From: an uncultured Bacilli bacterium
GTDB taxonomy: Bacteria > Bacillota_I > Bacilli_A > RF39 > UBA660
Length of the DNA: 48,296 nucleotides
NCBI GenBank assembly: GCA_944332025.1
Contig: CALVJB010000005.1
Coordinates: 1 to 48,296 of the forward strand
Direction of reading: 5' to 3'
Part shown: positions 1 to 48,296 of the stretch, piece by piece
Layout: each line of letters opens with the position of its first letter
Position numbering within the stretch: the stretch's first letter is position 1
The notes under the pieces: generated by a model
What the model saw: the letters and a program-made list of their open reading frames with translations, nothing else
The model's database searches: none
Told to the model about the DNA's origin: nothing
Program-made: the position numbers and the translations under genes

Positions 1-495
1 TTCATCTAAAACAAACTCCCAAGCATGTTTTAAATTAACAACTTTCATAATATCAGTAGAAGTCATTCCATTTACTTTACCTCCTTCTATGATACTTTCT
101 GTATCCGCATAAGTAGTAACTACGCCTTCTAACATCGCTTGATTATAAATAGAATCTACTAAGTTTCTCTTAGCAAAATCTATATTAAGTTTAACTTCAT
201 CACTAAGTTCACTCTCTTGATAATTTAACTCCTTTAACTTTTTTTCTAAAGTTTTTATTTCTTTCTTTAACTCTTTAGACTTTAGATTATTATTTAAAAT
301 CAAGTTATACAAATCATCACTATATTCCCCTACATACTTAGATACGTTTCTACCAAGCTCTCTATAGTGTACATAAATATATTTCTTTGCATCTTTTTCT
401 CTAACTTCAATAGAACCACAAATCATATTATTAAGTTGTTCCTCTAAATTATGTTTATAATGTAAAATGTTCATTATCTCGACATTGTCATTCAT
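1..495 (-). CDS. Fic-like family protein, N-terminal part (runs off the left edge)
   Basis: An open frame of 165 codons runs from an ATG at 495 to the first base of the window, so only the N-terminal part is present. The start is preceded by a GAGGTG ribosome site. The visible protein is helical and charged, with a coiled-coil-like stretch around residues 80-105. It ends in a segment (TYADTESIIEGG, then STDIMKVVNLKHAWEF) that resembles the region preceding the catalytic core of Fic-domain AMP-transferases in Firmicutes. The HPFxxGNGR catalytic motif would lie outside the window, so activity cannot be judged. The Fic assignment rests on recalled family resemblance only. It is the last visible gene of a minus-strand run beginning at murD. 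Confidence 0.55.
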   Translation of the reverse strand, partial: MNDNVEIMNILHYKHNLEEQLNNMICGSIEVREKDAKKYIYVHYRELGRNVSKYVGEYSDDLYNLILNNNLKSKELKKEIKTLEKKLKELNYQESELSDEVKLNIDFAKRNLVDSIYNQAMLEGVVTTYADTESIIEGGKVNGMTSTDIMKVVNLKHAWEFVLDE

Positions 496-555
496 AAATA
501 CCACACCTCTTTCTTAAACATATTATACAACAAAAGCAAAAAACGTGAAACATTT

Positions 556-957
556 TTAACATTTCTTTACATTTTGTTTCACATTTTTCTTATTCTTAAA
601 CTCTCTCATTGATATAGCAGAAGCCATTCTCACAGGAACAATAGTAGTTACGTCTTCTTCATCAGCAACAACAGCATAAGCTTCAGGAAAATAATCTCCC
701 AATACACTAGCAGTATAGGAAACATCAGTAAGAGAACTTTCTTTTAAAAGCTCATCAACTTGTAAATTAAGCTCGTTAATTTTAGACCCATAATTAGCAG
801 GATTATTTCTACCATAAGAAACAAATATTCTAAACAAATACTTAAACCCAAGTTCTTCTGCTTCTCTTATATCTTTTTCAAAAGTAACAATATCACTATT
901 CTTATCAAAAGTAAGTATTAAAGTATTATAATCTTCATCTTTAAAACTAGTCATCAT
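556..957 (-). CDS. Hypothetical protein, 133 aa
   Basis: I do not recognise this protein. It starts at one of two adjacent ATG codons behind a strong TAGGAGGT site about 7 bases upstream. It is soluble: acidic in the first two thirds, with a hydrophobic stretch (KYLFRIFVSYGR) near residues 39-50, and a lysine-rich tail. No signal peptide or membrane segment is visible. It lies between an unknown 181-aa gene and the partial Fic-like gene, all on the minus strand behind murD, so the four may be co-transcribed. No function is proposed. Confidence 0.7.
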   Translation of the reverse strand: MMTSFKDEDYNTLILTFDKNSDIVTFEKDIREAEELGFKYLFRIFVSYGRNNPANYGSKINELNLQVDELLKESSLTDVSYTASVLGDYFPEAYAVVADEEDVTTIVPVRMASAISMREFKNKKNVKQNVKKC

Positions 958-987
958 ATTTAAACCTCCTAAACTTCAATAAACAAA

Positions 988-1533
988 TTAATGTTTTCTT
1001 TTCTTATGTTTCTTGCAAATAGCAGTTTTAACATATTGATATTTTCTTTCTAAAGCAACATTATAAAATTGCTCTAAATTTAAAAAATAAGTCAAAGAAG
1101 AACCTTTCTCATAAATTAAAGAATTAATTAACATATTTTTAGTAGTCTGATAAAATTCCATATCATCTTTAAATACTTCTTTAAAATCAACTTCTTCTAA
1201 TTTTATTGTAGCATTTCTTACATTTATATAAGGTTTTTCGCACATTTTATATGCTGCGTCTACCGCTATAGAAGCATTAACAAAACTATCCTCAGTAAAA
1301 CCATGTCTATTAATAGAAACAAGCAAACAAGATGCCATTTTAAATGTATCTAAATCTCCTACAACATAATCTTTCCTTAAATGCTCACATAACACCTTAT
1401 ATTCCAAAATAATATCATGTATTATTGATAAACTATCTTCTTGTATATCTACATTATTTTCATTTGCCACATCAATAAGTAAATTAATCAATTCTTTATT
1501 TCCTATTTTAGCACTATTTATACTATTTTTCAC
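988..1533 (-). CDS. Hypothetical protein, 181 aa, overlapping the end of murD
   Basis: I do not recognise this protein. It is predicted to be mostly helical and soluble, with a very basic C-terminus (CKKHKKRKH) that could contact nucleic acid or membrane phospholipid; that is inference. Its start overlaps the last 11 bases of murD, which indicates translational coupling and one transcript. Several cysteines are scattered along the chain without a recognisable metal-site pattern. Confidence 0.7.
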   Translation of the reverse strand: MKNSINSAKIGNKELINLLIDVANENNVDIQEDSLSIIHDIILEYKVLCEHLRKDYVVGDLDTFKMASCLLVSINRHGFTEDSFVNASIAVDAAYKMCEKPYINVRNATIKLEEVDFKEVFKDDMEFYQTTKNMLINSLIYEKGSSLTYFLNLEQFYNVALERKYQYVKTAICKKHKKRKH

Positions 1534-2884
1534 TATCTTTAATGCCCCTAACTATATCTCTAAATTCATCCCCTCTATCCTCACATTGTTTATATTGATC
1601 CCATGATGCAGATGCAGGACTAAGTAACACTATATCTCCACTCTCTACAACACTATTGATATAGTTCATCGCCTCAACTAATTTTTCAAAAGTATTAGTC
1701 TTAATACCAACACTCTCTCCATATTCTTTAACTCTATCACGACATTCCCCAATACCAACTATTTCTTTAACTGGACTAATAAAATTATCTAAATCATGAA
1801 AGTCTTGACCTCGCTCTAATCCTCCAAGTATTAAGATAACATTCTTATCAAATGATGATAATGCAATAGTAGTACACTTAGTATTAGTAGCCTCTGTATC
1901 ATTATAATAAGATACTCCATTAACTTTATCTATAAACTCTAATCTATGTCTAACACCAGTAAATGTCTTTAAAACACCAACTATAGATTCAGTATCTACT
2001 CCCACTTCTTTAGCAATCATCATTGCCCCTAAAGCATTCTCAACATTATGATTACCCTTAAGTAAGAACTCGTCTCTATTCATAATAAATTCATCATAAT
2101 AATAAAGTTTATTATCAATAAAGTATGCTCCATTTATCTCATGTTTAGAAGAAAAGTACTTAACATTACTCTTAATATCAGTAGTACCCTTCATTACTTC
2201 ATCATTTTCTATATTTAAGATAGCAATATCATCATCACGCTGATTTGCAAAAAGTTTAAGTTTTACTTTCTTATATTCTTCATAACTACCAAAGAAATCT
2301 ATATGAGCTTCAGCCAAATTAGTCATTAAAGCAATATGAGGTCTAAACTCTTTCATATTAGCAAGTTGTTGACAAGATACTTCCATCACGATAATATCTC
2401 CACTCTCTAACTTTTCTAAAAAACTACACAAAGGATAACCAATATTACCTGCTAAATGCACTCTCTTACCACTCTTCTTTATCATCTCATAAGTAAGAGT
2501 TGTCGTAGTAGTCTTACCATTAGTACCAGTAATACCAATTAATGTAACATCATTAGGTAATAATCTATAAGCCATCTCTGCTTCATTAATAACTTCTATT
2601 CCTAACTCTTTCGCCCTAACTACATACTTATGATCATTTCTAATACCAGGATTTTTAATAACATAATCAAAACTATCATCAAGTAAATCATCAGGATGAC
2701 TATCAAATATTAAAGTAACACCAAGCTTCTCTAATTCTAAAACTTTACTCTCATCCTGCTTATCACGACTTCCTCCATCATTTAAAATAATAGTATTATT
2801 ATATTTACTCAAATATTTACACACTTCATAACCACTACGTGCCATTCCTAATACTAATATTTTTTTATTTTCAAACATAATCAT
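1523..2884 (-). CDS. murD: UDP-N-acetylmuramoyl-L-alanine:D-glutamate ligase
   Basis: MurD adds D-glutamate to UDP-MurNAc-L-Ala in the cytoplasm, the second amino-acid step of the peptidoglycan stem peptide. The sequence shows an N-terminal Rossmann-like UDP-binding part (ILVLGMARSGYEV), the Mur-ligase ATP loop GITGTNGKTTTT near residues 115-126, a later NDTEATN segment and the C-terminal ligase domain. The length (about 453 aa) is normal. GTG 2887, ATG 2884 and ATG 2878 are all possible starts; the AAGGA site fits 2884 best. It heads a minus-strand run with three poorly characterised genes rather than the usual mraY/murG cluster, so the division/cell-wall cluster seems dispersed here. Confidence 0.96.
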   Translation of the reverse strand: MIMFENKKILVLGMARSGYEVCKYLSKYNNTIILNDGGSRDKQDESKVLELEKLGVTLIFDSHPDDLLDDSFDYVIKNPGIRNDHKYVVRAKELGIEVINEAEMAYRLLPNDVTLIGITGTNGKTTTTTLTYEMIKKSGKRVHLAGNIGYPLCSFLEKLESGDIIVMEVSCQQLANMKEFRPHIALMTNLAEAHIDFFGSYEEYKKVKLKLFANQRDDDIAILNIENDEVMKGTTDIKSNVKYFSSKHEINGAYFIDNKLYYYDEFIMNRDEFLLKGNHNVENALGAMMIAKEVGVDTESIVGVLKTFTGVRHRLEFIDKVNGVSYYNDTEATNTKCTTIALSSFDKNVILILGGLERGQDFHDLDNFISPVKEIVGIGECRDRVKEYGESVGIKTNTFEKLVEAMNYINSVVESGDIVLLSPASASWDQYKQCEDRGDEFRDIVRGIKDSEK

Positions 2885-2940
2885 CACTCGTTTCCTTCAA
2901 TAACATTATACTAAATAATAGAAATATTTAAACCCTTTAA

Positions 2941-2969
2941 TTGAAAAGTAATAAATATATTGATATAAT
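2941..2969 (+). promoter_or_regulatory. Sigma-A-type promoter for the FemX-like gene
   Basis: TTGAAA at 2941-2946, a 17-base spacer, and a perfect TATAAT at 2964-2969. The predicted transcript begins about 20 bases before the ATG at 2995. It lies in the divergent gap between murD and the FemX gene. Confidence 0.75.
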
Positions 2970-2994
2970 TTAATAGAAGAAAGTGTGGTCTTAT

Positions 2995-4239
2995 ATGAAA
3001 ATAATAACTTTAGATGAAATTAGTTTTGACAAATTTGCAAGCACTCATAAATATCGTAACTATTATCAAACATCAGCTTACGGAAAAACTATCAAAAACC
3101 ATGGTTATGATATTCACTACATTGGTATTATAGATGATTCAGGTAATCTTTTAGGAGCATCATTACTTCTATATAAAGAAGTAATGATGAACTACAAAAT
3201 TGCCTATGCACCACGTGGCTTTCTTTTGGATTACACTAATATTAATAATTTAAAAGAATTTTCTACAAGACTAAAAAAATTATTAGGCAAACAAGGCTTT
3301 ATTTCAATTACAATTGACCCTTATCTTCCTGTAAACATTAGAAATAAAGATGGTAAAATAATGAATATTAATAATGACTCTAATATTGCTTTAGAAAATC
3401 TTAAAGCCTCAGGATATAACTATTTAGGACCAAACTTATTTTTTGAAAGTAAAAAACCAAGATTTGAAGCGATTATTACTCTAAATGATGATATTAAAGA
3501 TATATATCAAAGCTTTGAAAAAAGAGTAAGACATAAGATTAAGAAAGCTATTAGAAGCGGTGTTGAAATATATAAAGGTGGTAAAGAAGAATTAGATTTA
3601 TTTTATGAACTTATAAAAAAGAAATATGATAAGTCTTTAAGTTATTATATAGACTTCTACAATAATTTTGAAAATAATATTGACTTATACTTTGCTAAAC
3701 TAAACACAGAAACTTTTGTCATTACTAGTAGATTACAATATGAAAGAGAAATAGAAGTAAATAATGACCTAGCTAATAAAATACAGAATAGCAAAAACGA
3801 GAACACTAAAAAGAAATTAATTAACGAAAAAATGGAATCTGACAAATTAGTAAACACCTACAAAAAAAATCTTGTTTGGGCTACTAACTTACTAAAAGAA
3901 AATCCTGAAGGTTTAATAATAGGAACATCTTTAAATCTAACTTACGACAATGTTGGTTACTTAATAATAGAGGGATTTAATCAAAATTTTAAAACTCTAA
4001 ATCCAAACTATCTTATCAAATGGAAAATGGTAAATGACTACAAAAATAAAAACTTTAAGTATATAAATTTAAATGCAGTAAGCGGAGAATTTAATAAAAT
4101 AACAAAATACAGTGGTCTTAACGAAATGAAACTAGGATTTAATTCTTTAGTAACTGAATATATCGGAGAATTTGAACTTATTGTTAGCCCTCTACCTTAT
4201 AATTTATATAAGAATTTAAACAAAGAAAAAAAGAAATAA
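2995..4239 (+). CDS. FemAB/FemX-family peptidoglycan interpeptide-bridge aminoacyltransferase
   Basis: FemX-type enzymes transfer an amino acid from aminoacyl-tRNA to the stem-peptide lysine (or an existing bridge residue) of lipid II at the inner membrane face. The 414-aa protein shows the duplicated GNAT-like fold of the family. An insertion of about 60 highly charged residues (around 235-295, rich in Glu/Lys/Asn) matches the family's helical coiled-coil arm. The C-terminal half carries the LIIEGFNQNFKTLNPNYLIKW segment typical of these enzymes. ATG 2995 is preferred to GTG 2983, which would begin too close to the predicted transcription start. The amino acid added cannot be read from sequence. 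The protein supports a cross-bridged peptidoglycan in this organism. Confidence 0.85.
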   Translation: MKIITLDEISFDKFASTHKYRNYYQTSAYGKTIKNHGYDIHYIGIIDDSGNLLGASLLLYKEVMMNYKIAYAPRGFLLDYTNINNLKEFSTRLKKLLGKQGFISITIDPYLPVNIRNKDGKIMNINNDSNIALENLKASGYNYLGPNLFFESKKPRFEAIITLNDDIKDIYQSFEKRVRHKIKKAIRSGVEIYKGGKEELDLFYELIKKKYDKSLSYYIDFYNNFENNIDLYFAKLNTETFVITSRLQYEREIEVNNDLANKIQNSKNENTKKKLINEKMESDKLVNTYKKNLVWATNLLKENPEGLIIGTSLNLTYDNVGYLIIEGFNQNFKTLNPNYLIKWKMVNDYKNKNFKYINLNAVSGEFNKITKYSGLNEMKLGFNSLVTEYIGEFELIVSPLPYNLYKNLNKEKKK

Positions 4240-4301
4240 AATCTAATAGTTTTACACATTATATGTAAAAATTATTATTAATAACATATGATTATCAAAA
4301 A

Positions 4302-4312
4302 TGTGCTATAAT
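4302..4312 (+). promoter_or_regulatory. Extended -10 promoter for the 4333 gene
   Basis: TGTGC followed directly by TATAAT (4307-4312) gives a TGn-extended -10 element about 20 bases before the AAAGGAG ribosome site of the gene at 4333. No good -35 box is seen. Confidence 0.55.
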
Positions 4313-4332
4313 CAAAGAAAGGAGAGTTAATT

Positions 4333-4965
4333 ATGGAAAGGTTAAATAAATTACAAAAAGAGTTATGGGCTGCTGAAAGTGAATTAGCATCTATTAGTAG
4401 TGATAAGCATAATCCAGTTAAATATGATTATGAAAAAGGAGAAACTTATGGTGAAGAAGTTCATTACAATGAATATACAGATCCAGTAAGAGCTCGTTCT
4501 TTAATTAATCACATTAAGTATTTAAAAGAACAAATAAAAAATTATGATAAAAATGTTAATATACAAAATGCTAGAAACAAATTTTATCAAGGAATAAGAG
4601 AAGAAGCAAAAGAAAGTGAAATAACTGCTACAGCTCATGATATGTATGAACAAGCTCAAAGTGACTATAAAAAGAAAAGTGTGTTTGGAAAATTAGGTGC
4701 TATTTTTACAGGTAAAAAGCCTAAACCATTATATGATAGTGATGATATCATGAAACAATATGGTGATGCCGCAGAACAAGCAATTAATAATGAATCAGTT
4801 GATAGAAAAATTGCTGAATTAGAACAGCAAAGACAGCTATTTCATGCTAGATTTAGTGGAAACACTCCAAGAGATGAAGCACAAAGAGCAACTATGGATG
4901 CCCATATAGATGAAGAAATTGCTAAATTAAAAGGTGAAACAATTTCAAGTGGAAAATCTAAATAA
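4333..4965 (+). CDS. Hypothetical coiled-coil protein, 210 aa
   Basis: I do not recognise this protein. It begins with a heptad-like helix (residues 1-25), has a Tyr/Glu-rich linker near 35-55, then a second long helix. A short Gly/Lys segment (FGKLGAIFTGKKPKP) lies around residues 117-131, followed by another acidic helix that runs to the end. There is no signal peptide or membrane segment. AAAGGAG precedes the ATG at a normal distance. The next gene overlaps its last 32 bases in another frame, suggesting coupled translation. Confidence 0.75.
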   Translation: MERLNKLQKELWAAESELASISSDKHNPVKYDYEKGETYGEEVHYNEYTDPVRARSLINHIKYLKEQIKNYDKNVNIQNARNKFYQGIREEAKESEITATAHDMYEQAQSDYKKKSVFGKLGAIFTGKKPKPLYDSDDIMKQYGDAAEQAINNESVDRKIAELEQQRQLFHARFSGNTPRDEAQRATMDAHIDEEIAKLKGETISSGKSK

Positions 4966-5248
4966 CAAAGAATTTAATAATTTAGTAGAAGCTTATAAAA
5001 ATCTTTCCACTAAAGAAAAGCAAGATGAGATTATAAAATTGTTTAAAGAAAATATCGCTATATGGGAAAAATTAAATAATGATATAAATAATAATCACAC
5101 TCTTTTGTTAAATAGAGAAATTATTGATATAAATAAAGAAAATTTCACTTTAGATGATTTTCTAGAAGCAATATTTGTTTATTTACATATGTTATCTGAT
5201 TCTACTGCTAGTTTTGCTGAAAAAATTGCTAATGATTTTTACAAATAA
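4934..5248 (+). CDS. Hypothetical small acidic helical protein, 99-104 aa
   Basis: This small, largely helical acidic protein overlaps the preceding gene. The start is uncertain: GTG 4934 sits almost on top of the AAAAGG sequence, while GTG 4949 lies about 13 bases behind it. The core (LNNKEFNNLVEAYKNL onward) is in the same frame for either choice. No domain is recognised. The frame ends in a hairpin that also serves the convergent gene at 5256, so 4333 and 4934 form a two-gene unit. Confidence 0.6.
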   Translation: MKQFQVENLNNKEFNNLVEAYKNLSTKEKQDEIIKLFKENIAIWEKLNNDINNNHTLLLNREIIDINKENFTLDDFLEAIFVYLHMLSDSTASFAEKIANDFYK

Positions 5249-5277
5249 AAATATTCTAATCGCTAGAATATTTTTTT
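5248..5277. terminator. Intrinsic terminator, shared by convergent genes
   Basis: ATATTCTA / TAGAATAT stem (5251-5258 with 5264-5271) followed on the plus strand by a T run. It overlaps the stop codon of the minus-strand gene 5256-5897. Confidence 0.7.
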
Positions 5278-5897
5278 ATATCTTCTTCATTAAAACATAT
5301 ACTATCCATTACTTCATTAGCAACATCTTCCCACTCTTTATAAACACCAACTTGAGTATTAAACTCAACAGATACAAGCTTATTTTCAAGAGTAAAGAAT
5401 CTAATATTATAATAAGTATTCTGATCAGTTGCTACTAATTTTGCAAAAGTTTTATCGTAATTCTGATAAGTTCCACTATCTAAAATAGTCATATTAGTAA
5501 GACCAACTATCCTATTATTAAGATAAGCTTCTAATCCATCATCAGTCATGGCCTCATCAGTAGTACTAATAAAGATGTGTTCTAAATCATCATTACTCAT
5601 AAATACAAGCTCTGGTCGTTCATTATAATTATATTTTTCTTTTAAAGTCGCTTCATCTAACATTATAAAAGTATCAGGAACATTTAAAAAGAAACTGCTA
5701 TCAACCCTATAAGTTTTAAAATTAATTTCTATTCCATCTACTTCAATTTTATCCTCTTTCTGCCCTTCATTTTCAGTTTCATTTTCTTTATTGATAGAAT
5801 CAACATTATAATCATGAATAATGTTAGCAAGAAAGAAAGCAACGACTACTATTACAACAATACCAATAACCCCTAAAATAATCTCTTTTCTATTCAT
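5256..5897 (-). CDS. Membrane-anchored extracytoplasmic protein of unknown function
   Basis: One N-terminal membrane helix (about residues 5-25, IILGVIGIVVIVVVAFFLAN) is followed by a charged Asn/Glu-rich linker. A beta-rich domain of about 150 residues follows, predicted to lie outside the cell. There is no lipobox cysteine, so a signal-anchor is likelier than a lipoprotein. The start at 5897 (MNRKEI) is preferred; ATG 5909 lies within a few bases of a TATACT box. The extracytoplasmic part recalls small stress or PsbP-like folds, but I cannot assign a family. Confidence 0.75.
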   Translation of the reverse strand: MNRKEIILGVIGIVVIVVVAFFLANIIHDYNVDSINKENETENEGQKEDKIEVDGIEINFKTYRVDSSFFLNVPDTFIMLDEATLKEKYNYNERPELVFMSNDDLEHIFISTTDEAMTDDGLEAYLNNRIVGLTNMTILDSGTYQNYDKTFAKLVATDQNTYYNIRFFTLENKLVSVEFNTQVGVYKEWEDVANEVMDSICFNEEDIKKYSSD

Positions 5898-5942
5898 ATT
5901 AAACACCATAAATAGTATAACACTTATACAAGAAATCGTAAA

Positions 5943-6458
5943 CTAATTATCTTTATTAGTTACTTTAAATATCCTAACAAAGCCTATCAAACTTGCAAAA
6001 AGTTCAAAGAAATTACTAATTACAGAAACATAAGCACCTACAATAATATTATATATAATCCATAAAACAGAAGAAAAAACACCTATAATATAAGTTATTT
6101 TTAATTCTTTTTGCCAAGTACCATAAGTATAAATACAAGCAATAACAATAGGTATCAAAGAATATAAAGAAGTATAAGTAAAAACACCTATAATAATATA
6201 AATAATTTCTAAAGAAATTAAAGTTAAAACACTTGTATCCTTATCATTCTTATTGGAATTATAAAATATAAGTGTTTTAAAAACAGAAACTATACAAGTA
6301 AGCATCGCAGTATAAGCATTTAAAACTAAATATTGCAATGAATAAAAAGTATTTGAAAATATTTGTAAAAAAAGAAATCTTCTTCTAACTGTTTGTTGAT
6401 AACTAATAATTAAAATTAGCAATGCTAAAGCTCCCAAAATCTGTGCTAATACATTCAT
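5943..6458 (-). CDS. YgjV-type (Imp-YgjV) integral membrane protein
   Basis: A 171-aa polytopic protein with about five to six hydrophobic segments and an N-terminal pattern (LAQILGALALLILIISYQQ) matching the Imp-YgjV family of small inner-membrane proteins of unknown activity. A second repeat-like half contains TYGTWQKELKITY. It lies between tuf and the anchored protein at 5256 on the same strand. The family is known, but its function is not established. Confidence 0.75.
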   Translation of the reverse strand: MNVLAQILGALALLILIISYQQTVRRRFLFLQIFSNTFYSLQYLVLNAYTAMLTCIVSVFKTLIFYNSNKNDKDTSVLTLISLEIIYIIIGVFTYTSLYSLIPIVIACIYTYGTWQKELKITYIIGVFSSVLWIIYNIIVGAYVSVISNFFELFASLIGFVRIFKVTNKDN

Positions 6459-6498
6459 AAAATCTTACCTTCCAAAAAAATTATAACAAAAAAAGCAC

Positions 6499-6521
6499 AA
6501 AAAAAGAAGCCCTAAGGCTTC
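6499..6521 (-). terminator. Intrinsic terminator after tuf
   Basis: Read on the minus strand: GAAGCC-TTAG-GGCTTC followed by seven T residues, immediately downstream of the tuf stop. Confidence 0.9.
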
Positions 6522-6535
6522 CTAATAAGTTTCTA

Positions 6536-7726
6536 TTATCCTTCGATTTCAGAAACAACACCAGCACCAACAGTACGTCCACCCTCACGGATAGAGAACT
6601 TAGTACCTTTTTCAATAGCAATTGGGTGAATTAATTCAACTTCCATTGTTACGTTATCACCAGGCATAACCATTTCTACACCTTCAGGTAAAGTAATTAC
6701 ACCAGTAACATCAGTAGTTCTGAAATAGAATTGTGGACGATAGTTACTGAAGAATGGAGTATGACGTCCACCTTCTTCTTTACTTAGTACGTAAACTTCA
6801 GCTTTAAATTTGCTATGAGGTTTAACACTACCAGGTTTAGCAAGAACTTGTCCACGTTCAACTTGTTCACGAGAGATACCACGAAGTAAAACTCCTGCAT
6901 TATCTCCAGCTTCTGCATAATCAAGTTGTTTTCTAAACATTTCGATACCAGTAACAACTGTCTTTTGAGTATCACGAATACCAACGATTTCAACTTCATC
7001 GTTAAGTTTTAATTGTCCACGTTCAACACGTCCAGTAACAACTGTACCACGACCTGTAATAGTGAATACATCTTCAATACTCATTAAGAAAGGTTTATCA
7101 GTATCACGTTCAGGAGTTGGGATCCATTCATCAACAGCATCCATTAAATCATAGATAGCTTGAACATACTTAGGATCTCCTTCAAGAGCTTTAAGAGCAG
7201 AACCCTTAATAACTGGAGTTTCATCTCCTTCGTAACCATATTCATTTAATAAGTCACGAACTTCCATTTCAACTAAGTCGATTAACTCATCATCATCAAC
7301 CATATCACATTTGTTTAAGAATACAACCATACGAGGTACTCCAACTTGACGTGATAATAGGATATGTTCACGAGTTTGAGCCATAGCTCCGTCAGTAGCA
7401 GCAATTACAAGAATTGCACCATCCATTTGAGCAGCACCAGTAATCATGTTTTTAACATAGTCAGCATGTCCTGGGCAGTCAACGTGAGCATAATGACGTT
7501 TTTCAGTTTGGTATTCTACGTGTGCAGTATTAATTGTAATACCACGTTCTCTTTCTTCTGGAGCTTTATCAATGTTTGCATAATCTGTAAAATCAGCCCA
7601 TGCAGGGTTTTTATCATGTAAACATTTAGTAATAGCTGCAGTTAAAGTAGTTTTACCATGATCTACGTGTCCAATTGTACCAATGTTAACATGTGGTTTT
7701 GAACGATCAAATTTTTGTTTTGCCAT
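6536..7726 (-). CDS. tuf: Elongation factor Tu
   Basis: EF-Tu delivers aminoacyl-tRNA to the ribosome as a GTP complex. The protein has the P-loop GHVDHGKT, the switch [10 protein letters not shown], the NKCD and SAL guanine motifs, and the beta-barrel domains 2 and 3 ([17 protein letters not shown]). The start at 7726 (MAKQKF) follows AGGAGG and gives 396 aa, the expected length; the in-frame ATG at 7753 lies upstream of the ribosome site. It is the last gene of the str operon but also has its own promoter in the gap behind fusA, which fits the high demand for EF-Tu. Confidence 0.99.
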
Positions 7727-7758
7727 ATTTTTTTCCTCCTCTTTTAATTTCATTATAT

Positions 7759-7787
7759 ATTTTATCTAACAATTACTAAATTTGCAA
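7759..7787 (-). promoter_or_regulatory. Probable tuf-proximal promoter
   Basis: Minus strand TTGCAA (7782-7787), a 17-base spacer and TAAAAT (7759-7764), placed between fusA and tuf. The -35 match is partial. Confidence 0.5.
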
Positions 7788-7817
7788 CTGTTTAGAACTA
7801 ATTTTATAGAGTTTCTA

Positions 7818-9887
7818 TTAATTTCCACTCTTTTTAATAATTTCTTCAGCAATATTTTTAGGTACTTCTTCATAATGATCAAATGTCATAACAAAGTTAC
7901 CTCTACCTTGAGTATTACTACGTAAGTTAGTAGCATATCCAAACATCTCAGAAAGTGGAACCATTGCTGATAATTTAACCACATTTCCAAGTGACTCTTG
8001 TCCTAGTGGACGACCACGTCTACTAGTTAAGTCTCCCATAACGTTACCGAAGTATTCATCAGGGGTAGTAACATCAACTTTCATGATTGGTTCAAGAAGT
8101 GTTGCTTGACATTTATTCTTAGCTTCTTTTAAAGCCATAGATGCAGCGATCTTAAATGCCATTTCACTAGAGTCAACATCATGATATGAACCATCATATA
8201 ATGTTGCTTTAACATCAATCATAGGATATCCTGCTAAAATACCAGTTTGCATTGCTTCTTGTAATCCCTTATCAACAACAGGAATATATTCACGAGGAAC
8301 AACACCACCTACGATTTGATCAACAAATTCATAACCTTTATCAGGATTTGGTTCAAACTTAATCCAAACGTGTCCATATTGTCCACGACCACCAGATTGC
8401 TTAATGTATTTACCTTCACATTCAGCTGTTTGCTTAATAGTTTCACGATAAGCAACTTGTGGTGCACCAACATTAGCTTCAACATGGAATTCACGTTTCA
8501 TACGATCAACTAATACATCAAGGTGTAACTCACCCATACCAGCGATAACAGTTTGACCTGTTTCATGATCAGTATGAACTTTAAATGTTGGATCTTCTTC
8601 AGCAAGTTTTTGTAATGCAAGTGCCATCTTATCTTGATCTGCCTTACTCTTAGGTTCAACAGCAAGTTGAATAACTGGCTCAGGAACAATAAGTTTCTCT
8701 AAGATAATAGGTTTCTTCTCATCACATAATGTATCTCCAGTAGTAGTATTCTTAAGTCCAACAGCAGCTGCTATATCACCAGTATATACATCACTAATTT
8801 CTTTACGGTTATTAGCATGCATTTGTAATATACGACCAATTCTTTCTTTTGAATCTTTAGTAGAGTTAAGTACATAACTACCACTAGCTAAATGTCCTGA
8901 ATAAACTCTAAAGAATGTTAAACGTCCAACAAAAGGATCAGTCATAACTTTAAATGCTAAAGCACTAAATGGTTCATTATCACTAGGATGACGAACTTCC
9001 TCTTCACCTTTTAAGTTATGTCCTTTAATTGATTCTACATCAAGTGGACTTGGTAAATAATCAATAACTGCATCCATTAAAGGTTTAATACCCTTATTAC
9101 CTAAAGCATCTCCACACATAACTGGGAAGAACTTAGTTGCAAGGCATCCTTTACGGATAGCACGTTTAATCATTTCAACAGTTACTTCTCCACCTTCTAA
9201 GTATGTTTCCATCATTTCATCATCAAATTCAGCGGTCGCTTCAATTAAGTCAGCATGTTTCTCTTCTACTAAGTCTTTTAAGTCAGCAGGAATATCTATC
9301 TCCTTAGCATCCTCTTCAGGCTTACCATCAAACTCAATTGCTTTCATAGTAACTAAATCAATAACTCCACGGAAATCATCTTCAGCCCCAATTGGCCATT
9401 CAATAGGTTTAGCATTAACTCCTAAACGATCTTTTATTGATTTAAGACTATAATTAAAGTCAGCACCCATTTTACCCATTTTATTAGCAAAAATAATTCT
9501 AGGTACCATAAATTCATCAGCTTGTCTCCAAACTGTTTCCATTTGTGGTTCAACACCAGCTTGAGCATCAAGCAAAGCTACAGAACCGTCTAAAACTCTT
9601 AAACTACGACTAACTTCGATAGTAAAGTCTACGTGTCCTGGAGTATCGATTATATTAAAACGATGATTTTTCCAGTGTACTGTAGTAGCTGCACTTGTAA
9701 TAGTAATACCACGCTCTTTTTCTTGTTCCATCCAGTCCATTTGACTAGCACCATCATGAGTTTCTCCAATTTTATGAATATTACCACCGTGGAACAAAAT
9801 ACGCTCAGTAGTTGTAGTCTTACCAGCATCGATATGAGCCATAATTCCAAAGTTTCTTGTCTTCTCTAAAGACGTATCTCTTGCCAT
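7818..9887 (-). CDS. fusA: Elongation factor G
   Basis: EF-G drives GTP-dependent translocation of tRNA and mRNA and, with RRF, ribosome recycling. The sequence has [15 protein letters not shown] (P-loop), DTPGHVDF (switch II), NKMGKMG and the five-domain layout of EF-G, with the domain IV loop [10 protein letters not shown]. At 689 aa the length is normal. Its ATG follows GGAAGGAG and lies 12 bases behind rpsG, so the two are coupled. Third gene of the str operon. Confidence 0.99.
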
Positions 9888-9899
9888 AATTTCTCCTTC

Positions 9900-10367
9900 C
9901 TACCAACGATAATGTGCATAAGCCTTATTAGCTTCTGCCATTCTGTGGGTATCTTCACGTTTTTTAACAGCAGCACCTGTTCCATTAGATGCATCTATAA
10001 TTTCATTAGCTAAATTATCAGCCATTCCACGTCCTCCACGTTTTCTAGAAAAACCAACTAACCAACGTAATGCTAAAGCTTCAGCTCTAGCTGGAGTAAC
10101 TTCTTGAGGAACTTGATAATTAGCACCACCTACTCTTCTAGATTTAACTTCTAAAAGAGGTTTAATATTTTCCATCGCTTGATTAAAAGTCTCTAATGAA
10201 TCTTTACCAGTCTTTTCTTTAACGATATTAAAAGCATCATAAACGATAGTTTGAGCAACACCTTTTTTACCATCAAGCATAACTGTATTAATTAGTTTAG
10301 CAACAGTCTTAGACTTATATATAGGATCTGGTAAAATATCTCTTTTAACAGCACGTCTTTTACGCAT
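9900..10367 (-). CDS. rpsG: 30S ribosomal protein S7
   Basis: S7 nucleates assembly of the 30S head by binding the 3' major domain of 16S rRNA. It is a 155-aa basic protein with the family start MRKRRAVKR and the ANYQVPQEV and [11 protein letters not shown] segments. AGGAGG precedes the ATG. It follows rpsL and precedes fusA in the canonical str order. Confidence 0.99.
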
Positions 10368-10398
10368 AATTTATCCTCCTTCCGATTTCTTTTACATA

Positions 10399-10812
10399 TT
10401 AATTCTTAGGTCTTTTAGCCCCGTATTTACTACGGCCTTGTTTTCTATCTTTAACTCCCGCTGTATCTAGTGCGCCACGAATAATATGATAACGAACTCC
10501 GATTAAGTCCTTAACACGTCCACCACGAACTAATACAACACTATGCTCTTGTAAGTTATGTCCAATACCAGGAATGTATGTATCTACTTCCTTACCATTA
10601 CTTAATCTAACACGAGCATACTTACGTAAAGCTGAGTTTGGTTTCTTAGGTGTCTTAGTACCAACACGAGTACATACACCACGTTTTTGAGGAGATGGAT
10701 TATTAGTTTGTTTTCTTCTGATTGTATTAACTCCTACTAAAAGCACTGGTGCTTTACTCTTACGAACTTTCTTTCCTCTACCTTTATGTACTAATTGATT
10801 TACTGTAGGCAT
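10399..10812 (-). CDS. rpsL: 30S ribosomal protein S12
   Basis: S12 lies at the decoding centre and affects fidelity. The 137-aa protein has the universally conserved [13 protein letters not shown] and the [16 protein letters not shown] loop. Lysine is present at the classical streptomycin-site position in KKPNSALRK, so the sequence looks streptomycin-sensitive, by comparison with the family. It heads the str operon, with a consensus promoter and a small hairpin in its leader. Confidence 0.99.
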
Positions 10813-10874
10813 TGTAATTTCTCGCTCCTTTCTTTACACATATCCAGGTGTATCATATTTACTTTTAAATAAAA

Positions 10875-10891
10875 TTTTGCCCATGGCAAAA
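10875..10891 (-). promoter_or_regulatory. Leader hairpin upstream of rpsL
   Basis: Perfect TTTTGCC-(3)-GGCAAAA inverted repeat, 22-37 bases after the predicted transcription start and followed on the minus strand by ATTTTATTT. It could be an attenuator or a protein-binding site for the str operon; its role is inferred only from position. Confidence 0.4.
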
Positions 10892-10913
10892 CTAAATTTA
10901 AATCAGCATACTT

Positions 10914-10942
10914 AATATAGCATCAAGATGTACCATTGTCAA
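10914..10942 (-). promoter_or_regulatory. str operon promoter
   Basis: Minus strand TTGACA (10937-10942), a 17-base spacer ending in TGC, and TATATT (10914-10919): a consensus -35 with an extended -10. The leader to rpsL is about 95 bases. Confidence 0.8.
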
Positions 10943-10956
10943 TACATTTTCAAAAA

Positions 10957-11400
10957 TTATTTATCATAACTAGATTTATATTTAATTTTCTTTTTGCTTT
11001 CCCTATTATTAATAACATCATCTAACATATCATTAAGAGCATCCCATTCTAAAGAAGAAAGTTCCATCTCCATAGCTTTTCTTAAAAATAATCTAGCATT
11101 TCTATTTTCCATTAAATATTTATTATATTCACTATACCCTTTAGTAGCATTTGCCATATCATAGAAAGAATTAACTTGGTTTTCCGGAATATTTAAATAT
11201 TCTATTAGACCACTTAAAATATTACCTTTAACAGGAGCATATCTATTACCTCTTTCAATATCACTCAAATACATTGGAGATATATGCAAATTTTTAGCAA
11301 GTCCTCTCACAGAAACACCTTGTTCCTCCCTTTGTTTTCTTATACACTTTCCAAAAGTATATTTATCATAAGTAAGTGGATCTATCTTATTAAAATCCAT
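10957..11400 (-). CDS. XRE-family helix-turn-helix regulator behind the DGR reverse transcriptase
   Basis: The N-terminal 75 residues form an XRE/Cro helix-turn-helix (FGKCIRKQREEQGVSVRGLA, then ISPMYLSDIERGNR). The C-terminal 70 residues are helical and of unknown type (NARLFLRKAMEMELSSLEW). The start at 11400 (MDFNKI) follows GGGGTGA at the right distance; the longer frame to 11436 has no ribosome site. It is in the same direction as the RT and a small membrane protein, with gaps of 65 and 29 bases. It could belong to the retroelement transcript and regulate it, or be an unrelated neighbour. Confidence 0.85.
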   Translation of the reverse strand: MDFNKIDPLTYDKYTFGKCIRKQREEQGVSVRGLAKNLHISPMYLSDIERGNRYAPVKGNILSGLIEYLNIPENQVNSFYDMANATKGYSEYNKYLMENRNARLFLRKAMEMELSSLEWDALNDMLDDVINNRESKKKIKYKSSYDK

Positions 11401-11465
11401 TAAATCACCCCCAAAATTATTAGAATTATTATACATAAAGCAAATAATTTTTACAATCTAAATCA

Positions 11466-11837
11466 TTACTTTTTATTTATTTTTTTCTTTATTATTCCTT
11501 CTATTATAAATACCGCCTCTAAAATAGCTAAAAAGATTAACATAGACCTAAGAAATGCATAAACAAATGAATACAACTGAAAATTTTCAATATCACTCAA
11601 GTTAGAAAAAAAATGTAATAATATAAATATACCTGTAAAAACAAAAGTTATAGTTTTATACTTCAGAGCATATGGAAAAATATTATCATTAACTAAATAT
11701 AAAGTGCCTGCTAACAAAATGATATAGAGATTAAACTCAACAATAACCATAGTAGAAGGTCCAAAAACAAATACCACATACCATATAATCGCTATATTAA
11801 TAAGTAAAATTCCCCTAGATTTTTCATATATATCCAT
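11466..11837 (-). CDS. Small integral membrane protein (123 aa) directly downstream of the RT
   Basis: Three to four hydrophobic helices (about residues 9-27, 32-48, 58-72 and 90-112) and a lysine-rich cytoplasmic tail (KKKINKK). I do not recognise a family. The start at 11837 (MDIYEK) follows GAGGG. It begins 29 bases after the RT stop on the same strand, so it is probably on the RT transcript. A link to display of the diversified protein is conceivable but unsupported by sequence. Confidence 0.7.
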   Translation of the reverse strand: MDIYEKSRGILLINIAIIWYVVFVFGPSTMVIVEFNLYIILLAGTLYLVNDNIFPYALKYKTITFVFTGIFILLHFFSNLSDIENFQLYSFVYAFLRSMLIFLAILEAVFIIEGIIKKKINKK

Positions 11838-11866
11838 AAAGACTACCCTCTTTCGCAAATGATATA

Positions 11867-12931
11867 CTATAATATTCTCCCATAAGCATCCTCCTGGGGT
11901 TTCTTTAAGTATTCTTTAAAAAGTATTTTATTATACATATTCATTTGTAATTTATAACACTTACCATGAGAACTATGTCCTAACCAAGAATTCCATTCAA
12001 GCACTGTCTTATCTAAGTCAAGAAGACCTCTTTCATAAAGTAGATTCCAACGTCTTACTTTTCTTTTAATCTTTTTAATACTTCTTTTCCTAAGTAATCT
12101 ATAACTCTCATATATCCTAAATCCACAGAAATCGAGTCCCATCTTATTAGGATAATATCTACTCTTATTGTTAAGTTCTAAATGAAGTCTTGTCTCTACA
12201 TATTTCTCTACTTCCTTAAGAACATTCCTAGCTTCTTCCCTACTCCTAACAAACATAATAAAGTCATCCATATATCTTACATAATATTTAACTTTAAGTA
12301 CTTCTTTAACATAATGATCAAGTTCATTCATATAAATATTGGCAAAAAACTGTGAAGTATAATTACCAATAGGAAGACCTACTTCTTCACCATCATTATA
12401 TATAAATTCATAAGTCAAAGCCAAGAGTTTATCATCTCTAATAAATCTCTTTAAGATATTATATAAGATATCTTTATCTATATTATAAAAGAATCCCTTA
12501 ATATCACATTTAACAATATAATAAGTACCATATTTATTTTTCATCTTCTGCATATACTCTTGAGCTCTATCAACCGCTTTATGAGTCCCTTTACCTTCAA
12601 TACAAGCATAAGAATCATTAATAAAACGAGGAACAACATAAGGTTTAATAAATTCATGAATATACCACTGATGAACAATTCTATCCACATAAGGTAATGC
12701 TCTTATAACTCTTTCTTTAGGTTCATATATTTTAAAAGTTCTATATTTACCCATTTTATATGTACCATTCCTTAACTTCTTATAAAGATTAACTATATTA
12801 GACTCTAAATCTATATCAAACTTTAATACTTCCCTAGAATATCTCTTAGTCTTACTAGCACGTTCATGAGCATCAAGCAAGGCTTCAATAGTTAAATGTT
12901 TATCAAAAGCATTTCTTATCGTGTGAGGCAT
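11867..12931 (-). CDS. Diversity-generating retroelement reverse transcriptase
   Basis: The RT copies the template-repeat RNA into cDNA with errors opposite adenine; the cDNA then replaces the variable repeat of the target gene. The 354-aa protein has the RT fold: catalytic KCDIKGFFYNID near residues 141-152 (motif A), YMDD at 220-223 (motif C), and GLPIGNYTSQ at about 185-194. The last carries the Ser-Gln typical of DGR RTs and related to group II intron enzymes. There is no endonuclease or maturase domain, and the length is in the normal DGR range. Its start overlaps the accessory gene by 16 bases. TR3 and the target VR differ only at adenines, which is independent evidence that this class of enzyme has acted here. 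Confidence 0.96.
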   Translation of the reverse strand: MPHTIRNAFDKHLTIEALLDAHERASKTKRYSREVLKFDIDLESNIVNLYKKLRNGTYKMGKYRTFKIYEPKERVIRALPYVDRIVHQWYIHEFIKPYVVPRFINDSYACIEGKGTHKAVDRAQEYMQKMKNKYGTYYIVKCDIKGFFYNIDKDILYNILKRFIRDDKLLALTYEFIYNDGEEVGLPIGNYTSQFFANIYMNELDHYVKEVLKVKYYVRYMDDFIMFVRSREEARNVLKEVEKYVETRLHLELNNKSRYYPNKMGLDFCGFRIYESYRLLRKRSIKKIKRKVRRWNLLYERGLLDLDKTVLEWNSWLGHSSHGKCYKLQMNMYNKILFKEYLKKPQEDAYGRIL

Positions 12932-13272
12932 GATCTAATCCATCCTCCATTAAGATTAGAAATATTAGTAATCTTCTTACTCCAAGCCGTATAATTTTTA
13001 GAATTAATATATTTCTTCTTATGAGAAACTCTAATTAAAACTTTAACTATCTTAAGATTAGCATCAAGTTCATTTAAATATGAAAGTCTTTTTTTCTTAT
13101 CATATTCTTTCTGAGCATAAATAATATCCTTAAGTCCATCATAAGTAGAATTTTTAATATCTTGAGCTAAAGAAAACCGTTCACTCTTAGGATATTTTAA
13201 AAGTATTGTAAGAGTATAATAAATAAGCTCTACATATTGTTTATAAATAACTAGTCCCTCTAAATCATCCAT
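12916..13272 (-). CDS. avd: Avd-like DGR accessory protein (four-helix bundle)
   Basis: In studied DGRs, Avd forms a basic pentamer that binds the RT and the template RNA and is needed for mutagenic cDNA synthesis. This 118-aa protein has the family layout: an N-terminal helix; PKSERFSLAQDIKNSTYDGL; a long Lys/Leu helix (DANLKIVKVLIRVSHKKKYI); and the C-terminal KITNISNLNGGWIRS. It is rich in lysine, as expected for an RNA binder. ATG 13272 is chosen because GGAGG lies 8 bases upstream; the longer frame begins at TTG inside that site. It lies between the template array and the RT, the usual order. Confidence 0.88.
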   Translation of the reverse strand: MDDLEGLVIYKQYVELIYYTLTILLKYPKSERFSLAQDIKNSTYDGLKDIIYAQKEYDKKKRLSYLNELDANLKIVKVLIRVSHKKKYINSKNYTAWSKKITNISNLNGGWIRSCLTR

Positions 13273-13438
13273 ATAGTCGCCCTCCAAAATGCATTTTTTT
13301 CTAACATTCGTTAATCTACTAGTCAGAAAAAAAGTTACTTCTTTTTTTTATTTGCATATGCAAAAAGGAAAAACTTTCTATGATATATATTTTTTATTAT
13401 ATCCATAATAACTTAAATATCTCTTACATCATAGTTCT

Positions 13439-13549
13439 CATCACGAGGCGGAACGAGTTGGTACTGTTAGGACTACCTGTAATGTTAGTATTGTTGAAGT
13501 TGAATACACCTGCATTAGTATTATTATTATAACCACCGCCGCGCACTAG
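13439..13549 (-). repeat. DGR template repeat TR1
   Basis: Bounded by the conserved edges CATCACGAGGCGGAACGAG and CCGCCGCGC. Read in the minus direction it encodes RGGGYNNNTNAGVFNFN, then NTNITGSPNSTN and SFRLVM. Most mutable codons are AAY or ACN, the hallmark of a template poised for A-directed change. At non-A positions it differs from TR3 and from the local VR (for example the ITGSP segment), so it should serve a different target. Confidence 0.85.
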
Positions 13550-13590
13550 CTACAAAAAACAAAAAACAATTATTAAGTTTCTCCCTCTAC

Positions 13591-13619
13591 AAAATAACAT
13601 AAATATCAAAACAGTACAA
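13591..13619 (-). promoter_or_regulatory. Promoter-like box upstream of TR1
   Basis: Minus strand TTGTAC, 17 bases, then TATTTT with a TGT extension, about 40 bases before the TR1 edge. The identical arrangement recurs upstream of TR2 (13940-13968) and TR3 (14267-14295). Confidence 0.5.
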
Positions 13620-13788
13620 TATTTATTTAAATTTAATTATAAACTATTATTTTCTAGTATTCGTAAAACTACTAACTAGAAAAAAATTACTTCATTTTTT
13701 TATTCATAATGAATTGGAAAAAACTCTCTATGACATATATTTTTTATTATATCTATAATAACTTAAATAATCATCACATCATAGTTCT

Positions 13789-13899
13789 CATCACGAGGCG
13801 GAACGAGTTGTTAGTGTTAGCACTTCCAAGATTGTTAGTACGGTTGAAGTTGAATACACCTGCATTAGTGTCATTGTTATAGTTACCGCCGCGCACTAG
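13789..13899 (-). repeat. DGR template repeat TR2
   Basis: Same edges as TR1. The sense reading is RGGNYNNDTNAGVFNFN followed by RTNNLGSANTNNSFRLVM. It is closest to TR1 in its 5' flank, sharing the CTAGCTACAAAAAAC-type edge, but has its own non-A differences in the core. No VR matching it lies in this window. Confidence 0.85.
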
Positions 13900-13939
13900 C
13901 TACAAAAAACAAAAAACAGTTATTAAGTCTTCCCCTTAC

Positions 13940-13968
13940 AAAATAACATAAATATCAAAACAGTACAA
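13940..13968 (-). promoter_or_regulatory. Promoter-like box upstream of TR2
   Basis: Minus strand TTGTAC (13963-13968), 17-base spacer, TATTTT (13940-13945) with TGT extension; same placement as for TR1. Confidence 0.5.
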
Positions 13969-14120
13969 TAATCAAATAAAAAATTCTAGTATTCGTTACC
14001 TACTAACTAGAAAAATATTACTTCATTCTTTTATTCATAAATGAATTGGAAAAAACTCTCTATGATATATATTTTTTATTATATCTATAATAACTTAAAT
14101 ATCTCTTACATCATAGTTCT

Positions 14121-14232
14121 CATCACGAGGCGGAACGAGTTGTTACTATTAGCATTACCAAAATTCCAGGTATTGAAGTTGAACACACCCGCAGTAGTAG
14201 TATTAGTATAGTTACCGCCGCGCACCAACCAG
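14121..14232 (-). repeat. DGR template repeat TR3, cognate template of the local VR
   Basis: Aligned without gaps to the target VR at a constant offset of 1850 bases. Over 14121-14224 there are 11 mismatches, all at coding-strand A of the TR (8 A to G, 2 A to T, 1 A to C). That is 11 of 26 adenines changed and none of the 78 other positions. A single non-A difference (coding G to T) lies just outside, at 14225/16075. The sense reading is RGGNYTNTTTAGVFNFN, then TWNFGNANSNNSFRLVM. This proves the TR/VR pairing from sequence alone. Confidence 0.97.
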
Positions 14233-14266
14233 TAAAAAAATAATACAATTAAGTTTCTCCCTCTAC

Positions 14267-14295
14267 AAAATAACACAAATATCAAAACAGTACAA
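14267..14295 (-). promoter_or_regulatory. Promoter-like box upstream of TR3
   Basis: Minus strand TTGTAC (14290-14295), 17-base spacer, TATTTT (14267-14272) with TGT extension. Confidence 0.5.
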
Positions 14296-14461
14296 TATAT
14301 ATTTAAAATAATTATAAACCATTATTTTCTAGTATTCGTTATCTACTAACTAGAAAAATATTACTTCATTTTTTACTCATAATGAATCGGAAAAAACTCT
14401 CTATGATATATATTTTTTATTATATCCATAATAACTTAAATATCTCTTACATCATAGTTCT

Positions 14462-14579
14462 CATCACGAGGCGGAACGAGTTATCGTTGTTAGCACCTCC
14501 AGTAATGCCGTTATTGTTGAAATAGAATACACCAGCAATTGCACTAGAAGAATTATAGCCACCGCCGCGTACCAACCAA
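14462..14579 (-). repeat. DGR template repeat TR4
   Basis: Same edges as the other TRs. The sense reading is RGGGYNSSSAIAGVFYF, then NNNGITGGANNDNSFRLVM. The core is two codons longer than TR3 and differs at non-A positions, so it is not the template of the local VR. Its upstream promoter-like region is unlike that of TR1-TR3 and follows a terminator hairpin. Confidence 0.83.
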
Positions 14580-14629
14580 CAAAAAAAAGAAAAGGCATAT
14601 TAAGTTTCTCCCACTATAAAACTATCATT

Positions 14630-14661
14630 AAAAACAACAAAAAGCAAGGGAAAAGCCTTGC
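14630..14661 (-). terminator. Intrinsic terminator between the fifth copy and TR4
   Basis: Read on the minus strand: GCAAGG-(6)-CCTTGC followed by a T-rich tract. It would stop transcripts entering from the direction of the fifth copy, isolating TR4-TR1. Confidence 0.75.
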
Positions 14662-14785
14662 CTATGACTACTGATATTCGCCCAAATAAACTACTAACCA
14701 TCATCATATATATAAGTTCACTTATAAAAGTAGGAATTAAATCTCTAGGATATTAATTTTTTATTATATACATAATAACTTAAAT

Positions 14786-14915
14786 TACGATTATATCGTA
14801 GTCATGCTCATCACGAGGCGGAACGAGCTATACGAGCATCAAAACAAAATAGAGCAACAAAGAACACTGTCGAAAGCAAACAAAAAAAAAGCATCACCGC
14901 CGCGCAACAACCAAG
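14786..14915 (-). repeat. Fifth TR/VR-like copy, decayed, with recipient-type hairpin
   Basis: It has the conserved edges (14809-14827 and about 14896-14904), but its core is not Asn-rich. Read in the minus direction it is T-rich, with an in-frame TGA and no upstream start. The flank matches the VR rather than the TRs: GTCATGCT against GTCACGCT next to the edge, and WLLRGG rather than LVRGG. A TACGAT-(3)-ATCGTA hairpin (14786-14800) ends exactly 8 bases from the edge, as at the true VR. I read it as a relic recipient; a non-standard template is the alternative. Confidence 0.6.
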
Positions 14916-15069
14916 CTATAAAAGCACAATATACGAGCGAACAAATCCACCTAAAACAAAATGGACATATGACTTAATCCCTATCATCTATTTATAGATG
15001 ACATAGTGATTGTACAAAAATACAAATTAAATAACAATGGGAGTTTTTTCCAATTTTACTAATGATTAA

Positions 15070-15080
15070 TGTGATATAAT
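15070..15080 (+). promoter_or_regulatory. Extended -10 promoter of the flavoredoxin gene
   Basis: TGTGA directly before TATAAT (15075-15080), about 20 bases ahead of the ATG at 15101 and its AAAGGAG site. No clear -35. Confidence 0.55.
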
Positions 15081-15100
15081 AAAAATGAAAGGAGTATACA

Positions 15101-15762
15101 ATGGATGTAAATGTTTTAAATGAAATATCATATGGTATGTATATAATTACTACAAAAGTGAAAAATAAAAATGTAGGATGCCTTATCAGTACAGTAACAC
15201 AAATAACTTCAAAATCACCTATAATTTCAGTAAGTATAAACAAAGAAAACTATACAAATAAAATTTTAAAGGAAACAAAAAATGTGCAATTTCTATTTTA
15301 ACAGAAGAAGCAGATCAAAAACTTATATCAACATTTGGATATTTTTCATCAAAGGATATAGACAAGTTTAAAGATGTAAAATGGAAAGAAATAGATAGTT
15401 TACCAATAGTATTAGAAAAAACATGTGGATATATAATAGGAGAAGTTATAAATATAATAGATGTTAATACTCATGACATATTCTTAATAAAAGTAAAAGA
15501 AACAAAAAAAGTAGAAAACAAAAAACCAATGACATATAAATATTATCATGAAGTATTGAAAGGAAAAACATCGTCTAAAGCACCTACATATAACATAATT
15601 GAAGAAAAGGAGAATCAAATGAAAAAAGGCAAAAGATATAAATGTACAATTTGTGGATACATTTACGATGATGAAAAAGAAAAAATCAAATTTGAAGATT
15701 TACCTAATGACTGGAAATGTCCAATATGTGGTGTAGGTAAAGATAAATTTATTGAAATATAA
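15101..15762 (+). pseudogene. Flavin reductase-rubredoxin fusion (Hrb-like) with a -1 frameshift
   Basis: Two frames together encode one 220-aa protein: an N-terminal flavin-reductase-like (flavoredoxin) FMN domain and a C-terminal rubredoxin with [10 protein letters not shown] and [14 protein letters not shown], the four iron ligands. Such fusions (high-molecular-weight rubredoxins) pass electrons to flavodiiron proteins that reduce oxygen or NO in anaerobes. Frame 1 stops at 15301; the rest continues in the -1 frame from the A6 run at 15277-15282. One extra A would restore the reading ...[16 protein letters not shown]. The site reads A-AAA-AAT in frame, a textbook -1 slippery heptamer. Mutation, assembly error, phase variation or programmed slippage all remain possible. 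It lies opposite in strand to the DGR parts around it. Confidence 0.85.
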
Positions 15763-15765
15763 TAA

Positions 15766-15799
15766 AGCCCGGGACTTATCAAAAGATAAGCCCCGGGCT
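15766..15799 (+). terminator. Hairpin terminator of the flavoredoxin gene
   Basis: AGCCCGGG-A-CTTATC / GATAAG-CC-CCGGGCT stem with an AAAA loop, directly after the rubredoxin stop. The following T tract is weak. Confidence 0.7.
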
Positions 15800-15830
15800 A
15801 TTTACTACTTCTTTTCCAAAAATCAAAAAT

Positions 15831-15870
15831 TCAAAAAAACGCCTTGGTGCAAAAAAGAGGGCACCAAGGC
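15831..15870 (-). terminator. Intrinsic terminator of the DGR target gene
   Basis: Read on the minus strand: a perfect 10-bp stem GCCTTGGTGC/GCACCAAGGC with a 10-base loop, then G and seven T residues, about 80 bases after the target stop codon. Confidence 0.9.
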
Positions 15871-15946
15871 TAATCATCTCGAATAATTCGACAATATTCT
15901 TTCTTTCTCTATTTTTACCATCTTATTTTGTTGAGTGCCAAAGAGT

Positions 15947-15962
15947 TAGTCCTTACGGACTA
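15947..15962 (-). promoter_or_regulatory. VR-proximal hairpin (recipient-side element)
   Basis: TAGTCC-GTAA-GGACTA on the minus strand, a 6-bp stem with a four-base loop that contains the TAA stop of the target gene. It ends 8 bases from the conserved VR edge. In the Bordetella phage DGR a hairpin/cruciform at this position promotes homing. A hairpin of different sequence but identical spacing occurs at the fifth copy; none occurs at TR1-TR4. Confidence 0.8.
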
Positions 15963-17830
15963 GTCACGCTCATCACGAGGCGGAACGAGCCGACACTATT
16001 AGCATTACCAAAATTCCAGGCATTGAAGTAGAACACACCCGCAGCAGTAGTATCAGCACAGTGACCGCCGCGCAACAACCAGGGATACTGCACGTTAACC
16101 ATATTGTGATAATCACTATACCAACCACTCGTTTCTGATAAACCATGGCTTAAACATTCACTTCCATCACAGGCTACACTAACATTTTCACTTGTATATT
16201 TATTATAATATTTAGAATCTAATGTTAATGGTTCTTCAAATCCGCTGTTTCCTACAATATCATTATAATTTCCCATTACATATTCCCAGGCACCTCCACT
16301 CATATCATAGACACCATATATCGTACCTGTTGTAGATGCACCTACTCCTTTTCCTACCATTCCATCTTCTGTTCTTATATTATCATCATATCTGTATTGA
16401 CAACCATAATCTGTATTTCCATTAGAAGGACTTCCATAACTACATCCTGTTATATATTCGTTTGACTTATTTTGATATACTTCTTTATTAACACCTATAA
16501 AATTTTCATTACCTAGCTTGCCATATTTACTTTGACTAAGATAACTAACTACAGCCCATTCATCATTTCTCATAGCATGTGAATTCATATTTTCACTAAA
16601 TCCATACCTATTTCCAGATGCACTTAATTTTAATCCTACTTGATATATATTACTTACATTAATATATCGCCAACTTGTTACATTAGGTTTTATCATTGGA
16701 TCTAATGTTGTTGTATTTCCTCCTCCATAACTTGCTAAAGGATCACTACTAGAAGTCTCAAACTTCCCTACCCAGATTCCACTAAGTTCTTCATCACCAA
16801 ACGTAAAAGCATCTGGAGTATACCAATTCTTTGGTTTCTCTGTTGCAAGATATTTAGCAGTTCCAGTATCTTTTTCATCTTTGCCGATAAATTTAACATC
16901 TATCTCTCCTGGTAAAGTTGCAGTAGGATTACTACTTAAATATACTCCTCTTTTGCCATAATATGAAGAGCCATTCTCACTACCTATAGTATAACTATAT
17001 CTAGGTATCCATACCCACATTGTCTCTACATCATCCATATTAATTTCTGTCCCAACTGGAGCACTTATATATTCTTGTAATTTATCACTTTTTACAGTTA
17101 TAGCATTAGCCCATATACCCATACCATAATTATACCAACCATTATCTTCATCAGTCTTAACCCAATTATATCCATCATGACGCACCGCTATCATATTAGT
17201 ATCCATCTCAGGAGCATTAACACCATCGTTTCCTTGTTGAAAATCAAAGCCATCTACCTGCTGTGTTGCAAATACTTTAAGTTGTCCTAAATATACTTTA
17301 CCCATCGCTTCATTAGTTGCATTAATATTAAGCCAAACTCTAAGTTCACCATCAATAGTATCAGTTGCATCTATTACACCATAACTAATAATAGAAGAAT
17401 CTGCTAAACTTCCTGTAAAAGTACTCTCACCTAACTTCAATTCATACCTTATATCTCTAGGATCTAACAGTTCACAACTTCCTCCATCTGTTGTCTGACA
17501 ATTTGCCAAAGCTTCCTCATCATCCACTAAAGATAATGTATAATATAAATCAATGTTACTTTTATTTTTTAAAGAAAATGTATAAGGGCTTGCTTTCTTA
17601 CCCTCATCATCATAAGTAGGAATAACGTTTACAAGTTGAATTCCTTCACTTGTTTCATTTAAAACTAAATCAATATCACCAACTACAATCTGTACATCTT
17701 CTTGTCCAAATATAACCGTTCTAAGCCAAGCATATGATACACCAATAATTATAATCAAAAGAACTACAAGAGTAACAATAGCCACCTTTTTCTTATTATC
17801 TCTTAAAGTTCCCCCTAGTTTTTTTATCAT
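15953..17830 (-). CDS. DGR target: membrane-anchored variable protein with FGE/C-type-lectin-like domain
   Basis: A 625-aa protein. Residues 15-33 are a membrane helix ending in GVSYAWL, like SipW-type/camelysin-like surface proteins, followed by a beta-rich domain (about 40-195). A large C-terminal domain (about 205-625) follows, with MWVWIPRYSY and YDMSGGAWEYVMGNY, typical of formylglycine-generating-enzyme/sulfatase-modifying folds used as DGR scaffolds. The end (RGGHCADTTAAGVFYF onward, residues 587-619) is the variable repeat. Comparison with TR3 shows nine diversified residues: H590, C591, A592, D593, A596, Y601, A604, V613 and G614. The invariant frame (RGG, GVF, SFRLVM) holds the fold. 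It is probably a surface ligand-binding protein; the ligand is unknown. AGGGAGG lies about 12 bases before the ATG. No sortase motif is seen. Confidence 0.93.
   Translation of the reverse strand: MIKKLGGTLRDNKKKVAIVTLVVLLIIIIGVSYAWLRTVIFGQEDVQIVVGDIDLVLNETSEGIQLVNVIPTYDDEGKKASPYTFSLKNKSNIDLYYTLSLVDDEEALANCQTTDGGSCELLDPRDIRYELKLGESTFTGSLADSSIISYGVIDATDTIDGELRVWLNINATNEAMGKVYLGQLKVFATQQVDGFDFQQGNDGVNAPEMDTNMIAVRHDGYNWVKTDEDNGWYNYGMGIWANAITVKSDKLQEYISAPVGTEINMDDVETMWVWIPRYSYTIGSENGSSYYGKRGVYLSSNPTATLPGEIDVKFIGKDEKDTGTAKYLATEKPKNWYTPDAFTFGDEELSGIWVGKFETSSSDPLASYGGGNTTTLDPMIKPNVTSWRYINVSNIYQVGLKLSASGNRYGFSENMNSHAMRNDEWAVVSYLSQSKYGKLGNENFIGVNKEVYQNKSNEYITGCSYGSPSNGNTDYGCQYRYDDNIRTEDGMVGKGVGASTTGTIYGVYDMSGGAWEYVMGNYNDIVGNSGFEEPLTLDSKYYNKYTSENVSVACDGSECLSHGLSETSGWYSDYHNMVNVQYPWLLRGGHCADTTAAGVFYFNAWNFGNANSVGSFRLVMSVTSP
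15971..16082 (-). repeat. Variable repeat (VR) of the DGR target
   Basis: Pairs with TR3 (14121-14232). Differences on the plus strand are at 15990, 15991, 15993, 15994, 16021, 16030, 16045, 16054, 16057, 16059 and 16063, each a T in the TR (A in sense). The non-A difference at 16075 lies near the outer edge, probably beyond the copied tract. Homology ends at about 16082. Nine codons are altered, all non-synonymously, and none becomes a stop. Confidence 0.97.
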
Positions 17831-17975
17831 TTATCTTTATCTACCTCCCTATATTATCAAATTATTCTAACACAATAATATCATTTTTTGGAAAATTATG
17901 GAAGAACTTTGTCGAAATTTATTTGCTGTAAATTAACCAAACATTACCACATCCAAATTCACTTCAACTATGTAA

Positions 17976-18863
17976 TTACAGTAACCTTGCTATTTTTTTT
18001 TTAGAAAGACCAGTATAACTCTTTATTTTACTAACACTTTCTCCTGCTTTTAACATAGTTTTAGCAATAGATTTCTTCTCATTACTAGCACCTTTCTTAA
18101 TACCATCTTTCTCTCCTTCTTCTTTAAGACTTCTCATCATCTTTTCATTCTCTTCCGCTGCATCATATAATAATACTGTATTAACATCTGAACTTAATCT
18201 CTTTAATTCATTAGCAACTTCCATCAATTCAACATCTCCTTTCGCTAACGCATCTATTTCTTCTATTTTTCTTAATCTTAGTATTAACATTTCTTTCTCT
18301 AATTTAGTAAGTTCTAAACCTTTTTTATATTTCTTATATACTTGTAAAAAACTTAAATGATATTTTTCCCATTTAACATCTTCTACAACTCCATTTTCAT
18401 CTCTTGATTTAAAGACTTCTTTTACATTTTTCTTATTAAGATGATTAAAATTATTTAAATTAATCTGGATTGCCTTTGGCATGTTATTATAACTATAGTT
18501 TTTATTTGATATATCTATTTTAACTTTATCTAAATAATTATCATTTCTTACTATCAGTGCTAAACTATATTTATTATTTAACTCATAATTAATTACATAA
18601 CCTTCTATGCCAAATAATATATCAGATCTTTTACCACGTTCCAAAGCATTACTTACAACAAATTCAGTATTCTTCTCATAATAAGTTTTTAGTATTAACT
18701 CTTTAGATATACCAGTTATCTGATAAGTCATATCTGCTTTAAATAGTAAACACTTAGTCATGATACATTTATAAATATAATCATTACTGGCAGGAAATAC
18801 TTCTCCTTTTTCCTGTAGTTCTTTTATTCTATCTTCAGGAGTCATCTTCTTTTTAGAACTCAT
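17976..18863 (-). CDS. Rpn-family PD-(D/E)XK nuclease/putative transposase, copy A
   Basis: Rpn (recombination-promoting nuclease, YhgA-like) proteins carry a PD-(D/E)XK DNase domain and are found as divergent paralogues in many genomes. This roughly 295-aa protein shows the family layout: a helical N-terminus (NDYIYKCIMTKCLLF); RSDILF...GYVINYELN, supplying the acidic nuclease residues; AIQINLNNF; and the helical tail ending SKIKSYTGLSKKKIARLL. The start at 18863 (MSSKKK) or 18869 follows CGGGG; the frame extending to 18953 is unlikely. It is paralogous to 27278-28192 and shares that gene's promoter and leader. It lies next to the DGR target but is not a known DGR component. Confidence 0.82.
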   Translation of the reverse strand: MSSKKKMTPEDRIKELQEKGEVFPASNDYIYKCIMTKCLLFKADMTYQITGISKELILKTYYEKNTEFVVSNALERGKRSDILFGIEGYVINYELNNKYSLALIVRNDNYLDKVKIDISNKNYSYNNMPKAIQINLNNFNHLNKKNVKEVFKSRDENGVVEDVKWEKYHLSFLQVYKKYKKGLELTKLEKEMLILRLRKIEEIDALAKGDVELMEVANELKRLSSDVNTVLLYDAAEENEKMMRSLKEEGEKDGIKKGASNEKKSIAKTMLKAGESVSKIKSYTGLSKKKIARLL

Positions 18864-19115
18864 TAACATCACCCCGCTGCAATAGATATAACATAAGTAA
18901 AAAACTAATGCAAAAAGGTAATTTTGAAAATTCAGTCCTAAAATGGGGATCAATTTAATAAATTCTCTAGGGAAAAATGGAAAATTAACCCTAAAAAGTA
19001 CCCCGAATTTTAAAAATTCAATCTTTTTTTAAAATTTTCAAATATCCTCCTTTCCCCATCTTTTATATATCGCCTCTTATACATATAAAGTATCATAATA
19101 GATAACTGTTGTCAA
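18864..19115 (-). promoter_or_regulatory. Promoter and long conserved leader of Rpn copy A
   Basis: Minus strand TTGACA (19110-19115), 17 bases, TACTTT (19087-19092), then an untranslated leader of roughly 220 bases. Blocks shared with the Rpn copy B leader include the -35 to -10 region, an ATAAAAGATGGGG-type block, an AAAGGAGG site far from any Rpn start, an AAAAAAGATTGAATTTT stretch, and the TTCAAAATTACCTTTTTGCA stretch. Confidence 0.7.
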
Positions 19116-19140
19116 GACAAAAAAAAAGACTCTAAAAGCC

Positions 19141-20796
19141 TTAATCATGAAAACAACTACCACCAATAAATTCTCTAATTATAGAGTCATCAGGAATACT
19201 TTCACTTGGAATAGGAAGAATTAATCTTAATACATTAAGAAGTCTCTTTGCCTCTTCATAATAAGGAGAATCTTCATCTACTGAATAAAGTAATGGCTCT
19301 ACATAAGTTTTTAATACACCTAACTCATATATTAAAGCTGTATTAATAGTAACATCCGCTTCATCTTGATAAGGGAATATATATTTCTCTTCCCCACTTC
19401 TAACATTACTCCAAACTCTCAAAGTATCTACTACATTATAACCTCTAGTTCTATTATCTCTAATTATTCTTCTTAAAAGTCTATTATCTGTAGTAGGAAA
19501 ACGATTATGGTAATCTATATTAAGTTCTGTTAAAGCAGATAAATATATTTTAAATTTATTCTTAGCAGGTATTTCCTTTAACACTTTAGGATTTAATGCA
19601 TGTATTCCTTCTATTAACAAGATATCATCTTTATCTAGTTTTAACTCTTTAACAAACTCTTTAACTCCTTCTTTAAAGTTATATATAGGAGCCATTACTT
19701 CCCTACCTTCTAATAATTCATTAATTTGTTTAGTTAATAGTTTATTATCAACTGCCTCAAACGCCTCATAATCTTTCTCACCTTTTTCATTCACTGGTGT
19801 TTTATCTCTATCCACAAAATAATCATCCATACTAATCATTTTAGGATTAAGTCCAAAGCTCTTTAAATACATACAAAGTTTAGTAGTAGTTGTAGTCTTA
19901 CCACTAGAAGATGGACCTGCAAGTAATATTATTTTTTTATCTTTTTTATTATCTACTATCTTTCTAGCCACATTTAAGAGTCTATTACTCTGTAAAGTTT
20001 CATCTATTCTTATTAAATCTGCAATTTTACCACGACTAACAACTTCATTTAAATCTGCAATAGTTTCTATTTTCATTAATTTAGTCCACTCTCTACATTC
20101 TTTAAAGACTTTAAACATATTAGGATGATGAGTATAAGCTTTAATTTGATTATGAGAATACTCTGTAGGAAACTGTAATACAAAACCATTATCATCGACA
20201 TAAGTTAGTTTAAACTCTTTTAAACTAGCTGTAGATGGAGGCATTTGTCCATAGAAGTAATTATAGTAATTAGAAAGTCTATAAAGAGTAATAGATGTAT
20301 TAGTATTATACTTCATAATTTTAGCCTTAGCTAAATCATTAATACTCTCAAAATAATGTATTGCAGATATTCTATCAACACTAACTTTAGTAATAGATAG
20401 ATCCATCTCAACTAGCTTTAACATCTTTCTAGCTATTGATTTAAGAATTGTCTCAGTAAGAGGAAAACTTGTTTTAATATAAATTCCCTTATCTAAAGAG
20501 TGCATTACTTTAATATTAGCATCTAGTCCAAATATCTCTTTAACAGCAACTACTAAAAGAAAGGTCAACCCAGCAATATGAGCTCTATTACCTATTTTAG
20601 ATTTTAAATCATAAAAGGTTATTCCACAAGGATCATTAACTACATAACTAAGTTCTTTATATATATTATTAACACTTGCAAGAATAATAGGAAAACGATA
20701 ATCTTTCTGATATTCTTTACTTAGTTGCAATAAGGTTGTACCACGAGGTACTATCTCTTCTTTACCATTTATTGTTACTTTAACATCTTCTATCAT
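19141..20796 (-). CDS. Uridine kinase-like nucleoside kinase with TGS and ThrRS-like N-terminal domains
   Basis: The 551-aa protein combines a TGS domain (residues 1-65, beginning IEDVKVTINGKEEIVPRG), a segment resembling the second additional domain of threonyl-tRNA synthetase (about 70-200), and a C-terminal phosphoribulokinase/uridine-kinase P-loop domain. The last has LLAGPSSSGKTTTTTKL near residues 294-310, MDDYFVDRD (substrate site) and LIEGIHALNP (Walker B). The architecture matches a widespread Firmicutes/Thermotoga nucleoside kinase family; the preferred nucleoside cannot be read. It is probably cytoplasmic. It is a single gene divergent from clpP. Confidence 0.88.
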   Translation of the reverse strand: MIEDVKVTINGKEEIVPRGTTLLQLSKEYQKDYRFPIILASVNNIYKELSYVVNDPCGITFYDLKSKIGNRAHIAGLTFLLVVAVKEIFGLDANIKVMHSLDKGIYIKTSFPLTETILKSIARKMLKLVEMDLSITKVSVDRISAIHYFESINDLAKAKIMKYNTNTSITLYRLSNYYNYFYGQMPPSTASLKEFKLTYVDDNGFVLQFPTEYSHNQIKAYTHHPNMFKVFKECREWTKLMKIETIADLNEVVSRGKIADLIRIDETLQSNRLLNVARKIVDNKKDKKIILLAGPSSSGKTTTTTKLCMYLKSFGLNPKMISMDDYFVDRDKTPVNEKGEKDYEAFEAVDNKLLTKQINELLEGREVMAPIYNFKEGVKEFVKELKLDKDDILLIEGIHALNPKVLKEIPAKNKFKIYLSALTELNIDYHNRFPTTDNRLLRRIIRDNRTRGYNVVDTLRVWSNVRSGEEKYIFPYQDEADVTINTALIYELGVLKTYVEPLLYSVDEDSPYYEEAKRLLNVLRLILPIPSESIPDDSIIREFIGGSCFHD

Positions 20797-20876
20797 TTTA
20801 ACACCCTCTTAATTCTATATATGATTATATCAAACTTACCATGCAAAGTCTAATAATTTTGCCACATCTTGTAGGG

Positions 20877-20882
20877 TATAAT
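20877..20882 (+). promoter_or_regulatory. -10 box of the clpP promoter
   Basis: TATAAT about 40 bases before the clpP start; no convincing -35 or CtsR-type operator is visible. Confidence 0.45.
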
Positions 20883-20920
20883 TTAAAGTTTATTTGGATA
20901 TAGTAGAATTAGGTGATAAT

Positions 20921-21490
20921 ATGAATCTAATACCAATGATTGTAGATAAAGAAATAAATGGTGAAAGAAGTTATGATATCTTTTCTAAGTTATTAAAAAA
21001 TAGAATAATTATATTAAGTGGTACTATTAATGATGAATCTGCTAATACAATAGTTGCAGAATTACTCTACCTAGATTCTCTAAATCATGAAGATATATCT
21101 CTTTATATTAATTCCCCAGGAGGCTCTGTAACAGCAGGTTTCGCTATCTATGATACGATGAATTTAATTAAGAGTGATGTCTCCACTATTTGTATGGGAC
21201 TATCTGCATCAATGGCAGCTTTTCTCCTATCTAGTGGTAAAATTGGTAAAAGGTATGCTCTACCTAATAGTGAAATAATGATACATCAACCACTAGGAGG
21301 AGCAGAAGGTCAAGCGACAGAAATAAAAATTGCTGCAGAACATATCATTAAAACTAAAAAAAAGCTAAACAAAATCCTAGCTTTAAACACTAAACAAAAA
21401 TTAGAAAAAATAGAACAAGATACAGAAAGAGATTATTTCTTAGAAGCTAAGGAAGCTAAAGACTATGGACTAATAGATAAGATTCTTTAA
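20921..21490 (+). CDS. clpP: ATP-dependent Clp protease proteolytic subunit
   Basis: ClpP forms the tetradecameric serine protease chamber that works with ClpC or ClpX. Starting at ATG 20921 (behind AGGTGAT) puts the triad at S97 (GLSASMAA), H122 (IMIHQP) and D171 (ERDYF), the standard numbering, which confirms the start over 20894. The length of 189 aa is normal. A possible partner unfoldase, clpC with an IGF docking loop, is at 44325-46613. It converges on the DUF3006 gene with a four-base overlap of the ends. Confidence 0.98.
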
Positions 21491-21705
21491 TCAGTAAAGA
21501 CTTTATCCATTAGTTTTTTTATTTTCTTCTTACGTTCTTTCGTTTTCTTTTTATTAACAAAAACTTCTTTAGTATCACTATTAATTTCTAGAACATCCCC
21601 CTCTTTAACAGTAGGAAGTTTATCTATTCTATAAGTCATAACTTTTCCTTTATCTAGTTCAACCACTACTAAATTATTCTCTATTCTATCAACAATTACT
21701 TCCAT
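21487..21705 (-). CDS. DUF3006 small protein
   Basis: A 72-aa protein with the short beta-barrel-like DUF3006 pattern ([20 protein letters not shown], then [10 protein letters not shown]) and a lysine-rich tail. In other Firmicutes such genes are often near ComEC-like metallo-beta-lactamases; none is here. The ATG at 21705 has no ribosome site nearby, while a perfect AAAGGAGG lies about 27 bases upstream. Either initiation is unusual or a short upstream peptide exists. The 3' end overlaps that of clpP, convergent. Confidence 0.8.
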
Positions 21706-21985
21706 AGGTTTAACATATTCACTAAATATAAAAGTTCCTCCTTTCTCATAATATCTCTTTCTAAAGTCACTATAACAAAAATTACAATATTTGAAAAATT
21801 ACGATTTTCTAGAATTAATAGTGTATTTGCCATTCAATTTATTAATTTCCCTAAATCAAATTACCATTTCTAAGATAAATTTTAAGTCAATTTATTAAAT
21901 TGAAAGTTTTTTTATTTTTTAACACATAAAGTCCGATATAACCAAATATCAACAGTTCGTAATTACAATAAATTTGGTGATTGAA
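21706..21985. other. Divergent intergenic region, AT-rich
   Basis: About 280 bases between DUF3006 (minus) and the double-HTH gene (plus). It contains the AAAGGAGG site upstream of DUF3006 (near 21735-21742) and an AATTTATTAAATTG inverted-repeat-like stretch (about 21890-21903). No further gene or RNA is supported. Confidence 0.5.
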
Positions 21986-22465
21986 TTGGAAGAAGCTGGA
22001 AACAGAATGGCAATGCTACGCCATGATAACAATTTAAAACAAAAAGATATCGCAAAAATGTTAAATGTAAAAGAAAATACTTATTCTAAATGGGAAAAAG
22101 GTTCTAATGATATACCTTTAGAGAAAGTTAATGTACTAGCAAATTATTATAATGTTAATCTAGATTATCTATTAGGTATATCTAACAAAGTAGAACATTC
22201 AGAAAAATTAAAGATTGACTACAAAAAAATATGTGAAAGATTGTTAGAACTTAGAAAAGAAAATCACTTAACGCAAAACAGGTTAAGTGATAAAATAGGA
22301 TTTTTTCAAACAACTTACTCTAGTTTTGAAACTGGTGTAAGACGCCCTACTACTTATAAATTACTCTATATAGTAAACTTTTATAATGCATCAATGGACT
22401 ATGTTGTAGGTAGAACTAATACAAAGAAAATATATAATAATACATCAAAACTTCTCAAAAAATAA
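21986..22465 (+). CDS. Tandem double XRE helix-turn-helix regulator
   Basis: Two complete XRE/Cro domains are present in 159 aa. The first covers about residues 5-65 (MAMLRHDNNLKQKDIAKML, then YSKWEKG). The second covers about 80-145 (RLLELRKENHLTQNRLSD, then SSFETGVRRP). Each ends in the same kind of NVNLDYLLG / NASMDYVVG helix, so the gene arose by internal duplication. The TTG at 21986, with GGTGAT six bases before it, is the best start; TTG 21974 has none. It precedes the acyl-CoA ligase operon by about 100 bases and might regulate it, by position only. Confidence 0.85.
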   Translation: MEEAGNRMAMLRHDNNLKQKDIAKMLNVKENTYSKWEKGSNDIPLEKVNVLANYYNVNLDYLLGISNKVEHSEKLKIDYKKICERLLELRKENHLTQNRLSDKIGFFQTTYSSFETGVRRPTTYKLLYIVNFYNASMDYVVGRTNTKKIYNNTSKLLKK

Positions 22466-22571
22466 TTATTATTTCTTTATAACAATTCTCATTTTAACTA
22501 AAAAGCCACATTTACTTTTTTCAATATCTATTGTATAGTTAAAGTAATAAATAGTATAGGCGGTGTGCTAA

Positions 22572-24299
22572 GTGAATTTTTTTAATTTTAAAATATTTAA
22601 GAAAGAACCAAACGCTCCATGGAGAAAATATTATGAAAAAAAAGCAATGAATTTAGACATTGAAGATATTTCATTATATAGTTTTTTTGAAGAAAAAGTA
22701 ATAAAATTTGGAAATTCTATATGTCTAGATTATTATGGCAGAAAAATAAGATATAATGAATTACTAAGTAATATAGATGACTGTGCAAAAGGTTTATATA
22801 ACTACGGAGTAAGAAAAAATGATGTAGCTACTATTTGCCTCCCCAACACATTAGAAGGTGTAGTTTCATTATTAGCATTAAATAAAATAGGAGCAGTCAC
22901 TAATTTCATTCATCCTGTAAGTTCAGAAAATGAAATAATGAATTGTATAAATGAAACCAATAGTAAAGTATTAATTATTATTGACAGTGACTACTTAAAA
23001 GTAGAAAACATTATAAAAAAAGTTAAGCTTAAAAAAATTATTCTTGTAAGTATAAATGATTATATGACTTTTTTAAATAAGATAAGATATCGTAAAAACA
23101 AAATAAAAATAACACTTACCAAAAATAACAAAAAATATCAAATATGGCATGATTTCTTAGAAGAAGCTAAAGATCTTTATCTTAAAGAATATAATACTAA
23201 AGGAAATAAAGATGATCCTGCTATTATTCTCCATAGTGGAGGAACTACAGGTACTCCAAAAGGCGTTGTACTATCAAATGGCAATTTAATAGCATTTATT
23301 AAAAGTGCTACTATAGGTCAAAGCTATTTACAAAGAAATGATACTTGTTTAGCTTTAATGCCAATATTTCATGGATTTGGAATAATGCATAGTATAATAT
23401 TTCCTCTAACAATCGGAATGAATGTTATTCTAAGACCAAAATTTGATGTTAGAGAATACTGTTGGATGATAAAAAAATATAAACCTCAGATATTAATGGG
23501 TGTCCCTACTTTATTTGAATCATTATTAAAAGAATGGAAAGAAGATATAGATCTTAATTTTCTAAAATGTGTTTTAGTAGGAGGAGACACTTTAAAAAAA
23601 GGTCTAAGAGATAAAATAAATAAATTTTTAAAAGAGCACAATGCAAATATAAAAGTAAGTGCTGGTTACGGTCTAAGTGAAGCAGTATGCGGTGTATCGT
23701 TAGGAGATCCAAAAAAGCAAAAAGCTGATGCTATCGGTATACCACTTCCTGGCATTTATGTTGGAATATTTAATGAGCTAGATGAAGAAGTAAATTACAA
23801 TGAAGCAGGAGAAATTTGTGTTCATGGTCCCACAGTTATGATAGGATATTATAATAATGAGAAAGAAACTAATATAGCATTGCATATTCACAAAGACGGT
23901 AATATTTGGTTACATACTGGAGATATTGGATCTATGGATGAAGATGGATATATAAAATTTATTAATCGTTCAAAAAGAATAATTATATCATCTGGATATA
24001 ATATTTATCCAAATCAACTTGAAAAACTAATAGAAACTCATCCTTCAGTAATGTTATGTACTGTAGTTGGAGTTCCTCATAAACGTAAAATTGAAGTACC
24101 AAAAGCTTACATTGTATTAAAAAACAAGCACAAAAAGAAAGAAATAGTAACACTTGAATTAATGATGTTATGTAAAAAGAACTTACCAAAATATGCCTGG
24201 CCAATAAGCTATGAATATATGGATAGCTTACCAACTACAAGAGTAGGCAAAATAGATTTTAAAAAATTACAAGATGATGGAAAGAATGATGATAAATGA
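22572..24299 (+). CDS. AMP-forming acyl-CoA synthetase/ligase
   Basis: ANL-superfamily enzymes activate a carboxylate as acyl-AMP and usually pass it to CoA. The 575-aa protein has the P-loop HSGGTTGTPKGVVLSNG (around residue 220), the GYGLSEAVCG motif, LHTGDIGSMDEDGYIKF, and the hinge/C-domain FINRSKRIIISSGYNIYPN. The long-chain fatty-acid branch is the closest fit, but the substrate is unproven. The start is GTG 22572 behind GGCGGTG. The next gene, a PlsC-like acyltransferase, overlaps by four bases (ATGA), so activated acyl groups may go straight into lipid synthesis. Confidence 0.92.
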   Translation: MNFFNFKIFKKEPNAPWRKYYEKKAMNLDIEDISLYSFFEEKVIKFGNSICLDYYGRKIRYNELLSNIDDCAKGLYNYGVRKNDVATICLPNTLEGVVSLLALNKIGAVTNFIHPVSSENEIMNCINETNSKVLIIIDSDYLKVENIIKKVKLKKIILVSINDYMTFLNKIRYRKNKIKITLTKNNKKYQIWHDFLEEAKDLYLKEYNTKGNKDDPAIILHSGGTTGTPKGVVLSNGNLIAFIKSATIGQSYLQRNDTCLALMPIFHGFGIMHSIIFPLTIGMNVILRPKFDVREYCWMIKKYKPQILMGVPTLFESLLKEWKEDIDLNFLKCVLVGGDTLKKGLRDKINKFLKEHNANIKVSAGYGLSEAVCGVSLGDPKKQKADAIGIPLPGIYVGIFNELDEEVNYNEAGEICVHGPTVMIGYYNNEKETNIALHIHKDGNIWLHTGDIGSMDEDGYIKFINRSKRIIISSGYNIYPNQLEKLIETHPSVMLCTVVGVPHKRKIEVPKAYIVLKNKHKKKEIVTLELMMLCKKNLPKYAWPISYEYMDSLPTTRVGKIDFKKLQDDGKNDDK

Positions 24300-25264
24300 A
24301 AAAACTAATATTTAAAAGATTAGAAAAATTAGCAAAAAAAGATGAAAATAATTTCACTACCAAATTTGGACTAACAATAAGAAGGCTATTTCATAAACCA
24401 ATCAGTTTAACATTTAAAATTATATTAAGAATTATTTATAAACAAAAGATTATTATTGATAAAAAGGTAAAATTAGATAAGGATAAAACCTATGTCTTTG
24501 CAGCAAATCACTCTTTCTACTTCGATGGTGCAGCAATTATCGCCACTGCAGATAGAAACTTTTATTCATTATTTGGAGCAACAGAACAATTACATGTTGA
24601 AATTCGTACTCTTTTTATTTGGATTTACGGTCTAATATATGTAAATAGGTTTGATAAAAAAAGTAGGAAAGATTCTATCCTTAAAATGAATAAAGTCTTA
24701 GAAGCTGGAAATAGTATTTTAATATTTCCAGAAGGAAGATGGAATGATAGTGAAAATTTACTATGTCAAAAATTATTCAGAGGACCATATACCTTATCAG
24801 TCCAAAATAGAGTTGAAGTTGTACCAATATCTGTCTATAATGATAACTCTAATAATATTTATATTAGTTATGGAAAGCCTTTAAAATTATATAACTATGA
24901 AAAAGATAAAGCAATTCAAATATTAAGAGATTCTCTAGCAACTATGTATTATAATCAAATAGAAAAACATTCTTCTTTCTTTAATAGAAATGAAATAAAA
25001 GGTGATATTCACTTTCACTATATGGATCAAAGAATGTATGAATATAGTAAAGCTAAATGGCCAAGCAATTATTGTTGGGATGACGAATTATTTACATACA
25101 AAGCTGGCGATATTGATATTGATGATGTATGGAAAGATATTGATAAAGTTAAAATAGATAAAAATAATATTAATAAATTTATTGGAATATTAAAAGAATT
25201 AGAGCAAAGAAAAAAATATGATTTTAAAAAATATATGAATGAAAACTATAAAAAGAAATACTAA
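24296..25264 (+). CDS. PlsC-like 1-acylglycerol-3-phosphate acyltransferase family protein
   Basis: A 322-aa protein with the acyltransferase catalytic motif NHSFYFD (H-x4-D, near residue 67) and the FPEGRW substrate motif (near 143). It has a basic, hydrophobic N-terminal region suited to membrane association. It extends about 100 residues beyond the catalytic fold with a charged, Tyr-rich tail that I do not recognise. It is translationally coupled to the acyl-CoA ligase. It may acylate lysophosphatidate or another membrane lipid. Confidence 0.88.
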   Translation: MKKLIFKRLEKLAKKDENNFTTKFGLTIRRLFHKPISLTFKIILRIIYKQKIIIDKKVKLDKDKTYVFAANHSFYFDGAAIIATADRNFYSLFGATEQLHVEIRTLFIWIYGLIYVNRFDKKSRKDSILKMNKVLEAGNSILIFPEGRWNDSENLLCQKLFRGPYTLSVQNRVEVVPISVYNDNSNNIYISYGKPLKLYNYEKDKAIQILRDSLATMYYNQIEKHSSFFNRNEIKGDIHFHYMDQRMYEYSKAKWPSNYCWDDELFTYKAGDIDIDDVWKDIDKVKIDKNNINKFIGILKELEQRKKYDFKKYMNENYKKKY

Positions 25265-25286
25265 ACATCTTAGCATTTCTTTTAAT

Positions 25287-26168
25287 TTAAACTAAATACA
25301 CTTTTACCCAATCTTTAACTAAATCACCATCTATTGCATAATTACCTTTATTAGCATAACCAAGATAGTGACTATCAATATGAAAATCACTACCACCACT
25401 CTTTTTAAGATTATGCTTATTACAATAGTCGATTAAAAAATCAATTTGCTCCTCAGTATGTTTTCTATGAGCACACTCTATTCCATCTATTATATCTAAA
25501 GAGACTATTTCATCCAAAGTCTCTTTTATATTAGGTAAATTATAAACAAACGGATGAGCTAGAAAGCATAAACCACCAGCATCATGAATTAAAGAGGTTA
25601 CATAGAATATATCTTTTTTACCAACAGTTTGATCAACGTAAAAAGGGCTAGATGGCTCACAAAAATGTTTACGATAAAAACTTGATCTATCCACGATATT
25701 CATAGAAGATAAAATTTCTTTATTATCACTATATTTTAAAATATCATCAACTAAAACATCATTAGCCATATGATTAGGTTTAACAATCTTTAAATCTAAA
25801 GAATATTTAAGACCAAGTTCGTCACAAACATGCTTAAGTTTATCTAAAATCTCAGACTGACCTTCTACTGTAGAATGAACATATCCTTCTTTTATTATTT
25901 CACTTTTCTTCATCACTTCTAAATCTATACCATAACCTAACATGTCAAATAATCTACCTTTATATACAAATTCAAGTTCAACACCTATAACTATTTTTCC
26001 ACTATAAAGCTTTCTAACACTAATATCATTAATCTCATCATAAGCATTTATATTATTATGATCTGTTATAGAAATAATATTAAGTCCTTTAGACTCTGCT
26101 TTCTCTAAAATATCTGTCACACAAAACTCGCCATCTGAATTTGTAGTATGTATATGTAAATCTATCAT
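25287..26168 (-). CDS. PHP-domain metal-dependent phosphoesterase
   Basis: The N-terminus MIDLHIHTTNSDGE and SITDHNN are the first two PHP metal-binding motifs; FLAHPF and SGGSDFHID supply the later ones. The 293-aa length suits the YciV/RNase AM-like or TrpH group, which acts on nucleotide 3',5'-bisphosphates or 5' RNA ends; the substrate here is inferred only. ATG 26168 has TAGGAGC upstream and begins exactly at the motif, so it is preferred to the longer frame at 26210. It follows the AIM24 gene on the same strand. Confidence 0.88.
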   Translation of the reverse strand: MIDLHIHTTNSDGEFCVTDILEKAESKGLNIISITDHNNINAYDEINDISVRKLYSGKIVIGVELEFVYKGRLFDMLGYGIDLEVMKKSEIIKEGYVHSTVEGQSEILDKLKHVCDELGLKYSLDLKIVKPNHMANDVLVDDILKYSDNKEILSSMNIVDRSSFYRKHFCEPSSPFYVDQTVGKKDIFYVTSLIHDAGGLCFLAHPFVYNLPNIKETLDEIVSLDIIDGIECAHRKHTEEQIDFLIDYCNKHNLKKSGGSDFHIDSHYLGYANKGNYAIDGDLVKDWVKVYLV

Positions 26169-26193
26169 AATCGCTCCTATATACCATCCAGTA

Positions 26194-26961
26194 TTATTTA
26201 ACTTTATCAACAGGTGCTAATAACACTTTACCAGTTCCTCTAAAAACATTAACAAGACCTTCACCTGAAGCTGCAGAACCAACTAAACTCTTACCAGAAC
26301 GTTCAACAGTAAAATCTAAACTACCACTCCAAGCAATAGCCATATTACCATCGATTTTAATAACATCGTTTTGAAGTTCTACTTCTATTAACTCTTCTTT
26401 AGGACAAGGAGATTCAAGACATAATATCCCACTACCTTGTATACCCAAGTTAAATAATCCTTCATTACCAGCTAAAGCACTACTTACATTACTCCTCATA
26501 ACTGCTTTTTGTTTTAATTTAGAGTCACAAGCTAAGAATAATCCATCATCTAAAACAATAGAATTATTCCATTCATCTAGATTTAATAATAAGATGTGTT
26601 TATAAGTAGGCTCTAATATCATCAAACCATCACCAGTATATTCTGGTTTAATAGCAGACTCTCCAGTCACTGAACCTCTAACAGCTTTTGAAAAGAAGTC
26701 TCCTACACCTTTAACACCAGTAGTAGCATTAACATTACCTATCATCCATTGCATTGCCCCACTTTGTGTAGTAATAGAAGAAACACCTAAATTACAAATA
26801 ACTTGTCTTTTTCTAACATTCATCAAATTACTAAAATAACTAGTCTGTGCAGTCATTGGAGTAACACTTAAATCTCTTTGATATTCAATTACTTTAAAAG
26901 GACCAAGTTCCTCTATTACTTTAACATCATTATTATCAGTAAAATTAGTTATCTTATACAT
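26194..26961 (-). CDS. AIM24 family protein
   Basis: A 255-aa beta-rich protein with the AIM24/DUF124 signature: LSVTPMTAQ near the start, AMQWMIGN, a repeated hydrophobic Gly pattern (EGLFNLGIQGSGILCLESP), and SASGEGLVNVFRGTGKVLLAP at the end, here written in parts. The family forms trimeric barrels; its bacterial function is unknown. The PHP gene follows at 25 bases, so the two are probably co-transcribed. Confidence 0.88.
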   Translation of the reverse strand: MYKITNFTDNNDVKVIEELGPFKVIEYQRDLSVTPMTAQTSYFSNLMNVRKRQVICNLGVSSITTQSGAMQWMIGNVNATTGVKGVGDFFSKAVRGSVTGESAIKPEYTGDGLMILEPTYKHILLLNLDEWNNSIVLDDGLFLACDSKLKQKAVMRSNVSSALAGNEGLFNLGIQGSGILCLESPCPKEELIEVELQNDVIKIDGNMAIAWSGSLDFTVERSGKSLVGSAASGEGLVNVFRGTGKVLLAPVDKVK

Positions 26962-27027
26962 AAAAACACCTTCCTCTATTTAAATTTATCATACTATTAA
27001 ATAAATATAAAGTATAAAAATATATAA

Positions 27028-27277
27028 TTGACAACATCTATCTATTATGATACTTTATAGATAGATGGGAGACTTGTATAAAAGATGGGGGAAAGGAGGA
27101 AAAATAATATTTTTGAAAAAAGATTGAATTTTGTAAATTGATAGTCATTTTTATGGTGAATTTTGAAAATTCACCTAGCGAAAATTGAAAATTGACCCCC
27201 ATTTTTGGGATGAATCTTCAAAATTACCTTTTTGCAATCATTTATAGAGTATGCTATAACACTTGCAAGGAGGTATT
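27028..27277 (+). promoter_or_regulatory. Promoter and long conserved leader of Rpn copy B
   Basis: TTGACA (27028-27033), 17 bases, TACTTT (27051-27056), then about 215 untranslated bases. The leader contains an AAAGGAGG site about 180 bases from the gene start and a perfect GGTGAATTT-TGA-AAATTCACC hairpin (27155-27175). Several blocks match the copy A leader. This accounts for the gap of more than 300 bases before the gene. Confidence 0.7.
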
Positions 27278-28192
27278 ATGATTAAAAAACGTATTAAAAA
27301 TATTCCTAAAAATGTCTCTAATGAAAAGATTAGAGAATATATGATATCTAATAACTTTATCTATGAAGGAACACTTGATAGTGTATTTAAATCTATTATG
27401 GGTGGTTGTCTACTATACTTAGGAGATTTAATATCTAAATTAACTGGTCTTGATAAAGAATTTATTATTAAAAACTTCAAAGAACAAAATGTTGAATATA
27501 AAATATCTAACGCTTTAGAAAGAAAAAAAGTATCAGATTTTATCTTTAAATTACCAGGCTATATTATTAACTTAGAGTGTAATCGTGGATACTGGGATGG
27601 CCTAATAGAGCGAAATGATGCCTACTTTGGAAAACTAAAAGGTGAATTGCTAAGTAAAGGTGAAGAGTATAGTAAAAAAATAAAAGTAATCCAGATTAAC
27701 TTTGATATATTTGATAATTTTGAAGAATGTCTAGGAAAAGAAAACATCTCTAAATTTTATATGAAGAATAATGAAAATATAATAGAAACTAAAACAAGTG
27801 AAAAGATACATATAGATATGATGAAAAGTTATAATAAGTATCTTAATGGAGAAGAGTTAACTAAATTAGATAAAGAATTAGTAATATTAATGTTAGATGA
27901 TTATTTAGAAATTAAAAAAATAGCGGAAGGGGACGATGAATTAATGGAAGTTTCAAAAAGATTATATGAACTAACAGATAACATTGATAATATAGGTCTA
28001 TATGATCCAGAAAAAAGAAGAAAAGAAGAAGAAGCTTTAAAGATAGAGTATCATAGTAATATTGCTAGAGAACAAGGCATTGAGCAAGGAACAAAATCTA
28101 TCGCTAAATCAATGCTTTCTAAAAAAATGGAAATACCTCTAATTAGTGAAATAACTGGTCTTTCAAAAAAGCAAATAATAAATCTTATGTAA
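27278..28192 (+). CDS. Rpn-family PD-(D/E)XK nuclease/putative transposase, copy B
   Basis: Paralogue of 17976-18863. It shows the same order of blocks: FKSIMGGCLLYLGDLISKLTG; KVSDFIFKLPGYIINLECN with the Asp and Glu of the nuclease core; VIQINFDIF; ELTKLDKEL; and the C-terminal ISEITGLSKKQIINLM. ATG 27278 (MIKKR) follows AAGGAGG and replaces the 27263 start. The helical tail and SIAKSML segment are shared with copy A. Identity between copies is moderate, so this is an old paralogy or independent acquisition rather than a recent transposition. No terminal inverted repeats are seen. Confidence 0.82.
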   Translation: MIKKRIKNIPKNVSNEKIREYMISNNFIYEGTLDSVFKSIMGGCLLYLGDLISKLTGLDKEFIIKNFKEQNVEYKISNALERKKVSDFIFKLPGYIINLECNRGYWDGLIERNDAYFGKLKGELLSKGEEYSKKIKVIQINFDIFDNFEECLGKENISKFYMKNNENIIETKTSEKIHIDMMKSYNKYLNGEELTKLDKELVILMLDDYLEIKKIAEGDDELMEVSKRLYELTDNIDNIGLYDPEKRRKEEEALKIEYHSNIAREQGIEQGTKSIAKSMLSKKMEIPLISEITGLSKKQIINLM

Positions 28193-28196
28193 TATT

Positions 28197-28226
28197 AAAA
28201 CTAGTCATCTAAAATTGACTAGTTTT
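28197..28226. terminator. Bidirectional terminator between Rpn copy B and whiA
   Basis: AAAACTAGTCA / TGACTAGTTTT, an 11-bp stem with an 8-base loop and A/T runs on both sides. It touches the whiA stop codon. Confidence 0.8.
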
Positions 28227-29136
28227 AATTGTTCAAGAATTTAAGTGCTAACTCTTTAATTTTCCTAAATCTATGGTTAAGCCCTGACTTAGTGATTCTT
28301 TTACCAGTTTCTAAACTAATAATCTCACTAAGTTCTTTAAGAGAAGCTTCTTGGTATTTTTTACGATATTCTAAAGCTTCTTTAGTCTTATCATCAAGTA
28401 ATTCTATAGCCATATTATCTTCAAGTATTTTAATATATTTTAATTGTTCCATAGCAGAATCTATTACTCTATCCATATTTGCTTGTTCACAATTATTAAG
28501 ACGATTAGTTTTATTTTTAGCATCTCTATAAACCCTTATCTCTTCATAATATAATACTGCCTTACTACAACCAATTATCTTTAAAAAATCACTTATCTTA
28601 TCAGCTTCTTTAATATATAACATAAACCCTTTATCACGACTTAATAATTTAGCATTTAAGGAATAAGTATTAAGAAGTTTCTGAACAAAAACAGATTCTT
28701 CCCCCTTCTCTATTAAAAACTCTAAATGATATCTACTAGTCTTTGGATCATTAATACTTCCACTACTTAAAAAAACACCTCTTAAATATCCTCTAACCTC
28801 ATCATCTAGTTCTACTAAATAACTAGGAACAACTTCACTATCAATACAAAAATTTTCCCTAATAAAAGTATCTCCTTTAGTAACAATTAAAGCTTTTAAT
28901 TTATTTTTACTAAAATTATTATTATCTAATAGTTCCTCTTCATAAGATATCTCTTCATAACTATCAAGTAAATCTTTTAAATAATTTATAACACTATCAT
29001 TTTCACTACTAATAGTAATACAATTATCTATTATTTGATAATTATTACGAAAAAAACCTGAAATTAAAGCTATTTTAGCAGTTTCAGAAAGATTTAATGT
29101 TGTTATTTCATTTTTAACAGTACCTGTAAAAGACAT
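28225..29136 (-). CDS. whiA: DNA-binding protein WhiA
   Basis: WhiA has a LAGLIDADG-endonuclease-like N-terminal fold without nuclease activity and a C-terminal helix-turn-helix. It affects division and chromosome behaviour in Bacillus and sporulation in Streptomyces. The 303-aa protein shows the N-terminal FTGTVKNEITTLN, the duplicated beta-alpha region (EVRGYLRGVFLSSGSINDP), and the C-terminal TGKRITKSGLNHRFRKIKEL. It is the last gene of the trxB-yvcK-whiA run, four bases behind yvcK. Confidence 0.95.
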   Translation of the reverse strand: MSFTGTVKNEITTLNLSETAKIALISGFFRNNYQIIDNCITISSENDSVINYLKDLLDSYEEISYEEELLDNNNFSKNKLKALIVTKGDTFIRENFCIDSEVVPSYLVELDDEVRGYLRGVFLSSGSINDPKTSRYHLEFLIEKGEESVFVQKLLNTYSLNAKLLSRDKGFMLYIKEADKISDFLKIIGCSKAVLYYEEIRVYRDAKNKTNRLNNCEQANMDRVIDSAMEQLKYIKILEDNMAIELLDDKTKEALEYRKKYQEASLKELSEIISLETGKRITKSGLNHRFRKIKELALKFLNN

Positions 29137-29140
29137 AACA

Positions 29141-30103
29141 TCACCTCATCAAGTATGAGAATATTAAAGCACTAAGTTTTTGACTATGATGTTTTAAAGT
29201 ATTATCAGCAATAGTTAAAAGGTCTGCCTCAATAAATTCTGTATCTAATTTAGATAAAACAGGATAGTCTATTTTAACTGGATCTTTTCTCTCTTCATTA
29301 GCATACTTCAAAGCCATCTCTTCACTTATCTTAGAGTTAGAAGCGATAACAGCATCAAGCTTATGTTTACCTAAATAATTATTAATAAGTTTAACATGAT
29401 CACTCACAGTAAAGTCATCAGTCTCCCCTGGTTGTGTTACTATATTACATAGATACATAATAGGAGTCTTAACTTCATCTAAAGCTTCTCTTACATCATC
29501 ACTAATAATATGAGGAAATATACTAGTATAAAGACTACCCATACTAAAAATAATTAAGTCTGCTTCTAATATCGCATCTTTAACTTCATCTAATACTTCA
29601 GGTTGTTCTTTATAAAAAAGTCTCTTTACTTTTTTATCACTCTTAGTAATAGAAGCTTCTCCTTCTATAACACTACCATCAGTCATCTCTGCCATAAGTG
29701 TAAGATTAGCATCTTCTGTTAGTGGTAACACTTTATTTTTTATATCTAAAAGAGTACAAAGTTCATTAATAGATTCTTTTAAACTACCTGTAATATTTAA
29801 AAGAGATATAAGTATTAAATTACCTAAAGCATGTCCATCTAAATCACTAGTTGTATTAAAACGATACTCTAGCATATTCTTAATGTTATCACTTGTAGAA
29901 GATAAACTACTAAGTACTTGTCTAATATCTCCAACAGCAGGGGCATGAAACTCTTCTCTTAATTTACCAGTACTTCTTCCATCATCTGAAACAGTTATAA
30001 CTGCTGTTATATCTAAAGGAAAGTCTTTAAGTCCTTTAAGTAAATAAGAAAGACCTGTTCCTCCTCCAAAAACTACAATTTTTTTATTATTCACATTACT
30101 CAT
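29141..30103 (-). CDS. yvcK: YvcK/CofD-like gluconeogenesis factor
   Basis: YvcK binds UDP-GlcNAc and is needed for cell-wall homeostasis on gluconeogenic carbon. It is related to the F420 enzyme CofD but has no such role in Firmicutes. The 320-aa protein has VFGGGTGLSYLLKGLK, VSDDGRSTGKLR, PAVGDIRQVL and DGHALGNLIL, all family signatures. It overlaps the end of trxB by four bases. In Bacillus, rapZ precedes yvcK; here it is absent and trxB takes its place. Confidence 0.95.
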   Translation of the reverse strand: MSNVNNKKIVVFGGGTGLSYLLKGLKDFPLDITAVITVSDDGRSTGKLREEFHAPAVGDIRQVLSSLSSTSDNIKNMLEYRFNTTSDLDGHALGNLILISLLNITGSLKESINELCTLLDIKNKVLPLTEDANLTLMAEMTDGSVIEGEASITKSDKKVKRLFYKEQPEVLDEVKDAILEADLIIFSMGSLYTSIFPHIISDDVREALDEVKTPIMYLCNIVTQPGETDDFTVSDHVKLINNYLGKHKLDAVIASNSKISEEMALKYANEERKDPVKIDYPVLSKLDTEFIEADLLTIADNTLKHHSQKLSALIFSYLMR

Positions 30104-30978
30104 CTCCTTGAAATCTCTAAAGCAACCCTAGCCGCTTCACCCATGGCAATAACTATTTGGTAATCATACTTATTTAAGGCATCACCTACTGCATAAACAC
30201 CATCTATAGAAGTCATTAAATTATCATCTGTCTTAATATATCCTTTATCATCTAAAATACCTAAAGACTCTAAAAAATTAGCATTAGGAATTTGCCCTAT
30301 ATATATGAAAACTCCATCAGTAATTATATCACCACTATTCTTTGTTTTAATAGTAATTCTATCATCTTTACTAATACTTTCTACTTCTCCTTTTACAAAA
30401 GAAATATTATCTATTTTCTTAATCATATCTTGTAGATAAGCTTTCGCTCTAAACTCATTACGATATAAAACAGTAACAGATGATGCCAACTTACTCAAAT
30501 ATATTGCCCCTTCAAAAGCAGCATCAGAAGCACCCACTACTACCACATCTTTATTTTTATACAATGCTCCATCACAAACAGCACAATAACTTATTCCCTT
30601 AGTCCTAAGTTCATCTTCACCTTTAACACCTAACAACTTAGGCTTACGACCAGTAGCAATTATAACATAGTCACATATATATTCATCTTTACTAGTAATA
30701 ACCTTTTTCTCTTTATCTATCTTAATCTCAGTAACTTCTTCATATTTAACAGGAACACCTAAATCAGTAATTTGTTTTAACATTTTTATTGCCAAATCAC
30801 TTCCACTGATAGACTCATATGAGGGAAAGTTCATAATATTACCATTATCAACTATCTGTCCTCCAGGCATAGATTTTTCTAAAATAATACAGTCTACTCC
30901 TGCTCTATTCAAATATAATGCTGCAGTCATTCCTGCAACACCACAACCTATAATAACCACTTTATATTTATTATTCAT
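30100..30978 (-). CDS. trxB: Thioredoxin reductase
   Basis: This FAD protein reduces thioredoxin. From ATG 30978 (behind AAAGGAG) the FAD-binding loop IIGCGVAGMTAA is at residues 9-20 and the redox-active CAVC at 132-135. The second dinucleotide fold is VVVGASDAAFEGA. The usual NADPH-phosphate motif HRRxxxRA reads YRNEFRA here, so its coenzyme preference may differ. That is a reading of the motif, not a test. The length of 292 aa is slightly short. It sits between a GNAT gene and yvcK. Confidence 0.92.
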   Translation of the reverse strand: MNNKYKVVIIGCGVAGMTAALYLNRAGVDCIILEKSMPGGQIVDNGNIMNFPSYESISGSDLAIKMLKQITDLGVPVKYEEVTEIKIDKEKKVITSKDEYICDYVIIATGRKPKLLGVKGEDELRTKGISYCAVCDGALYKNKDVVVVGASDAAFEGAIYLSKLASSVTVLYRNEFRAKAYLQDMIKKIDNISFVKGEVESISKDDRITIKTKNSGDIITDGVFIYIGQIPNANFLESLGILDDKGYIKTDDNLMTSIDGVYAVGDALNKYDYQIVIAMGEAARVALEISRR

Positions 30979-30997
30979 AAATAACTCTCCTTTATTT

Positions 30998-31588
30998 TTA
31001 AAAATTAAATGAAAGAAATCTTTCCTTATCAATCGTATATATATAAACTTCAGTCAGTTCGTCTAAAAAAGTATATTGTACTTTTCTTGTTTTTTTCTCT
31101 CTAATAAATCCTAGTTTTTCCATCACCTTCCACGATGAAGAATTACAAACAGCCGCACTCGTTATAATTTTCTTAATATCACACTCTGCAAACATATAAT
31201 ACAGCATAGCTCTAGCAGCTTCTGTACAATATCCCATACTTTGATATAAGGGATCTATATACCATCCTACATCATAAACATCTATAGAAGATTGGTTATC
31301 AATATTAATATGACAATCAATCTGACCTATACACTTATCTGTATCTTTTAAAAAAATACTCCAACAAAAAACATCTTTATCATTAGCGTGTTCTATTTTC
31401 GTCTTATAATATTTTTCTTGTAAATTCCAATCAATAAGTTTATTTTTAAATTTAATAGGAACAGTTAAATAATATTTCTTCACATCATCAATCATTAATA
31501 TTTCCCATAGTCTTTTTTGTTCTTTAATTGTTTGAGGCATTAAAAATAATCTTTCTGTTTCTATTTTTTGGCTTCCTTTAAGTTTCAT
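30998..31588 (-). CDS. GNAT-family N-acetyltransferase (RimJ/RimL-like)
   Basis: A 196-aa acetyltransferase with the family features: ETERLFLMP at the start, CIGQIDCHIN, VGWYIDPLYQSMGYCTEAARAML in two parts (the acetyl-CoA pyrophosphate loop near residue 118) and the VCNSSSWKVMEKLGF helix. The acceptor is unknown; RimJ/L relatives modify protein N-termini or small amines. It overlaps the 3' end of lgt by 11 bases, so it belongs to the lgt-trxB-yvcK-whiA operon. Confidence 0.88.
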   Translation of the reverse strand: MKLKGSQKIETERLFLMPQTIKEQKRLWEILMIDDVKKYYLTVPIKFKNKLIDWNLQEKYYKTKIEHANDKDVFCWSIFLKDTDKCIGQIDCHINIDNQSSIDVYDVGWYIDPLYQSMGYCTEAARAMLYYMFAECDIKKIITSAAVCNSSSWKVMEKLGFIREKKTRKVQYTFLDELTEVYIYTIDKERFLSFNF

Positions 31589-32375
31589 AAAGCTTCTCCT
31601 CTCTATACAATTTCTTATTCTTTCTTAAAAATACAAAATAAACTCCTACAGCAAACAATACTACAGATACAAGTTGAGCCACTCTAATAGGACCTAACAT
31701 TAAACTATCAAGTCTCATACTTTCTATTATAAACCTAATAAAAGAATACCACATCATATAAAATCCCATAAGTTGTCCTGTTCTTAAATTCTTATAAAAC
31801 TTTCTAATTAATAAAAGAATTATAAAGCCAATTACATTCCAAACTGATTCAAAGAAGAATGTTGGCATATAGTAATCTCCATTAATATACATTCCTCTAA
31901 TAATAAATTCCGGTATATATAAACTCTTTAAATATCCATATGATGTAACATATCCATATGCTTCACTATTAAAGAAATTACCCCATCTACCTATCGCTTG
32001 TCCAATAATAAGACCTACTACTAGTATATCTAAAAGTTTTAAAAGATTTAATTTATGCTTCTTACTATAATACCAAAGATATAAAAGCCCACCAAGTATT
32101 CCTCCATGAATAGCAAGACCACCGTGCCATATATAAAGTATTTCTATAGGATTAGACAAGTAATATGATAGATTAAATAAAACATAATAAAGTCTCGCTC
32201 CTAAAAAAGCAAAGATAATTGTATAGAAAAACATATCAAAGAGTTCATTTTTATCAATCCTATTTTTTTCTAGCTCTAAAAAGACACAAACTCCACCTAC
32301 TATTACTCCTAAAAGAATAAAGATAGAATAATAATATATTTTTATAAATCCTAAATCTAAAAACACTCTATCCAT
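31578..32375 (-). CDS. lgt: Prolipoprotein diacylglyceryl transferase
   Basis: Lgt moves diacylglycerol from phosphatidylglycerol to the lipobox cysteine of prelipoproteins in the membrane. The 265-aa polytopic protein shows HGGLAIHGGILGG and GRWGNFFNSEAYG, the catalytic family motifs, with about seven membrane helices. Its start overlaps the YvlD-like gene by eight bases. In Bacillus, hprK lies between yvlD and lgt; here it is missing. Confidence 0.96.
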   Translation of the reverse strand: MDRVFLDLGFIKIYYYSIFILLGVIVGGVCVFLELEKNRIDKNELFDMFFYTIIFAFLGARLYYVLFNLSYYLSNPIEILYIWHGGLAIHGGILGGLLYLWYYSKKHKLNLLKLLDILVVGLIIGQAIGRWGNFFNSEAYGYVTSYGYLKSLYIPEFIIRGMYINGDYYMPTFFFESVWNVIGFIILLLIRKFYKNLRTGQLMGFYMMWYSFIRFIIESMRLDSLMLGPIRVAQLVSVVLFAVGVYFVFLRKNKKLYREEKLYET

Positions 32376-32796
32376 AATGTTTAACCTTTCTTATAATAGG
32401 TTTAATAACAAATTCTTCTATTAAAACATTCGCTACTGAAATTAATATTGAAATAACAAGTGCTACCCAAAAGTCTAAAAGGTTAAAGTACTTACCAAGT
32501 ATCCAATCTGCAAGTTTTAAAATAAATAAGTTTATAAATGGATAAAAAAGGCCCAAAGTCAAACCTGTTACTGGTATTGTTAATCTAACTAACAAAGGCT
32601 TAACTGTTTGATTTAAAATATAAATTATAAATGATGCAAGTATAGAAAAAAGTACAGGATGTGATGGATCTATATAAAATGTTTCAAAACCAAAGGAAAC
32701 TAAAAAGAAGACTAATGAATAACTCGCAAAATACAAAAGCCATTCTAAAAATCTATTTAATCTGATTTTTTCTTTTGTCTTTACAATTATTCTCAT
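32368..32796 (-). CDS. YvlD-type membrane protein (phage-holin-4-like superfamily)
   Basis: A 142-aa protein with four membrane helices and the family pattern ASFIIYILNQTVKPLLVRL, then PVTGLTLGLFYPFINLFIL. The function is unknown; it is conserved near uvrA and lgt in Firmicutes. It lies 16 bases behind uvrA and overlaps lgt. Confidence 0.85.
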   Translation of the reverse strand: MRIIVKTKEKIRLNRFLEWLLYFASYSLVFFLVSFGFETFYIDPSHPVLFSILASFIIYILNQTVKPLLVRLTIPVTGLTLGLFYPFINLFILKLADWILGKYFNLLDFWVALVISILISVANVLIEEFVIKPIIRKVKHYG

Positions 32797-32812
32797 AGTC
32801 TCCTCCTATAAT

Positions 32813-35620
32813 TTATAACATCTTCTTTAAGAACTGTCCTGTATAAGATTCTTTAACTTTACTTACTTCTTCTGGAGTACCAGTAGTAACTATATTACCA
32901 CCACCATCTCCTCCTTCAGGACCTAAATCTATGATGTAATCAGCACATTTAATAACATCTAAGTTATGTTCTATAACAAGTACTGTATCTTTATTATCGA
33001 CTATTTTCTGTAAAATTGCAAGTAACTTCTTAATATCAGCAGAATGTAATCCTGTCGTTGGTTCATCTAAAACAAATAAGGTTTTACCAGTCGCTTTCTT
33101 TTGTAACTCTTTAGCAAGTTTAACCCTTTCAGCTTCTCCTCCAGAAAGTGTTGGAGCACTTTGACCTAGTTTAATATAACCAAGCCCTACATCTTCTAAT
33201 ACTTGAAGTTTATTCTTAATCTTAGGAACATTACTAAAGAACTCTAATGCTTCACTAACTCGCATATCTAAAACATCGGCAATATTCTTCTCTTTATAGT
33301 AAATGTTTAAAGTCTCTCTATTATACCTTGTACCATGACAAACTTCGCAAGGAACATAAACATCAGGTAAGAAATGCATCTCTATTTTCTTAACACCATC
33401 ACCATGACACGCTTCACATCTACCACCTTTTACATTGAAGGAAAATCTATTTTTCTCAAATCCATACATTTTCGCTTCTTTAGTATTAGTAAACAACTCT
33501 CTAATATCATCAAATACTCCTGTATATGTAGCAGGATTACTTCTTGGAGTTCTACCAATAGGTGACTGTGATATATCTACAAGTTTATCAATATTTTCAA
33601 GTCCAAGTATTTTCTTATGTTTACCAGGCTTAACTTTAGATTTATATAAAGTATTAGATGCAGCTTTTACAAGTATCTCATTAATCAAACTACTCTTACC
33701 ACTACCACTAACACCTGTTACACAAGTAAATGTTCCAAGAGGAATTTTAACATCTATATTTTTTAAATTATTCTCCTCTGCTCCTTTAATAGTTATATAT
33801 TTACCAATACCTTTTCTTCTAGTTTTTGGCATTTCAATACATTCTTTTCCACTTAAATAACGTCCTGTAACACTATTATCATTTGCCATAACTTCACTAG
33901 GTGTCCCTGCTGCCACAATTCTTCCACCTCTATCTCCTGCCTCTGGACCTACATCGACTAAGTAGTCGGCAGCAAGCATAGTATCAGTATCATGTTCTAC
34001 AACTATTAAAGTATTACCCAAATCTCTCATTTCAAGTAACGAATTAATAAGTCTATCATTATCTCTTTGATGAAGTCCTATACTAGGTTCATCTAGTACA
34101 TATAAAACACCAGTTAAACGAGAACCAATCTGAGTAGCAAGTCTAATACGTTGTGCCTCTCCTCCTGATAAAGTCCCTGCACTTCTTGCAAGAGTTAAAT
34201 ATTCAAGACCAACATTCTTCAAGAATGATAATCGTGACTTAATCTCCTTAAGGATAAGATCTGCAATCTGCATCTTCTCTTCACTAAGCTCTAATTTATC
34301 AAAGAAAGTAATAAGTTCTTTAATACTCATTAGGGTTACTTCATAAATATTTTTATCCCCTACTTTAACAGATAAAACTTCATCTGCAAGTCTTGCCCCA
34401 TTACACACTTCACAAGTCTGCTCTATCATAAACTTCTCTAACCATTCTCTAATCCAACTACTAGATGTTTCCATATAACGTCTCTCAAGATTATTGATTA
34501 TTCCCTCATAATAATCAGTTTGGTTAGTAACATTACCACTTTTAGAAGCAAAATGAAAATTAATTAATTCATCACTTCCATAAAGAATTAAGTCTTTCTC
34601 TCTTTCCGTTAGTTTCTTAAAAGGTTTAGTAAGACTTATTTTATAATGCTTACACAAACATTCTAATTTCTTAAAATAGATATTATCAGTATCATCCCCA
34701 AGAGTAACAATCGCTCCATCTTTTAAAGATTTATTCTTATCAGGAATAACTAAATCAGGATCTATCTTTAATTTAATACCAAGTCCCTTACACTCAGGAC
34801 ATGCCCCATAAGGTGCATTAAAACTAAATAGACGAGGTTCAAGTTCAGGTAATGAAAAATCACAATAAGGACATGCAAAGTCTTCTGAATAAACAACTTC
34901 TCCACTTCCAAGAAAATCAACAACTACTTTACCCTTACTAAGTTTAGTTGCAACTTCCAAAGACTCAAAAAGTCTACTTCTAATACCATCTTTTAAGACA
35001 ATTCTATCTACAATTACTTCAATATTAGACTTCTTATTCTTCTCTAAAGTAATCTCTTCTGTTAAATCATGCATCTCTCCATTTACTCTAACTCTAACAA
35101 AACCTTGTTTTCTTAAGTCATCAAGTAAATCTTTATGAGTACCCTTCTCCCCATGAACAACAGGAGCCATAATAACAAGTCTAGTACCTTCCTCATGTTC
35201 CAATATTTTATTAGTCATCTCTTCAATACTCTGGCTAGTTATAGGAATATTATGATTAGGACAATATGGAACCCCAACTCTTGCAAATAAAAGACGTAAG
35301 TAATCATATATTTCAGTAACAGTACCAACAGTACTACGAGGATTCTTACTAGTAGTCTTTTGATCTATACTAATCGCAGGACTAAGACCTTCTATAGAAT
35401 CTACATCAGGCTTTTCAGTCCCTCCTAAAAACTGTCTAGCATAAGCAGAAAGACTCTCTACATATCTTCTTTGCCCTTCTGCATAAATCGTATCAAAAGC
35501 AAGAGAAGATTTACCACTACCACTAACACCAGTCATTACAATTAATTTATTCTTAGGTAATTCTATAGAAACATTCTTTAAATTGTTTTCTCTAGCACCT
35601 TTAACTATTATTTTATCCAT
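32813..35620 (-). CDS. uvrA: Excinuclease ABC subunit A
   Basis: UvrA is the damage-sensing ATPase of nucleotide excision repair. It shows two ABC cassettes ([15 protein letters not shown] near the start and [14 protein letters not shown] around residue 630), with LSGGEAQR and LSGGEAER signatures. It also has the zinc modules CPYC...CPEC and CEACHGDG...CEVCHG. The length of 935-938 aa is normal. ATG 35620 and GTG 35629 are both possible; the AAGGAAG site fits 35620. uvrB is not adjacent, unlike in Bacillus. Confidence 0.98.
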
Positions 35621-35734
35621 ATCAACCACTTCCTTAAAACGCTATTTATTATAATACAAAACAACTAATTTTTCTACTACCAAAATATACCACAAGTATA
35701 ATATTAAGTCAAACAAATTTTCTATAAAAGTGGA

Positions 35735-35769
35735 ATTTAAAAAGTATAGACTGTTTTCTAATCTATACT
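35735..35769 (-). terminator. Terminator of the 35771 gene
   Basis: Minus strand AGTATAGA-(11)-TCTATACT stem followed by TTTTTAAATT. Confidence 0.75.
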
Positions 35770-35770
35770 A

Positions 35771-36469
35771 TTATCTTTGTCCTAACAAAAAAGCAATTAA
35801 AGGTATTAAAAGGCTACTAGCAATTACAACAAAAGCTAAAGCATAATTAGTAACAAAAGCTGCTATATTATCTTTATTCTCCTCACCAGGTAATTTCATA
35901 GGAACTATCTTATCTTCATCATTACCATAATGTCCTGTACTCTTAACATAACTTCTACCTTTACTAGAACCACCCTCTTCTAGAAGAGCCTTATTAAGCT
36001 TAGTAATCTCTTGTTTATTTTTAATTTCTATATAATCACATAAATAAGTATGTCCTCCATTAACTACTATCATTTGATAATAATTAACTAAGTTCTCAGG
36101 TATAAATATTTTAAATTGTGAATAGTTTTCTTTCAAAAACTCTGGCTTTAAATGTTCCAAAGTTTCTGACAAAATACCTATCTCTAAGAAAGCTAAGTTA
36201 TATATATTATTATTTATTTTATTAGTAATATCATCATCCATTACATCAATACTTTTAAAATTAACATAATCTTCATTATTATTAGTAACACCAACTACTA
36301 TATTTTTAGGATTAAAGTTAATAACATAATATCCTTTGCCATGAATATATTTCATCGTAGAATCCATTACATAAAAAAGACGTGTATATTCATCATTATT
36401 ATGATAAGTCTTAGTATACTCATCTAATGTCTCTTCAAAAGGAAATCTAATTATCTCTCCCATAGGCAT
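35771..36469 (-). CDS. Tail-anchored protein resembling a degenerate kinase fold
   Basis: A roughly 232-aa protein ending in a single hydrophobic helix (about residues 207-229) with only a few residues after it, so it would be inserted as a tail anchor with the main body in the cytoplasm. Residues 41-60 (KYIHGKGYYVINFNPKNIVV) resemble the catalytic loop of protein or aminoglycoside kinases, with HRD-LKPEN replaced by VIN-FNPKN, so the catalytic Asp would be lost. A similar region occurs in EssB/YukC-type pseudokinases, but overall similarity is too weak to assign it. No partner secretion genes are seen here. Confidence 0.6.
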   Translation of the reverse strand: MPMGEIIRFPFEETLDEYTKTYHNNDEYTRLFYVMDSTMKYIHGKGYYVINFNPKNIVVGVTNNNEDYVNFKSIDVMDDDITNKINNNIYNLAFLEIGILSETLEHLKPEFLKENYSQFKIFIPENLVNYYQMIVVNGGHTYLCDYIEIKNKQEITKLNKALLEEGGSSKGRSYVKSTGHYGNDEDKIVPMKLPGEENKDNIAAFVTNYALAFVVIASSLLIPLIAFLLGQR

Positions 36470-36509
36470 CACTGCTTTCTATTCTTTATACTATATATTT
36501 TAAAGCATT

Positions 36510-37976
36510 TTAAGAGTAATTACAAGTCTGATTATATTTAAGAATCTTCTCTTTCGCTCTAGTTGTCTTAACAGAATCTAACCAATAATCTTCAGGGCCC
36601 CCTCCCATCACAAAAGAGACTCTATCATTATTTTTCAACTCATAATCAAGTGGTACTTCTATTCCATTAACAATCGCTCTATCAAGATTATAACCAGTAC
36701 TGTCGCTTTCTAAAAATGCTAAATCTATAGGAGTAGAACCTAAAGGTAATTCAATAGTTCTATTATTTTTAGTCCTAACATAGACATGCTCATTAGCAAA
36801 TAACTCTTTTTTAACTTTCTCTACATATAAATCATTTCTTTCAAAATATTCACTAAGAAAGTTAAGATCTTTACAAAACTGTAAATTCTCTCTTATCTCA
36901 TCTTGCAATTCACTAAAAGGTTTATTCTTAGAATAGATATAATATGGTAGTCCATAAGTATCTATCATATCCATAAAATTAGTCCTAATCTGTGCTTGCA
37001 CTAAACAATTATTAACCGAAAAAACAGTATGTAGAGACTGATATAAATTAGTTTTAGGTACTGCAATAAAATCTTTAATTATTGATTTAGCAGGAACATA
37101 TTTTTTATTTATAACAGCCACAGCTTTATAACAATCTAAATAATCATCAGTTATTATTTTAACAGCAAATAAATCATGTACTGCATCAAGAGTTACAATA
37201 TTTGTATTACTATGATTAAGTTTTCTATTAAGTTTATTTAACTTTTTATAAGTACTATAAACTTCTTTTATTCTTAACTTAACAACACCTTTAATATTAT
37301 TATCTCTTAAAGTCTTTTCTATATTAAAAACAACTCTATCTAATGTATCTTTATTTACATCAAAATACTCATTTATTTTTCTTGAAGTATCTTCATAATC
37401 TAAAGGATTCAACACTTTAAAAGATAAATCTTCTAATTTCTTTTTTACTTCATACATACCAGTACGATATGCTAAAGGAACATATAAATCTATTGTCTCA
37501 AGTGCATTCTCCTTTTGCTTAAATTCACTCTTAAAACCAATTGTCATCATATTATGAAGTCTATCTGCACACTTAATATGAATATCTCTAATATCATCAT
37601 TAATCGCTCTTAATATCTTAGCAGTATTCGCTTCTACTTTTTCACTCTTACTAGAAAAGTTAAGTCCTTTTAATTTACTAACCCCATCAACAAGCCTTGC
37701 AACACCACTTCCAAATATAGACTCTATCTCACCTAAAGTAATATCAGTATCTTCAACAGTATCATGTAAAAGACCTGCTACAATTGTTTCTGTATCATTA
37801 TAAGTAGAAGCAAGAATATAAGCAACATATAAAGGATGACTTATATAAGGCTCTCCACTCTGTCTAAACTGTCCTTCATGAAGCTTAGAAGCTAATAGAT
37901 AAGCTTTTCTAATAACTTCCTCTCCTCCTATATCATTTTCTCTTACTTTATCAAGTACATCATTAATAGTTATCAA
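36510..37976 (-). CDS. rel: RelA/SpoT homologue, probably hydrolase-only
   Basis: RSH enzymes set (p)ppGpp levels. The HD hydrolase domain looks intact: SHPLYVAYILA, GLLHDTVEDTD and CADRLHNM. The synthetase-like domain is present (RIKEVYSTYKK; DLFAVKI; YQSLHT), but the catalytic EVQIRT reads QAQIRT, with Gln (CAA at 36996-36998) for the essential Glu, and KPNGYQSLHT reads KTNLYQSLHT. A TGS domain follows, and the ACT and zinc-finger parts are missing, giving 488 aa against about 730. The best start is TTG 37976 behind GAGGAG; TTG 37994 lies upstream of that site. By these residues it would degrade but not make (p)ppGpp; a separate small synthetase would be expected elsewhere. Confidence 0.85.
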   Translation of the reverse strand: MITINDVLDKVRENDIGGEEVIRKAYLLASKLHEGQFRQSGEPYISHPLYVAYILASTYNDTETIVAGLLHDTVEDTDITLGEIESIFGSGVARLVDGVSKLKGLNFSSKSEKVEANTAKILRAINDDIRDIHIKCADRLHNMMTIGFKSEFKQKENALETIDLYVPLAYRTGMYEVKKKLEDLSFKVLNPLDYEDTSRKINEYFDVNKDTLDRVVFNIEKTLRDNNIKGVVKLRIKEVYSTYKKLNKLNRKLNHSNTNIVTLDAVHDLFAVKIITDDYLDCYKAVAVINKKYVPAKSIIKDFIAVPKTNLYQSLHTVFSVNNCLVQAQIRTNFMDMIDTYGLPYYIYSKNKPFSELQDEIRENLQFCKDLNFLSEYFERNDLYVEKVKKELFANEHVYVRTKNNRTIELPLGSTPIDLAFLESDSTGYNLDRAIVNGIEVPLDYELKNNDRVSFVMGGGPEDYWLDSVKTTRAKEKILKYNQTCNYS

Positions 37977-38005
37977 AATATCACTCCTCTCCAAATTTAT
38001 TTACA

Positions 38006-38035
38006 AAAAAATGACTTACCAAAAAAGTCATTTTT
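38006..38035 (-). terminator. Terminator after the sigma-factor operon
   Basis: AAAATGACTT-(7)-AAGTCATTTT stem followed by T residues on the minus strand; the symmetry would also allow use from the other side. Confidence 0.75.
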
Positions 38036-38127
38036 ATATACAACAATCAAATATATCTAAAGAACCTCTCATAATACCACTACCTCTCAAAGATTAGAAA
38101 GATAATAACAAAGAAAAGTAATACTTG

Positions 38128-38697
38128 TCAACCACAAAATTGAAATTTTTCTTTCAAGTTTTTAATAACTCTACTAATATGAGAAGAACTAACCTCTAAA
38201 AGGTCCATAATTTCCCTATATTTAAAGTTATTTAATCTTAACGTAATAATCGCTGCATCTTCTATATTTAAATCATACAAGTAGTTATTTAATTCATCAT
38301 AGATATCTAAATCATCTATAACATTATAAGGATCTTTCGATTCACTATCTCTAACTTCAAAATCTAACTCCTGATATTTCAAAAGAGGTCTATTCTTAAG
38401 AGTAAGAATACTTCTATACATATAATTAAAATTAGACGTTAAACATACTAAAAGAAAAGAATAAAACAAAGTTCCCTTATTAGAATCAAATTTCTTAATA
38501 GCATGGTTAAAAGCAATGATACCTTCTTGTAAAAAGTCATCAAGAGTAAATCCTTCATAGTGATTAGCTTTTAAATAATTATAATACTCTAAAGCTTTAC
38601 TATAAATAATAGGCTTATATTTTTTTAACATAATATCATAAGCCACTTCATCATTATCGTAAATTAAGTCTAAAAGTTCATAATCATTATATTTCAT
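38128..38697 (-). CDS. Sigma-70 family factor (SigH-like)
   Basis: A 189-aa sigma factor with region 2 (FLQEGIIAFNHAIKKFDSNKGTLFYSF, here the -10 recognition helix region around residues 55-85) and region 4 helix-turn-helix (RLNNFKYREIMDLLEVSSSHISR). Its place directly before rlmB-mrnC-cysS matches the position of sigH in Bacillus, which supports a SigH-type call. The intervening yacP gene found there is absent. Its regulon cannot be read from this window. Confidence 0.82.
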   Translation of the reverse strand: MKYNDYELLDLIYDNDEVAYDIMLKKYKPIIYSKALEYYNYLKANHYEGFTLDDFLQEGIIAFNHAIKKFDSNKGTLFYSFLLVCLTSNFNYMYRSILTLKNRPLLKYQELDFEVRDSESKDPYNVIDDLDIYDELNNYLYDLNIEDAAIITLRLNNFKYREIMDLLEVSSSHISRVIKNLKEKFQFCG

Positions 38698-38702
38698 AAA
38701 TC

Positions 38703-39407
38703 CTACTTTCTACTTCGGACTACCTCATATATCAATATCCCTGCTGCAACAGAAGCATTTAAACTATCTATTTTAGGACTAATTGGAATAGTAATTAGAA
38801 AGTCACAAGATTCTTTAACAAGTTTACTCATACCTTTCTCTTCATTACCAATGATAAGACAAACTTTTCCATTATAGTCTACCTCTCTATAGTCTTCCCC
38901 ACTCATAACTGTACCATATATCCAAAAACCGTTATCTTTAAGTGTTTTAATAGTATTATTAAGATTAGTAACCAAGACTATATCAATATCAAATACTGCT
39001 CCTACACTAGTTTTAACAACAGTAGAGTTTACAAGTACTTGTCTATCATTAGGAATGATAATAGTTTTAATTCCTGCAGCGACAGCTGTCCTAATAATAG
39101 CACCAAAGTTATGAGGATCAAGAATATGATCTAAGATAAGGATTTTATCATCTTCTCTATTTAATATTTTATTTAAAGGAGTATATTGGTAGTCCTCCAT
39201 ATCGATGATTATACCTTGGTGATTATCCCTAGTCAAATTATCAATTTCCGATTTTCGAGCCAATTTTATCTTAGATTTTGGAAATTCCCCTAGCAAATTT
39301 TTAATTTTCAAGTAATATTTCTCCTCAATTTTCAATTTTCTAACTTTTTTTAAAAGTTTTTCATCACTAAATATTCTTTCCGCTACATTTCTTCCATATA
39401 CTAACAT
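38703..39407 (-). CDS. rlmB: 23S rRNA 2'-O-methyltransferase, TrmH/RlmB family
   Basis: A SPOUT methyltransferase with the trefoil-knot motifs LILDHILDPHNFGAIIRTA (motif 1), LIIGNEEKGMSKLV (motif 2) and ISPKIDSLNASVAAGI (motif 3). It is expected to methylate G2251 of 23S rRNA. The first 55 residues hold the small substrate-binding domain (VYGRNVAERIF). GGAGGAATT precedes the ATG. It overlaps mrnC by seven bases. Confidence 0.93.
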   Translation of the reverse strand: MLVYGRNVAERIFSDEKLLKKVRKLKIEEKYYLKIKNLLGEFPKSKIKLARKSEIDNLTRDNHQGIIIDMEDYQYTPLNKILNREDDKILILDHILDPHNFGAIIRTAVAAGIKTIIIPNDRQVLVNSTVVKTSVGAVFDIDIVLVTNLNNTIKTLKDNGFWIYGTVMSGEDYREVDYNGKVCLIIGNEEKGMSKLVKESCDFLITIPISPKIDSLNASVAAGILIYEVVRSRK

Positions 39408-39781
39408 AATTCCTCCACTATATAATTCATAACTTCATCTATTCTATCCATTCTATTACTAAGTTTCAAATACCCAATTAGTGCTTCTATTGCAGTCGCT
39501 TTTTTATATTCTATCACACTACATCCCTTAGGATTAGCATGACTTTTAGCATTTCTAGCTCGCTTAATAACACTAATCTCTTCTTCATTAAAGAAATCAC
39601 TATCTAACATTTTATCTAAAAAATAAGCTTGTCTTTTAGCACTGACATAATTAATAGACTCTTTCTGCAAATCATTAACTTTCCCTATTTTTTTGCGGGT
39701 TAAATACATTCTAATATATTCTTCATACACAGCATCACCAAGATAAGCCAGTACTAAAGAATTAACACATCTAATATCCAT
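39401..39781 (-). CDS. mrnC: Mini-ribonuclease III
   Basis: MrnC matures 23S rRNA ends in Firmicutes. The 126-aa protein is an RNase III catalytic domain without the dsRNA-binding domain, with LAYLGDAVYEEYIR (the signature acidic helix) and TAIEALIGYLKL. The start at 39781 (MDIRC) follows AGGAG; GTG 39787 is too close to that site. The gene is coupled with rlmB, the usual arrangement. Confidence 0.93.
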   Translation of the reverse strand: MDIRCVNSLVLAYLGDAVYEEYIRMYLTRKKIGKVNDLQKESINYVSAKRQAYFLDKMLDSDFFNEEEISVIKRARNAKSHANPKGCSVIEYKKATAIEALIGYLKLSNRMDRIDEVMNYIVEELC

Positions 39782-39814
39782 AAACACTCTCCTAAAGAAA
39801 AAAGACTATAAAGT

Positions 39815-40510
39815 CTAATCTCTATCATTACCCATAACAACTAAAACTAGTCTTAATAATTCTAATAATGTTGATATTAAAGAAGCGACATAAGTCATAG
39901 CAGCTGCCATTAACATAGAACTAGCCATAGATTTTTCGCTACTATCAACTACTTTTAATTTATTAAGAAACATTTTTCCTCGCCTAGAAGCATTAAACTC
40001 AACAGGTAAAGTAATAAGTTGAAACAAAAGGATTGCCACTAACAAGAATATACCAATCCAAGCAAGATTCATCGCTCCAAAGATAAGACCAATTAAAACA
40101 GCTAAATAACCAAACTTAGAACTAAAATTAACAATAGGTACTAAGAAAGATCTAAATTTCAAAAAGAAATAGCCTTCCTTATCTTGAACAGCATGTCCAC
40201 ATTCATGAGCAGCCACACTAACACTAGCAATAGAGTCACCATTGTATATATCAGTAGAAAGTCTAACAACTTTAGCTCTTGGATCATAATGGTCAGTCAA
40301 ATATCCTCTAGTCTCTACAACATAAATATTATCTAATCCATTATCTTTTAATATTTCTCTAGCAACTTCAGCTCCTGTCATACCGCTTTTAACTTTAACT
40401 TTTTTATATTTACTATATCTTGTTCTTAAATAGATATCTGCTAGTAAAGTTATAAAAAAAGCAATTATAACAAGTCCATATCCAAAATACATAAAATCAA
40501 AAAATATCAT
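39815..40510 (-). CDS. YugP-type membrane zinc metallopeptidase
   Basis: A 231-aa integral membrane protease with an N-terminal helix, the zinc motif HECGHAVQ (about residues 107-114) and three further hydrophobic helices. The end (LMAAAMTYVASLISTLLELL) is characteristic of the YugP/DUF2324-like family. The substrate is unknown. AGGAGGT precedes the ATG. It is inserted between mrnC and cysS, which are neighbours in Bacillus. Confidence 0.9.
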   Translation of the reverse strand: MIFFDFMYFGYGLVIIAFFITLLADIYLRTRYSKYKKVKVKSGMTGAEVAREILKDNGLDNIYVVETRGYLTDHYDPRAKVVRLSTDIYNGDSIASVSVAAHECGHAVQDKEGYFFLKFRSFLVPIVNFSSKFGYLAVLIGLIFGAMNLAWIGIFLLVAILLFQLITLPVEFNASRRGKMFLNKLKVVDSSEKSMASSMLMAAAMTYVASLISTLLELLRLVLVVMGNDRD

Positions 40511-40518
40511 ATAACCTC

Positions 40519-41901
40519 CTATATTTTCTCTATAGTAGTACCGCCTCTACCATCTATTAATTTAAATCCAATACTCTCTAAATAATCACGAATTCTATCC
40601 GCCTCAGCATAATCTTTATTTTTCTTGGCTTCATTTCTCTTTTCTATTAAACTTTTTATCTCATCATCAATATCTATTATATCATCTTTTAACAAATCTA
40701 AACTTAAAACTTTATCAAATTCCATAACTAACTGTTTCTTAGTCTTATCACTAGTATCAAGTTTCAACACTTCATAAAGTACTGTTAAAGCCATCGCTGT
40801 ATTCATATCGTCACTTAAAGCATCTTTAAATTTATCTAAATAAGTATTAATTATTCCCTCATCAAGTTCACCTTCATCTTTAAGTAAAGATACTCTATTC
40901 TTAAGCTTCTTATAAGCATTTTCTGCTTGTCCTAAAGCTTCATAAGTAAAAAGTAAAGGTTTACGATAATGAGACTCTAAGCACATATAACGATAACTTA
41001 AAGGATTAAAGCCAGCATCTTCTAAAGTACTAACAGTAAGTATATCTCCTTTAGATTTACTCATCTTACCACTTTTGTCATTTAAATGTTCTCCATGTAC
41101 CCAATAATTACACCATTTATGACCTAAATAAGCCTCACTCTGAGCGATTTCATTAGTATGATGTGGAAAGATATTATCAACACCACCACAGTGAATATCA
41201 AGATATTCTCCTAAATTTTTAATAGCAATTGAGGAACACTCTATATGCCAACCAGGATAACCCACACCAAAAGGACTATCCCATTTTAACTCTTGTGAAT
41301 CAAACTTAGACTTAGTAAACCATAAAACAAAGTCAGCTTGATTTTTCTTATTACTATCAAACTCAACACCTTCACGTGCCCCCACTACCATATCATCTAC
41401 TTTATGATTAGTTAAAATATAGTAGTCACTAAGTTTAGAAGTATCAAAATAAACATTACCACCAGCTTTATAAGCATAACCTTCATCAAGTAGTTTTTCT
41501 ATCATCTTTATATAAGAATCTATATTACTAGTAGCAGGACTAACAATACTAGGCCACTTAATATTAAGTTTCTCTGTATCTTTTTTAAACTCATCAGTGT
41601 AAAACCTAGCGATATCTAATACTGATTTGTGTTCTTTTTTCGCACTTTTAAGCATTTTATCTTCACCACTATCAGAATCACTTGACAAATGCCCAACATC
41701 AGTAATATTCATACAACGTTTAACATTATAACCTAACATATTTAAAGTTTTCTCTAATATATCTTCCATTATATAAGTCCTTAAATTACCAATATGAGCA
41801 TAATGATAAACAGTAGGACCACAAGTATACATCTTAACTTCATTCTTATCTATTGGTACGAACTCTTCTACACTTCTTGTAAGAGTATTATATAACTTCA
41901 T
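40519..41901 (-). CDS. cysS: Cysteinyl-tRNA synthetase
   Basis: A class I synthetase: CGPTVYHYAHIGNLRTY (zinc Cys and HIGH-type HIGN), GWHIECSS and HCGG (zinc ligands), and KMSKSKG (KMSKS loop near residue 268). The length of 460 aa is normal. ATG 41901 (MKLYNT) follows AGAGGTG; the longer frame starting at 41910 overlaps that site. No T-box leader is visible upstream. It heads the cysS-yugP-mrnC-rlmB-sigma operon. Confidence 0.98.
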   Translation of the reverse strand: MKLYNTLTRSVEEFVPIDKNEVKMYTCGPTVYHYAHIGNLRTYIMEDILEKTLNMLGYNVKRCMNITDVGHLSSDSDSGEDKMLKSAKKEHKSVLDIARFYTDEFKKDTEKLNIKWPSIVSPATSNIDSYIKMIEKLLDEGYAYKAGGNVYFDTSKLSDYYILTNHKVDDMVVGAREGVEFDSNKKNQADFVLWFTKSKFDSQELKWDSPFGVGYPGWHIECSSIAIKNLGEYLDIHCGGVDNIFPHHTNEIAQSEAYLGHKWCNYWVHGEHLNDKSGKMSKSKGDILTVSTLEDAGFNPLSYRYMCLESHYRKPLLFTYEALGQAENAYKKLKNRVSLLKDEGELDEGIINTYLDKFKDALSDDMNTAMALTVLYEVLKLDTSDKTKKQLVMEFDKVLSLDLLKDDIIDIDDEIKSLIEKRNEAKKNKDYAEADRIRDYLESIGFKLIDGRGGTTIEKI

Positions 41902-41955
41902 AAAAAGCACCTCTTTCTAATTGTCTATATTATATCATTAAAATATCTAAAAGAA

Positions 41956-41984
41956 AATAAGAGACCAGATAATAATCTCTTATT
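41956..41984 (-). terminator. Terminator of the 42001 gene
   Basis: Minus strand AATAAGAGA-(11)-TCTCTTATT followed by TTCTTTT. Confidence 0.7.
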
Positions 41985-42000
41985 ATATTATATGATTATT

Positions 42001-42732
42001 TTATAAATTTCTTTTCTTCTTTTGTAAAATGAATTTATTTCTTTCTTCTATAATATCTAAATCACAATTAGACCTTAATCCTTTACCCATCATTAATTCA
42101 ACAGACTTATTATTATCTGCATAATCTATTAAATCTATATGATAATTAGATAACATATCTCCTGGAAATTTAACATTTAATATATCATATATATCACCTT
42201 TTGTTAATACTCCTAGTTTTTTATTAACACTAATCATATCACCTGTAGCATAATAAGACATTGTAATTGAACTTTTTAGTTTTGACAAATTATCTAAATA
42301 TATATGAATACTTCCAGAATAAATATTCATTTCAACTACCTGATTACTATTGTTTCTATTACTAAACTTTGTAGAAAACTCTATTCCATCACAAAAATTA
42401 TCATCCAATATATTTTTAGCTATCTTACCAAATATTTTACTATCCATAATTGTTAAAACTTCATCAGAACAGTAAATTCCTTTTTTCTTTTTAACATTAG
42501 CACCAAATAAAGTACTTGAAAATATTCTATCCAATCTATTATGTTTTAAGGTACAATCATAAACTAATCTTTTTGTTTGTGGATTAAATGAAAACGTTAA
42601 ATTTTCATACTCACTATCAACTCTTGCATACTTTTTTAAAGACTCTAACTTTCTTTGAATTTTCTGATACTCAACTCTTAATCCAAATATAACATCACTT
42701 AATTGATAAAATTCTTTATTGCCATAAATCAT
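42001..42732 (-). CDS. Hypothetical protein, 243 aa
   Basis: I do not recognise this protein. It is soluble, with a helical N-terminus (about residues 1-40) followed by a beta-rich middle and a Lys-rich end (ILQKKKRNL). There is no signal peptide. A frame-wide mixture of Asn/Lys/Ser is consistent with the low GC. It stands alone between its own terminator and the AlbA_2 gene upstream, 76 bases away. Confidence 0.7.
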   Translation of the reverse strand: MIYGNKEFYQLSDVIFGLRVEYQKIQRKLESLKKYARVDSEYENLTFSFNPQTKRLVYDCTLKHNRLDRIFSSTLFGANVKKKKGIYCSDEVLTIMDSKIFGKIAKNILDDNFCDGIEFSTKFSNRNNSNQVVEMNIYSGSIHIYLDNLSKLKSSITMSYYATGDMISVNKKLGVLTKGDIYDILNVKFPGDMLSNYHIDLIDYADNNKSVELMMGKGLRSNCDLDIIEERNKFILQKKKRNL

Positions 42733-42808
42733 AATAAATATCTCCTCGCTTTTATTTATCTATATTATATCTTATAAATAGTGTTTTTTCTACAACATAA
42801 TAAATTAA

Positions 42809-44107
42809 TTATTTTAATACACTCCAATAACCATTTTTATTAGAACCCTCACGTTTTATATATTTCTTGCTTTTTAATGACTGAATAATTTTATTAATAT
42901 AAGGTTCACTATAATCAGTTAATTTTATAAAATCATTAGTTTTATAATAATTATTATTCTTAATTAATGATAATATTTTAGTCTCCGCTTCATTTAAATC
43001 AGAATATTCATCTATAGATGTAACATCATTTAATAATTCTTTATTAAGTGGTATAGTTACAATAATAGTATGTTCACTTATATAAAAAGCATCTTTTCCA
43101 TAATTTTTAACAATTAAAGGAATACCATGACCAGTTTGATCAATATAATCTAAATCACAAAAAATCTTTAAAAGTTTTTTATTAACAGGTTTTGATACAC
43201 CAGCAAAAAAATCATCCTTTGTTAATGCTGATGGTAACCCTCCATTAGATACAATTTCAATTCTATCGTCATAAATATAAACAGCAGGAGGAATTTCCTC
43301 AGACCATTTAGTATGAACACAAGCATTAAGCCATGCTTCTCTAAAAGAACTAAAATCAAAATATTTTTCTTCTATTCTTTGTATTCCACCAAGTTTTACT
43401 TTAGTTTCATTAATACTTTCCATATATTCCAAAACATTATTAACAGAGAGTAACAAACACTTACCGCCATAATCAGTCCTTTTTAACATAACTGATTTAT
43501 CAGTTCCTGCAAATGTAACAACTTTAATAGATAAATCATTAGAATCCGCTAATAACTCTGCCATTAAATTATATTTATTATCATCTGTTTTTAACCCTAA
43601 ATTATCTTCAAATTTATCATTATTTATTTTAATATCATTAGATATATATAAAGCTTTAAGTATTTTAAATGTCAAATCTTGATTAGATGCATTTCTCTTT
43701 ACTATATAATCAGGTTCACCATCTTTATTTATTAATGCTTTAAGCATCTCTGGAGATAACTGTTTATCTTCATCAAATGATCTACTATAATATTTACCAA
43801 AAGCAGAATATGGAACATTATCTCCCTTAGCATATACTTTAATAATTTTTTTATCTTCTATTAATTCTAATGATATATGTGGAATAATTTGAGGTTTTAT
43901 TCCCTCAGAAATTTTTCTTGAAACATCTCTTAAAGTATTTTCATTTAAATCTTTTTGACCAATAACATCACCATTATTTTTCACTCCAAAATACACTGTT
44001 CCTTCATTGTGTTTATTAAGCATAGCAGATAATGATATAATACCATCAATAAGCTCACTTGTACTTTTTTTAAATTCTATTTTTTCAGATTCAATACCTA
44101 AATTCAT
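42809..44107 (-). CDS. AlbA_2/Schlafen-like putative DNA-binding ATPase-like regulator
   Basis: A 432-aa protein. Residues 1-125 form the AlbA_2 domain (EKIEFKKSTSELIDGIISLSAM in two parts, TVYFGVKNNGDVIGQ, YYSRSFDEDKQLSP). A middle GHKL-like region carries REAWLNACVHTKWSE, IYDDRIEIVSNGGLP and TGHGIPLIVKNYG. A winged helix closes the chain (TKILSLIKNNNYYKTNDFIKL). The family is common in mobile and defence contexts and often autoregulates. The ATG follows AGGAGG. Immediately upstream, four repeats overlap the promoter and could be its operator. Confidence 0.88.
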   Translation of the reverse strand: MNLGIESEKIEFKKSTSELIDGIISLSAMLNKHNEGTVYFGVKNNGDVIGQKDLNENTLRDVSRKISEGIKPQIIPHISLELIEDKKIIKVYAKGDNVPYSAFGKYYSRSFDEDKQLSPEMLKALINKDGEPDYIVKRNASNQDLTFKILKALYISNDIKINNDKFEDNLGLKTDDNKYNLMAELLADSNDLSIKVVTFAGTDKSVMLKRTDYGGKCLLLSVNNVLEYMESINETKVKLGGIQRIEEKYFDFSSFREAWLNACVHTKWSEEIPPAVYIYDDRIEIVSNGGLPSALTKDDFFAGVSKPVNKKLLKIFCDLDYIDQTGHGIPLIVKNYGKDAFYISEHTIIVTIPLNKELLNDVTSIDEYSDLNEAETKILSLIKNNNYYKTNDFIKLTDYSEPYINKIIQSLKSKKYIKREGSNKNGYWSVLK

Positions 44108-44140
44108 AGTCTACCTCCTAAAATATTTTTTTATATTTTA

Positions 44141-44191
44141 TTCTATACTTTTTCTATACTTTATTCTATACTTTATTCTATACTTTGTCAA
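44141..44191 (-). promoter_or_regulatory. Promoter overlapped by four operator-like 11-12 bp repeats
   Basis: Minus strand TTGACA (44186-44191), 17 bases, TAGAAT (44163-44168). TTCTATACTTT (plus strand) occurs at 44141, 44152, 44164 and 44176: four copies spaced 11, 12 and 12 bases, about one helical turn, covering spacer, -10 and start region of the AlbA_2 gene. Confidence 0.7.
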
Positions 44192-44268
44192 TTATTCAAT
44201 TCAAAACAAAAGATTAGATAAAAACCTAACCTTTCTTTATGTAATGTTACAAAAGTCAATACCTGTAT

Positions 44269-44326
44269 ATTAAATTAGTCAGTATAGTCATGTTAAATTA
44301 GTCGCTACTATCGTGTTAAATTAGTC
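44269..44326 (-). repeat. Three direct repeats with 23-bp period after clpC
   Basis: TTAAATTAGTC (plus strand) at 44270, 44293 and 44316, exactly 23 bases apart, with 12 varying bases between. The last copy includes part of the clpC TGA stop. No stem-loop is evident. Function unknown. Confidence 0.75.
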
Positions 44327-46613
44327 AAACCGTTATCTCTTTCTTACCATTATACCAAGCATCAACAATAATAGGAGTAACTACTTCATCTATAACTTTA
44401 TCAACTCTTCTCGCTCCAAACTTAGGATAATTACTCTTCTCTATAACTTTATCCACAATTTCTTTGGATATCTTTATCTTTAAATCTTTCTTTTTAAACC
44501 CTTCTATTAATACATTTAATCTTTTTTCCACAATCCTGTGTATAACATCACTACTTATATCATTAAAGTAATAAATCTTACCTATTCTATTAACAAATTC
44601 CACACCTAAAAACTCTTCTATATCTATATTATTTTTACTTTCTGTAAATCCTATAGAATCATTAGAATAACCTAAATTAGTAGTCATAAAAAGAAATACA
44701 TTATCAAACCTAACCTTTCTACCACGAGAATCAGTTAATACTCCTTCATCAAGAACTTGTAGAAATATTTTCATAACTTCACCACTTGCCTTCTCTATCT
44801 CGTCAAGTAATATAACAGAGTGAGGATGCATTCTAATCGTATCAAGCACAGTTAAATGATTATCAAAACCAACATAACCTGGAGGAGACCCAATAATCTT
44901 ACTAACAGTATGAGCCTCTTTATATTCACTCATATCAAGTCTAATAAAGTTAGCATCTCCATATAGAAGTTTGGCAAACTCTTTAACTAATAAAGTTTTA
45001 CCAACACCAGTTCTTCCACAGAATAAAAAAGATTCTATATGAGGCTTATCCTGAAAACCAAGTCTAACCTTCTTAACTCTATTACACAAATCAGTAATAA
45101 TTTCATCTTGTCCTAAAACTATCTTTTTTAAACTCTTATCTAAGTTATTTATAATTTTCCTACTACTTTTATTAATCTCATAAACAGGTATCTTCGTCTT
45201 TAAATATATAACATCTGCAACCATCTCTTTAGTTATTTTTTTAGGCTTTCTCTTAGTTATTAGATTAAGTTCCAAGTCATTCTTCTTAGTAAGCAACTCT
45301 TTTTCTTTCTCTTTATAAGTAGAAGCTAGATCAAAGTCTTGCTTCATAATTGCTTTCTTCTTATTACTTATAACTTCCTGAAGTTCTATATTTATCTTAA
45401 AAAGGAAAGTATCATTCTTACTTTCTAAAAGTGATGCTTTAGTACAAACTTCATCTAAGATATCAATAGACTTATCAGGTTGATAGTATTCATAAATATA
45501 AGTATCACTAAGGTCTACTATTAAATCAATAATATCATCACTAATACTAACAAAGTGATAAGCTTCATATAAAAGCTTTAGTTTTTTTAATATCTCTTTA
45601 GTCTTCTCTTTAGTAGGCTCTTCTATCATAATAATTTGAAATCTTCTATTTAAAGCTTTATCTTTCTCTATAAAGTTATGATATTCATAAGTAGTAGTCG
45701 CTCCAATTAACTGTATCTTACCCCTTGCCAAAGCAGGCTTTATAATGTTAGAAGCATCAATCGCCCCTTCCGCACCACCAGCACCTACTATAGTATGTAC
45801 TTCATCTATAAAGACAATAATATCATCATTTTCTTCAAGCTCTTTTAATATCTTAGAAACCCTCTCTTCAAACTCTCCTCTATATTTTGTCCCCGCTACT
45901 AAACTAGCCATAGGAAGAGATAGTATAGTCTTCCCTTTAAGTGGTTTAGGAACATTACCTTCTACTATTCTTCTAGCAAGTTCTTCAACAATAGCAGTCT
46001 TACCTACTCCTGCTTCACCAATTAATAAAGGATTATTTTTACCCCTCCTACATAGTATCTCTATTAAACTTTTAATCTCATCATCCCTACCTATAACAGG
46101 ATCAACCTCATTACCCACAATCTTTTTATTAAGATTAACAGCAAAGTCTTCTACAAGTAACTTCTTGTGTAATGCTTTATTACTAACTTTAGAGTCTTTT
46201 GATATAGAGTTATATATCTCATCTACATCTATATTAAGACCTATCAAAAGTCTAATTGCAACCCCTTCTCCTTCTTCAAGTATTGCAAGTAATAACTCAT
46301 TAACACTAACTTCTACTTCACCTTTCTCTTTACTATTTAGTATAGCAGTCTCTATAACTCTCTTTAACAAAGGAGTATACAAAAACCATTCATTAGATTC
46401 TTTACCCACCCCTACTATTCTAATAAGTTCTTTTTTAAATACTTCATAAGTTATATTGTATGACGCTAGTACTGATACTATCTCTAAATCCTTCATTGAA
46501 AGTATAGAAAGAAATAAATGCTCACTTCCAACATAAGGATGTCTTAAATTATTCATCTCTTTTTTTGCAAGTATTAAAGCTTTCTGTGCTTCTTCACTAA
46601 ATCTTGAAAACAT
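44325..46613 (-). CDS. clpC: ClpC-type AAA+ unfoldase
   Basis: ClpC unfolds proteins for ClpP. The 762-aa protein has the double Clp N-domain (FSEEAQKALILAKKEM; HPYVGSEHLFLSIL) and two AAA+ modules with GEAGVGKTAIVEELARR and GRTGVGKTLLVKEFA. Between them lies an M-domain carrying a UVR-like helix (KKAIMKQDFDLASTYKEKEK). The ClpP-docking tripeptide IGF appears in SNDSIGFTES. It ends in TGA, evidence that TGA is a stop here. CtsR, McsA and McsB, the usual neighbours, are not present, and no CtsR operator is seen in the leader. Confidence 0.95.
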   Translation of the reverse strand: MFSRFSEEAQKALILAKKEMNNLRHPYVGSEHLFLSILSMKDLEIVSVLASYNITYEVFKKELIRIVGVGKESNEWFLYTPLLKRVIETAILNSKEKGEVEVSVNELLLAILEEGEGVAIRLLIGLNIDVDEIYNSISKDSKVSNKALHKKLLVEDFAVNLNKKIVGNEVDPVIGRDDEIKSLIEILCRRGKNNPLLIGEAGVGKTAIVEELARRIVEGNVPKPLKGKTILSLPMASLVAGTKYRGEFEERVSKILKELEENDDIIVFIDEVHTIVGAGGAEGAIDASNIIKPALARGKIQLIGATTTYEYHNFIEKDKALNRRFQIIMIEEPTKEKTKEILKKLKLLYEAYHFVSISDDIIDLIVDLSDTYIYEYYQPDKSIDILDEVCTKASLLESKNDTFLFKINIELQEVISNKKKAIMKQDFDLASTYKEKEKELLTKKNDLELNLITKRKPKKITKEMVADVIYLKTKIPVYEINKSSRKIINNLDKSLKKIVLGQDEIITDLCNRVKKVRLGFQDKPHIESFLFCGRTGVGKTLLVKEFAKLLYGDANFIRLDMSEYKEAHTVSKIIGSPPGYVGFDNHLTVLDTIRMHPHSVILLDEIEKASGEVMKIFLQVLDEGVLTDSRGRKVRFDNVFLFMTTNLGYSNDSIGFTESKNNIDIEEFLGVEFVNRIGKIYYFNDISSDVIHRIVEKRLNVLIEGFKKKDLKIKISKEIVDKVIEKSNYPKFGARRVDKVIDEVVTPIIVDAWYNGKKEITV

Positions 46614-46689
46614 AAAATTCCTCCAATCTAATAATATTGTAAAGATTTTTACTTACTCTAATCAAGAAATAGAAGCCCCAAAAAACTGA

Positions 46690-46714
46690 CAAAAAAAAGA
46701 CCCCTAAGGGTCTA
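46690..46714 (-). terminator. Intrinsic terminator of the YfcC-type gene
   Basis: Minus strand AGACCC-TTA-GGGGTCT followed by eight or more T residues. Confidence 0.88.
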
Positions 46715-46719
46715 TATTA

Positions 46720-48150
46720 CTATATGATTAGTAATAATACTGTAAATACAATAAATGCTAATACAAGTAATGCTACTAATAGTTTCCAAATATACTTAAA
46801 CCAATCTTTATAAGAAGTATTAGTATAAGCAAGTGTTGCCATTAATGGAATACTAGTAGGAGCTACTAAAGTAACAATACCATATAAGCTCTGGAATATT
46901 ACAGCAATAAGTTGATAATTATTAGTATCAGTAACCACACTTACAAAATATGGTAATACACTATAGAATGCATAAAGTGAATCTCCGTTAAAGATACTAG
47001 AAATAACTACAACTAAACCAGTAGTAAAGATATTAAATCCTTTAGTTAATCCTAAAATAAAGTTATAAATAACTAATTGATAAGGATTATAAGTAGTAAG
47101 TACTAAGCAAGTATAAATTAATAATATAACCAAAGCAGGTACTAATGCTTTTTTAACACCTTTACCAAATCCATCAAATACATCATCCCATTTAATTTTA
47201 TAAACAAATTTAAGGATAATGATAGCAAGTAACATTAAAGTTATTAATTCAACTAAAGTCCAATATCCAAAAGCACCAATTGCTCCTAAAATCTTACCAA
47301 AAATAGGAAAACCAAATAATTCAAATTCTGTAACAGCAGTTGTTACATCATCAAATAAAGTAATACCAAAAGCACTACTCCAAGGAATAAAACCTAAAAT
47401 TGTAACTATTAGCATTAAATCTAAAATTAAAACTAATGGCCATACTCTAACTTTATGTTTCTTATCCTTCTCCTTATCTTTAGCTTTCACACTCTTAACT
47501 TCTTCTGGGATAAACTCTTCTTTATCATCAACTTTCTTAGTACCAGCTTTCTTACCAAATTTTAATGTAAATAGAGCAAGTAAAACTACTCCTAAAACTA
47601 ATAAAACAATTTTAGCCCAGATTAAATCTGTAAGTTCTACTGATAAGTATTGTTGTAAAATTTGTGTTGTATTATAAGAAAATGTAGTTCCCATTAAACC
47701 AATAGCAACACTACCTGCTGTTACTGCAGTTGCAGCTACTTTATTATATCCCATCATAAGTACTAATGAAATAACGAATGGGAATAACATTAATAATGCT
47801 AATTGTAGTCCTGCAAATGAAGTTAAAAATGCAAATAAAGCCATAATTATAATTAAACATATCGCTTCTTTACCTTTAAACTTCTTTACTAAACTATCTA
47901 GCATTCTTCTATAAGCTCCAGTTTTATATAAAACTCCATAGAATCCACCAACAACTAACACAAATAGAGCTACATAGCCAAAGTATCCTAATACTGTTGA
48001 CTGATATGATAAAATATCAAATAATCCAACTTGATATCTACCAATATCTGTATACTCAGTTTGATAAGTTGCACAAGGTAAAATCCATGTTAATAAAGCA
48101 AATAAAAGTAATGTTATAATAACAACTTTAAGTGTATTATGCTTTTTCAT
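46720..48150 (-). CDS. YfcC-family membrane transporter
   Basis: A 476-aa integral membrane protein with about 11-12 helices. It begins MKKHNTLKVVIITLLLFALL behind GGAAGGAG at ATG 48150 and includes LPCATYQTEYTDIGRYQVG, written here as one short loop. It belongs to the YfcC/DcuC-like ion-transporter superfamily, whose members move C4-dicarboxylates, short acids or peptides/arginine-type substrates; the substrate here is not readable. A charged cytoplasmic loop of about 35 residues (around 205-240, rich in Lys/Glu/Val) separates the two halves. Confidence 0.85.
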   Translation of the reverse strand: MKKHNTLKVVIITLLLFALLTWILPCATYQTEYTDIGRYQVGLFDILSYQSTVLGYFGYVALFVLVVGGFYGVLYKTGAYRRMLDSLVKKFKGKEAICLIIIMALFAFLTSFAGLQLALLMLFPFVISLVLMMGYNKVAATAVTAGSVAIGLMGTTFSYNTTQILQQYLSVELTDLIWAKIVLLVLGVVLLALFTLKFGKKAGTKKVDDKEEFIPEEVKSVKAKDKEKDKKHKVRVWPLVLILDLMLIVTILGFIPWSSAFGITLFDDVTTAVTEFELFGFPIFGKILGAIGAFGYWTLVELITLMLLAIIILKFVYKIKWDDVFDGFGKGVKKALVPALVILLIYTCLVLTTYNPYQLVIYNFILGLTKGFNIFTTGLVVVISSIFNGDSLYAFYSVLPYFVSVVTDTNNYQLIAVIFQSLYGIVTLVAPTSIPLMATLAYTNTSYKDWFKYIWKLLVALLVLAFIVFTVLLLII

Positions 48151-48242
48151 ATCTTTCTCTCCTTCCAACTATAATTATACGAAGAATTCCCTTAGTTTAC
48201 AAGCTTTTACAAAACTTTTTCAGGATAAAATAATGAAAAAAA

Positions 48243-48292
48243 GTTAAAAAGCCGTAGAATCTTTGATATATAAAGGTTTTATGGCTTTTTTA
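48243..48292. terminator. Imperfect terminator hairpin at the right edge
   Basis: AAAAGCC...AAAGG/CCTTT-type paired arms around a GATATAT loop, ending in T6 on the plus strand and in A-rich sequence on the other. It probably belongs to a minus-strand gene beyond the window or acts bidirectionally. Confidence 0.5.
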
Positions 48293-48296
48293 TATA

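Follow-up and report, generated by a model that had tools for sequence, protein, structure and literature searches.

The minus strand of the window (the whole 48,296-nt stretch of DNA that was analysed) carries a diversity-generating retroelement (DGR). Read along that strand, the element consists of a target gene with its VR, five TR-plus-spacer cassettes (about 14.9-13.3 kb), an accessory variability determinant (Avd) and a reverse transcriptase (RT) (Table 1). Its assignment to the DGRs follows from a DGR-type RT, an Avd, a VR/TR pair that differs at template adenines only, and a hairpin 3' of the VR. The best solved relative of the RT in a comparison with the PDB is 8ub7 (E 6e-47), and the Avd scores 83.4 bits against NCBIfam NF033474 (DivGenRetAVD), above the cut-off of 80. 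The GTAA loop of the VR-side hairpin is a GNRA loop that does not strictly match the 5'-GRNA consensus (PMC3240598), and the hairpin was counted as one of the DGR type. Pfam and NCBIfam searches with the target gene gave no match, and no Rfam 15 family reached its gathering threshold in the window. In its own genome, the 3' end shared by TR and VR, TTCCGCCTCGTGATGAG, has no mismatch-free occurrence outside the five TRs and the single VR. A flavin reductase-rubredoxin-like gene that appears frameshifted (15101-15762, plus strand) lies between the VR and the array.

Table 1. Positions of the DGR features in the window
Feature	Position	Strand	Evidence or remark
RT, 354 aa; motifs LPIGNYTSQ, YMDD	11867-12931	-	RVT_1 3e-19
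Avd, 123 aa	12916-13287	-	PF22296 bAvd 4e-23
Spacer RNA unit 1 (Avd-proximal), P3 = TTTGCATATGCAAA	13298-13442	-	Covariance model R1, 124 bits
TR unit 1	13437-13544	-	
Spacer RNA unit 2, P3 = ATTCAT-T-ATGAAT	13651-13792	-	R1, 131 bits
TR unit 2	13787-13894	-	
Spacer RNA unit 3	13983-14124	-	R1, 131.5 bits; pair counts
Unit 3 P1	14116-14108 with 14068-14060	-	
Unit 3 P2	14093-14087 with 14082-14076	-	
Unit 3 P3	14046-14042 with 14037-14033	-	
Unit 3 P4	14013-14006 with 13990-13983	-	
Unit 3 putative loop E strands	AGUA 14004-14001, GAA 13994-13992; R-Y pair 14000/13995	-	
TR unit 3, template of the present VR	14119-14223	-	11/25 A changed, 0/58 other bases
Spacer RNA unit 4	14326-14465	-	R1, 129 bits
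TR unit 4	14460-14569	-	
Intrinsic terminator after unit 5	14642-14663	-	
Spacer RNA unit 5 (head type: different P3, own terminator)	14668-14809	-	R1, 68 bits
TR unit 5, adenine-poor, stop-containing head (candidate OFF) template	14807-14905	-	
Conserved 3' UTR stretch, inverted complement of head template	15887-15915		
TAGTCC-GTAA-GGACTA hairpin 3' of VR, DGR target-site type	15947-15962	-	cf. PMC3240598
Target gene: membrane-anchored surface protein, ...SFRLVM... C-terminal variable domain	15953-17830	-	
VR, 3' end of target gene	15969-16073	-	

Structure of the spacer RNA

A sequence-only reading of this DNA had pointed to palindromes that change in sequence and stay self-complementary at the same place in each of the five units, together with a second inverted repeat. 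All of these are present where that reading placed them. The imperfect pairs ACTCAT/ATGAAT (14375) and TTCTAAC/GTCAGAA (unit 1) can be closed by G-U on the minus strand, which encodes RT and Avd and is the strand of the DGR transcript, whereas on the plus strand they are A-C mismatches. While the palindromes form a real helix, here called P3, they make up only one of four helices: the second inverted repeat is P4, and P1 and P2 were absent from the list. P4, P1 and P2 are also better aligned than P3. The palindrome at 14711 exists but is not strictly the same element as the other four; the P3-homologous stem of unit 5 is more likely ACTT...AAGT (TACTTTTATAAGTG, minus strand), and the head cassettes that are homologous to it in L072, L074 and L076 do not retain the longer TATAAGT/ACTTATA pairing of that unit.

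Taken alone, the palindromes of the window are weak evidence because the DNA is so AT-rich. Dinucleotide shuffles of the five units, in which minus-strand G-U and a neighbourhood of 40 nt were permitted, yielded an equally long stem by chance with frequencies of 34, 59, 68, 61 and 26% (product 0.02), and single-sequence folding z-scores were ordinary (-0.25 to -2.1). The five units by themselves are not compelling; with their homologues, the fold is far beyond chance. Such homologues are found in genomes of the same genus, to judge by near-identical contigs Candidatus Onthousia. These genomes, with RTs 78-98% identical, carry arrays of the same cassette with, besides the five of the window, 2 (an array cut by a contig end), 3, 3, 5, 5 or more, 6, 6, 11 and 26 units, in tandem at a spacing of roughly 310-400 nt. 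The 26 TR-spacer cassettes lie in tandem in a single genome (L074, 1988-11074), and P4 has been lost from some of them.

One copy of the spacer, ~145 nt long, lies directly 3' of every TR. P1 (CTATGATAT/ATATCATAG) begins ~3 nt past the TR 3' end and encloses P2 (TTATTAT/ATAATAA); the palindromic hairpin P3 comes next, followed by P4, which encloses an internal loop, UAGUA-R...Y-GAA. The AGUA-R..Y-GAA motif is found in 75/78 and 32/36 cassettes, and the three misses of the larger set are decayed cassettes of the single 26-unit array. Among 53 cassettes, the closing R-Y pair is GC in 27, AU in 16 and GU in 10, and is never broken; the fraction of paired cells is 94% for P1, 99% for P2, 99% for P4 and 100% for the R-Y pair. 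In the loop E/sarcin-ricin motif, AGUA and GAA strands are closed by a Watson-Crick R-Y pair. The P4 loop appears to match this consensus, a likeness at the level of sequence, as distinct from a structural result. The spacer of unit 5 (14668-14809, minus strand) may also form an alternative hairpin, ACGAT-ATA-ATCGT, on the 5' arm of P1, which L075 retains as CTATGAT/ATTATAG, and this hairpin in the head spacer may be a conformational switch.

Evidence for selection on the fold came from 53-78 homologous cassettes. An alignment of the 53 regular cassettes made from sequence alone showed 71 cells changed on both sides of a pair, compared with 21.7 ± 5.4 after shuffling (0/500) and 5-12 in slid controls; with family members and a model-fitted alignment, the count was 189 versus 52.6 ± 7.9. 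An initial AliSim test of the structure was discarded, since its random root overstates significance, and was replaced by a tree-based null that retains ancestral pairs and per-column change counts. Against this null, 19 double compensatory events were observed where 1.8 ± 1.3 were expected (0/1000), and pair-breaking events numbered 14 where 27.8 ± 3.0 were expected (0/1000). Covariation is hence found when more homologous cassettes are aligned, so the result that would have refuted the sequence-only reading did not appear. The double events fall in P4 (10), the closing pair (6), P2 (2; 1/1000) and P1 (1; 63/1000), and support for P1 taken alone is weak. P3 was treated separately because the register of this helix shifts. 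Exchanging its 3' halves between cassettes, a test that is independent of the structure-fitted alignment, gave 13.0 for the native arms versus 11.2 ± 0.2 (0/500); on the fitted alignment, which is biased towards the structure, P3 shows 14 double events versus 1.1 ± 1.1. An all-against-all search for covarying pairs with an AliSim phylogenetic null found none that were significant (best E = 1.2), and the significance of the covariation therefore holds for the proposed structure and not for a structure-free pair search.

The direction of change identifies the strand. G-U states were gained 40 times and A-C states 3 times, compared with about 115:92 for the corresponding changes at unpaired columns, an excess that makes the minus-strand RNA the selected molecule. 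These data strongly support selection on an RNA fold 3' of every TR. The earlier argument that compensatory change implies such selection is borne out by the covariation, by the G-U strand bias and by the recovery of DGR loci with covariance models.

Covariance model R1 scores all cassettes, and its matches in other genera lie nearly all upstream of Avd and on the Avd strand, with one exception (L108) beyond the RT. A second model, R2, has matches in 23 of 290 other sampled genomes of the family at E values of 0.1 or lower; in 19 of these 23 there is an Avd match as well. By covariance model, the spacer RNA is present beside Avd in about 20 further genera of the family, and in an order-level sample every match falls within the same family. 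The covariance model and the search of related genomes that the sequence-only reading had proposed have thus recovered the same RNA at DGR loci of other genera. A search for the RT in viral contigs found none. Elsewhere, at least nine TR-spacer cassettes form an independent array downstream of an RT in another genus (L233, 178-3329, minus strand), and a lone TR-spacer cassette (L207, 1537-1687, minus strand) is present in genome G002 on a different contig from the array of that genome.

Origin of the VR and the head cassette

The VRs of the window, L071, L072, L073, L074, L076 and L077 each match one unit of their array with adenine-only change, as unit 3 does for the window; pooled over the seven genomes, VR and TR differ at 82 of 192 adenines and at 3 of about 423 other bases. 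Counted among the standard units, the template is the first (L071, L076), the second (the window), the 19th of 25 (L074) or the last (L072, L073, L077). Since the VRs come from differently placed units, any position of an array can serve as template. The idea that the TRs of an array serve different remote VRs was rejected where tested, as the remote VR-like genes present in several genomes match no array TR of their own genome with A-only changes. Orphan target genes with VR-like ends and no matching TR occur at L196, L197, L198, L203 and L221-L224, several of them with a TAGTCCGTAAGGACTA hairpin, and one genome (G027) has several orphan target genes and no RT close to that of the window.

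The VR-proximal, or head, TR differs from the others: it has 9-14 adenines versus the usual 19-45 or so, a frame-breaking length and an in-frame stop. An adenine-poor, stop-containing head TR is found in the window, L069, L071, L074, L075, L076 (stop read by hand) and L077, that is, in seven of the nine arrays whose VR-proximal cassette was seen; at this position L072 and L073 carry a TR of the ordinary kind, and L070 ends before it. In two genomes the head TR sequence occupies the VR. The VR of L069 is identical to the head TR (75/75 core), and that of L075 differs from it by one A-to-G change and one T indel (positions 4239/5397 in L069 and 4771/4120 in L075). Both target genes end shortly after RGG. 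An assembly artefact was judged an unlikely source of these VRs, because reads must hold k-mers spanning both junctions, the shared ends being only about 20 and 31 nt, and because the L075 VR differs from its template.

In six genomes, the sequence of the head template corresponds, as inverted complement, to a conserved stretch 3' of the VR (14846-14874 versus 15887-15915 in the window). The duplex between the two has a native energy of -42 to -66 kcal/mol, compared with shuffled means of -33 to -41 kcal/mol, while pairing the head template with the 3' UTR of other species makes a difference too small to discriminate (-49.9 native, -47.4 swapped). Given this complementarity, an installed copy of the head could fold with the 3' UTR. 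As far as can be read from its sequence, the head TR suggests an OFF template.

Proposed mechanism and alternative explanations

By analogy with phage BPP-1, each TR would be transcribed from the minus strand together with its own spacer, which would recruit the RT-Avd complex, fix the TR 3' end and supply the priming adenosine. Synthesis of cDNA should then begin at the TR 3' end, near the start of P1. Since each cassette has its own spacer, each TR may be a self-contained template that overwrites the single VR by mutagenic retrohoming. The suggestion, made in the sequence-only reading, that RT and Avd read the structured RNA is a reasonable one that fits the position of the spacer, its one copy per TR and its co-occurrence with Avd. 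Binding of RT and Avd, priming and independent action of the cassettes are what we infer.

The tandem order of the cassettes at 310-400 nt and the variation in their number from 2 to 26 would also suit repeats that act as DNA, either as cruciforms or as recombination or duplication boundaries driving tandem amplification, with no role in RNA, and a DNA hairpin is indeed used at the target sites of DGRs (PMC3240598). This explanation is very improbable: a cruciform is not expected to show the minus-strand preference for G-U over A-C (40 versus 3), the AGUA/GAA internal loop is meaningful in RNA only, and the fold persists in genera in which one cassette was found. Somewhat less remote, and still unlikely, is a role of the hairpins as transcription signals, that is, terminators or processing sites that divide the cassettes into single transcripts. 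The intrinsic terminator in which the head cassette ends (14663-14642) makes cassette-wise transcripts plausible, but it is the single terminator-like site of the array. In the standard cassettes, P3 and P4 have an AT-rich sequence and no U tract; the GC-rich stem with a following U tract that marks an intrinsic terminator is present only after the head cassette, and the conserved internal loop of P4 is not expected of terminators. Cleavage by an RNase is conceivable.

A comparably small chance attaches to the view that only the last-used cassette is functional and the other copies are decaying duplicates whose structure is inherited rather than selected. While the loss of P4, or of parts of it, from some cassettes of the 26-unit array is consistent with decay, compensatory changes are seen among paralogues within arrays, most cassettes keep the full motif, and the unit that gave rise to the VR is the first in some genomes and a middle or the last one in others.

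We therefore regard it as probable that each TR carries a structured spacer RNA that recruits RT-Avd, making the cassettes independent templates for one VR. A wider model, on which we are evenly divided, is that of a template-switching DGR, in which 5-26 templates, built as RNA modules with their own RT/Avd-recruiting fold, would overwrite one VR by mutagenic retrohoming, and an adenine-poor, frame-breaking OFF template would silence the target, pairing once installed with the 3' UTR as a long hairpin.

Comparison with known systems

In BPP-1, the spacer 3' of the TR is a folded RNA that recruits bRT-Avd and provides the adenine for priming (PMC12875486). The Bordetella phage and the element described here share an RT with Avd and a structured RNA of similar length directly 3' of the TR (PMC12875486), as well as adenine-specific change from TR to VR and a hairpin with a GNRA-type loop 3' of the VR (PMC12875486, PMC3240598). 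One difference lies in the layout: the single TR of BPP-1 is followed by Sp and then brt, and avd lies 5' of that TR, whereas here 2-26 TR-Sp cassettes precede avd. Moreover, the BPP-1 Sp and the spacer described here show no match in sequence or structure model, and by the model they are not homologues; R2 found no match in the DGRs of phages BPP-1, FP_Lagaffe, BalMu-1 and VP58.5.

More than one TR per DGR has been described before: Stenotrophomonas SKA14 has two TRs, and Pseudomonas costantinii has six, which were called atypical (PMC6642488). Those multi-TR DGRs have several VRs or lack the A-to-N signature, in contrast to the up to 26 TRs with structured spacers and one VR found here. To our knowledge, a repeated cassette of template plus structured RNA for one target, combined with a candidate OFF template, is an undescribed DGR variant, although multi-TR arrays could be contained in earlier DGR surveys; surveys that assume one TR per RT would overlook such arrays or misinterpret them.

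The natural variants of this DGR spacer RNA number in the dozens and their covariation has been measured, so the parts of the RNA that RT-Avd requires become directly testable outside BPP-1, and an array would allow one DGR to choose among many scaffolds and possibly to switch its target off. There are parallels with antigenic variation by cassette switching, which uses silent donor arrays such as those of vlsE and pilS. In both cases many silent donors face one expressed site, but vlsE and pilS rely on plain gene conversion, whereas the element described here uses an error-prone reverse transcriptase with adenine mutagenesis. Cassette switching and hypermutation would thus be joined in one element of uncultured gut Bacilli.
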